Both the position numbers and the translations under genes were made by a program. The notes beneath the pieces are model-generated. The model ran no database searches and was not told the DNA's origin. It worked only from the letters and a program-made list of their open reading frames with translations. Positions 1-64,000 of a DNA stretch of 64,000 bases are shown piece after piece. Position 1 is the first letter of the stretch. Every line of letters begins with the position of its first letter. Source of the DNA: Deltaproteobacteria bacterium (lineage in GTDB: Bacteria > Desulfobacterota > Binatia > UBA12015); the NCBI GenBank assembly GCA_029262355.1, contig JAJCZO010000336.1, positions 1 to 64,000 on the forward strand, in the 5' to 3' direction.

Positions 1-2
1 AC

Positions 3-1514
3 ACGCACTACGATGGCCAGGTCACGTGGGACCCCATGATGACGCCGTCGAGCTGGCACGGTGTCACCACCGTCGTAATGGGCAACTGCGGCGTGGGTTT
101 CGCGCCCGTTCGTCCGGGGCAACAGGGCTTCCTCATCGAGCTGATGGAAGGCGTGGAAGACATCCCGGGGACTGCGCTGCACGAAGGCATCGACTGGCAG
201 TGGGAGTCGTTCCCTGAGTACCTCGACGCGCTCGACAAGATGCCGCGTGTGCTCGACGTGGCGGCGCAGGTTCCGCACTGCTCGATCCGCGCGTACGTGC
301 TCGGCGAGCGGGCGCACGATCTCGAGGTGACCGACGACGAGATCTCGCAGATGGCCGACCTCACGCACGAGGCGCTCCTTGCCGGCGCCTTCGGATTCAC
401 CACGTCCCGGACCATTCTCCATCGCTCGGTGCACGGCCTCGTCCCGGGCACGTATTCGAAGCCGGAAGAGATGCTCGCGCTGGGACACGCGCTGGGCAAG
501 GCCGGCCACGGAGTCTTCGAGATGGTCTCGGATTCGATGGGCGGCGGCGCCGACGAAGAGTGGATCCGGAAGTTCTGCAGAGACACGGGTCGACCGATCA
601 CGTTCGCGCTTGCACAGTCTCCGGCCAACCCGACGGGCTACCGCGCGACCCTTGATCGCGCCACCGAGATGATGAGCGCGGGCGAGCGCATCGTTCCTCA
701 GGTGCCCTGTCGTCCAACCGGTATGCTCTACGGCCTGCAGTCTTCGTTCCATCCGCTGATCGCACATCCGACCTACATCGAGCTGTCCGCGCTCCCCCTC
801 GACGAGCGCGTACGAAAGCTCCGCAACCCCGACGTACGCGCCAAACTTCTCTCGGAGAAGACGCTGATTCAGGACCCGGTCGCGTTGGGACTGCTCTCCA
901 ACTGGTCCCAGATCTTCCCGCTCGGCAATCCCCCCAACTACGAGCCCCCCGCCGAGACGAGCGTCGCAGCGGTGGCGGAGCGCGAAGGCCGCTCGCACGA
1001 GGAGATCATCCTCGATTGGATGCTCGAGAACGACGGCAAGCAACTGCTCTTTGCGCCGCTGCTGAACTACGTCGACTGCGACTTCGAGGCACTACGCGAG
1101 ATGATGCTGCATCCCAGGAGCGTCATCGGCCTGTCCGACGGCGGCGCCCACTGTGGGCTCATCTGCGATGCCAGCATGCCGACATTCTTGCTGACGCATT
1201 GGGTTCGCGACCGGACGCGGGGGCCACGCATTCCACTCGAGCAGGCGATCCGGCTTCAGACGGGCAATACGGCCTCCGTATACGGCCTGAACGACCGTGG
1301 CACTCTGACCCCGGGAAAGAAGGCCGACGTGAACGTCATCGATCTCGACGCCCTGCACCTCCACGCCCCCGAGATGGTTTTCGACCTACCGGCGGCGGGA
1401 CGGCGCTTGATCCAGCACGCCGACGGCTACCGGGCCACTGTGGTGGCCGGCCAGGTCACCTTCGAGGACGGGCAGGCCACAGGCGCGCTTCCCGGAAAGC
1501 TTCTGCGCGCCTAA
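3..1514 (+). CDS. N-acyl-D-amino-acid deacylase / amidohydrolase family protein (5' truncated by window edge)
   Basis: Frame 3 is open from the window start: THYDGQVTWDPMMTPSSWHGVTTVVMGNCGVGFAP; C-terminal GGAHCGLICDASMPTF and GTLTPGKKADVNVID typical of the family. Confidence 0.9.
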   Translation, partial: THYDGQVTWDPMMTPSSWHGVTTVVMGNCGVGFAPVRPGQQGFLIELMEGVEDIPGTALHEGIDWQWESFPEYLDALDKMPRVLDVAAQVPHCSIRAYVLGERAHDLEVTDDEISQMADLTHEALLAGAFGFTTSRTILHRSVHGLVPGTYSKPEEMLALGHALGKAGHGVFEMVSDSMGGGADEEWIRKFCRDTGRPITFALAQSPANPTGYRATLDRATEMMSAGERIVPQVPCRPTGMLYGLQSSFHPLIAHPTYIELSALPLDERVRKLRNPDVRAKLLSEKTLIQDPVALGLLSNWSQIFPLGNPPNYEPPAETSVAAVAEREGRSHEEIILDWMLENDGKQLLFAPLLNYVDCDFEALREMMLHPRSVIGLSDGGAHCGLICDASMPTFLLTHWVRDRTRGPRIPLEQAIRLQTGNTASVYGLNDRGTLTPGKKADVNVIDLDALHLHAPEMVFDLPAAGRRLIQHADGYRATVVAGQVTFEDGQATGALPGKLLRA

Positions 1515-1683
1515 CGAGCCGCAACGCACGATCGGCGCCAGAGATCCAGTGACGCCGCCGCTCCGTACCGGACGTGACGACCATCCGCGTGCGCGAGTGT
1601 TTCCTTGCTCTCGCTTCCCAGGATAGAAGGTTGCCGATTGCGTTCGGGCATACGGTTCTGTTCGGACAGGGGACACACCAGGC

Positions 1684-2271
1684 GTGTCTCCCGGTTATGT
1701 CATGGCTCCAGATTCCGACGACGGCGCGCTGGTTGCGCAGGTAGCTGCGGGTGACCCGCAAGCACTTCGGTCACTCTACGACCGCTGCAGTCAGCGTGCG
1801 TTCAGCGTTGCCATCGGCGTGCTGACGAATCGGGGAGAGGCCGAAGACGTGGTCCAGGAGACGTTCCTACAGGTGTGGCGGCAGGCGAGGCGCTTCGACG
1901 CCCGACGAGGCGGGGCGATGGCGTGGATCGTCACGATCGCGCGGTCGCGCGCGATCGACCGACTTCGCGCACGTAGCGCCGCCGACCGAGCGACTGCCTC
2001 TGTCCGCCAGGAGCCCCCGGCTCAACACGTGCCTTCCCCGAGCGAAGCGGCCGAACATGCAGAACTTCGTCGCCACGTGGCCGATGCCCTGGCCGAGCTC
2101 CCGACGGAGCAGCGCCGGGCGCTCGAGCTGGCCTACTTTCGAGGCCTCTCGCAGGCGGAGATCGCGACCGAGCTCGGCGACCCTCTGGGCACCGTGAAAA
2201 CGCGCGTTCGCCTGGGGCTGGGCAAGCTCGCCGCCCTGCTAGCGCCGTCGGGTGCGGGAGGCCTCTCGTGA
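1684..2271 (+). CDS. ECF RNA polymerase sigma factor (SigK-like); start may be 1702
   Basis: Region 2 EDVVQETFLQVWRQARRFD and region 4 LPTEQRRALELAYFRGLSQAEIATELGDPLGTVKTRVRLG. Confidence 0.93.
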   Translation: MSPGYVMAPDSDDGALVAQVAAGDPQALRSLYDRCSQRAFSVAIGVLTNRGEAEDVVQETFLQVWRQARRFDARRGGAMAWIVTIARSRAIDRLRARSAADRATASVRQEPPAQHVPSPSEAAEHAELRRHVADALAELPTEQRRALELAYFRGLSQAEIATELGDPLGTVKTRVRLGLGKLAALLAPSGAGGLS

Positions 2272-3230
2272 ACTGCTCCGAGTTCAAAGAGAACGTGGCC
2301 GCCTTCGCACTCGACGCACTGGCCGACGACGAGCGTCGTGCGTGCGAGGCTCATCTCTCCCAGCCGGGTCCGCACGCGGGCTGCGAAGACGAGCTGCGTC
2401 GCGCATACGAAGCGACCGCCCTCATCGGTGCGGCGCTACCAGCCGACAGACCGAGCGAGCGCGTCTGGGCTGCGATCGAAAACGAAATGGGGTCCGGAGC
2501 GGCCAGCGATGGCCCAGCGACCGAACGCCCAGCGAGCCGGAGCAAAGGGTCGAACACGGAGCGCGCGGGCGGAGTCACCCGCGTCGAAGAAGCACGTGGC
2601 TCGCGCTGGCGCGAAGGTCTCGCATGGGGCCTTGCGATCGCGGCCACGGTCGCGGGCCTGGCATTGCTCAGCACCTGGCGCAGCGATCAGTTACGGATCA
2701 CCGACCTCGAGCGCCGACTCGCTGCCGCGGACGGTGCTCGCCTCTCGGCCGAAGAGCAGATCGCCTCGACCCGCCGTGACCTGGAAACACGGATCCGAGA
2801 TGTCGACGGCGAGTGGCAGACGTGTCTCGACGACCTCCAGAACGCCCGCGTCTCTCTCGACCAGCGCGACCGAGCGCTGCGACTCATGGGCGCGCCGGAG
2901 ACGCTCCTGATTCAGCTCGCGGCACAGGGCGACGTTCCCTACCGCGCGAGCGCACTGATGAACGGATCCGAGGGCGAGGCCATGGTGGTCTCGAGCGCTC
3001 TCGCACCCCAGGCGGGTAAGGACTACCAGCTGTGGTTGATCCGCGGCGACGAGAAGATCTCGGCCGGCCTGCTCGCAACCGACGCCGAAGCCAGCGCGAC
3101 CCTCGCTCACATCGACCCCTCCCTCATGCGCGACGGAACGCCCGATGCGATCGCGGTCACCGTCGAGCCGGCCGGCGGCATGCCTCAGCCAACCGGCCCG
3201 ATCGTACTGCTGGGAAAAATCGGAATCTGA
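2268..3230 (+). CDS. Anti-sigma factor, RskA/anti-sigma-K type, single TM
   Basis: GTGA overlap with the sigma gene; zinc-finger-like N terminus, TM GLAWGLAIAATVAGLALLSTW, C-terminal KDYQLWLIRGDEKISAGLL...AVTVEPAGGMPQPTGPIVLLGKI. Confidence 0.9.
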   Translation: MNCSEFKENVAAFALDALADDERRACEAHLSQPGPHAGCEDELRRAYEATALIGAALPADRPSERVWAAIENEMGSGAASDGPATERPASRSKGSNTERAGGVTRVEEARGSRWREGLAWGLAIAATVAGLALLSTWRSDQLRITDLERRLAAADGARLSAEEQIASTRRDLETRIRDVDGEWQTCLDDLQNARVSLDQRDRALRLMGAPETLLIQLAAQGDVPYRASALMNGSEGEAMVVSSALAPQAGKDYQLWLIRGDEKISAGLLATDAEASATLAHIDPSLMRDGTPDAIAVTVEPAGGMPQPTGPIVLLGKIGI

Positions 3231-3257
3231 TCTCACCCGCAACGGGAGGACCCCGCC

Positions 3258-4373
3258 ATGATCGAGAGCCTGAGCCGCACCGCTCTGCACGAACTGATCG
3301 ATGCGTTGAAAGAGATCGACGAGCGATTCCTCGGTGAGGAGTGGATGATGGGCTCGGCCGAGGACGTCGCCGAAGGTGTGCGTGCCGTGGCCCATCTCCT
3401 TCAAGGCGGTCTCGTCTCTTGGTTCGAAGAGGATCCCGCGCACCCCAGCTTTCGGCGCATCGTCACGCCAACGAGAAAGTTCACCGGCGACAACGCCGAC
3501 GCCGTCTACTATGAGTCGGCGATTCGGCCCGGCCTTCGCTACCGCGTCCGAGGCAACATGTCCGGGGCGGTGTACGTCTCGATTACGATCGAGGGCGGCA
3601 ACAGCGACGGCTCCTTCGGCGGGCAAACCTGCGGCGTCATCAACGATACGCAGTTCGACGTCGCGGCCGACGGCTCCTTCGAGATGCATCTGGGCGGCGA
3701 GGCACGCGATCGAAACTGGCTACCGCTGCCCGCCGAAGCCTACCGGCTCACGACGCGGCATTACTTCGAGGAGGAGGGCTGTCGCGCCGCGATGACCATC
3801 CCCGGAGTCGCGCTCTCGATCGAGGTGCTCGACGATGTGCCCCCGCCCAAGCCCTACGACGACGAATCCGTAGCGCAGGGCCTGCGCAAGGTTCGCAACC
3901 TCGTCCACTCACGCACTCTCGGGATGGGAGCTCCGAGCACGCGCGACCAACCACCGTTCGTCTCGACCACGCCCAACCAGTTCGTGAAGCCGATCAAACC
4001 GGGCGAGTTCGCACTCGCCGCGGCCGACGCCGCCTACTCCCAGACGATGTGCTTCCTGCAACCCACCGAAGCGTTGGTCATCACCGGCCGGTGGCCCGAA
4101 TGCCGGTGCGCGAACGTCTCGCTGTGGAACCGGCACATGCAGACCCTCGACTACGCAAACCGCCAGGTATCGCTGAACCGAAAACAGACCACGCTCGAAT
4201 CCGACGGCACCTTCCGGATCGTGATCGCGCACCAAGACCCCGGGGTCTCCAACTGGATCGACACCGAAGGGCGCGCATTCAGCATGGTTTTCTGGCGCTT
4301 CATGTTGCCCGAGGGAGACATCGAAACACCGCAAGCGGAGGTCGTGCCACTCTCGGCGGTCCGCCGCGCCTGA
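3258..4373 (+). CDS. DUF1214-like conserved protein
   Basis: Full-length ORF, RBS-like gggagg upstream; RGNMSGAVYVSITIEGG and C-terminal WIDTEGRAFSMVFWRFMLPEGD pattern. Confidence 0.75.
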   Translation: MIESLSRTALHELIDALKEIDERFLGEEWMMGSAEDVAEGVRAVAHLLQGGLVSWFEEDPAHPSFRRIVTPTRKFTGDNADAVYYESAIRPGLRYRVRGNMSGAVYVSITIEGGNSDGSFGGQTCGVINDTQFDVAADGSFEMHLGGEARDRNWLPLPAEAYRLTTRHYFEEEGCRAAMTIPGVALSIEVLDDVPPPKPYDDESVAQGLRKVRNLVHSRTLGMGAPSTRDQPPFVSTTPNQFVKPIKPGEFALAAADAAYSQTMCFLQPTEALVITGRWPECRCANVSLWNRHMQTLDYANRQVSLNRKQTTLESDGTFRIVIAHQDPGVSNWIDTEGRAFSMVFWRFMLPEGDIETPQAEVVPLSAVRRA

Positions 4374-4432
4374 CACGAGAGGATCGGAAACCCGCCGGAG
4401 CCGTCTCCACTCCGGAGCTTTTCAACAGCCTG

Positions 4433-5851
4433 CTAGAGCTGAACGCCGGGGTTCATGATGCCATTGGGATCGAGCGCCTTCTTCACACTTCTCAGAACTT
4501 CGACCCCTGCGTCACCCAGCTCGCGCGGGAGGAAGTCGCGCCGAATGCGTCCAATGCCGTGGTGGTGGGCAATGCTGCCACCACACGCGATCGTGGCTTC
4601 CATCGCGGCGGCCCACGCGGCAGAGTAGAGCCGCTCCTGGTCCTTCTCTTCCTTCGAGGAACCGACGAAGGTGAAGTAGATGTTCACCCCGGTCGTATAG
4701 CCGTGTGAGGTGTGGCCACTTGCGACGAGAACTCCCGGCACAGACGCGATCGCCTCGGTGACCTTGCCGTAGAGCGCGCCAACCCGGTCCCACGTCGCCG
4801 AGACCTCGATGGTATCTACGACCAGGCCGTTGCCCAAAAGATCGTCCCACGACGGCACGTGATTGCGCTGGCCAAGCCAATGCTGAAGGGGCGCGTCGCC
4901 CAGGTCTTCGCCGCCGCGGCTCACGCAGGCGTGTCGTGCAGCGGCCAGCTCGAGGTCCAGCGCACCATGCATCACCTCGGAACCTTGGTTCATCACGAGC
5001 AGCAGGGGCTCACGCTCCGGGAACCAATCGTTGAAGTTCCGCTGCGCCTCCAAGCCATCGTACAGCCTCAGCACTGCCGGACGCCACCCAGTTTGGAGAA
5101 GCTCCCGCGTGATCTCCAGCCCGTCGTCCCAGGACTTCAAACGAGCCGCGAAGCCGGCTTTGAAGGCCGGCTTTGGCGACAGCTTCAGACCGATCTCCGT
5201 AACGATACCGAGTGTTCCCTCCGAGCCGAGGATGATCTCGCGCAGATCCGGCCCGGTTGCCGCCCGCGGAGCCGGGAACGTGTTCACGACCCGGCCACCC
5301 GGAAGAACGACCTCAAGCGCGAGCACGAGGTCCTCGATGTTGCCGTAGCGCGTAGACAGCTGCCCCGATGCCCGCGTGGCAATCCAACCACCTACCGTCG
5401 ATACGGCTATCGATTGCGGGAAGTGCCCGAGCGTGAACCCGCGCTCGTCGAGCAACCGCTCGCATTCCGCACCATTCAGACCCGCCTGGACCCGTGCCGT
5501 GCCTGCCTCGGCGTTCAGATCGAGCAAGGCCGACATGCGTGAGACATCGACGACCAACGCTTCGCCGCCCGGGCGAACGGCGCCGCACACCCCCGACCCC
5601 AGACCGTAGGGGACGATCGCCGTCCGCTGCGCGTCGGCAATCTCGAGGATCTTCGAGACCTCCGCGGTAGATTCTGGGAAGACCACTGCCGGAGGCGGCT
5701 CCGTCGGATTGCCTGCCACATCGTGTATGGCCTCGAACGCCCAGTAGTCGTGGGCGTGCGCGCGGCGTGTCTCGGCGTCACGCCGGACGCGACCGCTGGG
5801 CAACTGCTCCTCGAGGAGCTCGATCGTTCTCATTGGGATCCCTCTCTCCAT
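4433..5851 (-). CDS. FAD-binding oxidase of the alkyldihydroxyacetonephosphate synthase (AGPS) type
   Basis: PxxVVFPEST, IVPYGLGSGVCG, STVGGWIATRASGQLSTRYGNIEDLVL, C-terminal GGSIAHHHGIGRIRRDFL like the AGPS HHH motif. Confidence 0.88.
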   Translation of the reverse strand: MERGIPMRTIELLEEQLPSGRVRRDAETRRAHAHDYWAFEAIHDVAGNPTEPPPAVVFPESTAEVSKILEIADAQRTAIVPYGLGSGVCGAVRPGGEALVVDVSRMSALLDLNAEAGTARVQAGLNGAECERLLDERGFTLGHFPQSIAVSTVGGWIATRASGQLSTRYGNIEDLVLALEVVLPGGRVVNTFPAPRAATGPDLREIILGSEGTLGIVTEIGLKLSPKPAFKAGFAARLKSWDDGLEITRELLQTGWRPAVLRLYDGLEAQRNFNDWFPEREPLLLVMNQGSEVMHGALDLELAAARHACVSRGGEDLGDAPLQHWLGQRNHVPSWDDLLGNGLVVDTIEVSATWDRVGALYGKVTEAIASVPGVLVASGHTSHGYTTGVNIYFTFVGSSKEEKDQERLYSAAWAAAMEATIACGGSIAHHHGIGRIRRDFLPRELGDAGVEVLRSVKKALDPNGIMNPGVQL

Positions 5852-7302
5852 GCGACATCCTCGGCGATGCGCGCGCGGTAGTCCGCGATCTCGCGGTCAC
5901 GCCGCTGGTCGTTCCAGCCAGCACGCGAGCCAACCGCGTCGGCGACAGACTCCACGTGCGAGAGCCCGTTGTCCGCGGCGAACAGGTTCGCGCGTATTCG
6001 GCGCTCGAGAACATCGGGGACCGACAGGGCGCACTCCTCTTCGAGTGCGACTTTCACGTCGTCCTCGCCGAGAGTCGTCCGCGCCATCGCGACGGGCTCA
6101 CCGTCCTCCACGAGGGGGATATCCGCGGTTCGACACGGGTCCGCAGTCCGATCGAGGCGCTCCAGGACCTGGTCGACGACACGCTCTGCCATTTGGCGAT
6201 AGGTCGTCAGCTTGCCTCCGCCGATCGAAACGAGACCGTTGGGCTCGATCAGGATCTCGTGGCGTCGCGAGATCTCCGACGGCGATTTCCCCTCCTGCGC
6301 GACCAGCGGACGGACCCCCGCCCACGCCCCCCGAACATCGTCGTCGCCAATGCGCGCCTCAGGCCAGTTCGTATTGACCGCGGCGAGAAGATAGTCGACG
6401 TCCTCGCGCGTGATGGTCGGTCGTTCCTCCGGCTTCCGGTAGAACGTATCGGTCGTCCCGATCCAGACAACGTCACCGTGCGGGACGACGAACGCCATCC
6501 GCCGATCTGCCGCGGTGGCGACGACGATGTCGTCGACCGGCAGACGCTCCCGGGGAATCACGAGATGGATGCCCTTCGTGAGTTGAATGCGGGGCTTCGC
6601 ACCGCCGCTGAGATTTCGGACTTCGTCCACCCATGGCCCGGCCGCGTTCACGACGACCGTCGCTTCGATCCGTAGCTCCTTGCCCGACAACTCGTCGCGC
6701 ACACCCACCCGCAGGCCTGTCGTCGACGAACTGCCGCCGTTCCCCGAGCTGGCGCGCCCGATCTCTTCGATGCTCACCGCCGGTGCATAGTTGGCCAAGA
6801 GTGCGCCGTGCCGCTTTGCCGACTTGAGCGTCTCCAACGTGAGCCTCGCGTCGTCCGTGATGTACTCGGTGTAGACTGCGGCGCCCTGCAGGCGTTCTGT
6901 CTCGAGGCCCGCGATATGCGAGACCAGCTCCTCGGTCCTCCAGATCTCGTGGCGATCCTCAGCCTCGACCTTGGCCATCTTCTCGAAGCTCCACATCCCG
7001 GCGCGAAGCTTCAAAAGGCCCGCCGTGGTGCGACCACGAACCGGCACGACCATCCGCGCGCTCAGGGCCAGATGCGGCGCGATTTCCGTTAGGCAGCGAC
7101 GCTCCCGGGCCGCCTCCATGACCAGTGGAATGTCGCCCTGTGCAAGATAACGAAGCCCGCCGTGGATCAGCTTCGATGAGCGACTGGAGGTACCCGAAGC
7201 GAAGTCACCACGCTCCACGAGGCCGACGCGCAGGCCACGCATCACGGCGTCGCGCACGATCCCGGCTCCGGTGATGCCGCCACCGATCACGAGCACATCC
7301 AC
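5830..7302 (-). CDS. glpD: Glycerol-3-phosphate dehydrogenase (FAD)
   Basis: VLVIGGGITGAGIVRDAVMRGLRVGLVERGDFASGTSSRSSKLIHGGLRYL; overlaps downstream AGPS-like gene by 22 bp. Confidence 0.92.
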   Translation of the reverse strand: MDVLVIGGGITGAGIVRDAVMRGLRVGLVERGDFASGTSSRSSKLIHGGLRYLAQGDIPLVMEAARERRCLTEIAPHLALSARMVVPVRGRTTAGLLKLRAGMWSFEKMAKVEAEDRHEIWRTEELVSHIAGLETERLQGAAVYTEYITDDARLTLETLKSAKRHGALLANYAPAVSIEEIGRASSGNGGSSSTTGLRVGVRDELSGKELRIEATVVVNAAGPWVDEVRNLSGGAKPRIQLTKGIHLVIPRERLPVDDIVVATAADRRMAFVVPHGDVVWIGTTDTFYRKPEERPTITREDVDYLLAAVNTNWPEARIGDDDVRGAWAGVRPLVAQEGKSPSEISRRHEILIEPNGLVSIGGGKLTTYRQMAERVVDQVLERLDRTADPCRTADIPLVEDGEPVAMARTTLGEDDVKVALEEECALSVPDVLERRIRANLFAADNGLSHVESVADAVGSRAGWNDQRRDREIADYRARIAEDVAWREGSQ

Positions 7303-7355
7303 CGCCGCCCTGCCGAGCTCCGCGAGGTCGTTTTCCCTGGTTTCGATCGAGAAGC

Positions 7356-7751
7356 TCAGTAGCCCATCTCTCCCAGACGCGCGTCGTCGAAGCCAAAGAA
7401 ATGGCCGACCTCATGTACGACGGTGCGTCGGATCTCACGGCGAAGGTGATACTCGTCCGTGAAGTCCTCAGACAACGGGAGATAGTAGATCACGATACGG
7501 TCGGGCAAGGCAGCATGAAGACTGTCCCGCTCGTTGATCGGAGTTCCCTCGTAAAGTCCGTAGAGCGAGTCGAGCTCAGGATCGAGACCGAGATCGAGCA
7601 GGGTCTCTTCATCTGGCTCCTCCTCTACGACGACAGCAACGTTCTCGAGGTGTCGGGCAAGCTCGGGAGGAATCGTATCCAAAGCCTCTGCGACGATCTC
7701 TTGGAAGCGACTGCGCGGAACCCACGGCTCTGGATGGGGAGGGCGCGCCAT
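7356..7751 (-). CDS. Zincin-like metallopeptidase family protein (MMP1-like)
   Basis: Short acidic protein ending HEVGHFFGFDDARLGEMGY. Confidence 0.88.
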   Translation of the reverse strand: MARPPHPEPWVPRSRFQEIVAEALDTIPPELARHLENVAVVVEEEPDEETLLDLGLDPELDSLYGLYEGTPINERDSLHAALPDRIVIYYLPLSEDFTDEYHLRREIRRTVVHEVGHFFGFDDARLGEMGY

Positions 7752-8081
7752 GGCGCAGCCTTAGCACAAACCGGCGATATCTCGCCGAAACCCGCTACTG
7801 GCTATGCGCCATGGGGGGTCGCGACGCACGCCATTTCGAACCCGCCGTGGCACCGGAGTTGCAGCTACGCACATTCGTTCCCGAGGCGGTTGAGGTGGAT
7901 GTGTTGTGGGGGACAGCTCGGGGAAATCGTCCGGACGGCGCGCAGGGAAGGTGCTGCAGCTGCGTGGCATAAACGGGTGTGGGGTTGAGGGGCGGGTGAT
8001 TCTCTGCCGCCGTCCCGGACGAAGCCTTGGGTGCTCGAGTCGGGCTTGCGCGCCTGACGGGCGTTCGCGAGAGTATCCGAC

Positions 8082-8549
8082 ATGTCGGAACGACCTTTTT
8101 CGATTCTCGGACTCCAGCAGATCGCCGTCGGGAGCACCGACAAGAATAATCTTCGCAAGCTCTGGATCGACATGCTCGGCCTGGACCTGCACGGCAACTT
8201 CCGCAGTGAAAAAGAAAACGTTGATGAAGACATTGCCGTCACCGGAAGCGGTGCCTTCAAGGTCGAAGTCGACCTCATGCAACCCATCGACCCAGACAAG
8301 CGCCCCAAGGTCCACGATCCAGCCCTGAACCACATCGGCCTGTGGGTCGACGATCTGGCGAAGGCCGTCGCGTGGCTCGAGGACGCCGGCGTGCGCTTTA
8401 CGCCCGGCGGCATCCGCAAAGGCGCGGCGGGGCACGACGTCTGCTTCATCCACCCCAAGGGGAACGAGCAGGCGCCGATCGGCGGGGAGGGCGTGCTGAT
8501 CGAACTCGTCCAGGCTCCGGCCGATGTCATCGCCGCCCACGCGGGCTGA
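8082..8549 (+). CDS. VOC (glyoxalase/bleomycin resistance) superfamily protein
   Basis: [26 protein letters not shown]...[24 protein letters not shown]...[10 protein letters not shown]. Confidence 0.88.
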
Positions 8550-8613
8550 TCGCGCCTGGCGCGGCAGGGTCGCGCCACGGTTGAAAAGCCCGGCCGCAAA
8601 GCCTTGATTGCTC

Positions 8614-8637
8614 AGGCGAGCCCAAGCAGGCTCGCCT
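8614..8637. promoter_or_regulatory. Hairpin immediately upstream of ZIP transporter ATG
   Basis: aggcgagcc-caagca-ggctcgcct, 9-bp perfect stem ending 5 nt before ATG 8643. Confidence 0.5.
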
Positions 8638-8642
8638 AGACC

Positions 8643-9380
8643 ATGCAGGGGCTCCTCGTGACTGGGCTCGCAGGCGCGATCACTTTCGCCGGCGGGCTGA
8701 TCGCACTTCGCACCCAGGTGCACCGCGGGGCGGTGTACGCCTTCTGCGCGGGTGCCCTGATCGGAACGGCGCTGCTCGCCCTCATCCCCGAAGCGCTCGA
8801 ACTCGCAGCGGGCGGAGGCCACGGCCCGCATTCCCTGCTGCTCTCGACGGTCGTGGGATTCTTCGTCTTCTACGTGCTGGAGAACCTCCCGCACCGGGAG
8901 GCCGCCCATCCCGACGTCCTGCACCATCACCACGGACACCCGACGGGCCTATGGGCTGCCGGCGGGCTGGCCGTGCATAGCTTCATCGACGGCATCGCGA
9001 TCGGTGAGGCCTTCGATGCCGATTCCGGCCTCGGATGGACGCTCGCTCTGGGCATCACGCTTCATAAGTTCGCCGACGGCGTAAGCGTGGCTGGCGTGAT
9101 GCAGGGCACCCAGCAGACCCACCGAGCAACCATCGGCATGCTTCTCTTCGCGGCGGTCGCTCCGCTCGCCGGCGCGCTCGCCGCGCCGCTGCTGGATATC
9201 TCGTCCGGCCTGCGGTTCCTGCTCCTGGGCTGGTTTGCTGGTGTCTTCCTATACCTGGGTGCCACGAGCCTACTGCCAGCCGCACACGAGGCGGGCGGCT
9301 CGCGCTGGCTCACAGGCTTCGCGATCAGTGGCGCCGCATTCGTCTACGTGTCGCAACTCCTGATCGGCCACATCGGCTGA
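8643..9380 (+). CDS. ZIP family metal transporter
   Basis: Multi-TM; His-rich loop HREAAHPDVLHHHHGH; HSFIDGIAIGEAF and LHKFADGVSVAGVM. Confidence 0.9.
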   Translation: MQGLLVTGLAGAITFAGGLIALRTQVHRGAVYAFCAGALIGTALLALIPEALELAAGGGHGPHSLLLSTVVGFFVFYVLENLPHREAAHPDVLHHHHGHPTGLWAAGGLAVHSFIDGIAIGEAFDADSGLGWTLALGITLHKFADGVSVAGVMQGTQQTHRATIGMLLFAAVAPLAGALAAPLLDISSGLRFLLLGWFAGVFLYLGATSLLPAAHEAGGSRWLTGFAISGAAFVYVSQLLIGHIG

Positions 9381-9392
9381 AGCCCTGTTGCG

Positions 9393-10904
9393 ATGGAAAA
9401 CCCACCGCTCGATTCGACAAGGGAGGGCCTTCTGATCGCCGCAGCGCTGTTCGCTGCGGCCCTACTCGTCCGCACACTGGTGCCACCGTGGACGCACTAC
9501 ACCTACAACGACGAGTACCTGTATCTTCGGTACGCCGCCGAGCTCGCGTCGAGCGGGACCTTCTCACTTCAGAATCAGCCACCGATGCTGATCTACATCT
9601 ACGCACTGGGCTTCCGACTGTTCGGGGCCACCACGCACACCACCTTCGTGATCACCAGCGTGGCGGGAAGCCTCACCGTCGCCGCCCTGTACGGTTGCCT
9701 CCGGAGTCTCTCGGTCGGACGCACCGTCGCCGTTCTCGCAGCGACACTCCTCATGCTGCACCCCCTTCACGTCAAGCACTCCGGAGCGAGCTCGATCGAG
9801 GTGATGTCGCTCCTCTTCATCGTCTCGACGGTCGGAACCTTCGCTCGGTGGCTACACCGACCTGGCCTCGTATCGCTCCTCGCCTTCGCCGCCTCTCTGT
9901 TTGCGGCGCTGACGACCCGCATCGAGAACTTCGCTCTCGTTCCCATCCTCGCGGGCCTCGCGTTCCTGGAGCGGGATCGAATGCGCCGTCCGAAGATCAG
10001 CGAGCTCTTGATCCTCGCCGCCGTCGTGGCCGGCGCCAGTTCGTATCTACCGAGTGTGCTGTCGTTTCATGGGGAGCAGGCCGGCTGGTGGAAGAGTGAG
10101 CTCGGGCCCTCCGGTCTGTTCTGGAACAATCTGGCGTTCTGGATCGGAGGCAGCCTCTCGATCGGAAAAGTCGCGTTCCTCCTCCTGGCTGGAGGCGTCG
10201 TCGGGTCGTGGCGCTCGAGTCGCATGGCCTGCCTCACCTGGAGCGCCCTTCTCATGGCGTACTCCGCGATCTACGTCGTGCACGGCGTGAATCTCGGGTA
10301 CCACCCAGAGAGTGGGCACCCCGCGTATTTCGCCTCGCGACACGCCGGCCACGACATGTTCCGATTCAACGTCGTGCTGCTACCCGCGGTCGTCTTCTTC
10401 ACCGCTAGCGGAATCGTGGCCTGGCTCCACGTCGTCCAATGGTGTCTCGCCCGCGTCGCCCCGCGCGCCTCGATGGCAGCCTCAGCGGCCCTGATGATCA
10501 TGATCGGCGGACTTCTGCTGGGTGTCGGCGGCGAGTACCGCGCATACGACCCGCGAGCGTTCCTACGATCCTCGTACAATCGGCCGATCGAGATCGCCGA
10601 GTATCACTTCCTCGAGGCCAACCTCGCCCACCGCCCCGCCCCGACCCGCTGCTACATGCTCCGGGCATCGACCGAGCCGTTTTTGGGAGCCCACGTCGAG
10701 ATCATCGCGGTCGACCGGCCAGCCGAGATCCGAGTCGAAGAGGACGGCAGCACGTTGTTCTATGTGAGCTCAGCACAACTTCTGCGCCCCGCCCGCAAGG
10801 CGGCATTCGAGGAGATCGCTCGCCGGTTCCAGCTCGAACCGGTGGCGCGAGAGAGTGCCGGACCGATCGAGCTTCGACTGTTCCGCGTCCGGCCGCGCCG
10901 CTGA
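9393..10904 (+). CDS. Glycosyltransferase family 39-like membrane protein
   Basis: YNDEYLYLRYAAELASSGTFSLQNQPPMLIYIYALGFRLFG; many TM segments. Confidence 0.75.
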   Translation: MENPPLDSTREGLLIAAALFAAALLVRTLVPPWTHYTYNDEYLYLRYAAELASSGTFSLQNQPPMLIYIYALGFRLFGATTHTTFVITSVAGSLTVAALYGCLRSLSVGRTVAVLAATLLMLHPLHVKHSGASSIEVMSLLFIVSTVGTFARWLHRPGLVSLLAFAASLFAALTTRIENFALVPILAGLAFLERDRMRRPKISELLILAAVVAGASSYLPSVLSFHGEQAGWWKSELGPSGLFWNNLAFWIGGSLSIGKVAFLLLAGGVVGSWRSSRMACLTWSALLMAYSAIYVVHGVNLGYHPESGHPAYFASRHAGHDMFRFNVVLLPAVVFFTASGIVAWLHVVQWCLARVAPRASMAASAALMIMIGGLLLGVGGEYRAYDPRAFLRSSYNRPIEIAEYHFLEANLAHRPAPTRCYMLRASTEPFLGAHVEIIAVDRPAEIRVEEDGSTLFYVSSAQLLRPARKAAFEEIARRFQLEPVARESAGPIELRLFRVRPRR

Positions 10905-10913
10905 GCGGCCCGG

Positions 10914-11813
10914 TCAGGCCGAGCGGGCGGGCGGGAAGGTCTCGCAGGCAACCGCCCCGATCGGCGGAGCACTCGCCGCCTCGACGCGCCGGGCTTCCGC
11001 TTCGTGCATTCCAACGACCTCGGACCCGTAGGGCGTGGCCGCCTCGCTGCCCGTCTCGAAGTAGGCAACCGAGGCGTCGGCCATCCGATTGAGCCGACTC
11101 TCGAGATCGCTCCGGATCGCTTCCATCTGGTCGTCCGTCGCGTTCGACGGCACGCGGATCGGACCCTCACTGAGAAACACGGCTCGCCCCCAGGGCCGCG
11201 GGAAGCCGAGCTTCATCCAGGTCTTCTCGAACACCGTCAGATTCGTACCCCAGGCTCGCGCGAGGACGATCGGCAACCCGGTATCGCGAGCGAGGTGGAT
11301 CGCCCCCCAGCGCGCGTGGCGCGCCGGGCCGTGTGATCCGTCGACGGTACAGAAGAGCGCACGCCCGTCGTCGCGGGCATCCTGCGTCAATTGGAGAAGC
11401 GCCTGTTTCCCGCCACCAGAATTCGAGCCGCGGGCGAAGCGAAAATGCCATGGCGCAAGCAAGTTGGCGGAGAAATCGCCAATCCGCCCCCGACTCAACA
11501 TCGCCGAGCACGGGTAGCCACGGGTGTAGCGGATCAGCTCGAACAGGAGTGGCATCGAGTCCTGGTGCCAGTAAGCGATGATACACGGCTGCTCGCGCTT
11601 GATGTAGTCGAAAAGCGGCCCGCGCCGGTCAGAGCGCACGAAGTGGTGCATGGAAAAGCACCACAGACGACCGAGCACCCGAACCAACGGGTAGTATAGG
11701 ACCTGCAGATCGGAGAGCCGATGGCCCACGATCCGAAGCAACGGCTCCTTGTTCGGTGGCTTGTTCTTCTTGGTGGTCACCCGTCGGTCCTCGGACACTT
11801 CTGCGGGCCCCAC
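10914..11813 (-). CDS. Lysophospholipid acyltransferase family protein (DUF374)
   Basis: IIAYWHQDSMPLLFEL...AMLSRGRIGDFSANLL...DGSHGPARHARWGAIHLARDTGLPIV. Confidence 0.85.
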   Translation of the reverse strand: MGPAEVSEDRRVTTKKNKPPNKEPLLRIVGHRLSDLQVLYYPLVRVLGRLWCFSMHHFVRSDRRGPLFDYIKREQPCIIAYWHQDSMPLLFELIRYTRGYPCSAMLSRGRIGDFSANLLAPWHFRFARGSNSGGGKQALLQLTQDARDDGRALFCTVDGSHGPARHARWGAIHLARDTGLPIVLARAWGTNLTVFEKTWMKLGFPRPWGRAVFLSEGPIRVPSNATDDQMEAIRSDLESRLNRMADASVAYFETGSEAATPYGSEVVGMHEAEARRVEAASAPPIGAVACETFPPARSA

Positions 11814-11988
11814 GGCGTGTCACACCCCATCCAGCCCCGTGCTCCACGGGGATCGTGGAATACCGCCCAACCGTAGTCAAACCCACTTCCCCGCGAGGTC
11901 CATCCATCGAAGAACACTTCGCGCGAGCGGCGATGCCCCTCGCTGGCGCGGAGGCGGCCGGGCCCGCCAAGGGCCCGGCCCCGCGTCC

Positions 11989-13731
11989 TCACCCCACGCA
12001 GCTGCCGTTGGGCTGGCCGTCGTCCAGATCGTCACAGGACACGCCGAGGCCGGCAACGGAATCTGCCGCCAGGCACGCCCGGCAGGCGAGCCGAGGCGTG
12101 AGGCAACCGTGCGCAGACTCCACGTCCGATCCAGCCGGGCAAGCCGGCAGAACGGTGCTCGGAACGACCTCGGCCGCGAGGCAGCGCTTCCCCAGACTCC
12201 GACGAACCCCGTCGACCTTCTTGTCGCCCGCGGTGCCAAGGTCGCAGGCCGATGCGATCTTGCCCTTCGGGTCCATCCCCATGCAGGCCGCCAGCCCCGC
12301 GGCGCTGGTAATCGAGCCGTCCTTCAACCCCTTCTTCACGCAGCGACCAAACTCCTTCAGGCGCGCAGCCAGACACTTCTGCGCAGAGCCTGCGATGGCG
12401 AGCTGGCAAAGCGATGCGGAGCGATCGGCGGCGTCCGGAAGGATGGTTCCGTCGAACGCAACCTGAAAGAGATCGGAGAACGCCCCCGTCGCAGCCGACA
12501 CGGCAGCGTCCGCCAGGATCGTGTCGCCCCCAAACCCAAAGTCCGGAGACTCCACACATTTCTTCGCCGCAAGGTCGGTCACCTTCGACCTCGCCTTCGC
12601 CACCTTACCTGCCGTATCGTCTCTGACGCACGATTCCGCCGAACCGACCTTCGCCTTGGCGTAACCCTTCGCACACTTCAGAGCCTCTTTGCCCTGGATG
12701 CCAGCGACGACCGCGAGCTGGCCCATCATCGCGTTGAGACACCTCTGCTGGCCTTTCGTCTGGGGCGCAGGCGGTAGCGGTTCCACCGTCACGGTTACCG
12801 TCCCGCACGCTCCCCCCGTCACACAACCGCCCTCACCACGGACGAAGAGCTGGAGCGTACCGCTCGGCATCACCGGCAGGGAAGCCCCATTGCCGACGCT
12901 CGTGACGCCACAGCCATCGACGTACCACTGCCATTGCGTAGCGTCGCCCAACGAACCCGTGTCAATCGACAGAGTCGTGCTCTCCCCCGCAAGGATCACC
13001 GTGTCGCCCGCAAGGATCGGGACATCGGGAGCCGTACACGCGCTCGCACAGGAGAAGCCGCACGTGAGACTCAGCTCGAACGGCGCCGCGTCGTCTCGAA
13101 GCCAGCTCGCCTCATCGTGAATCGCGACGCTGAGAAGACTCGCCGGCGCTGCGACGACACTACAATCGTATCTCGCGTTGTTCGTCTCGGCCGCGATCGC
13201 GACGCTATGGACGCCACCGAACAGGCTGCTCGGTTGGGTGGACGTGTTCGTGCTCGACGCGTCCGCATCCCAATCGCCGTTCATCTGAACTCCCGCCAAC
13301 AATCCGACCTCGCTGACCGACGTCGGTTCCGGGCCCTGGTAGGCGAAGACCTGGTCGCCCGACGTCGAAAGCTGGAGCCCGCCACCCACCGTGGTACCGG
13401 CCGGAAGTCCGTTCGCATCGAACACCCCGAGCGGTGACATCACCGCGACGAACTCTGCGCCGCAAGCGTAGTCAGCGCCCATGGTGAGTTCGAACGTACC
13501 CTCGCCCGGGCGAAACCCACCGGCCTCCAGCCAACCACGATCGGTAAACGTGATCGACGTCCCGGCGACGACATCACGCGCCAGAACGAACGAGAACTGA
13601 TCCGTCCCGCTCGACCCATACCCGGAGAACGCCAGATCCCCCGGCGAGAGCGCCGTCTGCCCAGTCGCCACAGTCGCCCATGAAACACACGCCGTGCCGA
13701 GCGCGCATAGAAATACCGCTGCCTTCCCCAT
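11989..13731 (-). CDS. Secreted protein with lamin-tail-like N-terminal region and Cys/Lys-rich C-terminal repeats
   Basis: Signal peptide from MGKAAVFLCALGTACVSWATVATG (internal start preferred over 13833); SGTDQFSFVLARDVVAGTSITFTDRGW; C-terminal C-x-AK-rich repeats. Confidence 0.75.
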   Translation of the reverse strand: MGKAAVFLCALGTACVSWATVATGQTALSPGDLAFSGYGSSGTDQFSFVLARDVVAGTSITFTDRGWLEAGGFRPGEGTFELTMGADYACGAEFVAVMSPLGVFDANGLPAGTTVGGGLQLSTSGDQVFAYQGPEPTSVSEVGLLAGVQMNGDWDADASSTNTSTQPSSLFGGVHSVAIAAETNNARYDCSVVAAPASLLSVAIHDEASWLRDDAAPFELSLTCGFSCASACTAPDVPILAGDTVILAGESTTLSIDTGSLGDATQWQWYVDGCGVTSVGNGASLPVMPSGTLQLFVRGEGGCVTGGACGTVTVTVEPLPPAPQTKGQQRCLNAMMGQLAVVAGIQGKEALKCAKGYAKAKVGSAESCVRDDTAGKVAKARSKVTDLAAKKCVESPDFGFGGDTILADAAVSAATGAFSDLFQVAFDGTILPDAADRSASLCQLAIAGSAQKCLAARLKEFGRCVKKGLKDGSITSAAGLAACMGMDPKGKIASACDLGTAGDKKVDGVRRSLGKRCLAAEVVPSTVLPACPAGSDVESAHGCLTPRLACRACLAADSVAGLGVSCDDLDDGQPNGSCVG

Positions 13732-13893
13732 TCCCTCGCTCCTTTCGGTTGTGACTCCGGGGCGATCCCGGAATCGCGAGAAGAGACTCAGTGCGAGGGA
13801 CGTGCCGTCGCGCGCGCCCGAAACATCCAACAACGACGGCGCAGCGACGACGGGGGCGCAGCGAAGGGCTTCACTGCCAACGAGCGATTCGTT

Positions 13894-14256
13894 TCAGCTC
13901 GCTTGGCGGACCAGCTTCTTCTTGCGGGGTGCGCGCCGCGGCTTCGGCCGTGCCACGCCGAATCGCCGGCGCAGAGCGTCGGCAACGCGCCGACGCTCCT
14001 TCGACGTGAGATCTCCGTCGTACCAAACGGCGACGTTGATCTTCTTGAGTGCTCCGCGCCTCCCGGCAACCGGAGCGAACTCGAGCATCAGAGCGTCCGA
14101 ATCGACGTCTGCTTCCTCGGCCACCTCGTCGTAGAGCCGATCAACGTCTTCCGGAGCCGGCCGGTCCGCTTCGAGGATCGTGCCGACGGCGACATCGTCC
14201 CGCAAAAATCCCGCACTCTCGAGAAGCTCTTCGAAGCTACCCATGGCCTCACCCAA
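13894..14256 (-). CDS. Hypothetical protein, basic C terminus
   Basis: Complete ORF between same-strand genes, no recognised family. Confidence 0.55.
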   Translation of the reverse strand: MGEAMGSFEELLESAGFLRDDVAVGTILEADRPAPEDVDRLYDEVAEEADVDSDALMLEFAPVAGRRGALKKINVAVWYDGDLTSKERRRVADALRRRFGVARPKPRRAPRKKKLVRQAS

Positions 14257-14313
14257 AAGGCCACGATTGCCCAGGCGAGTCCATACCGCGCAAATGCCAT
14301 ACCTGAGCGGGCA

Positions 14314-15012
14314 CTACGGCGATCGGCCCGAGAGGCCCCACGACAGCTCGGAGAAGCGGCGAACGTCGACCTCGAAGCCAAGCTCACGCAGTACGGCGAG
14401 GTCCGTCTCCAGATCCCAGAAGAACTCCTCTTCGATGCCCTCGACGAGCTCCTTCCGGCCCGTCTGGCCATAGCGCAGCAGGATCTCTCGACGTGCTGAG
14501 AGCGACTCGAACATGAGGTCACCGACGATGACGGAACCACCGGGGTTCATTCGCACCGCCAGGTGAGCCAACAGAGTTGCGCGCTCTGGCGCGGTCAGAT
14601 GGTGGATCGCATACGAGCTCACCACGACATCGAGCATCGTCCCCGGCTCATCGAAGAACTCCAAGAGATCGCTCTCCACCCAGCGCACGTCGTTGCGTGC
14701 GCCGAGCTTGTGCTGCGCGATGCGCATCATCGCTTTGGAGACATCGACGCAGACGATCTCGCGTGCAGGGCGGAGACGCGCGGTGAGGTTCCCGGTGCCC
14801 GATCCAAGCTCCAGTACGGTGGACTCCTCCGTGACGTGCGACTCGCCCGCCATCCACGTCAAGAGCTCCTCGTACCCGGCCCGAACCGGATCGGCTTCGT
14901 TCTGTACATCGAGATCGTACCCCACGGCATCTTCGTCGTGGTTGAACTCGTCGACGTGGAGACTGCGAGGCATCGGCGCGCCGAGCGTCTCGTGGAGTCG
15001 CCCGTTCGTCAA
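14314..15012 (-). CDS. Class I SAM-dependent methyltransferase
   Basis: VLELGSGTGNLTARLRPAREIVCVDVSKAMMRIA; VVSSYAIHHLT. Confidence 0.9.
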   Translation of the reverse strand: MTNGRLHETLGAPMPRSLHVDEFNHDEDAVGYDLDVQNEADPVRAGYEELLTWMAGESHVTEESTVLELGSGTGNLTARLRPAREIVCVDVSKAMMRIAQHKLGARNDVRWVESDLLEFFDEPGTMLDVVVSSYAIHHLTAPERATLLAHLAVRMNPGGSVIVGDLMFESLSARREILLRYGQTGRKELVEGIEEEFFWDLETDLAVLRELGFEVDVRRFSELSWGLSGRSP

Positions 15013-16379
15013 CCCGGCAACGGTGCTCGCAGCGCCCAGGGGCCGCCCGTGTCGACCGCCCCAGAATCCCGTCGGTCGATTCGTTGCAGGATCCGCTCGG
15101 CGATCGCGTCTGCCATGATCTCGTTGCCGTGGGCATTCAGGTGGCAGCAGTTGTCAGCGTAGACCTGAGCCTGCGTACCGGCGAAGATCTGCGTTAGATC
15201 GTGCGCATCGACGCCCCGGCTCCTGAGTTCGCGAATGCCGTCGACCAGCATGGGATATCCCAGCTCAACGGGCTCCCGATAAACCGAGTCCCGATCGAAC
15301 GCCTGGGCCAGCTCGGTCGACCCCATGGGCTTCGAGCCGGGTAGATACTGGTTGGGCTGGAGGAAGTGATGGTAGTCGATTCCGTAAGCAGCCGCGACGG
15401 CGTTCATCTGCACCGAGGACCTGAACCAGGTATCCGCCAGGTGTCGGAGCAGTACCTGCTCCTCGGAGTACTCTTGGTCGGGCCCCTGCCCGCGAAACGT
15501 CCAGGTCTCGGGCTGTCGACCATTCAGCTCGACCTCGACCGAAGAGATGCGCGATCCCAGGAACCGGTCCAATGCCAGCCAGATCAGATTCCCGGTCGGG
15601 CTCCACCGAAGCGGAGCGGCCGAGAACACCTTCGCGAGTCGGCCTCGTTCCGTTTTCAGGAAGAAGACCTCTCCGTTCTTGGCACTGGTCACGATGTCGG
15701 GTGTTCTGTCGATCAGTTGCGCCCAGCTTCTCGGATACGACGGCGCCGCCTTGTTCACGCGGTGCTGCCGGTGGGCCACGCCGATCTCGTTGAAGCCATC
15801 GAGATTGATGACGAGGTCGTACTCCTCACCCTCCGTGAGCAAGTAGTTGAACGACGAGAGCTGCTGGGGTTGCTTCACGCCGCCGGTCGAGACGCTCTTG
15901 AAGATGATGTCCCGGTCCTCGAAGAGCGGTGATTCCTGCAGCCGAGCGAGCAGCCGCGCACGGCCCTCGTGAAACGTGAAGTGCCAGGCGACGGACCCGC
16001 CGAAGATTCCGATGACGAACGGGGAGCCTTCGTGCCGAAGCTCGGAACCCGGCGGAATCGCCCAGCCGTGCTCCGTGAACTCCAGCCCCCACGATTGCTT
16101 CACGTTGTCCAGGTCGTGCACGAATCCCATGTACGGGTGAGCGACGATGGGGCCGACGGCAAGCGCGCTTCCCTCGATGCCGGTGCTCTCGGGGTCCTCG
16201 CGGTAGCGTCCGAGCCAGGCCATCCGGTCGAGCCGCGCGTTCGCGTAGTCCCCCCACGCCAGGTGGTTGCCATTCAGAGCGAAGAGAGCTGCCAGCGACG
16301 AGATCTCGAGCAGCGCCACCGACAGGGCAGCCAGCACGAGCCAGGAGACGGTGCGCTTCAATGCGATCCCAAGCCTCAC
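15009..16379 (-). CDS. Membrane-anchored SGNH/GDSL-like protein
   Basis: N-terminal TM; GIFGGSVAWHFTF; C-terminal DNCCHLNAHGNEIMADAIAERI. Confidence 0.75.
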   Translation of the reverse strand: MRLGIALKRTVSWLVLAALSVALLEISSLAALFALNGNHLAWGDYANARLDRMAWLGRYREDPESTGIEGSALAVGPIVAHPYMGFVHDLDNVKQSWGLEFTEHGWAIPPGSELRHEGSPFVIGIFGGSVAWHFTFHEGRARLLARLQESPLFEDRDIIFKSVSTGGVKQPQQLSSFNYLLTEGEEYDLVINLDGFNEIGVAHRQHRVNKAAPSYPRSWAQLIDRTPDIVTSAKNGEVFFLKTERGRLAKVFSAAPLRWSPTGNLIWLALDRFLGSRISSVEVELNGRQPETWTFRGQGPDQEYSEEQVLLRHLADTWFRSSVQMNAVAAAYGIDYHHFLQPNQYLPGSKPMGSTELAQAFDRDSVYREPVELGYPMLVDGIRELRSRGVDAHDLTQIFAGTQAQVYADNCCHLNAHGNEIMADAIAERILQRIDRRDSGAVDTGGPWALRAPLPG

Positions 16380-16427
16380 GAGAACAGAAATCGCAGATGT
16401 CGTGGCCGCGCACCAATCGTCGGTGGG

Positions 16428-18605
16428 CTAGGGGCAGTCCGGAAGTGCGGTGATCCACCGCTGGATCAGCGCGGCGCCACCGTAGTCCACACGGACCTCC
16501 CCTACCGGCGGCATGCGGCGCGTGCCTTCATCCACGACCCGAGCGAGCAGCACGGACCCCTCGGGGTCGCCCGGTCGAACGAGCGCACCTCCCGGGACGT
16601 CGAGGCCTTCGACCTGCGGCGCCGCGTTGCACACGCCCATCTCTGAAAGGGACGACGTACGCCTCAAGTCGAGGCTGCCCAGACCGGGCCCCCCGGGGCG
16701 GTGGCAGATCGAGCAGTTGACGTGGAGGTAGGCCTGCACCGCATTGAAGGACGCGTCCGCGTCGTCGGCAGGCCCGGCGAGGGGGCGGGATACCGCCAAA
16801 CCCGGCGCGTCCGGATTCGAGAACAGCCCGAGCCGGCGCCACAATTCGATCTGATCGACGGAGTTACCCGTGCGCGGGTCCACGACCTTGCGCGCCAGTT
16901 GCGCTGCTTCGAGCCCCAGGGTGCGTCCCGCCGCCGCAGTGTGGCACTGAACGCATTCCGCGCGACTCGGAAACGCCCACGTGCCGGGACCATCACCGCG
17001 CTCATCGGCGCCGCGCAATAGACGTGCGTCTCGCTGGTCCTGGTCCCACACGTACGAATAGCCGGCCCAAACTCCATCTGGGTGGTGCATGAAGAGGCGC
17101 GTCTCGACGAGTCGGCCGGCGATGCGAAACGACTTCATCGCGACGGTACCGACCGGCAGATCGAAGTCCCCGTCGTCGCGAACTTCGATCGTGCGGTCGT
17201 CCGGAAGCGCAAGCCAGCGGTTCTTTCTCCCGTCGCCCGACCAGAACGGAAGGTTCACCTCGTACCCGAGGAGATGAGCGGCCGGGCGGGTCGGGGCGGC
17301 CTCATCGACGCACCCGGTCGCGGAGAGATCCCGCGGAAGATCGTCGCCGGCGCCGCTCACCTGTCGCGCGAGACGCCGGAGGTTGCCCGTGCCGTATCGC
17401 AGCAGAACGTAGACCTCTCCGTCGTGATCTTCGGCGAACGAAGTCAGCTCTTCCCCTTCCTCCAGCAGCAGTTCCGGAGCCCGCGCACCGTTGTCCACGT
17501 CGAGCGCCCATAGCCGGGTAGCGCGGAAGTCGGCGTACAGGAGCTTGCCCCAGAGCAACGGTAGGGCACTACCGCGGTACACGTAGCCGCTGATGACGGC
17601 ATCCCCTTCGGAGTGGTCGAACTCGACGACCGGATCGATCAGCCGGTCGTCGGGGCAGCTCTCCGTGCCGATCGGAACGCAGAGACTGCCCTCGCGAATC
17701 GGCCAACCGTAGTTGCCGCCAGCCACGATCTTGTTCACTTCTTCGCGATCTTCCGAACCGACGTCGCCGCCCCAGATCTCACCCGTCCAGCGATCGAACG
17801 TGAACTTCCAGAGGTTCCGAAGACCCCAGGCGAAGACCTCCGGGCGACCGCCAATTCCGTCCTCGAAGGGGTTCGCCGCAGCCACGTAGGGCGATCCTGC
17901 GTCGACGTCGACGCGCAGGAGAGATCCCAAGAGGGTTTGAGGATCTTGGGAATTTTCACTGCGGCTGCCGTCGCCGAGACTCACGTAGAGGTTGCCGTCC
18001 GGCCCGAACTCGAGCGCGCCACCGTGGTGCATGACGCCCGGCAAGGGGATCGCGAAGAGCACGATCTCGCTCTCGAGGTCGCCGCGTCGCGACTCGGAGT
18101 CGACCCGAAGAGCGGTGACGTAGCTGGTCGCTTCGGTGTCGGACTGCTCCGGCGGCCCGGTGTACGAGAGGTAGATCCATGGGTGCGCCGGGTACTCCGG
18201 ATGAAACGCGAAGCCGAGGAGGCCGACCTCGAAGTTTCGGTGCTGCACGAGACGGTTCGAGACATCGACCACGGTCTCGAGCGAGGGCGTGTCCTCGAGG
18301 AATGTCACCAGCCGGCCGTCCTGCAACGTAACCCACCACCGACCCGGGTTCGTCGGGTCCGGACGCGCTGCGGTCGGTAGCTCCAGCGCGAGCCCGGGCG
18401 CGACGGGCTCGAGGTGATACTGGTAGGGCGACGGTGGACGCTGTGGTGCGCGGCATCCAGACATCTCCGCCGGCGGCGGCCCGAGGACGGGTGCCGGCGA
18501 ATCCGCTGCGTCTTCACCGCCCCCCGCGCCGGAGCACGCAGCAACACCGAGCAGCGCGAGCCAACCGAGAGCGCCAGTCGTACTCAGACTCCATGTCTTG
18601 CGAAT
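16428..18605 (-). CDS. PQQ-dependent (glucose/sorbosone-type) dehydrogenase fused to cytochrome c-like domain, putative lipoprotein
   Basis: GLLGFAFHPEYPAHPWIYLSYT, VSLGDGS, GWPIREG; CVQCH and CSICH heme motifs. In-frame stop-free extension upstream of tracked start 18464 encodes RKTWSLSTTGALGWLALLGVAAC lipobox; start codon uncertain (ATT candidate). Confidence 0.82.
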   Translation of the reverse strand: MRKTWSLSTTGALGWLALLGVAACSGAGGGEDAADSPAPVLGPPPAEMSGCRAPQRPPSPYQYHLEPVAPGLALELPTAARPDPTNPGRWWVTLQDGRLVTFLEDTPSLETVVDVSNRLVQHRNFEVGLLGFAFHPEYPAHPWIYLSYTGPPEQSDTEATSYVTALRVDSESRRGDLESEIVLFAIPLPGVMHHGGALEFGPDGNLYVSLGDGSRSENSQDPQTLLGSLLRVDVDAGSPYVAAANPFEDGIGGRPEVFAWGLRNLWKFTFDRWTGEIWGGDVGSEDREEVNKIVAGGNYGWPIREGSLCVPIGTESCPDDRLIDPVVEFDHSEGDAVISGYVYRGSALPLLWGKLLYADFRATRLWALDVDNGARAPELLLEEGEELTSFAEDHDGEVYVLLRYGTGNLRRLARQVSGAGDDLPRDLSATGCVDEAAPTRPAAHLLGYEVNLPFWSGDGRKNRWLALPDDRTIEVRDDGDFDLPVGTVAMKSFRIAGRLVETRLFMHHPDGVWAGYSYVWDQDQRDARLLRGADERGDGPGTWAFPSRAECVQCHTAAAGRTLGLEAAQLARKVVDPRTGNSVDQIELWRRLGLFSNPDAPGLAVSRPLAGPADDADASFNAVQAYLHVNCSICHRPGGPGLGSLDLRRTSSLSEMGVCNAAPQVEGLDVPGGALVRPGDPEGSVLLARVVDEGTRRMPPVGEVRVDYGGAALIQRWITALPDCP

Positions 18606-18721
18606 GTTCGCACCCCTCCCGGGCCGAGCCCGCTCGAACGCTAGAGGGAAGAGCCCGGACCGTCAAGCATGAAGAGCCTCGATCTTGCGCGTGGGGTCTG
18701 GCAAGCGCTCTCGGGCTCCGC

Positions 18722-20338
18722 TCAGCGACCGAGCCGGGCCGCGACGGCTCGCCCCACGCGCACCCCGTCGAGGGCCGCGCTCACGATCCCTCCCGCGTAG
18801 CCGGCGCCCTCGCCGCATGGGTAGAGCCCGGTGAGATGCGGGCTCTCGAGCCCCTCGGCGTCGCGAGGGACCCGAACGGGCGAACTCGTACGCGACTCGA
18901 CTCCCACGAGTACCGCCTCTTCGGTGACGTAGCCCTTCAGACGGCGATCGAACCGCATCAGCGCCTCCCGTATGCGCCCGGCAATCTCGAGCCCGCTTCC
19001 GTTCAGAAGCTCCGCCACGTCGGCACTCCGCAAGCCCGGACGATAGCTCGATGTCGGAAGGGTGCTCGAGGATCGACCGGCCAGGAAGTCGGTCACGCGC
19101 ACGGCCGGCGCTACGAGCCGGCCTCCTCCGATGCGGGCCGCTTCTCGCTCGAGGGCACGTTGCAGCGCGATCCCCCCAAGGGGGCCGGTGAACCCGGAGG
19201 CCTCGACGTCCTCGGGGGAAACCGCCACGACCAAGCCCGAGTTCGCGTGCGGCGAATCCCGGCGCGAGAGGCTCATGCCGTTCACGACCACTCCATCGGG
19301 CTCGGTCGCGGCCGGAACGATGAAACCACCCGGGCACATGCAGAACGAGAACACGCCACGGCCGTCCACCTCATGGGCCAGTCGGTACGCCGCACTCGGC
19401 AACCGCGGGTGGCCGGCCGCGCGCCCGTACTGGATCGAGTTGATCAGCGGCTGCGGGTGCTCGATGCGCACGCCCAGGGCAAAACCCTTCGCTTCGAGCG
19501 GCAGGCCACGACGCTCCAACCCTTCGAGCACATCACGAGCGGAATGACCGGCCGCGAGCACCACTGCTTCGGCCTCGACCCCTTCGCCCCCTTCGAGTTC
19601 GACGCCCCGAACCCGGTCACCGTCCACGTGCAGGTCGGAGACACGGGACTCGAAGCGAAACCGCACGCCGACCGCCTCGAGTCGCTCGCGCAGCGCCGTC
19701 ACCACTTGCGGTAGGCGATTGGACCCGATGTGGGGACGGGCGTCGGTCAGAACCCTCTCGGGGGCACCATGTAGAGCGAGCACCTCGATGACGTCCCGAA
19801 CGTCACCACGCTTGTGGGAGCGGGTGTAGAGCTTGCCATCACTGTAGGTGCCGGCGCCCCCCTCACCGAAACAGTAGTTGCTGTCCGGATCGACGTGTCC
19901 CTCCACCGTGAGCCCGCGGAGATCGCGGCGCCGTGGTCGTACGGGCTTGCCGCGCTCGAGGATCGTCGATCCGATCCCGGCACGCGCCAACTCATACGCA
20001 CACCAGAGGCCGGCCGGCCCGGCGCCCACGATCGCCACCCGACCCGGGTCATCCACCGTCTGGGGCAGGCGGCCGCCCAACACGACGTCGGTCGCGCGCC
20101 CCTCACCCTCGCCGGCAGAATCGCCAACGGCGACGGTGAGTCGAAAGCGCACCCGCCCTCGTCGTGCGTCGAGCGACCGCTTGAGCAGACGAATCGGCGG
20201 AAGGTTTCCCGATCCGACCCCCAGGGCCCGAGCGACCCGCGCCCGCAGCGCGTCGTCATCGTCTGGATCGTCCAGGCCGAGAAGGAGCTCGACATCGGAG
20301 GGGAGCTTGCGGGCCATCCGTGAAGGGTAGCGGAGCAC
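18722..20338 (-). CDS. NAD(P)/FAD-dependent oxidoreductase
   Basis: VAIVGAGPAGLWCAYELARAGIGSTILERGKPV...; GLYPCGEGAGYAGGIVSAALDGVRVG at C terminus. Confidence 0.88.
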   Translation of the reverse strand: MLRYPSRMARKLPSDVELLLGLDDPDDDDALRARVARALGVGSGNLPPIRLLKRSLDARRGRVRFRLTVAVGDSAGEGEGRATDVVLGGRLPQTVDDPGRVAIVGAGPAGLWCAYELARAGIGSTILERGKPVRPRRRDLRGLTVEGHVDPDSNYCFGEGGAGTYSDGKLYTRSHKRGDVRDVIEVLALHGAPERVLTDARPHIGSNRLPQVVTALRERLEAVGVRFRFESRVSDLHVDGDRVRGVELEGGEGVEAEAVVLAAGHSARDVLEGLERRGLPLEAKGFALGVRIEHPQPLINSIQYGRAAGHPRLPSAAYRLAHEVDGRGVFSFCMCPGGFIVPAATEPDGVVVNGMSLSRRDSPHANSGLVVAVSPEDVEASGFTGPLGGIALQRALEREAARIGGGRLVAPAVRVTDFLAGRSSSTLPTSSYRPGLRSADVAELLNGSGLEIAGRIREALMRFDRRLKGYVTEEAVLVGVESRTSSPVRVPRDAEGLESPHLTGLYPCGEGAGYAGGIVSAALDGVRVGRAVAARLGR

Positions 20339-20424
20339 CGCCGGTCGTGCGCCCCCCGCAGAAGTTCGCCGAACGTAGAGACGATCCGAGTTGATACTGC
20401 GTCACACGGACCCGATACTCCCGG

Positions 20425-21723
20425 GTGCGCAAAAACCTCATCAAGGCAGGCGACGAACACCTACAGTACGAAATCCGCGAGATCGTCGAGATCGCAAACG
20501 AGATCGTGAAGCGCGGCGTGCCGATGATCTGGGAGAACATCGGCGATCCCGTGGCCAAAGGCGAGCGCCTGCCCAGCTGGATGAAGGAGGTGGTCCAGCA
20601 AGCCGTCGACGAGGATCAAACTTACGCCTACGCGCCGAGCAAGGGCGACCTCGAGGCGCGGCGGTTCATCCTCCAGCACTACAGCAACCATGAGATTTGT
20701 ACCGTCGAAGACGTCATCTTCTTCAACGGGCTCGGTGAGGCGATCAACAAGATCTTCTCCAATCTCCCCACCGACGCACGCGTGATCGGTCCGAACCCGA
20801 CCTATCCCTCGCACGCAACCGCCGAGGCCATGCACCATGGCGGCCATCACCTGACGTACCCGCTCGATCTCACACGCAACGGGCGGATCGACGTGGCTCA
20901 GCTCGAGCGGGCCGTCCGCGAGGGCGAGGACATCGTCGGCATTCTCGTCATCAACCCCAACAACCCGCTCGGCGTGGTCCACCCGCGCGAGGACCTCGAA
21001 GCCGTCGTGCGAATCGCGCGCGAGCACCACTGCTTTCTCATCTTCGACGAGATCTATCAGAACATCGTGTTCGACCCCTCCATGATCGTGCGCCTCGCCG
21101 ACATCGTCGGAGACGTACCAGCGATCTCCATGAAGGGAGTGAGCAAGGAGCTTCCCTGGCCCGGTAGTCGTTGCGGATGGATCGAGGTCTACAACGCCGA
21201 CCGGGACGAGAACTTTCGCGGCTACATCAATACGATCGTCATCAGCAAGATGCTCGAGGTGTGCTCGACGACGCTTCCCCAAGTGGTCTTCCCCAAGATC
21301 GTCGGCCACCCCGAGTTCGCGGGCTTCCTGGCGACGCGCATCGCCAAGTACCAATCGCGCGCGAACCAAGCGCTCGAGATCTTCGCCGGGTGCGACACTC
21401 TCCGCCCCGTCGTCCCCGACGGCGTATTCTACTTGACCGTCACCTTCGACTCCGAGCGCTTCCCGAAGACCGAGAAGCTTGCGGCCGTCAACGCCGACGT
21501 GCGCGACTATCTGAACTCCCTCGAGGCGAGCAACGAACTGCGCAGGGACAAGCTCTTCGCCTACGAGCTGATGGGCAGCGAGGGGGTCTGCGTGGTCCCA
21601 CTCTCGGGTTTCTCTAGTCCTTACGACGGCTTTCGCATGACTTTGCTCGAGGAGAACGCCGAACTGTTCGACGAGACCTGCCGGCGCATCCGTCGGGGGG
21701 CAGAGGCGTTCTTTCGGAGCTGA
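20425..21723 (+). CDS. Class I/II pyridoxal-phosphate aminotransferase
   Basis: PTYPSHATAEA, INPNNPLGVVHPREDLEAVV, FDEIYQNIVF, SMKGVSKELPWPGSRCGW. Confidence 0.92.
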   Translation: MRKNLIKAGDEHLQYEIREIVEIANEIVKRGVPMIWENIGDPVAKGERLPSWMKEVVQQAVDEDQTYAYAPSKGDLEARRFILQHYSNHEICTVEDVIFFNGLGEAINKIFSNLPTDARVIGPNPTYPSHATAEAMHHGGHHLTYPLDLTRNGRIDVAQLERAVREGEDIVGILVINPNNPLGVVHPREDLEAVVRIAREHHCFLIFDEIYQNIVFDPSMIVRLADIVGDVPAISMKGVSKELPWPGSRCGWIEVYNADRDENFRGYINTIVISKMLEVCSTTLPQVVFPKIVGHPEFAGFLATRIAKYQSRANQALEIFAGCDTLRPVVPDGVFYLTVTFDSERFPKTEKLAAVNADVRDYLNSLEASNELRRDKLFAYELMGSEGVCVVPLSGFSSPYDGFRMTLLEENAELFDETCRRIRRGAEAFFRS

Positions 21724-21726
21724 CCG

Positions 21727-21794
21727 GAAGAACAGAAACAGAATAGAAAACAGGAACAGAAACAGAAACAGAATGCCCAAGCGGAAACAGAATG
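21727..21794 (+). repeat. Purine-rich (acagaa)n microsatellite-like tract
   Basis: gaacagaaacagaatagaaaacaggaacagaaacagaaacagaatg...cggaaacagaat. Confidence 0.85.
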
Positions 21795-21797
21795 GCC

Positions 21798-21833
21798 AGG
21801 AACCTTCCCTAGACGAGGAACCTTCCCTAGACG
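21798..21833 (+). repeat. 18-bp perfect tandem duplication aggaaccttccctagacg x2
   Basis: Read directly from sequence: 21798-21815 and 21816-21833. Confidence 0.97.
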
Positions 21834-21886
21834 AAACGTTTCATCCGGTCTGAATCAGACCGCTTCACCTCGAAACGTTCCGTTCG
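21833..21886. repeat. Left-end palindromes and inverted repeat of REP-type transposase element
   Basis: gaaacgtttc palindrome 21833-21842; cggtctg-a-a-tcagaccg hairpin 21846-21862; cgaaacgttccgttcg 21871-21886, which is 13/15 identical to the reverse complement of 22979-22993. Confidence 0.85.
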
Positions 21887-21926
21887 TGTACGAGCTCGAC
21901 TCATCCCCGATCTCGGCTTCTCACGC

Positions 21927-22955
21927 TTGGCCCGCTACCTGCATTTCGTCTCCTTCGTGATTCGCGGTCCAATGCCAACAACGCAGGAACTCCGAGATGC
22001 ATTCGGCGGGGTCAGGCACGCCAGGTTTCACGACCGAACCGTGATGTATCATGTCGTCCTGCGCGCGTTTCAGGGTAGGTTCCTCCTTCGCCCCGATCCG
22101 CGTGGAGTATTGAACGGCATCATCGCCGGCGTCATCGGGCGCGCCCAGGAGCGGTGGCCCAACGTCCGGCTCTACGCTCACGTCTGGCTCTCCAATCACG
22201 CACACCTGATCGTGCGGGGTTCTCCGGAGGATCTGCCGGACTTCATTGGGTTCATCGAGCGCGAGATCAGTCGCCGGTGGGGCAACCACATCGATTGGCC
22301 TGATCGCATGTGGCAGCGCTACGAGTCGTCGGCTCTCATCGGGGTCGAGAGCGAACTCCGCGCCTTTCGGTACGTCCTTGCCCAGAGCACCAAGGAGCAC
22401 CTCGTCGACAATCCCCTCAAGTGGCCAGGCGTTCATTGCACCAAGGAGCTGATCGCCGGAAAGGAACGCAAGGGCACGTGGTTCGATGGCACGGGCTACG
22501 GCAAGGCGCGGCACGCGCAGCTCGCCTGTGTCACACCGAAACTGGTACAGAGGCGCGACTTCGAGATCCCGTACTCGGTCGCTCTCGAGCAACTGCCTTC
22601 TTGCCGCGACATGAGTGCCGACGAGTACGGCTCGTTCGTAGCGGATCTCGTCGCGGAGATTGCGAAGACCGCCGCCCTCGAGCGACAAGCCGCCGGCAAA
22701 CGTGTTCTCGGCGTTCGCAGAATTCTCTCGACGCCAAGGGAATATCGCTCGGAACTCCCGCGACCGCCGTGGTACGAAGGCCGCCGGCGCATGATCGTGT
22801 GGGCCGATCGATTCGCGGATGCGACCCGCGCTTACCTCCGTCGATACTGGGAGTTTCAACGCAAGTTCCGCGAAGCATCCCGACGGTTCTGCGACGGGGA
22901 TGTCTCCGTGGACTTTCCCGCGGGTGCTTTTCGCCCCTCGGTCTTCGCCGGCTGA
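21927..22955 (+). CDS. REP-associated tyrosine (Y1, HUH) transposase / RAYT-like
   Basis: DRTVMYHVVLRAFQGRFLL, HUH motif LSNHAHLIVRG, IGFIEREISRRWGNH, catalytic-Tyr-region FRYVLAQSTKEHLVDNPLKWPG. Confidence 0.88.
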   Translation: MARYLHFVSFVIRGPMPTTQELRDAFGGVRHARFHDRTVMYHVVLRAFQGRFLLRPDPRGVLNGIIAGVIGRAQERWPNVRLYAHVWLSNHAHLIVRGSPEDLPDFIGFIEREISRRWGNHIDWPDRMWQRYESSALIGVESELRAFRYVLAQSTKEHLVDNPLKWPGVHCTKELIAGKERKGTWFDGTGYGKARHAQLACVTPKLVQRRDFEIPYSVALEQLPSCRDMSADEYGSFVADLVAEIAKTAALERQAAGKRVLGVRRILSTPREYRSELPRPPWYEGRRRMIVWADRFADATRAYLRRYWEFQRKFREASRRFCDGDVSVDFPAGAFRPSVFAG

Positions 22956-22978
22956 GCCCCGCCGACGGGCACGGCCCT

Positions 22979-23033
22979 GAACGAATCGTTTCGTCCTGGC
23001 CAGACCGCCTCGGTGCGAGGCGGTCTGGTCAGG
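22979..23033. repeat. Right-end inverted repeat and long hairpin of the RAYT element
   Basis: gaacgaatcgtttcg 22979-22993; hairpin cctggccagaccgcctcg-gtg-cgaggcggtctggtcagg 22995-23033 (18-bp stem with one G.T). Confidence 0.9.
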
Positions 23034-23173
23034 CACGAAGTCGGGACGCTCTCAGTTTCAATCCTAGCCTGATGACTCTCGATGCTGAGCTCGGCGAGGG
23101 GGCAACTTTTGGTGCCCACACACGAGGTGGACCGGGACGGACCACCTACGCTAACTCACTGAACACACTTCAC

Positions 23174-23268
23174 GGAGGAGGATCGGGGCCGGTGTCCCGC
23201 ACGGTCTTCAAAACCGCAGGACCCCTCATTGAGGGGTCGGATGGTTCGACTCCATCCCTCCTCCGCCA
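23174..23268 (+). tRNA. selC: tRNA-Sec, anticodon TCA at 23208-23210
   Basis: 95 nt; 8-bp acceptor ggaggagg/cctcctcc, discriminator G and encoded CCA; anticodon loop cttcaaa; long variable arm gacccctc-att-gaggggtc; 5-bp T stem gatgg-ttcgact-ccatc. Confidence 0.96.
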
Positions 23269-23348
23269 AACCTTGGACAGCCGTTCCAACCCCACCGCTA
23301 CAAACCCGTTCTTCTCGAGCCGCACGTTCCTTTTGCTAGGATCGGCTC

Positions 23349-23577
23349 GTGCACGTAGTCGTACTCGGTGGCGGCATCCAAGGATGCTTGCCTCGCCTTG
23401 GAGGCTCTCGCTCCGAGGGGTCGACATCGACTTTTTCGAGGCCGAGTCCGCCTTGATGTCGGGGGCGTCACGGCACACCGAAGGCAAGATTCACCTGGGC
23501 TTGGTCTAGGCCAACGACCCCGGCCTTCGCACGGCCGAGCTGATGGCGCAGGGAGCGCTGCGCTTCCGGCCACTACC
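23349..23577 (+). pseudogene. Decayed FAD-dependent (DAO-type) oxidoreductase N-terminal fragment
   Basis: GTG start HVVVLGGGIQGC, frameshift, then RGVDIDFFEAESALMSGASRHTEGKIHLGLV-TAG-ANDPGLRTAELMAQGALRF. Confidence 0.8.
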
Positions 23578-23819
23578 ACGTCGAGGGATCGATCCACATC
23601 GAGACCCGTTCGGGCACGGTCGGCGGCGCGTTGCTGAGCCCCGGATGGAGCCAAGGAGAATCCTTCGGCACCTGGTCCGACGGCGAGCAAGCGAGCGTCC
23701 GCATTCCAGCCGAGTCGTCTCGTTGGCAAGCGACGCTGCGAGGGACGGTCTTCGCCCCCGACGGACCCGTGCAGCTCCGCTGGTCGGGGCCCAACGTGAG
23801 CATGGGAGAAACAGCTGAA
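23578..23819 (+). pseudogene. Orphan C-terminal fragment of an unidentified (possibly glycan-related) protein
   Basis: GSIHIETRSGTVGGALLSPGWSQGESFGTWSDGEQASVRIPAESSRWQATLRGTVFAPDGPVQLRWSGPNVS, no start or upstream domain. Confidence 0.5.
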
Positions 23820-24079
23820 GGAGACGATGCTTCACCAAGCCCAGAGCGCCGTATGTGTACCCCGGGGAGGCGCACGGTGGGGTTCCCGCGAACGGCACTC
23901 ATCGCTCGTGTACCGCCAGAGGGATCGCGCCGATGGGTTAGCGTCGATCGAAGCCTGTCGCCAAGCAACGGCGGAGCAGGAAAATCGGCAAGCTTTCGAG
24001 GAGGCGAGACACTGCGACGGGTGTCGAGGAGCGACAAGGCATTGACGCGATCTCTCTGACGGTGCACGAGAGGGGCCCG

Positions 24080-25078
24080 ATGCCGAAGAGGAACGAGAGC
24101 CGTCCCATCCTCACCGCCCTACTCTGCCTCGTCGCGGCGGCGAGCCCCGCATCCGCAGAGGGCCCGAGCTTCGGCGTTCTGACGCCGTTGGACCGAACCG
24201 CTTGGTCCGACGTACGAAGCGCCTGGAAGGAGATCGAATCGCTCGGCTTCGCGAGCGCCTGGGTGAACGATCACCTGCTTCCGGCACCCGGTCCCGAGAC
24301 CGATCCACACCTGGAAGCCTGGACGACACTCGCTGCTCTCTGTGCGATCACCCCGCGTGTCGAGGTCGGCGTGCTCGTGTCCGGCAACACCTATCGCAAC
24401 CCGGCCCTGCTCGCGAAGATGGCGACGACCGTCGACCACGTGAGCGGCGGGCGGCTGGCTCTGGGACTCGGGGCCGCATGGTTCCGTCGCGAGCATGAGG
24501 CGTACGGCTTCGTCTTCGGTTCCGCGCGCGAGCGCGCGCGACGCCTGCAGGAATCGCTCGAAGTCATCACCCGACTCTGGAGCGGCGGTGACAGCTTCGA
24601 CGGCACCTACTACTCGCTCGACGACGCTCCCTTTGCGCCCCCCAACCTACGAACCCCACGGCCGCCCGTGATCGTCGGAGGGCAGGGCAAGCAGTGGATC
24701 GTGCCGCTGGTCGGTCGTCTAGCCGATGGCTGGAACGCCGCGCCCAACGTCACGGCCGACGGGTTCCGCGAGCGGGTCGAGATCATCCGAGACGCGTGCG
24801 CCGCTTCTGGCCGAACCGAATGCCCGTCACGCTTGTCGAAGGTTCTTCAGCTCCGCTCGATCTCCGATGAGCCCACGACGGCACCGGACGGCGACCCGAA
24901 GAAGACCAACTGGATCCTCCAGGGAACACCCGATCAAATCACCGCTCGGATCCAGAGCTTCGTCGACGCTGGCGCGAACGAATTCATCGTGATGCTTCCG
25001 GTGCCGTACGACCTCGCAGCGCTGCGACGCTTCGCGACCGAGGTCGTGCCCCGCTTCGCTCACACCACGAAAGGCTGA
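24080..25078 (+). CDS. LLM-class (luciferase-like, likely F420-dependent) oxidoreductase with N-terminal signal peptide
   Basis: Signal MPKRNESRPILTALLCLVAAASPASAEG; SLGFASAWVNDHLLPAP, LAKMATTVDHVSGGRLALGLGAAW. Confidence 0.88.
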   Translation: MPKRNESRPILTALLCLVAAASPASAEGPSFGVLTPLDRTAWSDVRSAWKEIESLGFASAWVNDHLLPAPGPETDPHLEAWTTLAALCAITPRVEVGVLVSGNTYRNPALLAKMATTVDHVSGGRLALGLGAAWFRREHEAYGFVFGSARERARRLQESLEVITRLWSGGDSFDGTYYSLDDAPFAPPNLRTPRPPVIVGGQGKQWIVPLVGRLADGWNAAPNVTADGFRERVEIIRDACAASGRTECPSRLSKVLQLRSISDEPTTAPDGDPKKTNWILQGTPDQITARIQSFVDAGANEFIVMLPVPYDLAALRRFATEVVPRFAHTTKG

Positions 25079-25080
25079 GC

Positions 25081-26694
25081 TCAAGCCGGCTCGAGCTCCG
25101 GACTTTCCGAGCGATTCCGCTTCATCTCAGCGACCAAGCGATCCGCCGTTCGCAGCGCGAGGGCGCAGAACGTCAGGGTCGCATTGGTGCAACCGCCCGT
25201 GACGAGCAACGGGGCGCCCGCGACGAACAGATTCTCGTGATCGTGTGCGCGCCCGAAGGGATCGCACACGCTCGTGGTGGCATCATCCCCCATGCGGCAA
25301 CCACCACCGCGATGTGGGTGCGCGCTGGGACCGTGAAAGAACTGTACCTCGCCACCCGCTTTCTTGGTCATCGCTTCGAAGAGTTTCCGAACTTCGCGTC
25401 CACCAGCGCGGCGGCGTCGTTCTGGGGCCGCGTCGTAAACATACTCGGTCTTCGGCATGGGATCGCCCCAAGGGTAGAAGGACGAGGGATCGTCGACGAT
25501 CCGGCTTTGATCGCCAAAGTAGACGTCGATCAGGCTTCTCAACTGCACCAGCCCGCGCGTCGAGCGCACTCGCCAATCCGCGAGCACCTCGTCTCCGAGC
25601 TGCACGCCCCCCTCGTGATTGCGCAGGTGCGGCAGATGCGGCGCCGCCATGGCCGACAGATCAAACCGAACGTTCTCCGCTCCGACCGGCTCCCGCATGT
25701 ACCGACGTGTCATGAGCCGGTTCTGCTCGTGTACCCAGCCGAAGATCTGATCGGGAATCGTCAGGTTCGCGATCACCACCGGGTGCCCTTGGATGAAGCG
25801 CCCGAGCGTCCCGGACGAGTTCGCGAGGCCACGGGGGAAGTCTGGCGTCGCCGACCGTGCAAGCAGGTGGGGCGCAAAGGGAAAGCCGGTCGCCAGAACG
25901 AAGTAGCTGCTCTCGAGGGACACCGGCATTCCCGTCTTGACATCGACGGCGTCCGCCCGCGCGATGCGATGGCCGGAGTCGATCTCCAAGCGGCGCACGG
26001 CCACGCGTTCGACCAGCTCGATCTTTCGCGCGTGGGCTAGAGCGCGCAGCGTGAAGTCGGGCGAGTACTTGGCGCCGGTCGGGCAAACGTAGCAGGTGTC
26101 GCAACGCACGCAGGCGGGGCGCCCGTCGTAGGGTCGCGAGTTCTTTGCGTACGGTGCCGCGTGTAACGCGATGCCGGCGCGTCCGGCCCAGTCGCGCACG
26201 GTGCGCAGATCCATGCTCTCGGGGATCGGCGGCATCGGAAAGGGCGCCGAGCGCGGTCCTCCGTCGGGCTCTCCCGATACGCCGAGCCGCCGCTCGGCCT
26301 CGTCGTAATGCGGCTCCAGGTCTTCGTACGAGATTGGCCAGTCTCGTCCGTAGCCGTAGAGAGAATGGAGGCGGAAGTCCTCAGGCGTGAAGCGCGGCGT
26401 CTGTGCCGTCCAGTGCGTCGCTTGTCCTCCAACGTACATCGTCGGCTTCTGCACGGCGCCGCCTGCCGCGTCGCCGGGCGGCGGACGGCCAACGACCCGG
26501 TCCCCGGGCCAAGGACGTTCCATGTAGTCCAACCACCGCGCTGCGCGATCCGGGCGACGGGCCGGAGGATCGGCGGCGCGTCCCGCATCCACCACCGTGA
26601 TCGATCCCACCCCCGCCTCCGCAAGACGCGCGGCGACCAGCGCGCCCGCGACGCCGGCTCCGAGGACGCACACCTCGCTTTCGATCCGCCTCAC
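25081..26694 (-). CDS. GMC family oxidoreductase
   Basis: From GTG 26694: EVCVLGAGVAGALVAARLAEAG; ACVRCDTCYVCPTGAKYSPDFTLRALA; HRGGGCRMGDD; FVAGAPLLVTGGCTNATLTFCALALRTAD. Confidence 0.9.
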   Translation of the reverse strand: MRRIESEVCVLGAGVAGALVAARLAEAGVGSITVVDAGRAADPPARRPDRAARWLDYMERPWPGDRVVGRPPPGDAAGGAVQKPTMYVGGQATHWTAQTPRFTPEDFRLHSLYGYGRDWPISYEDLEPHYDEAERRLGVSGEPDGGPRSAPFPMPPIPESMDLRTVRDWAGRAGIALHAAPYAKNSRPYDGRPACVRCDTCYVCPTGAKYSPDFTLRALAHARKIELVERVAVRRLEIDSGHRIARADAVDVKTGMPVSLESSYFVLATGFPFAPHLLARSATPDFPRGLANSSGTLGRFIQGHPVVIANLTIPDQIFGWVHEQNRLMTRRYMREPVGAENVRFDLSAMAAPHLPHLRNHEGGVQLGDEVLADWRVRSTRGLVQLRSLIDVYFGDQSRIVDDPSSFYPWGDPMPKTEYVYDAAPERRRRAGGREVRKLFEAMTKKAGGEVQFFHGPSAHPHRGGGCRMGDDATTSVCDPFGRAHDHENLFVAGAPLLVTGGCTNATLTFCALALRTADRLVAEMKRNRSESPELEPA

Positions 26695-27377
26695 CCGCTT
26701 CGCCTCCGGGGCGGGCGCTCGATGCCGTCGAAGCCGCGACACGTGCGGGGATCGACCACCCGCTCGAGGCTCCGGCCCACTCCCTCCGCAGAGCCGAAGT
26801 AGAACGCCATCAGGGCGATGGCCACGTGATCGGCAGGCGTACCCACGAAGGCGGCGGGGCCGGCGAGCCACAGCGCCGGGGCGCCGATCGGATTGAGATC
26901 GTGAGGCTTCAGCCGCGCGACCGCCGACTCGACGAGCTCTCGTACGATCGCGTCGGACTCGGTGCTCCCGAGCGCCGTGAACGCAACACCGTGGCGCTCT
27001 CGGGCCTCTTCGTCGAGCGCATCGAGCTGCTCATCGTATCTCGTGCGCGGCGAGGTCGGCGCCGATCGCATCTGGCGGCTGAAGGGCAATTCCGAGAGGA
27101 AGGCGGTGTCTTCGGTCGCCATCAGTTCCACACCGGGTGCGAACCCTTCGACCCAGGCCGCGAAGCGTGCGACCACGCGGCGGCGCTCATCGCCCGAGAG
27201 CGCTGTCGGCAGCACAACGCGCGCGAGCGCATCCATGCGACTCCCTGCCGGATCGTCTGCACGTTCAGCGCCGGGGGCCGCTCGCGCGGGCTGGCGCCAG
27301 GGCCAGAGCAGTGTCGCGAGGAGCTGCGCGCACGTCTGGAGAATCCCGCGGCGGCCGATCTTCGCAAGGAAATCCAC
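26691..27377 (-). CDS. Gluconate 2-dehydrogenase subunit 3 family protein with Tat-like signal
   Basis: GRRGILQTCAQLLATLL signal region; GTGA overlap with GMC gene. Confidence 0.7.
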   Translation of the reverse strand: MDFLAKIGRRGILQTCAQLLATLLWPWRQPARAAPGAERADDPAGSRMDALARVVLPTALSGDERRRVVARFAAWVEGFAPGVELMATEDTAFLSELPFSRQMRSAPTSPRTRYDEQLDALDEEARERHGVAFTALGSTESDAIVRELVESAVARLKPHDLNPIGAPALWLAGPAAFVGTPADHVAIALMAFYFGSAEGVGRSLERVVDPRTCRGFDGIERPPRRRSG

Positions 27378-27548
27378 CGCGGCCGAGGTCTATCCGCCCT
27401 GCTCTCATCGAGCAACCAGCCGCGCGCTCGGCCCGGCTCGAAGCCTTCCGCGGACACGCGCGAGTCGTCTGAGGTTTCGCATACTCTGCGGCTCACCCCC
27501 GACGACACGCTCCGTGCTCTGCCGTCGCGCGTGCCGCACCCGCTGACG

Positions 27549-27988
27549 CTACCCATCGGCGAGGTGCTCCAGGCCGATCGTGCGTCCCTCTGTCTGCTGC
27601 GGCGTGAGGCCGGCGAAGTGGGGGCCGAGGTCGCTCGCGACGCACGCCACCGGCCAATCGAGATCGGGATGAAGCGTGCAAGAACGATCGTCGACCGCCT
27701 CCGCGCGAGAGGACGCGGCCCCAAGCCGCGCGAACCTTCACTTCGCGCCCATATGCAGCACGGGCTATCGCCCCGGTGCACAAAGCACATGTTCCCGGCG
27801 ACCGAGCAGGCGGTACCAGAGGTGCATGAGAGCACGGTCTCCCAGAGCCCGTCGTCGGAGCAGATCTCCGCTTCGTTCTCGATGCAGCGACGGTCGGACG
27901 GAGTACACTCGTCGGCGTCGCCGCACCCGAGACCGCACACGACGAGAATCGTAACGGCCAACGCCGTGACACCGGGCGGGCTGATCAT
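27549..27988 (-). pseudogene. Cys-rich lipoprotein, reading frame probably disrupted after about 75 aa
   Basis: RBS ggagg before ATG 27988; MISPPGVTALAVTILVVCGLGCGDADECTPSDRRCIENEAEICSDDGLWETVLSCTSGTACSVAGNMCFV; protein-like C-terminal frame DRSCTLHPDLDWPVACVASDLGPHFAGLTPQQTEGRTIGLEHLADG* ends at 27549 in another frame. Confidence 0.4.
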
Positions 27989-28658
27989 GCCTCCAAACAG
28001 ACGTGCTCGCGCGAGGAGTCTGTCCCGTGGCCCTGGGCGCTCGCGCGGGTCGTCCCCGCGAGTGCCACCGCAGCTGTGCCAAAGACGCTTTGCGATGTGG
28101 TGCGAGGATTGTCGCCGAACTGACACACGACCATCACCCAATGTTCGTCAAACCAGGCTTGCCTCGAGGGAGAATGGGCACACAATGAAGAACATGAAAC
28201 GCTCACAAGCAGACCAGCTCGCCCGGCAGAGACGCGCCCTGCGTCGCCTGGCGCGCCGGCGCACGCCGACGAGACTGGCTAGGCCCGAGGCAGATGCCGC
28301 AGGCGCGCCCGGAGCCTCGGATAGACTGCGCTCGGCCTGACCCACCTCGTCGCGTGCCGGAGACACCGCGGCGCGCGCTGGTGACAAACAGACGTTGGTT
28401 CCGACGACGCCACACCGGTTTCCCCGGCGAACGATGTGGCACCAAGGTTGCGTACTGCACTCTTCGTCCGCGTCCTTCGGAGTGGAGGTCGCGCGGATCG
28501 CGCCATGCGTCTGCAGCCCTAACTGGGGGTGGGGACGATGTGGTTCGACGGCAACCTCACCCGACACGGTTCACGAACTCGGGGTGCGCCGACCGCCCAT
28601 GCCCCCCAAGGCCACAGCGGTCGGCGCCCCTCACCTGGACCTCGCGCTCGGCGGATCG

Positions 28659-29081
28659 TCAATCTCCAATAGTTCCCGGTCCGTCCTCGCTGACGTCGAC
28701 CACGGCCCGCCTTCCATCCCCGCGGCCTCGTAGGAGGAGGAGGCTCCCGTCGCTCTCCTTGAGAGCTTCGCCGAATTGCGCGCCAGGGTCGCGAGCACCG
28801 GCACGACCCCGTCTCGATCGGCGGTGACCACCACCGAGGCCAGGTCGCCGTCGACTCCAGCCGCTCGCTGCGCCCCGAGAGACGCCCCCGACCCGACGGT
28901 ATTCCGCCATGCGTCGCCAAGGCCGAGCCCCGTCTGGTTTCTTGCCGGCCGGGGCGAAGCAGGTGCGCTGCGCGAACGATGCCGGACACGGCCGGTACAT
29001 CTCCCCGCACCGGCCGGGGCGGTTTGTGCCGACGGCCTGGCCCGAATCCGGCCTGGAACCGCAGGCCGCACAGAAAAGCAC
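28659..29081 (-). pseudogene. Frame-disrupted zinc-ribbon-type gene
   Basis: LFCAACGSRPDSGQAVGTNRPGRCGEMYRPC in one frame, GLGDAWRNTVGSGASLGAQRAAGVDGDLASVVVTADRDGVVPVLATLA in the next, then DPGAQFGEALKESDGSLLLLRGRGDGRRAVVDVSEDGPGTIGD* back in the first. Confidence 0.5.
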
Positions 29082-29249
29082 CCCGCCGCAATCGAAAACG
29101 CTTTACTGCAGACCGCTGCATAAGCGATTAGGCACCGAAGCCCTCTTCGCCATTTCGAGTCGGCAATTCTCCCGAGAATTCAACGGCTGTCCGCATCGGC
29201 GGTCGGATTGGTGGTGGCAGGGCGTTTGCGAAAGAAGCGGCACGCCCCG

Positions 29250-31331
29250 ATGACCAGCATACCCACAGACGCAGTCGGCCTCTCCTGGATGTCGGCGGCA
29301 ATCTATCTCGTTCCGGCACTGGTCTGGGCCATCCTCGCGGAGCGTACGTGGTGGATACGTCGAACCCGCAGGCCGAACAGCCGGTTGTACGATCTACTCC
29401 CGCTCGTCACCGGGTGCCTGGGCGTCCACTACTTCCTCTCCGGACTGACCGCGCTCTACCCGACGCCGGCCGGCCTCGTGCCACCGCTCTCCCTGTGTGT
29501 GCTGGGCGTGGCACGCGACACCTCGCTGATCTTCGCCGCGGCCAGCGCCCGCCACCTGCTGCGCTACTTCCCCGACGACGAGGATCCGCCGAGCACCGGC
29601 TGGCTCGTCGCGGTCTACGGGTCCGCGGCGCTGGTGGGGCTCGCCGCGGTGGTCTTCGCGAACAGCTCCTGGCTGGCCTATCAGATCTTCTACGAGGTCT
29701 TCCTCCTCGCGAACGTCGCGTTGGCAACCATGTACTGCTGGCGGGTCTCCGGGCGCGGCGGCTGGGGGCACGCTGGGCTGAGCTCGATACGGACCGCCGA
29801 CGTCCTGATCTTCACCGCTGGTCTGTTCGTTGCCGGCGTCCTCGTACACGGCAACTCGCTTGGGGAGGTCTGCCCGTGGAAGCAAACCCTCTGGGTCGTG
29901 TTGGGCAACGCGGGGCTCGGTCTGCTGCTCGCCATTCCGTTCGCGATGCGCATGCTGGGCGAAGTGCTCCGTACCTTCCTCGTGGCCGCGTGCCTGATCA
30001 GTGCGACGTTCGCCACATACTTCGGCGGGCAGTTTCTGCTCTCCCACGCCAGCGACGACGTCCAACGTGTCGGCACCGCGTCGATTCTCCTCCTTCTGCT
30101 GGTCGTGCTCGGCCCAGGCCAACGGTGGCTCCGTAGCTGCATCGATCGGCTCGGCTTCCGCCGAAGCAAAGTGCGCGAGTCCCAACTACACGCAGTGCTC
30201 CACACACTCTCCCCGGAACTCGGTGCCGTCGAATGCATGCGTCGCGCGCTGGCCGAGTTCATCATCGTCATGGAGGCCAAGGGTGCCGCCGTGCTCCTTT
30301 CTCCCGAGCGAACGGTCGTCCGCGTAGGCAACATCGAGACCAGCGAGATCCGGAATGCCTGGCCAGAAGGTTCCGCGGCAGATTCCCTCTACGTGTCCGG
30401 TCTCGGCTTGCTCGAGATGCGAGAGCTGTCCAAAGAGCTGCGCGAGCCCCTCATGAGGGCCAACGTCGTCGGGATCTTCCCCATCACGAGCCCGCGCCGC
30501 CGATGGGGCCATCTGTTCATGACCAGCGGGCTTCTGGGCACGGTCATCACCGACGAGGATGGCGACGTCATTCACGCCTTCACCGATCAGCTTGCGTTGG
30601 TGCTCGACTCGACGGAGTTGTTGGAGCGCGCCGTGTCGGTCGAGCGCTCGCTCGCCCACGCAGAGAAACTCTCCGCGATCGGGGAGCTTGCCGCGCGCAT
30701 CGCACACGAGATTCGAAACCCCGTAACGGCGGCACGAAGCCTCGCGCAGAGCCTCTGCGCCGAACCCGACTCACCCGACAACCCCGAGCATGCCGAGATC
30801 ATCCTGACCGAGCTCGAGCGGGTCGAACGACAGATCGCGGCCCTACTGCGCTTCGCGCGGCGCGACGAGCTCCGCCCAGAGCCCGTCGACCTCGGCTCAC
30901 TCGTGCGAGAGACCGTCGATCAGTTCCATCTGCGCCTCGAGGGTGCCGGAATCGGATTCGATCTCGAGGCGCCCGACGGCATCGTAGCCGAAGTCGACCG
31001 CGAGAAAATTCGCCAGGTGCTCATCAACCTAATCGAAAACTCGATCGATGCGGTCGTGAACACGAGCGGTGAACGCACCATCGCTCTGCGGGTCGGGCGT
31101 GAGAACGGCAGCGCGGAGGTTTCGGTCTCGGACAGCGGGCCCGGCGTTTCTGAGGATTCCCTGCCAAAGCTCTTCGAGCCGTTCTTCTCCCTCAAGACCC
31201 AGGGCACCGGCCTGGGCCTGGCGATCGTAAAACGTACCGTCGAGGCCCACGGCGGACAGGTCCACGCAGAATCGGGCCCCGGATCTGGGCTGGCGTTTCG
31301 CGTCGGCCTCCCCATCGCGAACAATGCCTGA
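29250..31331 (+). CDS. Multi-TM sensor histidine kinase, paralog 1
   Basis: Multiple N-terminal TM segments, GAF-like region, H-box ELAARIAHEIRNPVTAARSLAQ, N-box INLIENSIDAV, G-box TGLGLAIVKRTVEAHGG (tracked start 29208). Confidence 0.93.
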   Translation: MTSIPTDAVGLSWMSAAIYLVPALVWAILAERTWWIRRTRRPNSRLYDLLPLVTGCLGVHYFLSGLTALYPTPAGLVPPLSLCVLGVARDTSLIFAAASARHLLRYFPDDEDPPSTGWLVAVYGSAALVGLAAVVFANSSWLAYQIFYEVFLLANVALATMYCWRVSGRGGWGHAGLSSIRTADVLIFTAGLFVAGVLVHGNSLGEVCPWKQTLWVVLGNAGLGLLLAIPFAMRMLGEVLRTFLVAACLISATFATYFGGQFLLSHASDDVQRVGTASILLLLLVVLGPGQRWLRSCIDRLGFRRSKVRESQLHAVLHTLSPELGAVECMRRALAEFIIVMEAKGAAVLLSPERTVVRVGNIETSEIRNAWPEGSAADSLYVSGLGLLEMRELSKELREPLMRANVVGIFPITSPRRRWGHLFMTSGLLGTVITDEDGDVIHAFTDQLALVLDSTELLERAVSVERSLAHAEKLSAIGELAARIAHEIRNPVTAARSLAQSLCAEPDSPDNPEHAEIILTELERVERQIAALLRFARRDELRPEPVDLGSLVRETVDQFHLRLEGAGIGFDLEAPDGIVAEVDREKIRQVLINLIENSIDAVVNTSGERTIALRVGRENGSAEVSVSDSGPGVSEDSLPKLFEPFFSLKTQGTGLGLAIVKRTVEAHGGQVHAESGPGSGLAFRVGLPIANNA

Positions 31332-31370
31332 CATCCGGCGCGGCTTCGTGGGACTGGCGGAGAAGACTCT

Positions 31371-33452
31371 GTGAACATGCCCGAGCCTCTGTCGCTCGTC
31401 AGCGCGGCCATCAACCTCCTCGTATCCCTGATCTTTGGGATCATCGTTCAGGCCAACATCCAGACCTCGTTGCGACGCGGAACGTTCGCGCCACTCATCC
31501 TCGTCGCAACGCTCGTCTGCGCCTGCCTCTCGTTCGTCTTTGCGGTCTCGACGGTATTCGCACTGATCCCGGCTTCCGTTCACGCCTCGGGCTCGCCGGT
31601 GTTGATCGGCCTCTATGGGGTGTCCGACATCGTCACGTTCGTCGCCGTGGCGCTCTTCGCTCACCTCGTTCAGCTCTTGTCGGTACGCGAAGAGGGTCCC
31701 TCGCGCCGATGGCTGATCGTCAACTACAGCATTGCCGCGACGGTGGTTCTCGGCGCGATCCCGCTTCAGGGGATCGTTCACGAGCTTCCTCGTTTTCAGG
31801 CCGCTGGCGAAGCCCTGAAGTGGTCGTACGTGCTCGTCGTGACCACCCTGTCTGCCGTGCGGCTCGGCCGGGTCGCGAGTCGTGAGGAGTGGCGCCCCGG
31901 CCTCATGGGCACCGCGTCGCGCTCTGATTTCTGGGCGCTCGCTTTCGCGAGCGTCGGCGTCGGCGTCATGGTCGCGCTTCACCTGACCGGCAGCTGGGCC
32001 GAGCATCGGCCTGTCTTGAGTCTCATCGGTTCGGTACTCGGTCTCGCCATCGCGGCACCGTTCGTGGCGCGAAACCTCGGCATCGTCCTTTCGGGCCTCC
32101 TGTCGGCGATCGGCCTCCTCTCGGCCGTCGGCCTCGCGGTATACGCCGGAATCTGGCTGGGCGACGAGCTTCCCGTCGACCTGCGCCTACTCGCCCCACT
32201 CGCAACGATCCTCCTGACCCTCCTCGCACTTGGGCCAGGCCAGCCGGCACTGCTCGCGGTGATCGAACGCATCGTCTTTCGGCGCAGCCGACTGCGCCGA
32301 GAAGAGCTGGCCCACTTCCTTAGAAGTCTCTCCCCCGACCTCGGGCCGGGTGAGTGCACGGTTCGAGCCATCGAGGAGCTGCGAAGGGTACTGCATCTCC
32401 GCGGCGTCGCGCTGGTGTTTCGGGACGGGGGTGCGCTCGGCGTCGGAGACCTCGACGCCGAGGCCGTCGCACGCGAATGGCCAAAGGGCGCGGCCGCCGA
32501 TGGCCTCTTGGATCGTCCACGCTTCGGCGACGATCAAACGGGCCTGCCGCGCCGGGTGCGCGAGATCCTCAACGACCGAGACATCCTCGGCATCGTGGCC
32601 GTACGGGGCTCCAACCGCCTGTGGGGCCATCTGCTTCTTCGCACTGACCTAATCGCCACCGTCTATCGAGATGAGGGCACCGTTACGGCGGAGATCTTCG
32701 CAGACCAGCTCGCCGTGCTCCTCGACGCCGCGAGCCTTCTCGATCGCGCGGTAGAGATGGAACGAACGCTCGCCCATTCCGAGAAGCTGGCCGCAATGGG
32801 CGAACTCTCTGCCCGAGTCGTGCACGACATTCGTAATCCAATCACGGCCGCGCGCAGCCTCGCCCAACAGCTCGCAAGCGAACCCGGAGCCGACGAAGCC
32901 CACGGCATCATCGTCGAGGAACTCGAACGGGTAGAAAGCCACGTCGCCGAGCTCCTGCGATTCTCGCGCCGCGACGAACTCGACCGCCAGCCGGTCGACC
33001 TCGCCTCGCTGGTACAGGAAACGGTCGCGCGGCTGCGAGGGCGTCTCGAAAGCGCCGACATCCAGGTGAGCATCTCGGGCCCCGGCGTACTCGTCATCTC
33101 CGCCGACCGGGAGAAGCTACGCCATGTCCTGATCAACCTGATCGAGAACGCGGCCGATGCCCTCTCGGACAACGGTCCGCACCGACGCATCGCGGTTGCT
33201 CTCGAGAGCAGCAAGGATCGATCGCGCCTACGCGTGAGCGACAACGGACCAGGAATCCCCGAGGTCGCCCTCCAACAGATTTTCGAGCCCTTCGTCTCGT
33301 CGAAGTCAGAAGGCACCGGCCTCGGCCTCGCAATCGTGAAGCGAACGATCGAGGCGCACGGGGGGCACATCGCGGTGGCCAGCAACGACGGCGACGGCGT
33401 ATCGTTCGTGGTCGACCTTCCCACTGGCGAAGCGGCGAAGGGGAGCGCATGA
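31371..33452 (+). CDS. Multi-TM sensor histidine kinase, paralog 2
   Basis: H-box ELSARVVHDIRNPITAARSLAQ, INLIENAADAL, TGLGLAIVKRTIEAHGG. Confidence 0.93.
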   Translation: MNMPEPLSLVSAAINLLVSLIFGIIVQANIQTSLRRGTFAPLILVATLVCACLSFVFAVSTVFALIPASVHASGSPVLIGLYGVSDIVTFVAVALFAHLVQLLSVREEGPSRRWLIVNYSIAATVVLGAIPLQGIVHELPRFQAAGEALKWSYVLVVTTLSAVRLGRVASREEWRPGLMGTASRSDFWALAFASVGVGVMVALHLTGSWAEHRPVLSLIGSVLGLAIAAPFVARNLGIVLSGLLSAIGLLSAVGLAVYAGIWLGDELPVDLRLLAPLATILLTLLALGPGQPALLAVIERIVFRRSRLRREELAHFLRSLSPDLGPGECTVRAIEELRRVLHLRGVALVFRDGGALGVGDLDAEAVAREWPKGAAADGLLDRPRFGDDQTGLPRRVREILNDRDILGIVAVRGSNRLWGHLLLRTDLIATVYRDEGTVTAEIFADQLAVLLDAASLLDRAVEMERTLAHSEKLAAMGELSARVVHDIRNPITAARSLAQQLASEPGADEAHGIIVEELERVESHVAELLRFSRRDELDRQPVDLASLVQETVARLRGRLESADIQVSISGPGVLVISADREKLRHVLINLIENAADALSDNGPHRRIAVALESSKDRSRLRVSDNGPGIPEVALQQIFEPFVSSKSEGTGLGLAIVKRTIEAHGGHIAVASNDGDGVSFVVDLPTGEAAKGSA

Positions 33453-35533
33453 CCGGCTGGCCGATCCCAGCGCTCGCACTATCCGGTGCGAGCTTCCTCG
33501 TGATGCTTCTGTGGATGGTCATCACTCACGGATGCGTCGAGACGCTTCGAACGGGGCGCTCGCGCAGACCGATCTCCGGCTTACAACCGGTCGTCTGCCT
33601 GGCCGTCACCGAGGTCTACTTCACCGCGGGGCTCTTTCCCCTTCTGCCCCAAGCACCCGAGAGCCTCTCGTCCAACCTGCTGTACCTGTATCTGCTGAAC
33701 GACATCGCCGGCTTCACCGGCGTCGCCGTGTTCCATCACCTGAGCTGGTACTTCCAGCGCGATCCCGGTCCGCCGTCACGTGCCTGGCTCACGATCAACT
33801 ATGGGGTTCTCGGGCTGTTGATCTTCGCGAGCACATTCCTGCCGATCCCCAGCCTTGCGGACAACGTCGGCCTCGTGGGTCTGTACGGGATCGGGACATG
33901 GACCTACCTGTTCGTGATGCTCGCCCTGAGCTTGCGTCGCGTGGCCTGGCGCGCACGCAACACCGGCTGGCGACCCGGCGCGTTCGGACCCGCGTCGCGC
34001 CCCGACCTGATCATCCTGCGCATCTCCCTCGTACTGCTGGTGCTGGCCCTCGGCGTCTTCGTCGCGGGCGCCCGGGTCTCCTACCAAATGTTGCTCGGGT
34101 GGACGCTGGTCTTGTTCGGGGCCATCGTTGGCGTGCCCTTCGCGGTGCGGAACCTCGGAGCAGTGATTCGAGACAGCCTCGCCACCCTCGGAACGGTGGG
34201 TGCGTCGATGGCATGGATCGGCATCTCGTGGGCCACCACGGCCGCGGCCGAACCGGAGGCGCGTGGGGCGCTACTCGTATTCCTGATCGCAGTCGGACTC
34301 TCGACTTCCTTCTTGTTCGTGCAGCCTTGGCTCTGGCGGCTCCTGGATCGCACGATCTTCGGCCGCAGTCATGACCAACAGGCCGCTCTGCAACGCGCAC
34401 TCCATCGCCTCTCGCCCGAGCTCGGCGCGAAGACATGCACCGAGCGCGCTCTGGCGGATCTCGTAGCCGTGCTCCAGATCGAGGGTGTGGCGCTGATGCT
34501 GCGTGACGGCGGTCAAATCGTAGAAGGGCGCTTCGACGTCGAGGAGCTGGCGAAGCTTTGGCCGCGAGGAGAGGCCGCCGACACGCTCCCGCCGCGAACC
34601 CTGATCGGCGGAGAACTCGCCGAGCTTCCGGAGGACTTGGCCGACGCCCGGATGGATGCCGGTGTCGTCGCGGTCGTTGCCGTCCAGGGCTCGACGCGTC
34701 TGTGGGGGCACCTGCTCCTCACCACCGACCTGGTCGGCGCGAGCCTCCGCGAGGAAGATCTCCGCGCCATCGAGGCCTTCGCCGATCAGCTGGGCCTCCT
34801 GCTGGACGGCGCGGCCCTGCTCGCACGCACCGTCTCCATCGAGCGATCGCTCGCTCACACCGAGAAGCTGGCCGTGATCGGGGAGCTCACCGCGCGGGTC
34901 GCACACGAGATTCGCAATCCCGCCACCGCCGCCCGAAGCCTGGCCCAGCAACTCGCGCGCGAAGGCGGCCCTCACCGAGAGGAGCTGGGGATCATCCTGG
35001 GTGAGCTCGAGCGAATCGAACGGCAAGTCGCCGACCTCTTGCAGTTCGGACGTCGCGACGACTTCGAGCTCTCGTCGATCGACTTCGGGGAACTCGTCCG
35101 GTCGACCGCCGACGACATGAGACCGAGCCTGCGCGCCTCCGGGGTCGAGCTCGAGGTCTCCGTCGAACCGGGAGTGCGGGGTCCGGGCGATCCCGAGAGG
35201 CTACGTCAGGTCTTGATCAACCTCGTCGAGAACGCCCGAGACGCCTTGACGCAATCCGATACAGGGCGCCTGGTCGCGATCGCGGTGGGCAACGGGAGTG
35301 ATCGGGTCTCCCTCGAGGTGAGCGATGACGGTCCGGGCGTGGACGACGCTACACTGGAGCGCCTCTTCGAACCCTTCTTCTCGAAGAAGCACGAGGGGAC
35401 CGGCCTCGGACTCGCGATTGCCAAGCGCACCATCGAGGCCCACGGCGGCCACATCGAAGCACGCCGCCGGTCTGCCGGCGGCATGCGGTTTCGCATCCAA
35501 CTACCCCGCACGACGGCCGAGGGCGACGGATGA
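33449..35533 (+). CDS. Multi-TM sensor histidine kinase, paralog 3
   Basis: ATGA overlap with paralog 2; H-box ELTARVAHEIRNPATAARSLAQ, INLVENARDAL, TGLGLAIAKRTIEAHGG. Confidence 0.93.
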   Translation: MTGWPIPALALSGASFLVMLLWMVITHGCVETLRTGRSRRPISGLQPVVCLAVTEVYFTAGLFPLLPQAPESLSSNLLYLYLLNDIAGFTGVAVFHHLSWYFQRDPGPPSRAWLTINYGVLGLLIFASTFLPIPSLADNVGLVGLYGIGTWTYLFVMLALSLRRVAWRARNTGWRPGAFGPASRPDLIILRISLVLLVLALGVFVAGARVSYQMLLGWTLVLFGAIVGVPFAVRNLGAVIRDSLATLGTVGASMAWIGISWATTAAAEPEARGALLVFLIAVGLSTSFLFVQPWLWRLLDRTIFGRSHDQQAALQRALHRLSPELGAKTCTERALADLVAVLQIEGVALMLRDGGQIVEGRFDVEELAKLWPRGEAADTLPPRTLIGGELAELPEDLADARMDAGVVAVVAVQGSTRLWGHLLLTTDLVGASLREEDLRAIEAFADQLGLLLDGAALLARTVSIERSLAHTEKLAVIGELTARVAHEIRNPATAARSLAQQLAREGGPHREELGIILGELERIERQVADLLQFGRRDDFELSSIDFGELVRSTADDMRPSLRASGVELEVSVEPGVRGPGDPERLRQVLINLVENARDALTQSDTGRLVAIAVGNGSDRVSLEVSDDGPGVDDATLERLFEPFFSKKHEGTGLGLAIAKRTIEAHGGHIEARRRSAGGMRFRIQLPRTTAEGDG

Positions 35534-35617
35534 AGTCACATCGCACAGACGCCGCCAACGGGTCGGGCAACCGGTTCGAGATGGACCTACCACTCACCAC
35601 CACTGCAAGGGGAAACC

Positions 35618-37039
35618 ATGAAGCCAGCCATTCTGGTCGTCGATGACGAACGCGCGATCTGCATCGCCATTTCGCGCCTGCTGAACGCACGCGGCTACGA
35701 AGTCGACACCGCTCCCTCCGCGGAGGCGGCGGTGGCGAAGCTCGAACACAGCGTCTTCCACCTCATCATCACCGACCTCAGCATGGGCAAGATGTCCGGG
35801 ATGGACCTTCTCGAATGGGTGAAACAGCACTCGCCCGAAACCGCGGTGATCATGATCACCGCGTACGGGTCTGAGAAGACCGCCGTCGAAGCCATGAAAC
35901 TCGGAGCCTCGGACTACGTCCCGAAGCCCTTCGACAACGACGAGCTCGAGCTGAAGGTCGCACGCGTTCTCGAGACGATGGCCGACAAACGCGAGAACCG
36001 CCTCCTGCGCGAGCAAGTGGAGAGCACGTATCGGTTCGAGAACCTGATCGGCAAGAGCCCGAGCATGCAGCGGGTCTTCGACGTCATCCGCCGAGTCGCC
36101 GACAGCGATCTGACCGTGCTGGTCCGCGGGCCGAGCGGCACCGGCAAGGAGCTCGTCGCGAACGCGATCCACTACAACAGCCCGCGACGGAGCAAGGCCC
36201 TCATCAAGGTCAACTGCGCCGCCTTCTCCAGGGAACTCGTGGAGAGCGAGCTCTTCGGTCACGAGAAGGGCGCCTTCACCGGCGCGACCGCCACCAAGGA
36301 GGGGAAGTTCGAGATCGCCGACGGCGGAACGCTCTTCCTCGACGAGATCGGCGATATGGCCTTAGAGACGCAGGCAAAGATCCTGAGGGTTCTCCAGGAG
36401 AAAGAGCTGGAACGGGTGGGCGGCAACCGCACGATCAAGGTCGACGTCCGGGTCATTGCGGCCACCAACCAGGACCTCGAGGCGAAGGCCAAGGAGGGGA
36501 CCTTCCGCGAGGATCTGTTTTACCGCCTGAACGTGGTTCCGATCCTCCTGCCGGCACTCAATGAGCGCCCCGGCGACATGCCGCTTCTCATCGCGCACTT
36601 CCTGGAGAAGGTCGCCGACCGCCTCGAGCGCCCCAAGAAGGACCTCTCGCGAGCAGCGATGCGCGCACTCCTGGCCCATGAATGGAAGGGGAACGTTCGC
36701 GAACTCGAGCACGCGATCGAGCAGGCCGTCGTGCTCGCGGGTGGTGAGGAGATCGAACCGGCCGACCTTCCAGCCGCCATGGGCTCGAGCAGTCCGATAG
36801 CCGCCCTCAGTAGCAGTGGCGCCGATGGGGACGACGCGCAGGCGACCACGTTCAAGGAAGCCAAACAGCGCGTGGTGGCGGGATTCGAGCGTCAGTTCAT
36901 CGAAGAGGCTCTCGAACGCCACAGCGGCAACATATCGAAGGCGGCAGAGGAGATGGGAATGTATCGCCAACACCTCCAGGGCAAGCTCACCGAGTACGCG
37001 ATCGACGCATCGGCCTACCGAATCAAGAAGAAGGGGTAG
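35618..37039 (+). CDS. NtrC-family sigma54-dependent response regulator
   Basis: Receiver ILVVDDERAICIA...IITDLSMGKMSG; Walker A GPSGTGKE; GAFTGA; GTLFLDEIG; Fis-type HTH ERHSGNISKAAEEMGMYRQHLQGKL. Confidence 0.95.
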   Translation: MKPAILVVDDERAICIAISRLLNARGYEVDTAPSAEAAVAKLEHSVFHLIITDLSMGKMSGMDLLEWVKQHSPETAVIMITAYGSEKTAVEAMKLGASDYVPKPFDNDELELKVARVLETMADKRENRLLREQVESTYRFENLIGKSPSMQRVFDVIRRVADSDLTVLVRGPSGTGKELVANAIHYNSPRRSKALIKVNCAAFSRELVESELFGHEKGAFTGATATKEGKFEIADGGTLFLDEIGDMALETQAKILRVLQEKELERVGGNRTIKVDVRVIAATNQDLEAKAKEGTFREDLFYRLNVVPILLPALNERPGDMPLLIAHFLEKVADRLERPKKDLSRAAMRALLAHEWKGNVRELEHAIEQAVVLAGGEEIEPADLPAAMGSSSPIAALSSSGADGDDAQATTFKEAKQRVVAGFERQFIEEALERHSGNISKAAEEMGMYRQHLQGKLTEYAIDASAYRIKKKG

Positions 37040-37132
37040 TGCACCGCGCGTCTGACATGGCTGGTGCGCGACCGGAACAACATCAAGTCCTCACACGATG
37101 TGTCCGATACGCTTGTCAGGGGCCCGGAGCGC

Positions 37133-37312
37133 ATGACGCGCTGGAAGAAGCGGATCGTGAAAACAATCGTGTACGGAATCTTCTTCGGGGCTGCTGGCAT
37201 GTATCTCTACATGACACAGGGTGCACTGCTGGACTCGAGCATCACTGCGATGTTGCAGTGGCGAGATGCTTCCAAGCAGTCGGTCTACGGGTACGGCGGC
37301 AACAACGGGTAG
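37133..37312 (+). CDS. Small single-TM protein downstream of the regulator
   Basis: MTRWKKRIVKTIVYGIFFGAAGMYLYMTQGALLDSSITAMLQWRDASKQSVYGYGGNNG; gcccggag upstream; positive-inside TM. Confidence 0.6.
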   Translation: MTRWKKRIVKTIVYGIFFGAAGMYLYMTQGALLDSSITAMLQWRDASKQSVYGYGGNNG

Positions 37313-37327
37313 TCACCGCATCGCCGC

Positions 37328-39508
37328 TCAGTTCACGTAGCCGAGCGCCTTCAGCTTGTCCTTCATCAACCGGTCGACCTTCTTCTGCTTCCCGCCGAAG
37401 TCGTCGAATCCCGCTGCGCTGCGCCAGGCCTCGAAGCGACGCTGCGCCCGCGCCTCACCCGGATGAGAACCGAGCAGATTGTCGTCCTCGTCCGGGTCCG
37501 CTTCGAGATCGAAGTAGCTACCCATCCCAGTGGATGACCAAACATACATCGAGTCCTCGTCGCGCATGCTCAGTAGATGCCCCGGTGCCGTGAACGGGTA
37601 CTCCTTGTCGACCGGGCGGTAGAGGAATCCGACGGTCTCACCGCCACGCAGCTCCGATTGGCTCCCGTCGATGATCGCGACGAGCGAGTCTCCGTCCATC
37701 TCGGACGAAACCGGAACCTCCGCAAGCTCGAGTACCGTGGGAAGAATATCCCGCAACTGGGCCGGCGTCGCGATGCGCGTGCCGCTCTTGATTCGCCCTG
37801 GATAGCGCACGAGCAGTGGCACGTGGGTCTCTTCGCGCGTCAGTGCCTTGAAGTGGTTCGCCAGGCCGTGCTCGCCGAAGAGCTCTCCATGATCGGAGGT
37901 GACCACCACGATCGTATCGTCGGCCAGACCGCGCTCCTCGAGAGCTGTGAGGAGCTTCCCGATCTCCGCGTCGAGATAGGCGATCTCTGCGTCGTAGAGA
38001 TCGAGCATCTCGTCCCACTTCGCTTCGTCGAACTCCGGCGCGACGTCTCGCACGAAGCGGTTGCTACTGATCGTGCCGCCGAGCTCGCGGCGATAGCGCA
38101 CGAATCCGAGCTCGGGATCCGCGTTCGACGCGAACTTCTCGCGAAACTCGTCGGGCGGATCGTAGGCGTCATGCGGGTCCATGTAGTTGATGAAGAGGAA
38201 GAAGGGCCGCTCCGAGTCGCGGTCATCGAGCCAATCGAGGGCGTCCGCGTTGATTCGGCCCGCTCGGACGGCCTCATTCTGAAGGAACGTCTTGCGATGC
38301 ATGAGGCGCAGGATCGCATCCCCCGGCGCGACCCCCGTGGCCATCAGCATCTTGATCGCCGGGATCTTCTCGAATGCCGAGAGATAGAAGATGCGCACGG
38401 GGCCATCCACGGTCTCATCAAAACCCTGCTCGAAGCCCGAGCCACGACCGATCGACATGTTGCCGAGCACGGCGCCGGTCTCGTACCCCGCCTCGCGAAA
38501 CACCTCCGCGGCAGTAGTGAACTCTTCCCCAAGGAGCTTCTCCTGGGCGGCATCGAACCGCCCCGTGACCATTACGAAGTGGCCCGGGATCGTCCACGAG
38601 GATTCGGCGTGAACCTCCTCGAACAATACACCCTCGTTCGCGAACGCATCGAGCTCGGGCGAGGTGGGCCGATCGTACCCGTAGCCCGACAAGTGATCCG
38701 CGCGGGTCGTGTCCATCACCAGCCACAAGACGTTGGGCTTGCCCGTCGGCACCGGACCGCTCGCTGCCGAGCCGCCCGCATGGAGGCGCAAGACCAGAGA
38801 TCCAGCAACGAGCACCACGAGGGCCAGCACCATTACTGGCGCGACGAGATTTTCGGCGCCGATCACGAGCGCCCGGAGCGCCCAAAGCACGACGAAGTAC
38901 AGACAGATGCAGACGGTGAGCAGAACCAGAAATGGCGTCAGTCCGCTGAGCGACAGGGAGATTGGCTGAATGAAGGTATCGATGTGATCGCCAACGGCGA
39001 GGAGCACGCCGAGCCACACCGCGAGATTCAGGAACGTGGCAATCCAACCGGGACCGCGACGAGTGTTCAGAACGACGTAGAGCAGGAGGGTGAGACCGGC
39101 GGTAATGACGCCGAAGATCGAGTTCCCAACCAATCCCTTCACCGAGATGAGGTCCGGCAATGCGCGCTCGTTCAGCGGCAACCCGATGAACGCGAAGAAG
39201 AGGCCGCCGAGGAACAGGGCACTCAGGAACGGTCCGACGGAGATGCGAGGCAGGAACGGAATGCGTCGCCAGACGAAGGCCACGACACCAGCGTCGAGCC
39301 CAGCCAAGAAACCGAGCACTCCGTACACGCTGATCGCGAACATCCACGTGCCCAAGGGCAGGTAGAGTCCCATCGCGGTGTTGGTCATCGCCTCGACGGC
39401 ACCGAAGATGGCCGCTCCGCCGCCCCACAGAACCGCACCGAGAAAGAGGGCGTCGAGCAGCTGTCTTCCGATCGATTTTTCGCTCATTGATTCCCTGCGG
39501 TCTGTCAT
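37328..39508 (-). CDS. Membrane-anchored sulfatase family protein
   Basis: N-terminal TM segments then PNVLWLVMDTTRADHLSGYGYDRPTSPELDAFA, VVTSDHGELFGEHGLANHFKAL. Confidence 0.92.
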   Translation of the reverse strand: MTDRRESMSEKSIGRQLLDALFLGAVLWGGGAAIFGAVEAMTNTAMGLYLPLGTWMFAISVYGVLGFLAGLDAGVVAFVWRRIPFLPRISVGPFLSALFLGGLFFAFIGLPLNERALPDLISVKGLVGNSIFGVITAGLTLLLYVVLNTRRGPGWIATFLNLAVWLGVLLAVGDHIDTFIQPISLSLSGLTPFLVLLTVCICLYFVVLWALRALVIGAENLVAPVMVLALVVLVAGSLVLRLHAGGSAASGPVPTGKPNVLWLVMDTTRADHLSGYGYDRPTSPELDAFANEGVLFEEVHAESSWTIPGHFVMVTGRFDAAQEKLLGEEFTTAAEVFREAGYETGAVLGNMSIGRGSGFEQGFDETVDGPVRIFYLSAFEKIPAIKMLMATGVAPGDAILRLMHRKTFLQNEAVRAGRINADALDWLDDRDSERPFFLFINYMDPHDAYDPPDEFREKFASNADPELGFVRYRRELGGTISSNRFVRDVAPEFDEAKWDEMLDLYDAEIAYLDAEIGKLLTALEERGLADDTIVVVTSDHGELFGEHGLANHFKALTREETHVPLLVRYPGRIKSGTRIATPAQLRDILPTVLELAEVPVSSEMDGDSLVAIIDGSQSELRGGETVGFLYRPVDKEYPFTAPGHLLSMRDEDSMYVWSSTGMGSYFDLEADPDEDDNLLGSHPGEARAQRRFEAWRSAAGFDDFGGKQKKVDRLMKDKLKALGYVN

Positions 39509-39586
39509 GGCGCTCGCCGGAAGCCGCCGTGCGCGAATCCCGCCATACTAGGGGGACGGCGCACCCTCGCCAAGCCCGTGATTGTC

Positions 39587-41257
39587 CTAGCTACGACTCG
39601 AAGCACGAATGTACTTCCGGCTGAGCGGGGACAGGTCGGTCCGGCCGATCATGACTTCGATCAGGCAGAATCGGTCGCTCTTCTCAGCCTTCTCCAACGC
39701 CGCGAGCAGATCCGGCCCGGTGGTGACCCGCATTCCCTCGCCGCCCCACAGCTGGGCGAGCTCCGCGTACGGCCAAGGCGGGATCTCGAGAATGGCCTGG
39801 CGCTTCACGACGGGTCGAAAAATGCCCCAACCACCGTTGTTCATCAGAAGGATGATGGGGCGAATCCCATGCTTCGGGGCGTGGGCAATCTCGGGGCCGG
39901 TCATCTGGAAGGCCCCGTCGCCGCACAAAACGATCGGCCTCTTCCCCGTACCGATCTCGATTCCCATCGCCCCCGGAACACCGAAACCCATCGAGGCGTA
40001 GAACCCCTGCGCGAAGTACGCCGCGTTGCCCCCCACGCGAACGTCGGCCCCAGCAAAGAGCATGTCGCCAGCCTCTGCCACGACAACGAAGTCACGCCGG
40101 CCCTCGAGAAAGTGGTTCAGAACGTGAAGCGCCTCCCCGACCTTCACCGTCGCCGTGCCAGTCGACCTTCCGTCCACCTTCCAATTGGCAAGCCACTTCG
40201 GCGCCGGCGGCAGGTTGTCGTAGTAGGTGATCGCCTCCTTGTGACGCTTGAGCTTCTCGTCGAGCAACCCCCGAGCGAACGCGCGCAAGGAAACGTCGGA
40301 GTACGAGTGCAGGCTCACCTCGACGCGCTTGTCGAGTGCCCGAATCGACCGATCGCCCGACCGAGGTCGGGGGAACGAGCCGAGGTCGGTCGGCAAGCAA
40401 CCGAGTTCGAGCACCAGGTCCGCGTCGCCCACGCGTTTGCGCGCGGCCTTCGGGCTGTGCGTTCCGATGACCCCCATGTACAGGGGGTGGTCCATCGGAA
40501 CGGCGCCCTTCGCGAGAATCGGCGTCATCACGGGGGCGCCAATGCGCTCACAGAGAGCCAGCACCTCCTTCTGCGCCTTGAAGCGAAACGTCTCGATGCC
40601 CACGAAGACGAGCGGCTTCTTCGCCTTATTGAGGCGCACGGCCGTCTCGCGTGCGGCCTCCTTCACCTTCGCCGCGTTGGACCGCTCCATCTCGAGCGGC
40701 GAACCCGCCTTTCGAAGAGATGCGGGCACCTTGATCTTCACATCCACCATGTCCCGGTGGATCTCGAGATACCCCGGCCGCTGCTCACGCCAGAGTGTCC
40801 GGACGACCTCGTCGATCTTCTCGGCCGCAGTCCGCAAATCATCGATCGTCTCGGCAGCAACGGTCACTTCCCGATAGATGCGAAGCTGCGACTCGATGGC
40901 GCGCGCTTGATGGTGAATCAATGTCCCGTGCTTGTACTCCTGCTCGCCGGGCCCACCGCTCACCACCAGAATCGGAACGTGTTCGGCGTAGGAGCCGGCG
41001 ACGCTGTTCACCATGTTGTGCCCGCCGGCGCCGTAGGTGACACAAGCAACCCCGAGCGAGCCGGTCGCGCGCGCGTACCCATCGGCCGCGAAGCCAACCG
41101 CCGGCTCGTGCGAGAACGTGATCATCTTCTGGTGACGCTCGCCCAGCCGGTCGAACAGCCGCAGAACCAGATCCCCGGGAATCCCAAAGATCTGGGACAC
41201 CCCAGCACGCTCCAGGTACTTCGCGAGGAACTCGCCCAAAGCCATCGTGGACTGCAT
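39587..41257 (-). CDS. Thiamine-pyrophosphate-dependent decarboxylase/synthase family enzyme
   Basis: QIFGIPGDLVLRLFDRLGE, FSHEPAVGFAADGYARATGSLGVACVTYGAGG, CGDGAFQMTGPEIAHAPKHGIRPIILLMNNGGWG. Confidence 0.9.
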   Translation of the reverse strand: MQSTMALGEFLAKYLERAGVSQIFGIPGDLVLRLFDRLGERHQKMITFSHEPAVGFAADGYARATGSLGVACVTYGAGGHNMVNSVAGSYAEHVPILVVSGGPGEQEYKHGTLIHHQARAIESQLRIYREVTVAAETIDDLRTAAEKIDEVVRTLWREQRPGYLEIHRDMVDVKIKVPASLRKAGSPLEMERSNAAKVKEAARETAVRLNKAKKPLVFVGIETFRFKAQKEVLALCERIGAPVMTPILAKGAVPMDHPLYMGVIGTHSPKAARKRVGDADLVLELGCLPTDLGSFPRPRSGDRSIRALDKRVEVSLHSYSDVSLRAFARGLLDEKLKRHKEAITYYDNLPPAPKWLANWKVDGRSTGTATVKVGEALHVLNHFLEGRRDFVVVAEAGDMLFAGADVRVGGNAAYFAQGFYASMGFGVPGAMGIEIGTGKRPIVLCGDGAFQMTGPEIAHAPKHGIRPIILLMNNGGWGIFRPVVKRQAILEIPPWPYAELAQLWGGEGMRVTTGPDLLAALEKAEKSDRFCLIEVMIGRTDLSPLSRKYIRASSRS

Positions 41258-41303
41258 GAGACCAGGGTACTCCGTTCGCGCGGGTCCGACGACAGTGCGC
41301 GCG

Positions 41304-41984
41304 CTACTTCACCCGCACGACGAGAAGGGCGTCGGTGTGTTGCACGACGTCGACGCGGTCTTCGAGCTCGGCCTGGTACGCGCGCCACACACCTGGGAAG
41401 TCTGCATCCTCGATCTCACAGTCGTGCATCGCGATCAGACCGCCGGCGCGCACCAGGGGAAGGAACGCCCGGATGTCCGCACGAACCGACGCTTCATCGT
41501 GCGCTCCGTCGATGAAAACCATCCGCAGCAGAACCCCTCGGCGAGCGAGCTCCGCCGCTCCATCAACCGACGACATCACCAGCGGCACGACTCGATCTTC
41601 AACCCCGCCGGCCGCAATGTTCGCGAGAAACCCGTCGAGCGTGCTTCCTTCTGCGGCGAGGAGCTCTCGATGTTGGTCCTCGTCGCTACCGACGTGGTGA
41701 TCGATCGCCCAAACCTTCGCGCCGCTCGCGTCCGCCTCGTTCAGAGCACGGGCCAGAAGGATCGTCGAGCGCCCCTTCCACGAGCCAACTTCAGCAATGT
41801 CCCCCGGGCCGCCTGCCGTCACTGCCGCCCGATACAAGGATCGCAGCTCGTCCTTGGTGGACCACCCGGGAACCGTCCACGCCCACAGCATGGCGGCCTC
41901 CGCCCCGTTGCCCCGCATCCACTGCACGCGAGACCGTACCCGCCGACCAACGTCGCGGACCTCGGCTTCCAACGACCCAAACAA
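41304..41984 (-). CDS. Class I SAM methyltransferase (Methyltransf_24-like)
   Basis: IAEVGSWKGRSTILLARAL...VFIDGAHDEASVRADIRAFLPLVRAGGLIAMHDC. Confidence 0.85.
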   Translation of the reverse strand: MFGSLEAEVRDVGRRVRSRVQWMRGNGAEAAMLWAWTVPGWSTKDELRSLYRAAVTAGGPGDIAEVGSWKGRSTILLARALNEADASGAKVWAIDHHVGSDEDQHRELLAAEGSTLDGFLANIAAGGVEDRVVPLVMSSVDGAAELARRGVLLRMVFIDGAHDEASVRADIRAFLPLVRAGGLIAMHDCEIEDADFPGVWRAYQAELEDRVDVVQHTDALLVVRVK

Positions 41985-42069
41985 GGCGCTGGCCTATCCC
42001 CTCGGCGTAATCCGCACAACTCGCACCCTCCTCTTCTTCTCGACGGGCCACTGCGTTAGGAGGACGAGT

Positions 42070-43083
42070 ATGAAGCTCGATGCCGGACTTGCCGCCTCGC
42101 TCAAGGACGTCCCCGCAGCTGCTCGCGCCGCAGAAGAGACCGGATTCGATGCGCTGTGGTCCGCCGAGACCGGCCACGACCCGTACCTGCCTCTGCTGCT
42201 CGCCGCCGAGCACACGGAGCGGATCAAGCTGGGGACCGCGATTGCGGTCGCGTTCCCTCGCAGTCCGCTGATTCACGCCATGACGGCGTGGGATCTGCAG
42301 GCCGCCTCGGACGGTCGATTCATCCTCGGCCTCGGCACTCAAGTGAAAGGACACAACGAACGCCGGTTTGGCATCAAGTGGGAGTCGCCGGGACCCCGAC
42401 TACGCGAGATGATCCAGATGATTCGCGCAGCGTGGGACTGCTTTCAGAACGGCACCAAGCCCAGCTTCGAAGGAAAGTTCTACCGCTTCACACTGATGAC
42501 GCCGTTCTTCCAGCCCCAGCCGATCGAGCACCCGAGCATTCCGATCTACATCGCTGGCGTAAACGACTACATGTGCCGCCTCGCGGGCGAGCTCTGCGAC
42601 GGGTTCCACGTGCACCCATTGAACTCCGTCAAGTACATTCGAGAATTCGTCCAACCGAGGATCGCCGCCGGGGCCGCCAAGGCCCGCCGGCCCGCGAGCG
42701 CCTGCAAACTCACGAGTTCGGTCTTCGTCATCGCGGGCGACACGCCCGAAGAGCAAGAGCCGATCCGCCAAATGGTGCGTCAGCAGATCTCCTTCTACGC
42801 CTCCACACCGCCCTACCGGCCCATCCTGGAGACACACGGATGGGGCGAGGTCGGTCCGCGCCTGACCGAGAAGGCCCGCGCCGGCGATTGGGGTGGGATG
42901 TCCGAGCTCGTCACGCAAGAGATGATCGAGGCATTCGCCGTCACCGGGCGGTGGGATGACGTCGCCGATCTGGTCAAGAAGAAGTACGACGGCCTCCTCG
43001 ATCACCTCAGCTTCTACCTTCCCCCGTCGAAGAACGATGCCCCCGAGCGTTGGCGCGAGATCGCTCGGGCGTTCAACGACTAG
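42070..43083 (+). CDS. LLM-class F420-dependent-type oxidoreductase (cytoplasmic)
   Basis: aggagga RBS; MKLDAGLAASLKDVPAAARAAEETGFDALWSAETGHDPYLPLLLAAEHTERIKLGTAIAVAFPRSP. Confidence 0.92.
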   Translation: MKLDAGLAASLKDVPAAARAAEETGFDALWSAETGHDPYLPLLLAAEHTERIKLGTAIAVAFPRSPLIHAMTAWDLQAASDGRFILGLGTQVKGHNERRFGIKWESPGPRLREMIQMIRAAWDCFQNGTKPSFEGKFYRFTLMTPFFQPQPIEHPSIPIYIAGVNDYMCRLAGELCDGFHVHPLNSVKYIREFVQPRIAAGAAKARRPASACKLTSSVFVIAGDTPEEQEPIRQMVRQQISFYASTPPYRPILETHGWGEVGPRLTEKARAGDWGGMSELVTQEMIEAFAVTGRWDDVADLVKKKYDGLLDHLSFYLPPSKNDAPERWREIARAFND

Positions 43084-43718
43084 AGGATCCGCGGCAAGGT
43101 CGGCAGTAGGTCGGGGAGAGCGCGAAGCTCCTCGATCCGGGTGTGATGTTCGACGGACCCACCGACGCCGATGAAGCGCATCCGTGCCGCCTCCGCCGCG
43201 GCGAGGTCACCCGGCGAGTCGCCGACGTACACGGCGGCGTGCGCCTCCACTCCGAGGCCTTCGAGGCAGTGGACCAACATGTCGGGCGCCGGCTTCGGAC
43301 GCGGCACGTCGCGAATGCCCACCACCATCTCGAACAACGGCGCGAGCTCGAAGTGGGCCAGCAAGTCCGGAATGGTCGCGCCTCGGTTCGTCGCCATCGC
43401 CGTCCGGTAGTGTTCGCGCAGCCACCGTAGGGTCTCGAACAGCTCGGACACCGGCTCGAGACGTGCCAGAAACGGCGTGTAGTCGGTCGCGTACGCGGCC
43501 GTCATCGCCTCCGACAGTCGCTGCGGGTCTTCTCCGAAGAGCCATTCCATGATCTGGGGCGTCGCCATTCGGTGCGCGTGGCCGCGCCCTTCTTCGTTGA
43601 GCTCGGGCTGACCGAGACGCTCGAGAACGGCGTTGTAGAACGCGACGTTCGCTTCGAACGACTCGAACAACACGCCATCGCAATCGAGGATGACGAGCGA
43701 GCCGGACGACGGCTTCAA
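43080..43718 (-). CDS. HAD family hydrolase
   Basis: LVILDCDGVLFESFEANVAFYNAVL; YVGDSPGDLAAAEAARMRFIGV. Confidence 0.9.
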   Translation of the reverse strand: MKPSSGSLVILDCDGVLFESFEANVAFYNAVLERLGQPELNEEGRGHAHRMATPQIMEWLFGEDPQRLSEAMTAAYATDYTPFLARLEPVSELFETLRWLREHYRTAMATNRGATIPDLLAHFELAPLFEMVVGIRDVPRPKPAPDMLVHCLEGLGVEAHAAVYVGDSPGDLAAAEAARMRFIGVGGSVEHHTRIEELRALPDLLPTLPRIL

Positions 43719-45196
43719 GCACCCGCCTCGCGCACGAGAGCGACGCGACGCGCCCAGGTTTCCCAGCGCGTGGCGCGTTCATCCGCACCCATCCGCGGCT
43801 CGAAGGTCCTGCCCGGAGACCATCTCGCTGCGACGTCCGCATCGGTCCAGAGACCGGTTGCGCGTCCTGCGAGATAGGCCGCCCCGAGAACCGCAGAGTC
43901 GAGCATCGCGGGGCTCTCGACGACCGCGCCACTCGCGTCGGCGAGGAACTCCAAAAGGAGTCCGTTCGCTGCCGCGCCCCCGTCTACGCGCAGCGTGGAT
44001 GGCGCGGAACCACCCGCCAGTGCAACGAGAGCTTCCGCAGACCGCCACGCGACGCCTTCGAGCGCGGCTCGCGCCAAATGCGCTCGACCGGTGCCCCGAG
44101 AAACACCCCCGATGAGCGCCCGTGTTCCGGTGTCCAGGTACGGGGAGCCCAAGCCTTGCAGCGACGGCACGACCCACACTCCGTCGGTCGAATCGACAGA
44201 ACGCGCGAGTCCCTCGAGAGCCGTCAGGTCGGACACGATGCCGAGCCCGTCGCGCAGCCACTGCGCGGTCGCACCCGCAGTGATGACGGTGGCCTCGAAG
44301 CAGAAGGACCGAATGCCATCCAACGACCAGAGGACGAGCGGGTACGATCCCTCGGGCGGCGCACCGAGCTCTGTGCCCGCGTTTCGATCGAGCATGCCCG
44401 ACGTGCCCAGCGTGAGTTTGAGGTCATCCTGCCGGTGACACGCCAGTGCGTACATCGACGCATGCTGGTCACCCGAGAGGGACGCGATCGGCACCGCTGC
44501 ACCGAAGGCCTCGACCGATGTCTCACCGAGTACGCCGGAGGTCTGCACCTGCTCGGGAAGCCACGCCGAATCCAAGCCCAGAGCCTCCACGCAGCGCTCG
44601 TCCCACCCTCCGTTCATGAAATCGTAGATGCCACTTACCGAGAGGTTCGAGTGATCCGAGGCGTGAGCCCCACCGCCCGACAGACAGAACGCGAGCCACG
44701 AATCCACGGTACCTACACGAAGCTTCTCGCGCGGAACGTCGGCGCCGTGGTTGCGAACGAGCCACTCGTACTTCGACGCGGCCGCCATCGGAATCACGAA
44801 GATGCCGTGGCCGAGAAGCTCCTCACACCGAGCCGTCGTGCGCTGGTCCTGCCAACCGATGATGGGCCCGTGCGGCCGACCGCCTTCGTCGAACAACGCC
44901 CCCGACCCGCGCTGATTCGTGATCCCGACGGCGGCCAGGTCGCCCGGCGAGAGACCGGCTGCCTCGAGCGCCTTCGCGATGACTTCGCGGGTGCGTTGCC
45001 AGATCTCACCGGGATCGTGCTCGACCCATCCGGGGTGCGGAAACGCCTGTCCCACCTCGACGTACGCGCTTCCGGCGACCGTGCCACTAGCGTGCACGAC
45101 GGCGGCTCGAACTCCCGTCGTCCCCTCGTCGATTCCGAGAACGTGTTCCTTGGCCGACACGAAGGGAACCCTGCCTCCCAGCACCGCCGGGCGCAA
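43715..45196 (-). CDS. glpK: FGGY carbohydrate kinase, glycerol kinase-like
   Basis: LGIDEGTTGVRAAVV, VGITNQRGSGALFDEGGRPHGPIIGWQDQRT, SLSGDQHASMYALAC, LRVDGGAAANGLLLEFLAD. Confidence 0.85.
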   Translation of the reverse strand: MRPAVLGGRVPFVSAKEHVLGIDEGTTGVRAAVVHASGTVAGSAYVEVGQAFPHPGWVEHDPGEIWQRTREVIAKALEAAGLSPGDLAAVGITNQRGSGALFDEGGRPHGPIIGWQDQRTTARCEELLGHGIFVIPMAAASKYEWLVRNHGADVPREKLRVGTVDSWLAFCLSGGGAHASDHSNLSVSGIYDFMNGGWDERCVEALGLDSAWLPEQVQTSGVLGETSVEAFGAAVPIASLSGDQHASMYALACHRQDDLKLTLGTSGMLDRNAGTELGAPPEGSYPLVLWSLDGIRSFCFEATVITAGATAQWLRDGLGIVSDLTALEGLARSVDSTDGVWVVPSLQGLGSPYLDTGTRALIGGVSRGTGRAHLARAALEGVAWRSAEALVALAGGSAPSTLRVDGGAAANGLLLEFLADASGAVVESPAMLDSAVLGAAYLAGRATGLWTDADVAARWSPGRTFEPRMGADERATRWETWARRVALVREAGA

Positions 45197-45997
45197 CTAC
45201 CTCAAGCGAGCCAGGTACCGACGGGTCTTCCAGCCGTACCGCAACGTACGGTCGATCTCTCGGAGCCAACCCGGAGTCCGCGAGCGCCGGGGACCCGCGC
45301 TCGGTTCGACGCCGTCGAGCGCTCCGAGCCACGCGTCGTCCGGCTCGTAGCCACGCTCGACCAACAGACGCGGGAGGTCCGGGTTCCCTGCGAGTTCCGC
45401 CTTCAGCCGACCGAGGTCCTCGTGCCACGCGGAGATGCGGTCGGTCTGTGCGGGGCGGACACCCCCCAAGGCCAAGACCCCTGTTTCAGTTGGCGCTGCG
45501 GTGTCGTGAAAGCGCGCAAACGATCCGGTGGGCGACAAGAAGGAGAGCCGCGCTGCGATCTCCGACTGCACGCGGTCCGGTTCCTCGACCAGACGCTCGA
45601 AGCGCACGGAGACGAACCGAGCGTGTTCGCGGAGCCGGTCCGCAGCCTCCTCGCACGCCTTCCACGTTCCAAAGTCACTCAAGTAGTGGTCGGGACGGCC
45701 GGCGTGGCGACTCGTGACCACCGAGCGTGGGTCACGGACCGTGTAGAGAACGAAGAGGTTCTCATCGCGCCGGAGAATCGAATCCAGTCGTAGGATGTCG
45801 AGGGGCTTCTTGCTCAGGAACGTGCGTGCGCCGGGCGGCGGGGGGTCGAACAACGACTGCTCGCGCTCGCACCGCGCGTCGAAGGCAAAACCCGCCGTCA
45901 TCATCTCCAGCAGGAGCGTCGTGCCACTGCGCTCACAACCGACGATGTGCACCCGACGCCTTGCGTTGCCGGATCGAGTTCCTGATATCGCTGCCAT
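45197..45997 (-). CDS. Sulfotransferase family protein
   Basis: VHIVGCERSGTTLLLEMMTAG; VLYTVRDPRSVVTSRH. Confidence 0.85.
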   Translation of the reverse strand: MAAISGTRSGNARRRVHIVGCERSGTTLLLEMMTAGFAFDARCEREQSLFDPPPPGARTFLSKKPLDILRLDSILRRDENLFVLYTVRDPRSVVTSRHAGRPDHYLSDFGTWKACEEAADRLREHARFVSVRFERLVEEPDRVQSEIAARLSFLSPTGSFARFHDTAAPTETGVLALGGVRPAQTDRISAWHEDLGRLKAELAGNPDLPRLLVERGYEPDDAWLGALDGVEPSAGPRRSRTPGWLREIDRTLRYGWKTRRYLARLR

Positions 45998-46125
45998 TCT
46001 ACCCCAACCCCGATGACTCGAGAGGTTCTGGCACGGCGATCGGAGAAGGCAAGGAGCCTCGACGGGGGCGCGGCCGTGCGCGTCGTGCGGCTGCACCCGA
46101 GAAGCCGATCTCGTACGCTAGGAGC

Positions 46126-46806
46126 GTGACCCAGCATCTCCTCCTGTTCGACATCGACGGCACGCTCATACACGCGGACGGCGCCGGCCGGGTCGCACTC
46201 ACCCGAGCGCTGGCCTCCGAGTTCGGCATCCCGGATCCCCGCATCCACGGCGGCTTCGCAGGCAGGACCGACCGGGCCATCGCCTCGGCCGCCCTCACGA
46301 GCCACGGACTGGAGGCGAGCGAGGAAGGGTTCGCGCGTTACGCTGCTGCCTACTTGACGCATCTCCCCGACACGCTCCTGGAGCGCCCGGGCCGCGTTCT
46401 GCCCGGCGCGAAAGAGCTCGTGCACGCGCTCGCGAGTCGTCCCGATGTCGTCCTCGCCGTTCTCACGGGGAACTTCGAGAGAGCGGCTCGCCTGAAGCTG
46501 GCCCACTTCGAGCTCGACTCGTTCTTCCTCGACGCGGGCGGCTTCGGAGACCACCACCACGACCGCAACGACGTTGCGCGGGCGGCTGAGCACGCGCTCG
46601 CCGCGCACGTAGGCGACGACGCGATCCTGTGGGTCATCGGCGACACCCCGAACGACGTCCGGTGCGCACGCGCTATAGGGGCGAGGGCGGTCGCGGTTGC
46701 CGCCGGTTTCTCGACGCGAGAAGAACTCGAAGCCGCCGAGCCCGACCATCTTCTCGATGACCTTTGCGATGTCGAGCGGTTCCTCGCCTTGCTCGACGAG
46801 ACCTGA
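46126..46806 (+). CDS. HAD family hydrolase
   Basis: GTG start; LLLFDIDGTLIHADGAGRVALTRAL; WVIGDTPNDVRCARAIGARAVAVAAGFS. Confidence 0.9.
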   Translation: MTQHLLLFDIDGTLIHADGAGRVALTRALASEFGIPDPRIHGGFAGRTDRAIASAALTSHGLEASEEGFARYAAAYLTHLPDTLLERPGRVLPGAKELVHALASRPDVVLAVLTGNFERAARLKLAHFELDSFFLDAGGFGDHHHDRNDVARAAEHALAAHVGDDAILWVIGDTPNDVRCARAIGARAVAVAAGFSTREELEAAEPDHLLDDLCDVERFLALLDET

Positions 46807-46862
46807 GCGACGGGTCGAGATTCTGAATTGTCCACCTTGCGCGGCGCCGGCAAGATGGGGCG

Positions 46863-47372
46863 ATGTCCGCACCCGACTCTTCGAACTTTCGCCGCGTGAT
46901 TCCGGACGGCGACGACCGGTTGCGCCGCGTCTGCGGCGACTGCGGCTTCATCGACTACCAGAACCCGAAGGTGGTCGTCGGCGCGATCGTGACCTTCGAA
47001 GACCAGATCCTGCTCTGCCGACGCGCGATCCCGCCTCGGGTTGGCTACTTGACGCATCCGGCGGGACACCTGGAGCGCGGCGAGACCGCGGAAGAGGGCG
47101 CCATTCGCGAATGTTGGGAAGAAGCGCGCGCTCGAATCCAGATTCACTCCCTCATCGGCGTCCACTCGACTCCCGAAGCCGGGGTGGTCGAGATCATTTT
47201 CGGGGCACGCATGATGGAGGCGGCCTTCGGGCCGGGCCCCGAGAGCCAAGATGTCGCTCTCTACCGACTCGACGCCGTTCCCCTGGGGGAGCTCGCCTTT
47301 CCGACGACCCGGTGGGGACTCGAACGCGCCATCCCGGCAGCAGTCCCCAGGTGGCACGCCGCGAACGCTTGA
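46863..47372 (+). CDS. NUDIX hydrolase with N-terminal zinc ribbon
   Basis: CGDCGFIDYQNPKVVVGAIV; GHLERGETAEEGAIRECWEEARARI. Confidence 0.93.
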   Translation: MSAPDSSNFRRVIPDGDDRLRRVCGDCGFIDYQNPKVVVGAIVTFEDQILLCRRAIPPRVGYLTHPAGHLERGETAEEGAIRECWEEARARIQIHSLIGVHSTPEAGVVEIIFGARMMEAAFGPGPESQDVALYRLDAVPLGELAFPTTRWGLERAIPAAVPRWHAANA

Positions 47373-47382
47373 GGGCGGAGCG

Positions 47383-49437
47383 CTACTTCGCCGCGACGCC
47401 GAAGAAGGGGCTCGTCCACGCGGCTCCGCCGCCTTCCTGAACGACACGGAGGTAGAGGTACTCGCCCTCGGCGAGTGCTGGCACCTCGGCAACCCCAGAG
47501 AGCTCCCGCCTACCGTCGCCCGGAATCGACGAGTGCGGCTTACCGCGGCGGATCACGTCGATGCGGTCGATCGGCCTCGTCCCCACGACGTTCCACGCGA
47601 GGCGCTGCGATTCGCCTTCGCCCGAGATTGGAACGTCCGAACCCATCGGCCGGCCGGCGAATGATGCTTGCACGAGTATCCTCGGGCCGTTCGTTGCGTA
47701 AGTGCGCCGCTGCCGTAGCGACTCGAGAAGCGCGCCCCGCGTGCGCGGCTCTGCGGCATCGGTCCAGACTGCGGCCACGCCCGACTTTCCTGCCGCGATC
47801 TGCGACAGGCCGGGATGTCCATCATGGCCGTCACTCCCACCTGTGAAACCCAGACGGTAATCGAGTTCGAGTGCGTCTCGCACGTAGTTTCCGGGCTTCG
47901 GATTGTAGATGGGCATCGGCGAATCCGGCGCTTCGCTGCTGCCGTGAACCGACGCGATCTCCGTGACCGGCTCGAGCTCCGGATCCGGTGGAATCGTCCA
48001 ATCGATCGGCACCGGGCCTCCCGCCGAGTGGTGGGCGATCGTCAGCACGGGCTTCCCTCGCAGGGCATCCCAGAGCTTTGGCGGCGTATCGAGGTCGGCC
48101 GCGAGGGAGCTCAGGACGCGCAGGTCGTCCTCGTCTTCGCCGAAGTGCACGACGTGGCGGTGGCCTTCCACCCAGTTGGTCCACTCGAAGCCGAGCAGCG
48201 CCACGAACCGCCCGGGCGCATCGAAGCGCCGGACGTCGGACACGGTCTGGTCCCAGAGCTCGGGGTTGGCGTCGAGAGCTTCGAGTCCCCAATGGTCGTG
48301 GTCGGTGATCGCAAGGAAGTCGAGCCCCGCCGCGTCTCGCCCGTACTCGAAGTACTCCGACGGGGTCGCCGAGCCGTCGGACAGCTGCGTGTGCCCTTGC
48401 AGGTCGCCCCACAGGAGCGTCGCACGTTGGCTCTCGTCGACCAGCATCGGATTGCTCTCGGCTTCGAGAGCCCGGAGCGCTCCGGCCCCGCCCGCCTTGC
48501 CCCGAACGCGGAAGATCCCCGGTTCGCGGACCGGCACCTCGATCGTACGGCGACCATCGTCGTCCGGCGTGAAGACGACGCTCTCAGGCAGGTCGAGGCC
48601 CTCGGCGTCGCCCTCGACCTCGATCCGCACCTCGCCTTGGAACGGGGCACCCATGTTGCCGGCCCGATCGAGCACCGCGACGGTGAGGGGTACCCTCTCG
48701 CCGGGCCGCGCAGTGCCCGGCAACGACAGATGAAGAACCCCCGGCGGTCCCGCTCGCACGTCCACGCCAGGAGAATGATCGATCAGCTTGCGCACGCCGT
48801 CGCCGTCCCCATCCACCGCCACCCAGAGCTTCGAGTCGCTCTCGGCGAACCGGTCGACCTTGGCTCCCGTTTCGCCTTCGCCGTACGCGATGTGGATCCG
48901 TTCGCCGGCGACCAGAGGCCGCCCCTGAATCTCAATGCCCAGAAGCTGCGGGCCGAGTGTCTTGGGAACGAGCGTGACGCCCTCGGCGTCCGTTCGGACC
49001 GCAGTGTACCCGGGCCCCGCCGGCTCGACGATCTGCGGCGTGTCCCAGCCCCAGAACGGGGAAACCTGCAAGAAGACCATCCCCCCCTTCGCCACGCCGA
49101 GTGGGCCGGCCTCATAGACCAGAGGGAAGCGCGACCGCTTGCTCGCGGTGACGACCGGGCGCGCTCCTTCCGCCTCGAAGCCCTCGATCCAGGCCCGACC
49201 ACCCCCGTCTGACGGGCTCCGCTTGGTTGCGAGGTCGGCCAACATCTCGGCCTTGATCTCCGGGTGTGCCCAGGAACGGGCCACCGTGGCAGCCGGCGAT
49301 GGAGCTGGAATCGGCGAAAGCGCGGCGGCCGGAGCGGCCGCCTCGTCCCTCGAACACGCCCCCCCCCAAAAGACGACAGCCAGCACCAGAAATACGGACA
49401 CGACAGGCGAGGCAGCGGGGCGTACGGCGGGCCGCAT
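47383..49437 (-). CDS. CehA/McbA-type PHP-domain metallohydrolase (DUF3604-like), putative lipoprotein
   Basis: Signal ending FWGGAC; LLWGDLQGHTQLSDGSATPSEYFEYGRDAAGLDFLAITDHDHWGL. Confidence 0.85.
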   Translation of the reverse strand: MRPAVRPAASPVVSVFLVLAVVFWGGACSRDEAAAPAAALSPIPAPSPAATVARSWAHPEIKAEMLADLATKRSPSDGGGRAWIEGFEAEGARPVVTASKRSRFPLVYEAGPLGVAKGGMVFLQVSPFWGWDTPQIVEPAGPGYTAVRTDAEGVTLVPKTLGPQLLGIEIQGRPLVAGERIHIAYGEGETGAKVDRFAESDSKLWVAVDGDGDGVRKLIDHSPGVDVRAGPPGVLHLSLPGTARPGERVPLTVAVLDRAGNMGAPFQGEVRIEVEGDAEGLDLPESVVFTPDDDGRRTIEVPVREPGIFRVRGKAGGAGALRALEAESNPMLVDESQRATLLWGDLQGHTQLSDGSATPSEYFEYGRDAAGLDFLAITDHDHWGLEALDANPELWDQTVSDVRRFDAPGRFVALLGFEWTNWVEGHRHVVHFGEDEDDLRVLSSLAADLDTPPKLWDALRGKPVLTIAHHSAGGPVPIDWTIPPDPELEPVTEIASVHGSSEAPDSPMPIYNPKPGNYVRDALELDYRLGFTGGSDGHDGHPGLSQIAAGKSGVAAVWTDAAEPRTRGALLESLRQRRTYATNGPRILVQASFAGRPMGSDVPISGEGESQRLAWNVVGTRPIDRIDVIRRGKPHSSIPGDGRRELSGVAEVPALAEGEYLYLRVVQEGGGAAWTSPFFGVAAK

Positions 49438-49707
49438 GAGATCCCTGCTAGCCTCTGCCGGGCGACAATGCGAACGACACCGGAGACGCCTTGAGCAATG
49501 GTCGCCCCTCTGAAAACACTGCGAATAATCCCGATTCGCGCCTCAACCGGTCGCCCCTGACGGACGAAGGTTCACACAAGAAGAACAAAGTCGGCGGGAG
49601 TTCCTTGATCGGACTTTCCCGTACTCTATGTTTGGTTATTACTCGGGGGTGGGGAGCCGGTGCGCGAGCGCCGCTACAAGCCGAGAGGAAGGGTGGTTGA
49701 TGTGAGG

Positions 49708-50763
49708 ATGGGAAGGTACTCGTCCCAGGTCTACACGGGACTGGCTGCGGCCATGCTGTTGATATTGGCGCCGGAGGCTGACGCGGCAAACGGAGCCCGA
49801 TGCGGGAACCAGACGGGTGACGACGCAGCGATGGCCGGCGCGTGGGACGCGCTGACCCAGGCGTGCCCATGCGAGCCCGCAAGGACCGCGAAGTGGCGCC
49901 AGGAGCGCTCGGCGTTCGTCCGTTGCGCGCGAAACTTCGCGGGCGATGCCGCCAAGAGCGGCGTCATCCGCGGGCGCTGCCGCAATAACCTGGTGCAGGC
50001 CGCCAAACAGTCGACGTGCGCGCGGAAAAACAAGGCGGTGACATGCTGCAAGACGGCCAAGAACGGCAACGAGTCGTGCAGCGTCACCAAGACCGCAGGC
50101 AAGTGTAAACCAACCAATCAGCGATTCGCAGAAGTCGGGGAGACCGAGTCGTGTCTGGACGCCTGCGAGAATGTCGCGGGCCCGGCTTGCCTCACCGACT
50201 CCGAATGCGACGACGGCAATCCGTGCACGGACGACGCGTGTGACCCGACGGCCGGCTGCGAGAACGTCGTCGATCCGTTCTGCCAGTCCGGCGGCACGAG
50301 CGGCGGCGCGGGCGGCACCTCGTGCTCGGGCAATGGATCTTCGACTCATGGGCTCTCCGCGCAGGAGCTCGAGCTCGTCACGCGGATCAACAACTACCGC
50401 AAGGGTCCCAACATCACTCCGTGCAACTCGCTCAACCGGGCGGCACAGGATCACGCCAACGACATGCGCAACAAGAACTACTACGCGCACAAAGGAAAGA
50501 ACGGCTCGGAGTTCTGGGAGCGCGCGTGTAAGGCCGGCTACAAGAACGGCTGCGTACCGAACACCTGGATGGGCGAGATCATCACGGGCTGGGCTTCAAC
50601 GGCCGAAGCAGCTTTCAAGATGTGGAAGGGCTCGCCCGGTCACAACGCTCTGATGAAGGAGAAGCTCTACACCGTCGCCGGCATCGGCCACGCGTGCGGG
50701 GGCCCGTTGGGGCACTACTGGGTAATCGACTTCGCGGGAGCGAACGAAGCGAGCTGCAAGTAG
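49708..50763 (+). CDS. Secreted Cys-rich protein with C-terminal CAP/SCP domain
   Basis: Signal YTGLAAAMLLILAPEADAA; CTDDACDPTAGC; CAP region LELVTRINNYRKG...AAQDHANDMRNKNYYAHKGKNGSEFWERA...GHNALMKEKLYTVAGIGHA. Confidence 0.85.
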   Translation: MGRYSSQVYTGLAAAMLLILAPEADAANGARCGNQTGDDAAMAGAWDALTQACPCEPARTAKWRQERSAFVRCARNFAGDAAKSGVIRGRCRNNLVQAAKQSTCARKNKAVTCCKTAKNGNESCSVTKTAGKCKPTNQRFAEVGETESCLDACENVAGPACLTDSECDDGNPCTDDACDPTAGCENVVDPFCQSGGTSGGAGGTSCSGNGSSTHGLSAQELELVTRINNYRKGPNITPCNSLNRAAQDHANDMRNKNYYAHKGKNGSEFWERACKAGYKNGCVPNTWMGEIITGWASTAEAAFKMWKGSPGHNALMKEKLYTVAGIGHACGGPLGHYWVIDFAGANEASCK

Positions 50764-50782
50764 CGCAGCGAAGATCCTGCTC

Positions 50783-50815
50783 GAACGGGCGCCCCAGAAG
50801 CTGGGGCGCCCGTTC
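50783..50815 (+). terminator. Strong hairpin, probable intrinsic-type terminator (no long U-tract)
   Basis: gaacgggcgccccag-aag-ctggggcgcccgttc, perfect 15-bp stem 20 nt after the CAP gene stop. Confidence 0.75.
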
Positions 50816-50886
50816 TGCGTTTGGCCCTTTCCACCCCGCCGAACCCGCTTGGCGGTCATGGACGGAATGCTAGGATCTGGGCCTCT

Positions 50887-52611
50887 ATGCTCGATCTACT
50901 CGTTCAAGGCGGAACCGTCGTCGATGGCACTGGTTCAAAGGGTGCTCGCGCCGACGTTGGAGTGAGAAACGGACGGATCGTGGCAACCGGAAAGATCGAC
51001 GAGGCCGCGACCCGCACCATTGACGCGAACGGCTTGGTCGTCTCGCCCGGCTTCGTAGACCCACACACCCACTACGACGCCCAGCTCTTCTGGGATCCGT
51101 TTGCCTCCCCCTCGAACCTCCACGGCGTGACGACGGTGATCGGCGGAAACTGCGGGTTTACGCTGGCCCCACTCGCGCCGGGCGACGCCGACTACATTCG
51201 CCAGATGATGGCCAAAGTCGAAGGCATGCCACTGGTTGCCCTGGAGAACGGCATCGACTGGGACTGGAGCTCGTTCGGTTCCTACCTCGATCGACTCGAC
51301 GGCAAGATCGGCATCAACGCGGGGTTCCTCGTCGGACACTGCGCACTGCGCCGGACCGTGATGCGTGACGCGGCGGTCGGGAACGACGCGACGCCCGAGC
51401 ACGTGCAGGCCATGGTCAAGCTTCTGCACGAGTCGCTCGAAGCGGGGGGTCTCGGCTTCTCCTCTTCGAAGGCCTACACGCACGAGGACGGCGACTCTCA
51501 GCCCGTGCCTTCTCGCGCTTCGAACCGTGAGGAAATCCTGGCGCTGACATCCGCGGTGCGCGACCACCCCGGCACCACGCTCGAGTTCATCATCGACGGC
51601 TGCCTCGGGAAGTTCAAAGAGGACGAGATCGACCTCATGGTCGAGATGTCCCTCACCGCCGGGCGTCCGCTGAATTGGAACGTGATGGGCGTGAACGCAA
51701 AGAACCGAAACTACGAGCATCAGCTTTCGGCCGGCACCCGCGCACGTGAGCGCGGCGGTCGCATCGTGGCGCTCACCATGCCCACGCTGGGCGGCCTCAA
51801 GATGAGCTTCCACGACTTCTGCGCTCTCTTCCTGATCCCGGGCTGGAGTGAAGTCATGAGCCTCCCGGTCCCCCAGCGCATCGAGAAGATGAAGGACCCC
51901 GCGGTGCGCAAGCAGATGGACGATCTGGCGTGCTCCAAGGATGCGGGCGTGCTGCGCGATCTGTCCCGGTGGGATTGCTACGAGATCGGCGAAACGTTCG
52001 CGCCAGAGAACGAGGGCCTGTTCGGCCGCGTGAGCGGAGACATCGCCAAGGAACGAGGGCAGAGCGCGCAGGACGCACTGTTCGACATCGTCATCGCCGA
52101 TGGACTTCGGACCGGACTGTGGCCCATCCCCGCAGACGACGACCCCGAGAGCTGGCAGGCGCGCACCGAAGTATGGCGCGACGAGCGCGCGCTGATCGGT
52201 GGCTCCGACGCGGGGGCGCACCTCGACCGAATGTGTGGCGCCCGGTATCCCTCGGCCTTCCTGGGAGACGTGGTGCGCGACCGTGGGCTCATCCCACTGG
52301 AGGAGGCGATCCATCTGATGACCGATGCCCCCGCGCGGCTGTTCGGGCTGCGCGAGCGCGGCCGCATCGCCGAGGGCTGGCACGCCGACCTCGTCCTGTT
52401 CGACCCTCAGGCCATCCAGGCCGGACCCATTCACACGCGGGCGGATCTCCCGGGCGGGACCGAGCGCCTTTTCTCCGAAGCACAGGGAGTGAAGCACGTG
52501 TTCGTAAACGGCGTCGAGGTCGTCTGCGATGGCAAGGAGACCGGGAACCTTCCCGGGACACTCTTGCGATCCGGGCGCGACACCGAGACGGTCGCGATCC
52601 CAGCCGGTTGA
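50887..52611 (+). CDS. N-acyl-D-amino-acid deacylase / amidohydrolase family protein
   Basis: MLDLLVQGGTVVDGTGSKGARADVGVRNGRIVATGKI; DPHTHYDAQLFWDPFASPSNLHGVTTVIGGNCGFTLAP. Confidence 0.92.
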   Translation: MLDLLVQGGTVVDGTGSKGARADVGVRNGRIVATGKIDEAATRTIDANGLVVSPGFVDPHTHYDAQLFWDPFASPSNLHGVTTVIGGNCGFTLAPLAPGDADYIRQMMAKVEGMPLVALENGIDWDWSSFGSYLDRLDGKIGINAGFLVGHCALRRTVMRDAAVGNDATPEHVQAMVKLLHESLEAGGLGFSSSKAYTHEDGDSQPVPSRASNREEILALTSAVRDHPGTTLEFIIDGCLGKFKEDEIDLMVEMSLTAGRPLNWNVMGVNAKNRNYEHQLSAGTRARERGGRIVALTMPTLGGLKMSFHDFCALFLIPGWSEVMSLPVPQRIEKMKDPAVRKQMDDLACSKDAGVLRDLSRWDCYEIGETFAPENEGLFGRVSGDIAKERGQSAQDALFDIVIADGLRTGLWPIPADDDPESWQARTEVWRDERALIGGSDAGAHLDRMCGARYPSAFLGDVVRDRGLIPLEEAIHLMTDAPARLFGLRERGRIAEGWHADLVLFDPQAIQAGPIHTRADLPGGTERLFSEAQGVKHVFVNGVEVVCDGKETGNLPGTLLRSGRDTETVAIPAG

Positions 52612-52618
52612 CCACCCG

Positions 52619-53611
52619 ATGACTGCCCGGTTCGACGTCAATCGCTTCCCCCGAATCGCGCTCGGGCACGGGCCGACGCCGCTCGAGCCACTCGAGCGGC
52701 TCTCCAAGCACCTCGGCGGAGCCTCGCTGTGGGTAAAGCGTGATGACTGCACCGGACTCGCGCTCGGTGGCAACAAGGTCCGGAAACTCGAGTACCTCCT
52801 GGCCGAGGCCATCGAGGCGGGCGCCGACACGGTCATCACGGTGGGTGGCGTGCAGTCCAATCACGCCCGTCAGACCGCTGCGGGGGCGGCCCGACTGGGT
52901 CTACGGTGCGAGCTCGTGCTCCCGCGCCTCGTAGACCGCGACGATTCCCTCTACGAAACCAATGGGAACTTACTGCTCGATCACCTCCTCGGCGCACACG
53001 TTCACGTCGTCGCCGACAGCGAGGCCGCGTCCGCACGGGTCGTAGAGCTCATCGAGGACACCTCCCGTCGGGGCGGCAAGGCAGCGTTCTTTCCGAGTGG
53101 AGGATCGACCGCCACGGGCGCGCTGGGCTACGTGCGCGCCGGCCTCGAGCTGCTCGAGCAATGCGAAGCCGAGCGCATCGACCCGAGGCGCATCGTGGTC
53201 GCCACCAGCACCGGCGGCACTCTGGCGGGCCTGCTCACCGGGCTCGCCCTCCACAACAGCCCGATCCAGATTTCCGGGGTTGCCGTCTACGACGACGCGG
53301 CCGCGACCCGCGAGCGGGTTCTCGCTCTGGCCGGCGAAACCGCCGCACTCTGCGAGTCACCACCGCCGAGCGAAGACCGGGTTCACATCATCGGTGACCA
53401 GCTTGGCTCCGCCTACGGACAGCCGACACGAGCCATGCGCGAAGCTCTCGAGCTCTGCGCGCGGCTGGAAGGACTCGTGCTCGACCCCGTATACAGCGGC
53501 AAGGCGATGGCCGGACTGATCGACCTCGTGAGGCGCGAAGAACTCGCCCCGTCCGACACTGCCATCTTCTGGCACACGGGCGGAGCGCCAGCGCTCTTCG
53601 CTTACGGCTGA
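52619..53611 (+). CDS. D-cysteine desulfhydrase / ACC-deaminase-like PLP enzyme
   Basis: LGHGPTPLEPLERLSKHLGGASLWVKRDDCTGLALGGNKVRKLEYLLAEA; GGVQSNHARQTAAGAA. Confidence 0.9.
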   Translation: MTARFDVNRFPRIALGHGPTPLEPLERLSKHLGGASLWVKRDDCTGLALGGNKVRKLEYLLAEAIEAGADTVITVGGVQSNHARQTAAGAARLGLRCELVLPRLVDRDDSLYETNGNLLLDHLLGAHVHVVADSEAASARVVELIEDTSRRGGKAAFFPSGGSTATGALGYVRAGLELLEQCEAERIDPRRIVVATSTGGTLAGLLTGLALHNSPIQISGVAVYDDAAATRERVLALAGETAALCESPPPSEDRVHIIGDQLGSAYGQPTRAMREALELCARLEGLVLDPVYSGKAMAGLIDLVRREELAPSDTAIFWHTGGAPALFAYG

Positions 53612-53645
53612 GCCCGAAGTGGCCAGAGCGCTCGTGTCCCGCGGG

Positions 53646-55079
53646 CTAGCTCGGTGGGCGACGATCCGCCCACGGCAGGAGTCCCTCGAGTTCCGCTGCG
53701 ATCTCGATCAGCATGTCCTCGCGCCCGTACGGGGCGACGACGTGCGCACCGACCGGCAGCCCGTCGGCGGTCCAGTGCACGGGTATCGAGATTCCCGGCT
53801 GGCCGGTGAGGTTGAAGTTCATCGTGTAGGCGCCGTACGGCGCGGCCTTCGCAAATGGCGCGAATGGCTCCTCCCTGCTTCCCGCGAGCTCACCGATTCT
53901 TGGCGGGAGCGCCGCGCTGGTCGGCGTGAGCAGAAGATCGAAGCCGGACTCCCACCACGTGGCGACCTTGCGGCCGAAGCGATGGACGGTGTCCACGGCC
54001 TCGAGATACTTCGCCGCGCTGTAGTCGCCCGCCGCCTGGGCCATTGCCCAGGTCAGCGGCTCCACGTCGTTTTCCGTGACCGCGCGACCAACCTTCTTCC
54101 CAAACGCCTCCAAGGCGAATGCGACCGACGACGCCACGATCGTAACGTACGCGGACACGGCGGTCGGGTCGTCGAGAGCGTCGGGGTACGAGATCTCGAC
54201 CGTGTGGCCCTCCGCCTCCAGAGCACGTGCGGCCTTCTCCGCCGCCTGAACACACTCGGGGTGCACCTCCATCGCGCGCGGCCCCGAGACCATCAGGCCG
54301 ATCCGACGACGCTCCCCCGGACGCACGAACGTCGCAAACTTCTGCGCGGGCGCCGGCGCCGCGTAGGGGTCGCCGGGCATCCGCCCCGAGACCGCGTCGA
54401 GAACGGCCGCCGTATCGCGGACGCTGCGCGACACGATGTGCTCGGCCGAAAACCCGGCCCAACGCTCTCCGGCCCCGGGCCCGAACGAGTTGCGGCCACG
54501 GGTCGGCTTCAGTCCGACGAGCCCGCAGTGGGACGCCGGAATGCGAATGGATCCACCCCCGTCACTCGCATGAGCGACCGACACGATCCCTGCGGCGACG
54601 GCGGCAGCCGACCCACCGCTCGACCCGCCCGGCGAATGGCCGAGGTTCCAGGGGTTCCGACTCGGCCCGAAGATTGCGGGCTCGGTCACAGGCATGAGCC
54701 CGAGCTCTGGTGTGTTCGTTCGCCCCAGGAAGCAGAAACCGGCAGCTCGGAGCTTGGCTGTGAAGTACGAATCCTCGGGCTCGATCCATCCAGCATCTTT
54801 GAGGAACTTGAGACCGCCGTAGAACGGATCGCCCTGAGACTGCCCGCCGAGGTCCTTCAGAAGGAACGGCACGCCGCGAAACGGGCCGTCCGCAAGGTCC
54901 GGGTCGGCAGCCTGACGGCGCGCCTTTTCGAGGGTCGGAATCACGACGGCGTTCAGCTTTGGATCCAGCGCCTCGATCTGGGCGATCGCCGCATCCACCA
55001 GCTCGGTCGGGCTCACGTCGCCACGGCGCACCAGGTCGGCCTGGCCGGTCGCATCCATCCATCGAATCTCTGAGTTCAT
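53646..55079 (-). CDS. Amidase signature family protein
   Basis: [74 protein letters not shown]. Confidence 0.93.
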
Positions 55080-55164
55080 AGGGCCCGGAGTATAGGCACG
55101 CCGCCGTGGAGGCCGGAAACCCCTTGGGGTTTCCGCGCACAGGCGAGACCGCTATTCGACACGC

Positions 55165-56343
55165 ATGGGAGAAGCCACGATCGTCGCCGGCGCGCGCACC
55201 GCCATTGGAACGGCCCGCAAGGGCTCCCTTACCCAGGTCACCGCCTACGATCTCGGAAAGTGGGCGGTCGAGGAGGCGCACCGCCGCTCCGGCGTTCCCG
55301 CGAACGACATCGAGGATCTCATCCTCGGCGAGTCGCTCCAGGGCGGCGGGGACATCGCTCGCCACGCCGCCGTAGAGCTCGGGCTCACCGGCATTCCGGG
55401 CGTCGCGATGAACCGACACTGCGCTTCGGGACTCAGCGCCGTGCAAGCAGCGGCCGCCAGCATCCGGGCCGGAATGGACAAGGTCGTGATTGCCGGCGGC
55501 ACCGAGAGCATCTCGACGTTTCCGATGATGACAAAGCGGATGCCGGGCCAAGCCGAACCGCAGATGTGGATGCCGCCGAGCCACCCCGAGACTGCCGACG
55601 CACCCGCCTTCGACATGTCGATCACGGTGGGGTGGAACACCGCCAAGCTCGCGGACGTGAGCCGCGAGGCGATGGACGACTGGGCGTATCACTCGCACCA
55701 GCGCGCAGCCGCGGCTTCCTCCTCGGGGCGCTTCAAGGATGAGATCTTCCCCATCCAGATTCCCGACGGGCAGGGCGGTACCAAGACGTTCGAGGTGGAC
55801 GAGCATCCCCGGCCCGGCACGACACTCGAGAAGCTCGCCAGCCTGAAGCCGCTGCATCCAGAGATTGAGGGATTCAGCATCACGCCAGGCAATTCGTCGG
55901 GGATCAACGACGGCGCCGCAGCGGTCGTGCTGGTCGACGGTGACTACGCCAAGGCGCATGGTCTCGCGGCCAAGGCCACGGTAAAGGCCTGGGCTTCGGT
56001 CGGTGTCGACCCGACGCGCACGGGACTCGCACCAACCCTCGCCATCCCCAAGGCGCTCGAGCGTGCCGGCCTCTCGGTGGGCGACGTCGATCTCTTCGAG
56101 ATCAACGAGGCGTTCTGCTCGATGGCCGTCGCCACCACGCGCATCCTCGGCATCGACCACGACAAGGTGAACGTGAGCGGCAGCGGTTGTGGCCTCGGCC
56201 ACCCCGTCGCGTGCACCGGTGCCCGCATGGTCGTGACGATGGTGCACGAGCTCGGCCGCCGCGGCGGCGGCATCGGCGTGGTCAGCATGTGCGCCGGCGG
56301 CGGGATGGGCTCTGCGGCGGTGCTCGAGGTTCGGCCAGCCTGA
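55165..56343 (+). CDS. Acetyl-CoA acetyltransferase (thiolase)
   Basis: NRHCASGLSAVQAAAASIRAGMDKVVIAGGTESIS; INEAFCSMAVATTRILG; SGSGCGLGHPVACTGARMVVTMVHELGRRGGG. Confidence 0.93.
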   Translation: MGEATIVAGARTAIGTARKGSLTQVTAYDLGKWAVEEAHRRSGVPANDIEDLILGESLQGGGDIARHAAVELGLTGIPGVAMNRHCASGLSAVQAAAASIRAGMDKVVIAGGTESISTFPMMTKRMPGQAEPQMWMPPSHPETADAPAFDMSITVGWNTAKLADVSREAMDDWAYHSHQRAAAASSSGRFKDEIFPIQIPDGQGGTKTFEVDEHPRPGTTLEKLASLKPLHPEIEGFSITPGNSSGINDGAAAVVLVDGDYAKAHGLAAKATVKAWASVGVDPTRTGLAPTLAIPKALERAGLSVGDVDLFEINEAFCSMAVATTRILGIDHDKVNVSGSGCGLGHPVACTGARMVVTMVHELGRRGGGIGVVSMCAGGGMGSAAVLEVRPA

Positions 56344-56354
56344 GCGCCGGGGCG

Positions 56355-56867
56355 ATGCCGGACAGCCGGATACGAACGGCAACACTCGCCGATCTCCCGC
56401 GACTGACGGCGGTCTACAACCACTACGTCCGCGAGACACCGATCACGTTCGACATCCAAGAGTGGTCGGTCGAGCGTCGTCGAGCGGAGTGGTTCGAGCA
56501 CTACGCGGAGACGGGGCGGCACCAGCTCCTCGTGGCGGAGAACGGCGGCGAGGTGTGCGGCTACGCGTCGTCGAGCCAGTTCCGGGGCAAAGAGGCGTAT
56601 GACACGACGGTCGAGATCTCGGTCTACCTCGCCCCGGAATCGACCGGTCGCGGACTGGGCCGCGCCCTGTACGCCGCGCTCCTCGACCGTCTTCGGAACG
56701 AAGACGTTCACCGCGCACTCGCCGGCATCACGATCCCCAACGAACCGAGTCTCGCGCTCCACCGGCGCTTCGGCTTCACCGAGGTCGCCCACTTTACGCA
56801 AACCGGTCGTAAGCAGAGTCGCTACTGGGACGTGGTCTGGCTGGAAAAGAAGATGGAGAACTCATGA
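56355..56867 (+). CDS. GNAT N-acetyltransferase (phosphinothricin-acetyltransferase-like)
   Basis: IRTATLADLPRLTAVYNHYVRETPITFDI; STGRGLGRALYAALLDRLR. Confidence 0.9.
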   Translation: MPDSRIRTATLADLPRLTAVYNHYVRETPITFDIQEWSVERRRAEWFEHYAETGRHQLLVAENGGEVCGYASSSQFRGKEAYDTTVEISVYLAPESTGRGLGRALYAALLDRLRNEDVHRALAGITIPNEPSLALHRRFGFTEVAHFTQTGRKQSRYWDVVWLEKKMENS

Positions 56868-57880
56868 AGCAACGTCGCTTGGGCCGCAGTGCCCTCTCGG
56901 TCTCAGAGATCTGTCTCGGCACGATGACCTTCGGATCGATGGCCGATGAGCGCGAGAGCCTCTCGATCCTCGACCGCGCCCTAGACGGCGGCGTGAACTT
57001 CTTCGACGTCGCCGAGATCTATCCGGTGCCGCCCGACCCGAAGTGGGCGGGCGCGAGTGAGGAGATCGTGGGCAAGTGGCTCCGCGACAAGCCGCGAGAC
57101 GCACTCCTCGTCGCGACCAAGATCGCCGGACCCGGCGGCGGGTGGTTCCAGACCCCGGTCCGGGGCGGAAATACCGGACTCGACCGTCATTCGGTCGAGC
57201 GCGCGATCGAGGCGAGCCTCCGAAAGCTCGGCACGGACTACGTCGACCTCTATCAGACCCACTGGCCCGACCGCGTGCTCCCGATCGGGGAGCAGATGGA
57301 GGCGCTCGACCGCGCGGTCCAGGCCGGCAAGGTCCGCGCGTTGGGCTGCAGCAACGAGAGCGCCTACGGTCTCACCAAAACGCTCTGGGCATCGGACAAG
57401 CAATGCGTGGCGCGTCACGAGACGATCCAGAACAACTTCAGCCTGTTGAATCGACGCTTCGAGGACGGCCTCTCGGAGGTCTGCCGAGAGGAGAAGGTAA
57501 GCCTTCTGCCGTACAGCCCTCTGGGCGGCGGCGTGCTCTCGGGCAAGTATCAGGGCGGGAAATTTCCCGACGGCGCGCGCTTTAGTTACTACCGCGATCA
57601 CAGCCCGCGAACGAAGTTCATGGCCGATCGCTTCGTAAATGAACGATCCTTGGAGACCACGGCCCGACTCACCGAAGTGGCCGAGAAGGCCGGCATCTCG
57701 GTCGTCACCCTCTCGATCGCGTGGACGCTGACTCACCCGTTCGTCGGTTCGACGATCATCGGAGCGACCAGCGCGGAGCAGCTCGACGACTGCCTCGCCG
57801 CCGCCACGACCACCCTCTCACCCGAAGTGCTGGCCGAATGTGATCGGATCACTCGCGCAATCCCGTACCCGCTCGGGTAG
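56864..57880 (+). CDS. Aldo/keto reductase
   Basis: MKQRRLGRSALSVSEICLGTMTFGSMADERES...DYVDLYQTHWPDRVLPIGEQMEALDRAVQAGKVRALGCSNES. Confidence 0.93.
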   Translation: MKQRRLGRSALSVSEICLGTMTFGSMADERESLSILDRALDGGVNFFDVAEIYPVPPDPKWAGASEEIVGKWLRDKPRDALLVATKIAGPGGGWFQTPVRGGNTGLDRHSVERAIEASLRKLGTDYVDLYQTHWPDRVLPIGEQMEALDRAVQAGKVRALGCSNESAYGLTKTLWASDKQCVARHETIQNNFSLLNRRFEDGLSEVCREEKVSLLPYSPLGGGVLSGKYQGGKFPDGARFSYYRDHSPRTKFMADRFVNERSLETTARLTEVAEKAGISVVTLSIAWTLTHPFVGSTIIGATSAEQLDDCLAAATTTLSPEVLAECDRITRAIPYPLG

Positions 57881-57890
57881 GGCGACTTTC

Positions 57891-57934
57891 TTAGCTTCGC
57901 AGCTCGTCGATCTTAGCTTCGCAGCTTGTCGATC
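57891..57934. repeat. 22-bp tandem duplication across the PadR stop codon
   Basis: ttagcttcgcagctcgtcgatc (57891-57912) and ttagcttcgcagcttgtcgatc (57913-57934), one mismatch. Confidence 0.95.
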
Positions 57935-58443
57935 TCACGGCGGGCCCGCTCGAGAATCGTTCGGACCCGGTCGGCGATCTCCGGGTCGCCGCTTGATTTC
58001 GCGACCTTTCGCAGAGCCGACCTGGCCAGACGAAACGCGGGGCCGGCGATCTCCGCCGCCTCCGGCTGCCACGCGAAGCCGAGATCGCCCCAATCCTCGG
58101 AGCGCTTCCAGATTCGCGCGATGGCCTCGCCCTCGGCCTCGATCGCACGCACGCCCTCTTCGGTCAGGTGGTAGACCCGCTTCCCTGCGTCGGGCTCGGA
58201 GCGAACGAGGCCTTCGTCCTCCAACTGCTGAAGCGTCGGATAGACCGTGCCCGCGCTCGCCGTGTAGCCACCGCCCGAGCGCTCCTCGAGTTGCTTCATC
58301 AGCTCGTACCCGTGCTTCGGCCCACTCTCGAGGAGAGACAGTAGAGCGAGGCGGACCTCTCCCGGCCCGAAGAAGCGCCCTCGGACACCCCAGCCAGGAT
58401 CAAAGCCCCTACGATGGCGCCGCTTGCGGCCAAAACCGTGCAT
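57913..58443 (-). CDS. PadR family transcriptional regulator
   Basis: GEVRLALLSLLESGPKHGYELMKQLEERSGGGYTASAGTVYPTLQQLEDEGLV; ggaggg RBS before ATG 58443 (tracked start 58482). Confidence 0.92.
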   Translation of the reverse strand: MHGFGRKRRHRRGFDPGWGVRGRFFGPGEVRLALLSLLESGPKHGYELMKQLEERSGGGYTASAGTVYPTLQQLEDEGLVRSEPDAGKRVYHLTEEGVRAIEAEGEAIARIWKRSEDWGDLGFAWQPEAAEIAGPAFRLARSALRKVAKSSGDPEIADRVRTILERARREIDKLRS

Positions 58444-58493
58444 GTGCGGCTCCCTCCAATCACACCATGCGTCGTGTCTCATGCGCTCTTAGA

Positions 58494-58509
58494 TATATCG
58501 TACGATATA
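58494..58509. promoter_or_regulatory. Putative PadR operator, perfect 16-bp palindrome
   Basis: tatatcgtacgatata about 50 bp upstream of the PadR start. Confidence 0.75.
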
Positions 58510-58593
58510 CTTACGCAACAGTCGAAGAGGCCAGGATCTCAGCCACCGGGCGACGCTCTGCGCAGCCGCGCAAGCCTCGTCACGTCAGGCGGT

Positions 58594-59304
58594 CTAGAGT
58601 GCAGCGGTGCGTGCGTGCTCGCGGCGCATCTGAGCGACGAGCACGCGGGCCGCGTCGTCGAAAATGTGATCGCCGTACACGGGGTCGTCGTGATCGAGAA
58701 CGAAGGTCGCCTGGTAGGGCGTGCCCTCGCTTGCGCGAATGATGCGAACGACGTCTTCGACTTCGTCTAGTCGGTGCGCGTGCTTCTCGATGAGCAGTGC
58801 CCGGAAGCCCGCGTAGTGCCCCGCCTCATCACCGATCACCCGCCTGACCAGGTCACCCAGCGGTGCCCCGAGCAGGTCGTAGAGCGGCAGGTTCCCGCGG
58901 TACCCACGCAGCGTGGCGAGCTCGTCGTAAGCAAGTAGACACAGGATCTCGAACTCGCTCTCAAAGAGATGCGCGACCTTGGCGAAGTCCGGCGTGCGGG
59001 CGTTGAGGTCTGGCTCGGCGTCCTCACCCACCAGGGCTTCGACGACGCAGCGAAACGAGCTGAAGTGCCGAACCTCGTCGCGGTACCACCGCGCCAGCAC
59101 GCCTCGAAACTCGTCCGACAAGGGGATCTCGAGCCCATCGAGGTACTCGACCAGAAAGCGCGCATCGTACTCGGTGACCATGTCGTCGCGCAGCGCGGCC
59201 AACAAGCGCGCACGCTCGCCCGTCGAAACGGCCGCTAGCCGGCTCTGGGCCTCCCGAACGACCTCACGGATACCGGGAGCCGCGTCTTCCCAGGGAAGCG
59301 ACAT
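58594..59304 (-). CDS. Ferritin-like di-iron protein
   Basis: EVRHFSSF, ESEFEILCLLAYDE and DEAGHYAGF carboxylate/histidine motifs (tracked start 59349). Confidence 0.65.
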   Translation of the reverse strand: MSLPWEDAAPGIREVVREAQSRLAAVSTGERARLLAALRDDMVTEYDARFLVEYLDGLEIPLSDEFRGVLARWYRDEVRHFSSFRCVVEALVGEDAEPDLNARTPDFAKVAHLFESEFEILCLLAYDELATLRGYRGNLPLYDLLGAPLGDLVRRVIGDEAGHYAGFRALLIEKHAHRLDEVEDVVRIIRASEGTPYQATFVLDHDDPVYGDHIFDDAARVLVAQMRREHARTAAL

Positions 59305-59359
59305 GATCCCGCAAGGGTCTCGATTGGCTACTTCTCGCGCAAGTCCCAAGACACCCTAA

Positions 59360-59466
59360 GCCCGCACTTCGCACCAGGTTGCGCGAGGTCGGGTCGACGT
59401 CGAGGAGGCCGCGAACATGCGGTGCCGTCGGCTCGAGATCGCGTGACCTGGCGAGAAGTGCGGGCT
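59360..59466. repeat. Long imperfect inverted repeat / structured element
   Basis: agcccgcacttcgcaccaggt (59360-59380) and acctggcgagaagtgcgggct (59446-59466), 19/21 complementary, with further internal complementarity. Confidence 0.85.
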
Positions 59467-59606
59467 CTAGGACCCTGCGCGGATCAGGACACGAGGGGCC
59501 GCAGCGACGCGGCACCGCGCATCCCTGCGAACTGCACCCATTATGCGGGCCCTGGCCGGCGATCTGCGCCTCGGTGGGTTGCGCCGATGGTGTCACTCAG
59601 GATCGA

Positions 59607-60962
59607 ATGCTCCGGATGACCAAGCTCGGGGCGACCTGGTTCGCGGCATTGCTCCTCCTGGTCACGGCGACCGGAACTCGCGCGGAGCTCCCTCAGGCCG
59701 CCCGCACCGCGATCGAAGCCATGCTCGAGTGTGAGCGCCCCGAAGGCGGCTGGATGTACGTGTGCGCGCCGCGCCACGGGAGTCACGGAGTCACCAAGAT
59801 CGTGAACCTCGGCGCAAGACTCAGCGCCACGCTCGGTCTCGACATGTGGGATCTCGTAGTCCTGCGAAGCCCCGGCACCCCAGCCGCTGGCCTGCTTCTG
59901 CTCGAGGCGTGGCAGCTCACCAGCGAGTCGCGTTACCTCGAGGCAGCGCGGCGCAACGGAGACCTCCTGCTCAGACTCCAGCTGCCCGCCGGGGGTTGGT
60001 TCTCGGAGATGCCGGTCCACGGCCGAGATCTCGCGTTCTGGTTCAAGTGGTACGTCCCTTGGGCGACACTCGACGACGACGTGACGACCGGCGCCGTGCG
60101 GCTCCTCCTGCGTCTGTTCGAAGCCACGGGAGACGAGCGCTATCGAGTCGGCGCCGAGCGAGGCCTCGTTCTACTGGTAAGGGCGCAGCTCCCGTCGGGC
60201 GCCTGGCCGCTGACCTACCGGCCGGTGTGGCTGCGCACCGTCACTCCGTCCTTCGAGGATCTTCCCAGCCTGAACGACGCGGCGACCGCGTCGGTGATCC
60301 AAACCCTCATCCTTGGCGCCGAGGTGCTCGACCGTCCGGATCTCCTCGCGGCGGCGATCCGCGGCGGCGACTGGCTCGTCGAAGCACGGCACGCCGCGCC
60401 GCGCGCCGGCTGGGCGCAGCAGTACGACGAGTCCGGGCGAGCCGTGCCGGCACGCGCGTTCGAGCCGGTCGCGCTCGCCAGTTGGGAGACCCGCCACGCA
60501 CTGGACGCGCTCGTGGCCTTGAGTCGAACGGTCGAGGACACGCGCTACTGCTCGGCAATCCACGAGAGTGTCTCGTGGCTCGCAGAGTCGGCGCTCGGCC
60601 CCGGTTGCTGGGCTCGGTTCGTCTCTCCCGACACCGGCGAGCCGATCTTCCTCGACATCGACGGCAACGAAGTCGACCACCCCGGTAGAGCGAAGCGCCC
60701 CTACCGGTGGACGGGCGACTACGGCATTCCGGCCCTCTTCGCCGAGCTCGAGGTCGGCGATGGAGACACGGAAGTCACCCCTCGAATCGCCGGAGATGCG
60801 GGCGACTGCCCCCAGACGCCGCGACGCTCCCGACGCCGACTCGAAGCGCGAAACCCCCGCGCGAGAATCGGGGAAGCCGGTACCCAGATGGGTCTGGCCC
60901 GCCCAACGCCGCCATCGCCGTGCGCCATCACGCCGCCCGAGACCGGTGAACGGGGTTCTTGA
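59607..60962 (+). CDS. Secreted polysaccharide-lyase/epimerase-like (alpha/alpha-barrel, pectate lyase-like) protein
   Basis: Signal [55 protein letters not shown] repeats. Confidence 0.65.
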
Positions 60963-60993
60963 CCGTCCCGGCCGCGCGCGACATGCGTGGCGG

Positions 60994-61413
<420 letters not shown>

Positions 61414-61424
61414 GTACCCGACTC

Positions 61425-62693
61425 ATGGAACGCCCGGCCGACCTGCGCATTGAAGACCTCGCCCATCCGAAGTTCGACCCCGCCGTTCGGGAGATGATGG
61501 ACCAAGTCGTCGCCGCATCCGCTCCAGTCGTCTTGACGACCGATGCCCTCTTGCAGGCCGCGTCGGAGCAGACGGGCCTCGACGACTTCGGCGATGATCG
61601 GTTCCGTGGCCCACTGGGCGCCATCCTCGACAGCGTCGAGAAGGATGGTCACCTGAGCCCGTTTGGGCGGATCAGCTTCTTCACTCTCCTCCTGCAACTC
61701 GCGAAGAACCGTCTCCAGATCCAAGACCTCCTGAGACGCCACCCCGAGATCCACGAGGTCGAGATCAAGGCACCCATCATCATCGCCGGCCTCCAGCGAA
61801 CCGGAACGACGCATCTTCACAACGTCCTGTCTGCCGATCCCAACATCCGCTACCTGCCCTACTGGGAGAGCCTCGAGCCCGTGGGCGAGGTCGCAGCCCA
61901 AGCCGAGGAAGGACTGCCAGATCCCCGGATGGCGCTCTGCGAGACCGCGCTCGCGTTCCAGGAGCAGGTGATGCCGCACTTCAAGCGCATGCACGAGATG
62001 ACGGTCGATCACGCGCACGAGGAGATTCAACTCCTGGCGATCGACTTTTCGACGATGCTGCTGGAATCGATAGTCACTCTGCCCGCGTACCGAGACTTCT
62101 ACCTCGGACACGACCAACGGCCCCACTACGAGTACATGAAGACCTGCCTGAAGGTTCTGACCTGGCTTCGGGGTGGAACCCGGTGGGTCTTGAAGTCCCC
62201 TCAGCACATCGAGCAGCTTCCCGCGGTGCTCGCGACGTTCCCCGATGCGACCGTCGTGTTCACACACCGTGATCCCGTATCGGTCATCGCCTCGACGGCA
62301 ACGATGCTCGCCTACAGCGCCAGGGTGCACCAGAACCCGGTCGATGCCGCCCGGCTCGGTGAGTACTGGGTCGACCGAACGGTGCGCATGCTGCGCGCCT
62401 GCGTACGAGACCGCAACCTCGTCCCCAAGGAGCGGTCGATGGACGTGCTCTTCCACGAGTACATGAAGGACGACATGGCGGTGGTGGATCAGATCTACGC
62501 GCTCGCGGGCCAGCCTCTCGGGAACGCGTCGCGGCAGGCGATGGCCGCGTACAGGGGAGCCCATCCCCGTGGGCGCTTCGGGCGGGTCTCCTACAAGCTC
62601 GCCGACTTCGATCTACGCGCGCAGGACGTGCGTGCCCAAACCCAGTTCTATGTCGACCACTTCGGCTTGGAGCTGGAGGAGACCGCGCTGTAG
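61425..62693 (+). CDS. Sulfotransferase family protein
   Basis: APIIIAGLQRTGTTHLHNVLSADPNIRYLPYWE; WVLKSPQHIEQLPAVLATFPDATVVFTHRDPVSVIAS. Confidence 0.92.
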   Translation: MERPADLRIEDLAHPKFDPAVREMMDQVVAASAPVVLTTDALLQAASEQTGLDDFGDDRFRGPLGAILDSVEKDGHLSPFGRISFFTLLLQLAKNRLQIQDLLRRHPEIHEVEIKAPIIIAGLQRTGTTHLHNVLSADPNIRYLPYWESLEPVGEVAAQAEEGLPDPRMALCETALAFQEQVMPHFKRMHEMTVDHAHEEIQLLAIDFSTMLLESIVTLPAYRDFYLGHDQRPHYEYMKTCLKVLTWLRGGTRWVLKSPQHIEQLPAVLATFPDATVVFTHRDPVSVIASTATMLAYSARVHQNPVDAARLGEYWVDRTVRMLRACVRDRNLVPKERSMDVLFHEYMKDDMAVVDQIYALAGQPLGNASRQAMAAYRGAHPRGRFGRVSYKLADFDLRAQDVRAQTQFYVDHFGLELEETAL

Positions 62694-62844
62694 GCCGGGC
62701 GCCCGACCCGAGTTCGATCGCGGACCGCGGTAACCCACGGTTACCAAAGGAATCAAGTTGAACCTCCGATGAGCCGGAACGCCTGGGTTTTCTCTCTATC
62801 TCAGCCGCGTCAGCCCGGCATGCCCATTGCGATGATGCAGCCGC

Positions 62845-64000
62845 ATGATGAACTCCAAGCGCCTCTCCACACGCGTCGGCCGGACTTTGGTCGTGAGCTT
62901 CTTCGTCCTCTCGTGGACTGCCGCCGACGCGAGCGTCCTCTGCTCGAGCCGCCTCGGCCATTTGCGGCTGCGCGAGCGCTGCCAACGGCACGAGATCCAC
63001 GTCGATCTCCGGGATCTGGCCGATGCCGCCCCTGATCCGGTGCCGCTGGCCGATTGGCCCACGACGTCGCAAAGCTCGGCCTTCGCCGGCCTCGAATCCG
63101 CGGCCAGCGCACCCGACGCGACGATGATCAATGTCGCCCCCTGCCGGCTGGTCGACACGCGCCCCGGTGGCCCTTCCGCTGTCGTCGGTGACGACATCGG
63201 CGCGCTCGCGGATTTCGAGATCCGCACCTACACCCTGACTGGCCTGTGCGGCGTCCCGGCCGGTGCAACCGCGCTCTCCATCAACCTCGCCGTCGTTCCC
63301 GGGGTTGCCGGAGGCTTTGCCTCGGTCGGGCCGACAGGGTCCATCGCGCCGTTTCCTCCCGGGCCGAGCTTCGCGTCGATCAACTTCGTCGGCTCCAGCC
63401 CGCCCCTGTCCAACTCGCTCATCGTCCCGCTGGACGACGCGGGCCGGATCGACGTCTACGCCGCCCGGGCGGCCGACGTCATCATCGACACGAATGGATA
63501 TTTCCAACCGAAGGATGCTGGCACCAACGTCTTCTTCCTCCCGGGTACGGGCACGGGTCTCGAGAACGGTGCCGCGCTGTCCGCGGTCGTCGGTGAGGTG
63601 AACGCGCTACCGCTGGGGACTCGATCCACGATCGAGCTCGGGCCGGGCGTCTTCGACCTCGATGCCACCGCGCTCAACATCATACGCCCCGTGTCCCTCG
63701 TGGGAGCCGATCAGGCATTGACCTCGATCCTGTGCGCGTGTGTGAGCGATGCCGTCGTGTTCTCCGCGGACTCCGCTGGGTCCTCCATCCGCCACGTGCG
63801 CGTCGAGAACACCATGAACTCCCTCAACTCACACGCACTCCGGTTCTCAGCCTCGGGCGGTTCCGCCGCCAGCCACGTCGACATTCGAACGACGGGAGGT
63901 GCCGGGATCTACCTCAGTAGCGCTCCCAACATCGCCCTGACCCACGTCACTGTCGATGCCGCCGGGCTGGCCGTGTTCGGTAGCGGAACCGGTTCGAGCG
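62845..64000 (+). CDS. Secreted protein, probable beta-helix architecture (3' truncated by window edge)
   Basis: Frame 1 stays open to the window end (absent from ORF track): MMNSKRLSTRVGRTLVVSFFVLSWTAADAS signal; INVAPCRLVDTRPGG; ALRFSASGGSAASHVDIRTTGGAGIYLSSAPNIALTHVTVDAAG. Confidence 0.82.
   Translation, partial: MMNSKRLSTRVGRTLVVSFFVLSWTAADASVLCSSRLGHLRLRERCQRHEIHVDLRDLADAAPDPVPLADWPTTSQSSAFAGLESAASAPDATMINVAPCRLVDTRPGGPSAVVGDDIGALADFEIRTYTLTGLCGVPAGATALSINLAVVPGVAGGFASVGPTGSIAPFPPGPSFASINFVGSSPPLSNSLIVPLDDAGRIDVYAARAADVIIDTNGYFQPKDAGTNVFFLPGTGTGLENGAALSAVVGEVNALPLGTRSTIELGPGVFDLDATALNIIRPVSLVGADQALTSILCACVSDAVVFSADSAGSSIRHVRVENTMNSLNSHALRFSASGGSAASHVDIRTTGGAGIYLSSAPNIALTHVTVDAAGLAVFGSGTGSS

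Follow-up and report, generated by a model that had tools for sequence, protein, structure and literature searches.

The window, a stretch of 64,000 nucleotides from a deltaproteobacterial draft genome (G000; assembly of 7.77 Mb in 453 contigs, about 93% complete), contains a block of five genes on one strand, in which three histidine kinases precede a single response regulator (RR) and a small membrane protein:

29250 to 31331, forward strand: K1, ATG start, 693 aa; nine-helix membrane sensor, GAF-like domain and HisKA-HATPase kinase.
31371 to 33452, forward strand: K2, GTG start, 693 aa; architecture as in K1.
33449 to 35533, forward strand: K3, ATG start, 694 aa; architecture as in K1; overlaps K2 by 4 nt.
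35618 to 37039, forward strand: RR, 473 aa; receiver, AAA+ domain (GAFTGA) and Fis-type helix-turn-helix.
37133 to 37312, forward strand: small ORF, 59 aa from its ATG, with a single transmembrane segment.

These ORF coordinates agree with the initial annotation, which had described three kinases of about 690 residues in a row, followed by an NtrC-type sigma54 regulator and a 59-aa ORF. Each of the kinases scores for HisKA and HATPase_c in Pfam, and the assignment of RR as a receiver-AAA-Fis regulator is borne out by its matches to Response_reg, Sigma54_activat (GAFTGA), AAA-lid and HTH_8/Fis. The H, N, D and G boxes are intact in K1, K2 and K3, as are the D-T-K residues of the receiver, Walker A and GAFTGA in RR. 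By its HisKA-HATPase kinase beside a receiver-AAA+(GAFTGA)-Fis regulator, the block belongs with NtrB/NtrC-type systems of the AtoS-AtoC class. The assembly harbors some 30 sigma54-activator domains, and rpoN is present.

How are the three kinases related to each other? K2 and K3 are 38-39% identical to K1 overall, and identity among the three varies by region, from 22-28% in the transmembrane part and 34-45% in the GAF-like domain to 44-49% in the CA and 63-64% in the DHp domain. Given this difference between the transmembrane and DHp parts, the earlier statement that the transmembrane domains differ was right. The label 'GAF-like' is also fair: Pfam GAF is matched by 7 of 17 family members (best 1.9e-5) and has no match in K1 itself, residues about 326-425 of which form an alpha/beta domain in the AlphaFold model. 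The near-identical H and G boxes pointed out previously are indeed found in K1-K3 but are partly generic for AtoS/ZraS-type kinases. A profile of the N-terminal part of the array kinases matches K1, K2 and K3 only in the whole assembly, and a kinase-core profile gives them 418-423 bits versus 207 bits for the next kinase, which is encoded on contig C426 next to an activator of its own; the similarity of K1-K3 is therefore not due to chance. When a tree was built that also contained 19 further kinases of this genome, the array-family kinases all fell into a single clade (97/89) that excludes the C426 kinase. Neither the core scores nor the tree thus place any array kinase closer to unlinked kinases having their own regulators, and judged by sequence K1-K3 are true paralogues, and no unlinked kinase of G000 is as close to any of them as they are to one another.

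The AlphaFold model of K1 (pLDDT 79.7) comprises nine N-terminal helices, the GAF-like alpha/beta domain and a ZraS-like core; modeled alone, the N-terminal part reaches a pLDDT of 86.6 and a pTM of 0.82. The kinase core has its best match in the ZraS crystal structure 9jfj, and for the sensor a PDB search brought up no relative at E<0.001. Seven-TM receptors and rhodopsins, the best PDB matches, were rejected as the sensor fold, as all have E>0.02 and a TM-score of at most about 0.5 and share topology only.

Of the 148 genomes examined within the class, 14 carry the kinase family, and no further members were found outside the class in 395 genomes sampled from the phylum; with five candidates scored per genome, this distribution is a lower bound. 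All genomes compared are draft assemblies, and the named relatives are metagenome-assembled genomes. G001, G002 and G003 belong to the same genus as G000, and conservation of the three-to-one block across genomes extends to one of these congeners. G002 keeps the order K1-K2-K3-RR-small ORF, with K1 split over two contigs, with 4-nt overlaps joining successive genes, and flanked, as in G000, by genes for a sulfatase, a TPP enzyme and a luciferase-like protein. The block of G003 consists of K2 and RR, with K3 reduced, by an in-frame internal deletion, to a stub in which the start is joined to the C-terminal tail (L037:7619-7858); in our reading, a short K1-like start precedes K2. G001 (97% complete) retains as its sole kinase trace a degenerate 185-aa C-terminal piece without an H-box (L114:9985-10542), followed by an intact RR (L114:10576-11994; 88% identical; dN 0.07, dS 1.09) and an intact small ORF. 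The sigma54-contact loop of this RR reads GSFTGA, not GAFTGA, and it may still work or may mark decay. Elsewhere in the family, two kinases accompany RR in G007, G011 and G045, and one kinase does so in G008, G012, G020, G025, G032, G038, G039 and G052; G005 has an RR orthologue (71%) without a kinase nearby. The single- and double-kinase relatives are nearly always adjoined by an orthologous RR. The RR orthologues of the three congeners are 84-90% identical to that of G000, and the regulator is more conserved (88-90% identity, dN 0.07) than the kinases (71-76% identity, dN 0.17-0.23) at similar dS. Several individual loci deserve mention. G003 has a diverged solo kinase of the family (L038:6651-8762), which has a sigma54-like element of its own and lacks a neighboring regulator, and a TPP-enzyme gene of G001 has shrunk to its start and end pieces (L114:14603-14844), which recalls K3 of G003. 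The K1 orthologue of G007 was suspected to be a pseudokinase from its varying boxes, and inspection gave no support for this.

A full-length tree, for which the two contig pieces of the G002 K1 were joined, resolves three groups. One unites K1 of G000 and G002 with G007_Ka and G011_Ka (100/100), a second comprises K2 of G000, G002 and G003 (100/100), and the third combines the K3 proteins of G000 and G002 with G007_Kb, G011_Kb and the lone kinase found in G008/G012 (100/99). The K2 group branches as sister to this entire K3 group (100/99), and a topology constrained to unite K2 with K3 within the genus is rejected (p=0.005, for a group named after the tree was seen). This topology suggests that the three kinases probably predate the split of the genera and that their duplication is not recent, so that members of the family with two, one or zero kinases would represent losses, the kinases probably having disappeared in different combinations across the family. 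For the independent kinase pair of G045, an N-terminal tree rejects sister status (p=1.7e-5) and a C-terminal tree joins both, a C-terminal conflict that would fit gene conversion of the kinase core and is not significant (p=0.18).

The small membrane ORF, which the initial annotation counted as part of the block, does follow RR, and it is well conserved among congeners (dN 0.05, dS 1.0-1.2), but it is not specific to the array. Because it occurs family-wide, including in genomes without any array kinases, a role as a dedicated accessory protein was ruled out as specific, and the ORF is probably a neighbor. No good sigma54 element precedes it. Related single-TM proteins of 59 aa are often found near luciferase-like and TPP genes.

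The region upstream of K1 contains four further features, of which the promoter, the palindrome and the remnant of a fourth, divergently transcribed kinase are additions to the initial annotation:

29215 to 29230, forward strand: -24/-12 sigma54 promoter element TGGCAGGGCGTTTGCG, 20 nt before the K1 start and 98 bp after the start of the predicted enhancer.
29117 to 29134, palindromic, no strand: predicted enhancer (UAS) TGCATAAGCGATTAGGCA with dyad TGCNTAANCGNTTANGCA, conserved.
29101 to 29110, forward strand: CTTTACTGCA, possible extra half-site of the enhancer, just before the palindrome and likewise placed in G002 and G003.
28560 to 28933, reverse strand: decayed, frame-shifted remnant of a fourth histidine kinase (ATPase-domain stretch), found with a profile of divergent kinases.

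Chance alone would place about 6e-4 sigma54 elements in the 45 positions preceding K1, and an equivalent element precedes the first kinase in at least 10 related genomes (G002, G003, G007, G008, G020, G025, G032, G038, G039, G045 and G052). With up to 3 mismatches allowed, the palindrome matches nowhere else in the window; it lies 98 bp before the same element in G000, G002 and G003 and is the single site within 1 mismatch in each of these genomes. Related sites precede the elements of G008, G025 and G045; the palindrome is not recognizable in G007, G011 and G039 and is absent in G001. A palindrome search for a regulon in trans, covering G000 and 14 related genomes, yielded no trans targets in G000 and, in the congeners, no second site having a sigma54 element at a suitable position, and sites with two mismatches looked like background. 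In sequence, the region thus displays the layout used by NtrC-class regulators, a -24/-12 promoter for sigma54 with an upstream enhancer. As palindrome and element occupy the same place in the congeners, as the palindrome is unique per genome, and as enhancer, promoter and RR's own operon fit together, RR probably turns on the very operon that encodes it, a case of positive autoregulation. Two more strong sigma54-like elements are located at 28437-28452 (+) and 7848-7863 (+), with 0.92 and 0.96 of the maximum score, and similar ones are found in G001 at L114:9418 and L114:1224. A very basic 51-codon ORF (MKNMKRSQADQLARQRRALRRLARRR...) lies at 28186-28341 (+), and a similar ORF is present in G001 near L114:9150.

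The kinase remnant across the intergenic region obtains 23.2 bits in one frame and 9.0 bits in another, as compared with 2.6 bits for the best of 200 dinucleotide shuffles; the profile was made from the divergent kinases of G002 and G003 and a G032 kinase. This divergent kinase is intact at L036:1460-3517, its G003 copy (L037:2849-5047) frame-shifts after DGPGI, and G001 has a fragment. A sigma54-like element on the opposite strand faces the kinase in G002 and G003, an AurF-type diiron oxygenase in G025, G032, G045 and G052, an AurF-type oxygenase with small TM ORFs in G039, a Coq4-like protein in G038, and a small TM protein followed by an amidohydrolase in G011. The same intergenic region seems to drive divergent genes as well in relatives. 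Divergent genes with their own sigma54-like elements lie at L048:12423-13385, L044:9266-10869, L042:5284-5511 and L047:7545-8312, loci that encode AurF oxygenase with small TM proteins, a small TM protein and a Coq4-like protein. It is possible that the divergent AurF, small TM and Coq4-like genes are ancestral outputs of the system.

Comparison with described systems places the array near AtoS/AtoC and ZraS/ZraR. For the K1 core the top-scoring profiles are those of AtoS and ZraS, and for RR it is that of AtoC, all of them short of the NCBIfam equivalog cut-offs (195.5 of 646, 160 of 479 and 474.6 of 714 bits). Unlike these systems, the array has a nine-helix sensor with a GAF-like domain and three kinases per regulator. 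Several sensors feed one receiver or phosphotransfer protein in KinA-KinE/Spo0F and in LuxN, LuxPQ/LuxU (PMC12471899). In contrast to those, the array kinases lie in tandem as paralogues within a single operon that also encodes a sigma54 activator; autoregulation is probable, and no phosphorelay intermediate was seen. A resemblance to PrsK/PrsR of PEP-CTERM systems had also been proposed, and the multi-TM sensor, GAF-like region and sigma54 Fis-type regulator are indeed alike. The PrsK profile matches K1 residues 256-688, and another contig of G000 has a weak partial exosortase-like match (PF09721, 36.7 bits). However, both NCBIfam profiles stay far below cut-off (TIGR02916, 109.7, 113.4 and 85.7 of 300 bits for the kinases; TIGR02915, 404 of 502.6 bits for the regulator), PrsK/PrsR has one kinase only, and the exopolysaccharide genes that are usually near it (PMC1569441) were not seen at the array. 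Likeness does not amount to membership here, and a PrsK/PrsR-type identity of the array is highly improbable. We found no paper describing the three-kinase array in the open literature.

How might such an array operate? We envision a scenario whereby three ancient paralogous kinases with diverged nine-helix sensors and a shared AtoS/ZraS-type core phosphorylate one NtrC-type RR, which would bind the predicted palindrome and, together with sigma54 at the -24/-12 element, switch on its own kinase-regulator operon. The outcome would be a switch with positive feedback, which each of the three inputs could set on its own; the divergent gene has decayed in G000, whereas in relatives the intergenic region would drive divergent genes too. 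An autoregulated many-to-one two-component operon is, in our view, the best explanation and a rather likely one. It rests on comparison, being supported by gene order, the shared core and the orthologue patterns. Of the sensor array on one sigma54 output that was suggested initially, paralogy, intactness and conservation of the block have held up, and integration of the inputs is the part that depends on such comparison; the suggested heterodimers are hypothetical. The contact positions speak both for and against it: positions H+8/H+11 of the DHp contacts are A/S in K1, K2 and K3 and H+15 is S/Q/Q, but these three contacts (A,S,Q) and most contacts of RR also fit the unlinked AtoS-type pair on C426, so that the pathway may lack insulation.

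Conceivably, one or two kinases are the true partner of RR, and the rest are left over from duplication and have a different partner, or serve as phosphatases or dimer partners. Kinases are readily lost, since G003 has K2 and a K3 stub, G008 has K3 only, G007 lacks K2 and G001 lacks all, and a single kinase seems to be enough beside RR in some lineages. Yet K1-K3 are all intact and conserved between G000 and G002 (dN 0.17-0.18 at dS 1.2 for K2 and K3; dN 0.23 at dS 0.96 for the K1 N-terminus), and different lineages retain different kinases, which argues that each can serve RR; we therefore regard this alternative as unlikely. An equally unlikely reading holds that RR acts largely without the array kinases, as an orphan or cross-fed regulator for which the array is an optional input. 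It draws on G001, where kinases and palindrome are gone and RR persists under the constraint given above, and on the kinase-less orthologue of G005. Most related RRs nevertheless adjoin such a kinase, and G001, with its altered loop, may represent an early stage of loss. The survival of RR without kinases in G001 and G005 is the point that is explained least well. Somewhat more plausible, though still tentative, is the notion of a 'plug-in' array: kinases with interchangeable cores would be added by gene duplication and dropped by in-frame deletion from one autoregulated sigma54 switch, leaving the operon unbroken, and the regulator could outlive all kinases when fed by other sources.

NtrC-type two-component systems are an ordinary class of machinery, and many-to-one signaling is already known; the arrangement is nonetheless unusual and informative, and a tandem three-kinase sigma54 array is a new form of it. 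For a hitherto undescribed sigma54 activator, it supplies a binding motif and autoregulation, both of them probable. In most cases, the wiring of new, duplication-derived inputs into an existing two-component pathway is deduced from insulated pairs. The present family displays three, two, one and zero kinases beside the same orthologous RR, together with a predicted site and promoter, and kinase gain and loss, sensor divergence and persistence of the regulator thereby become directly testable. With sensors that come and go and a switch that stays, the family offers a natural experiment on adding inputs to a circuit and dropping them from it.
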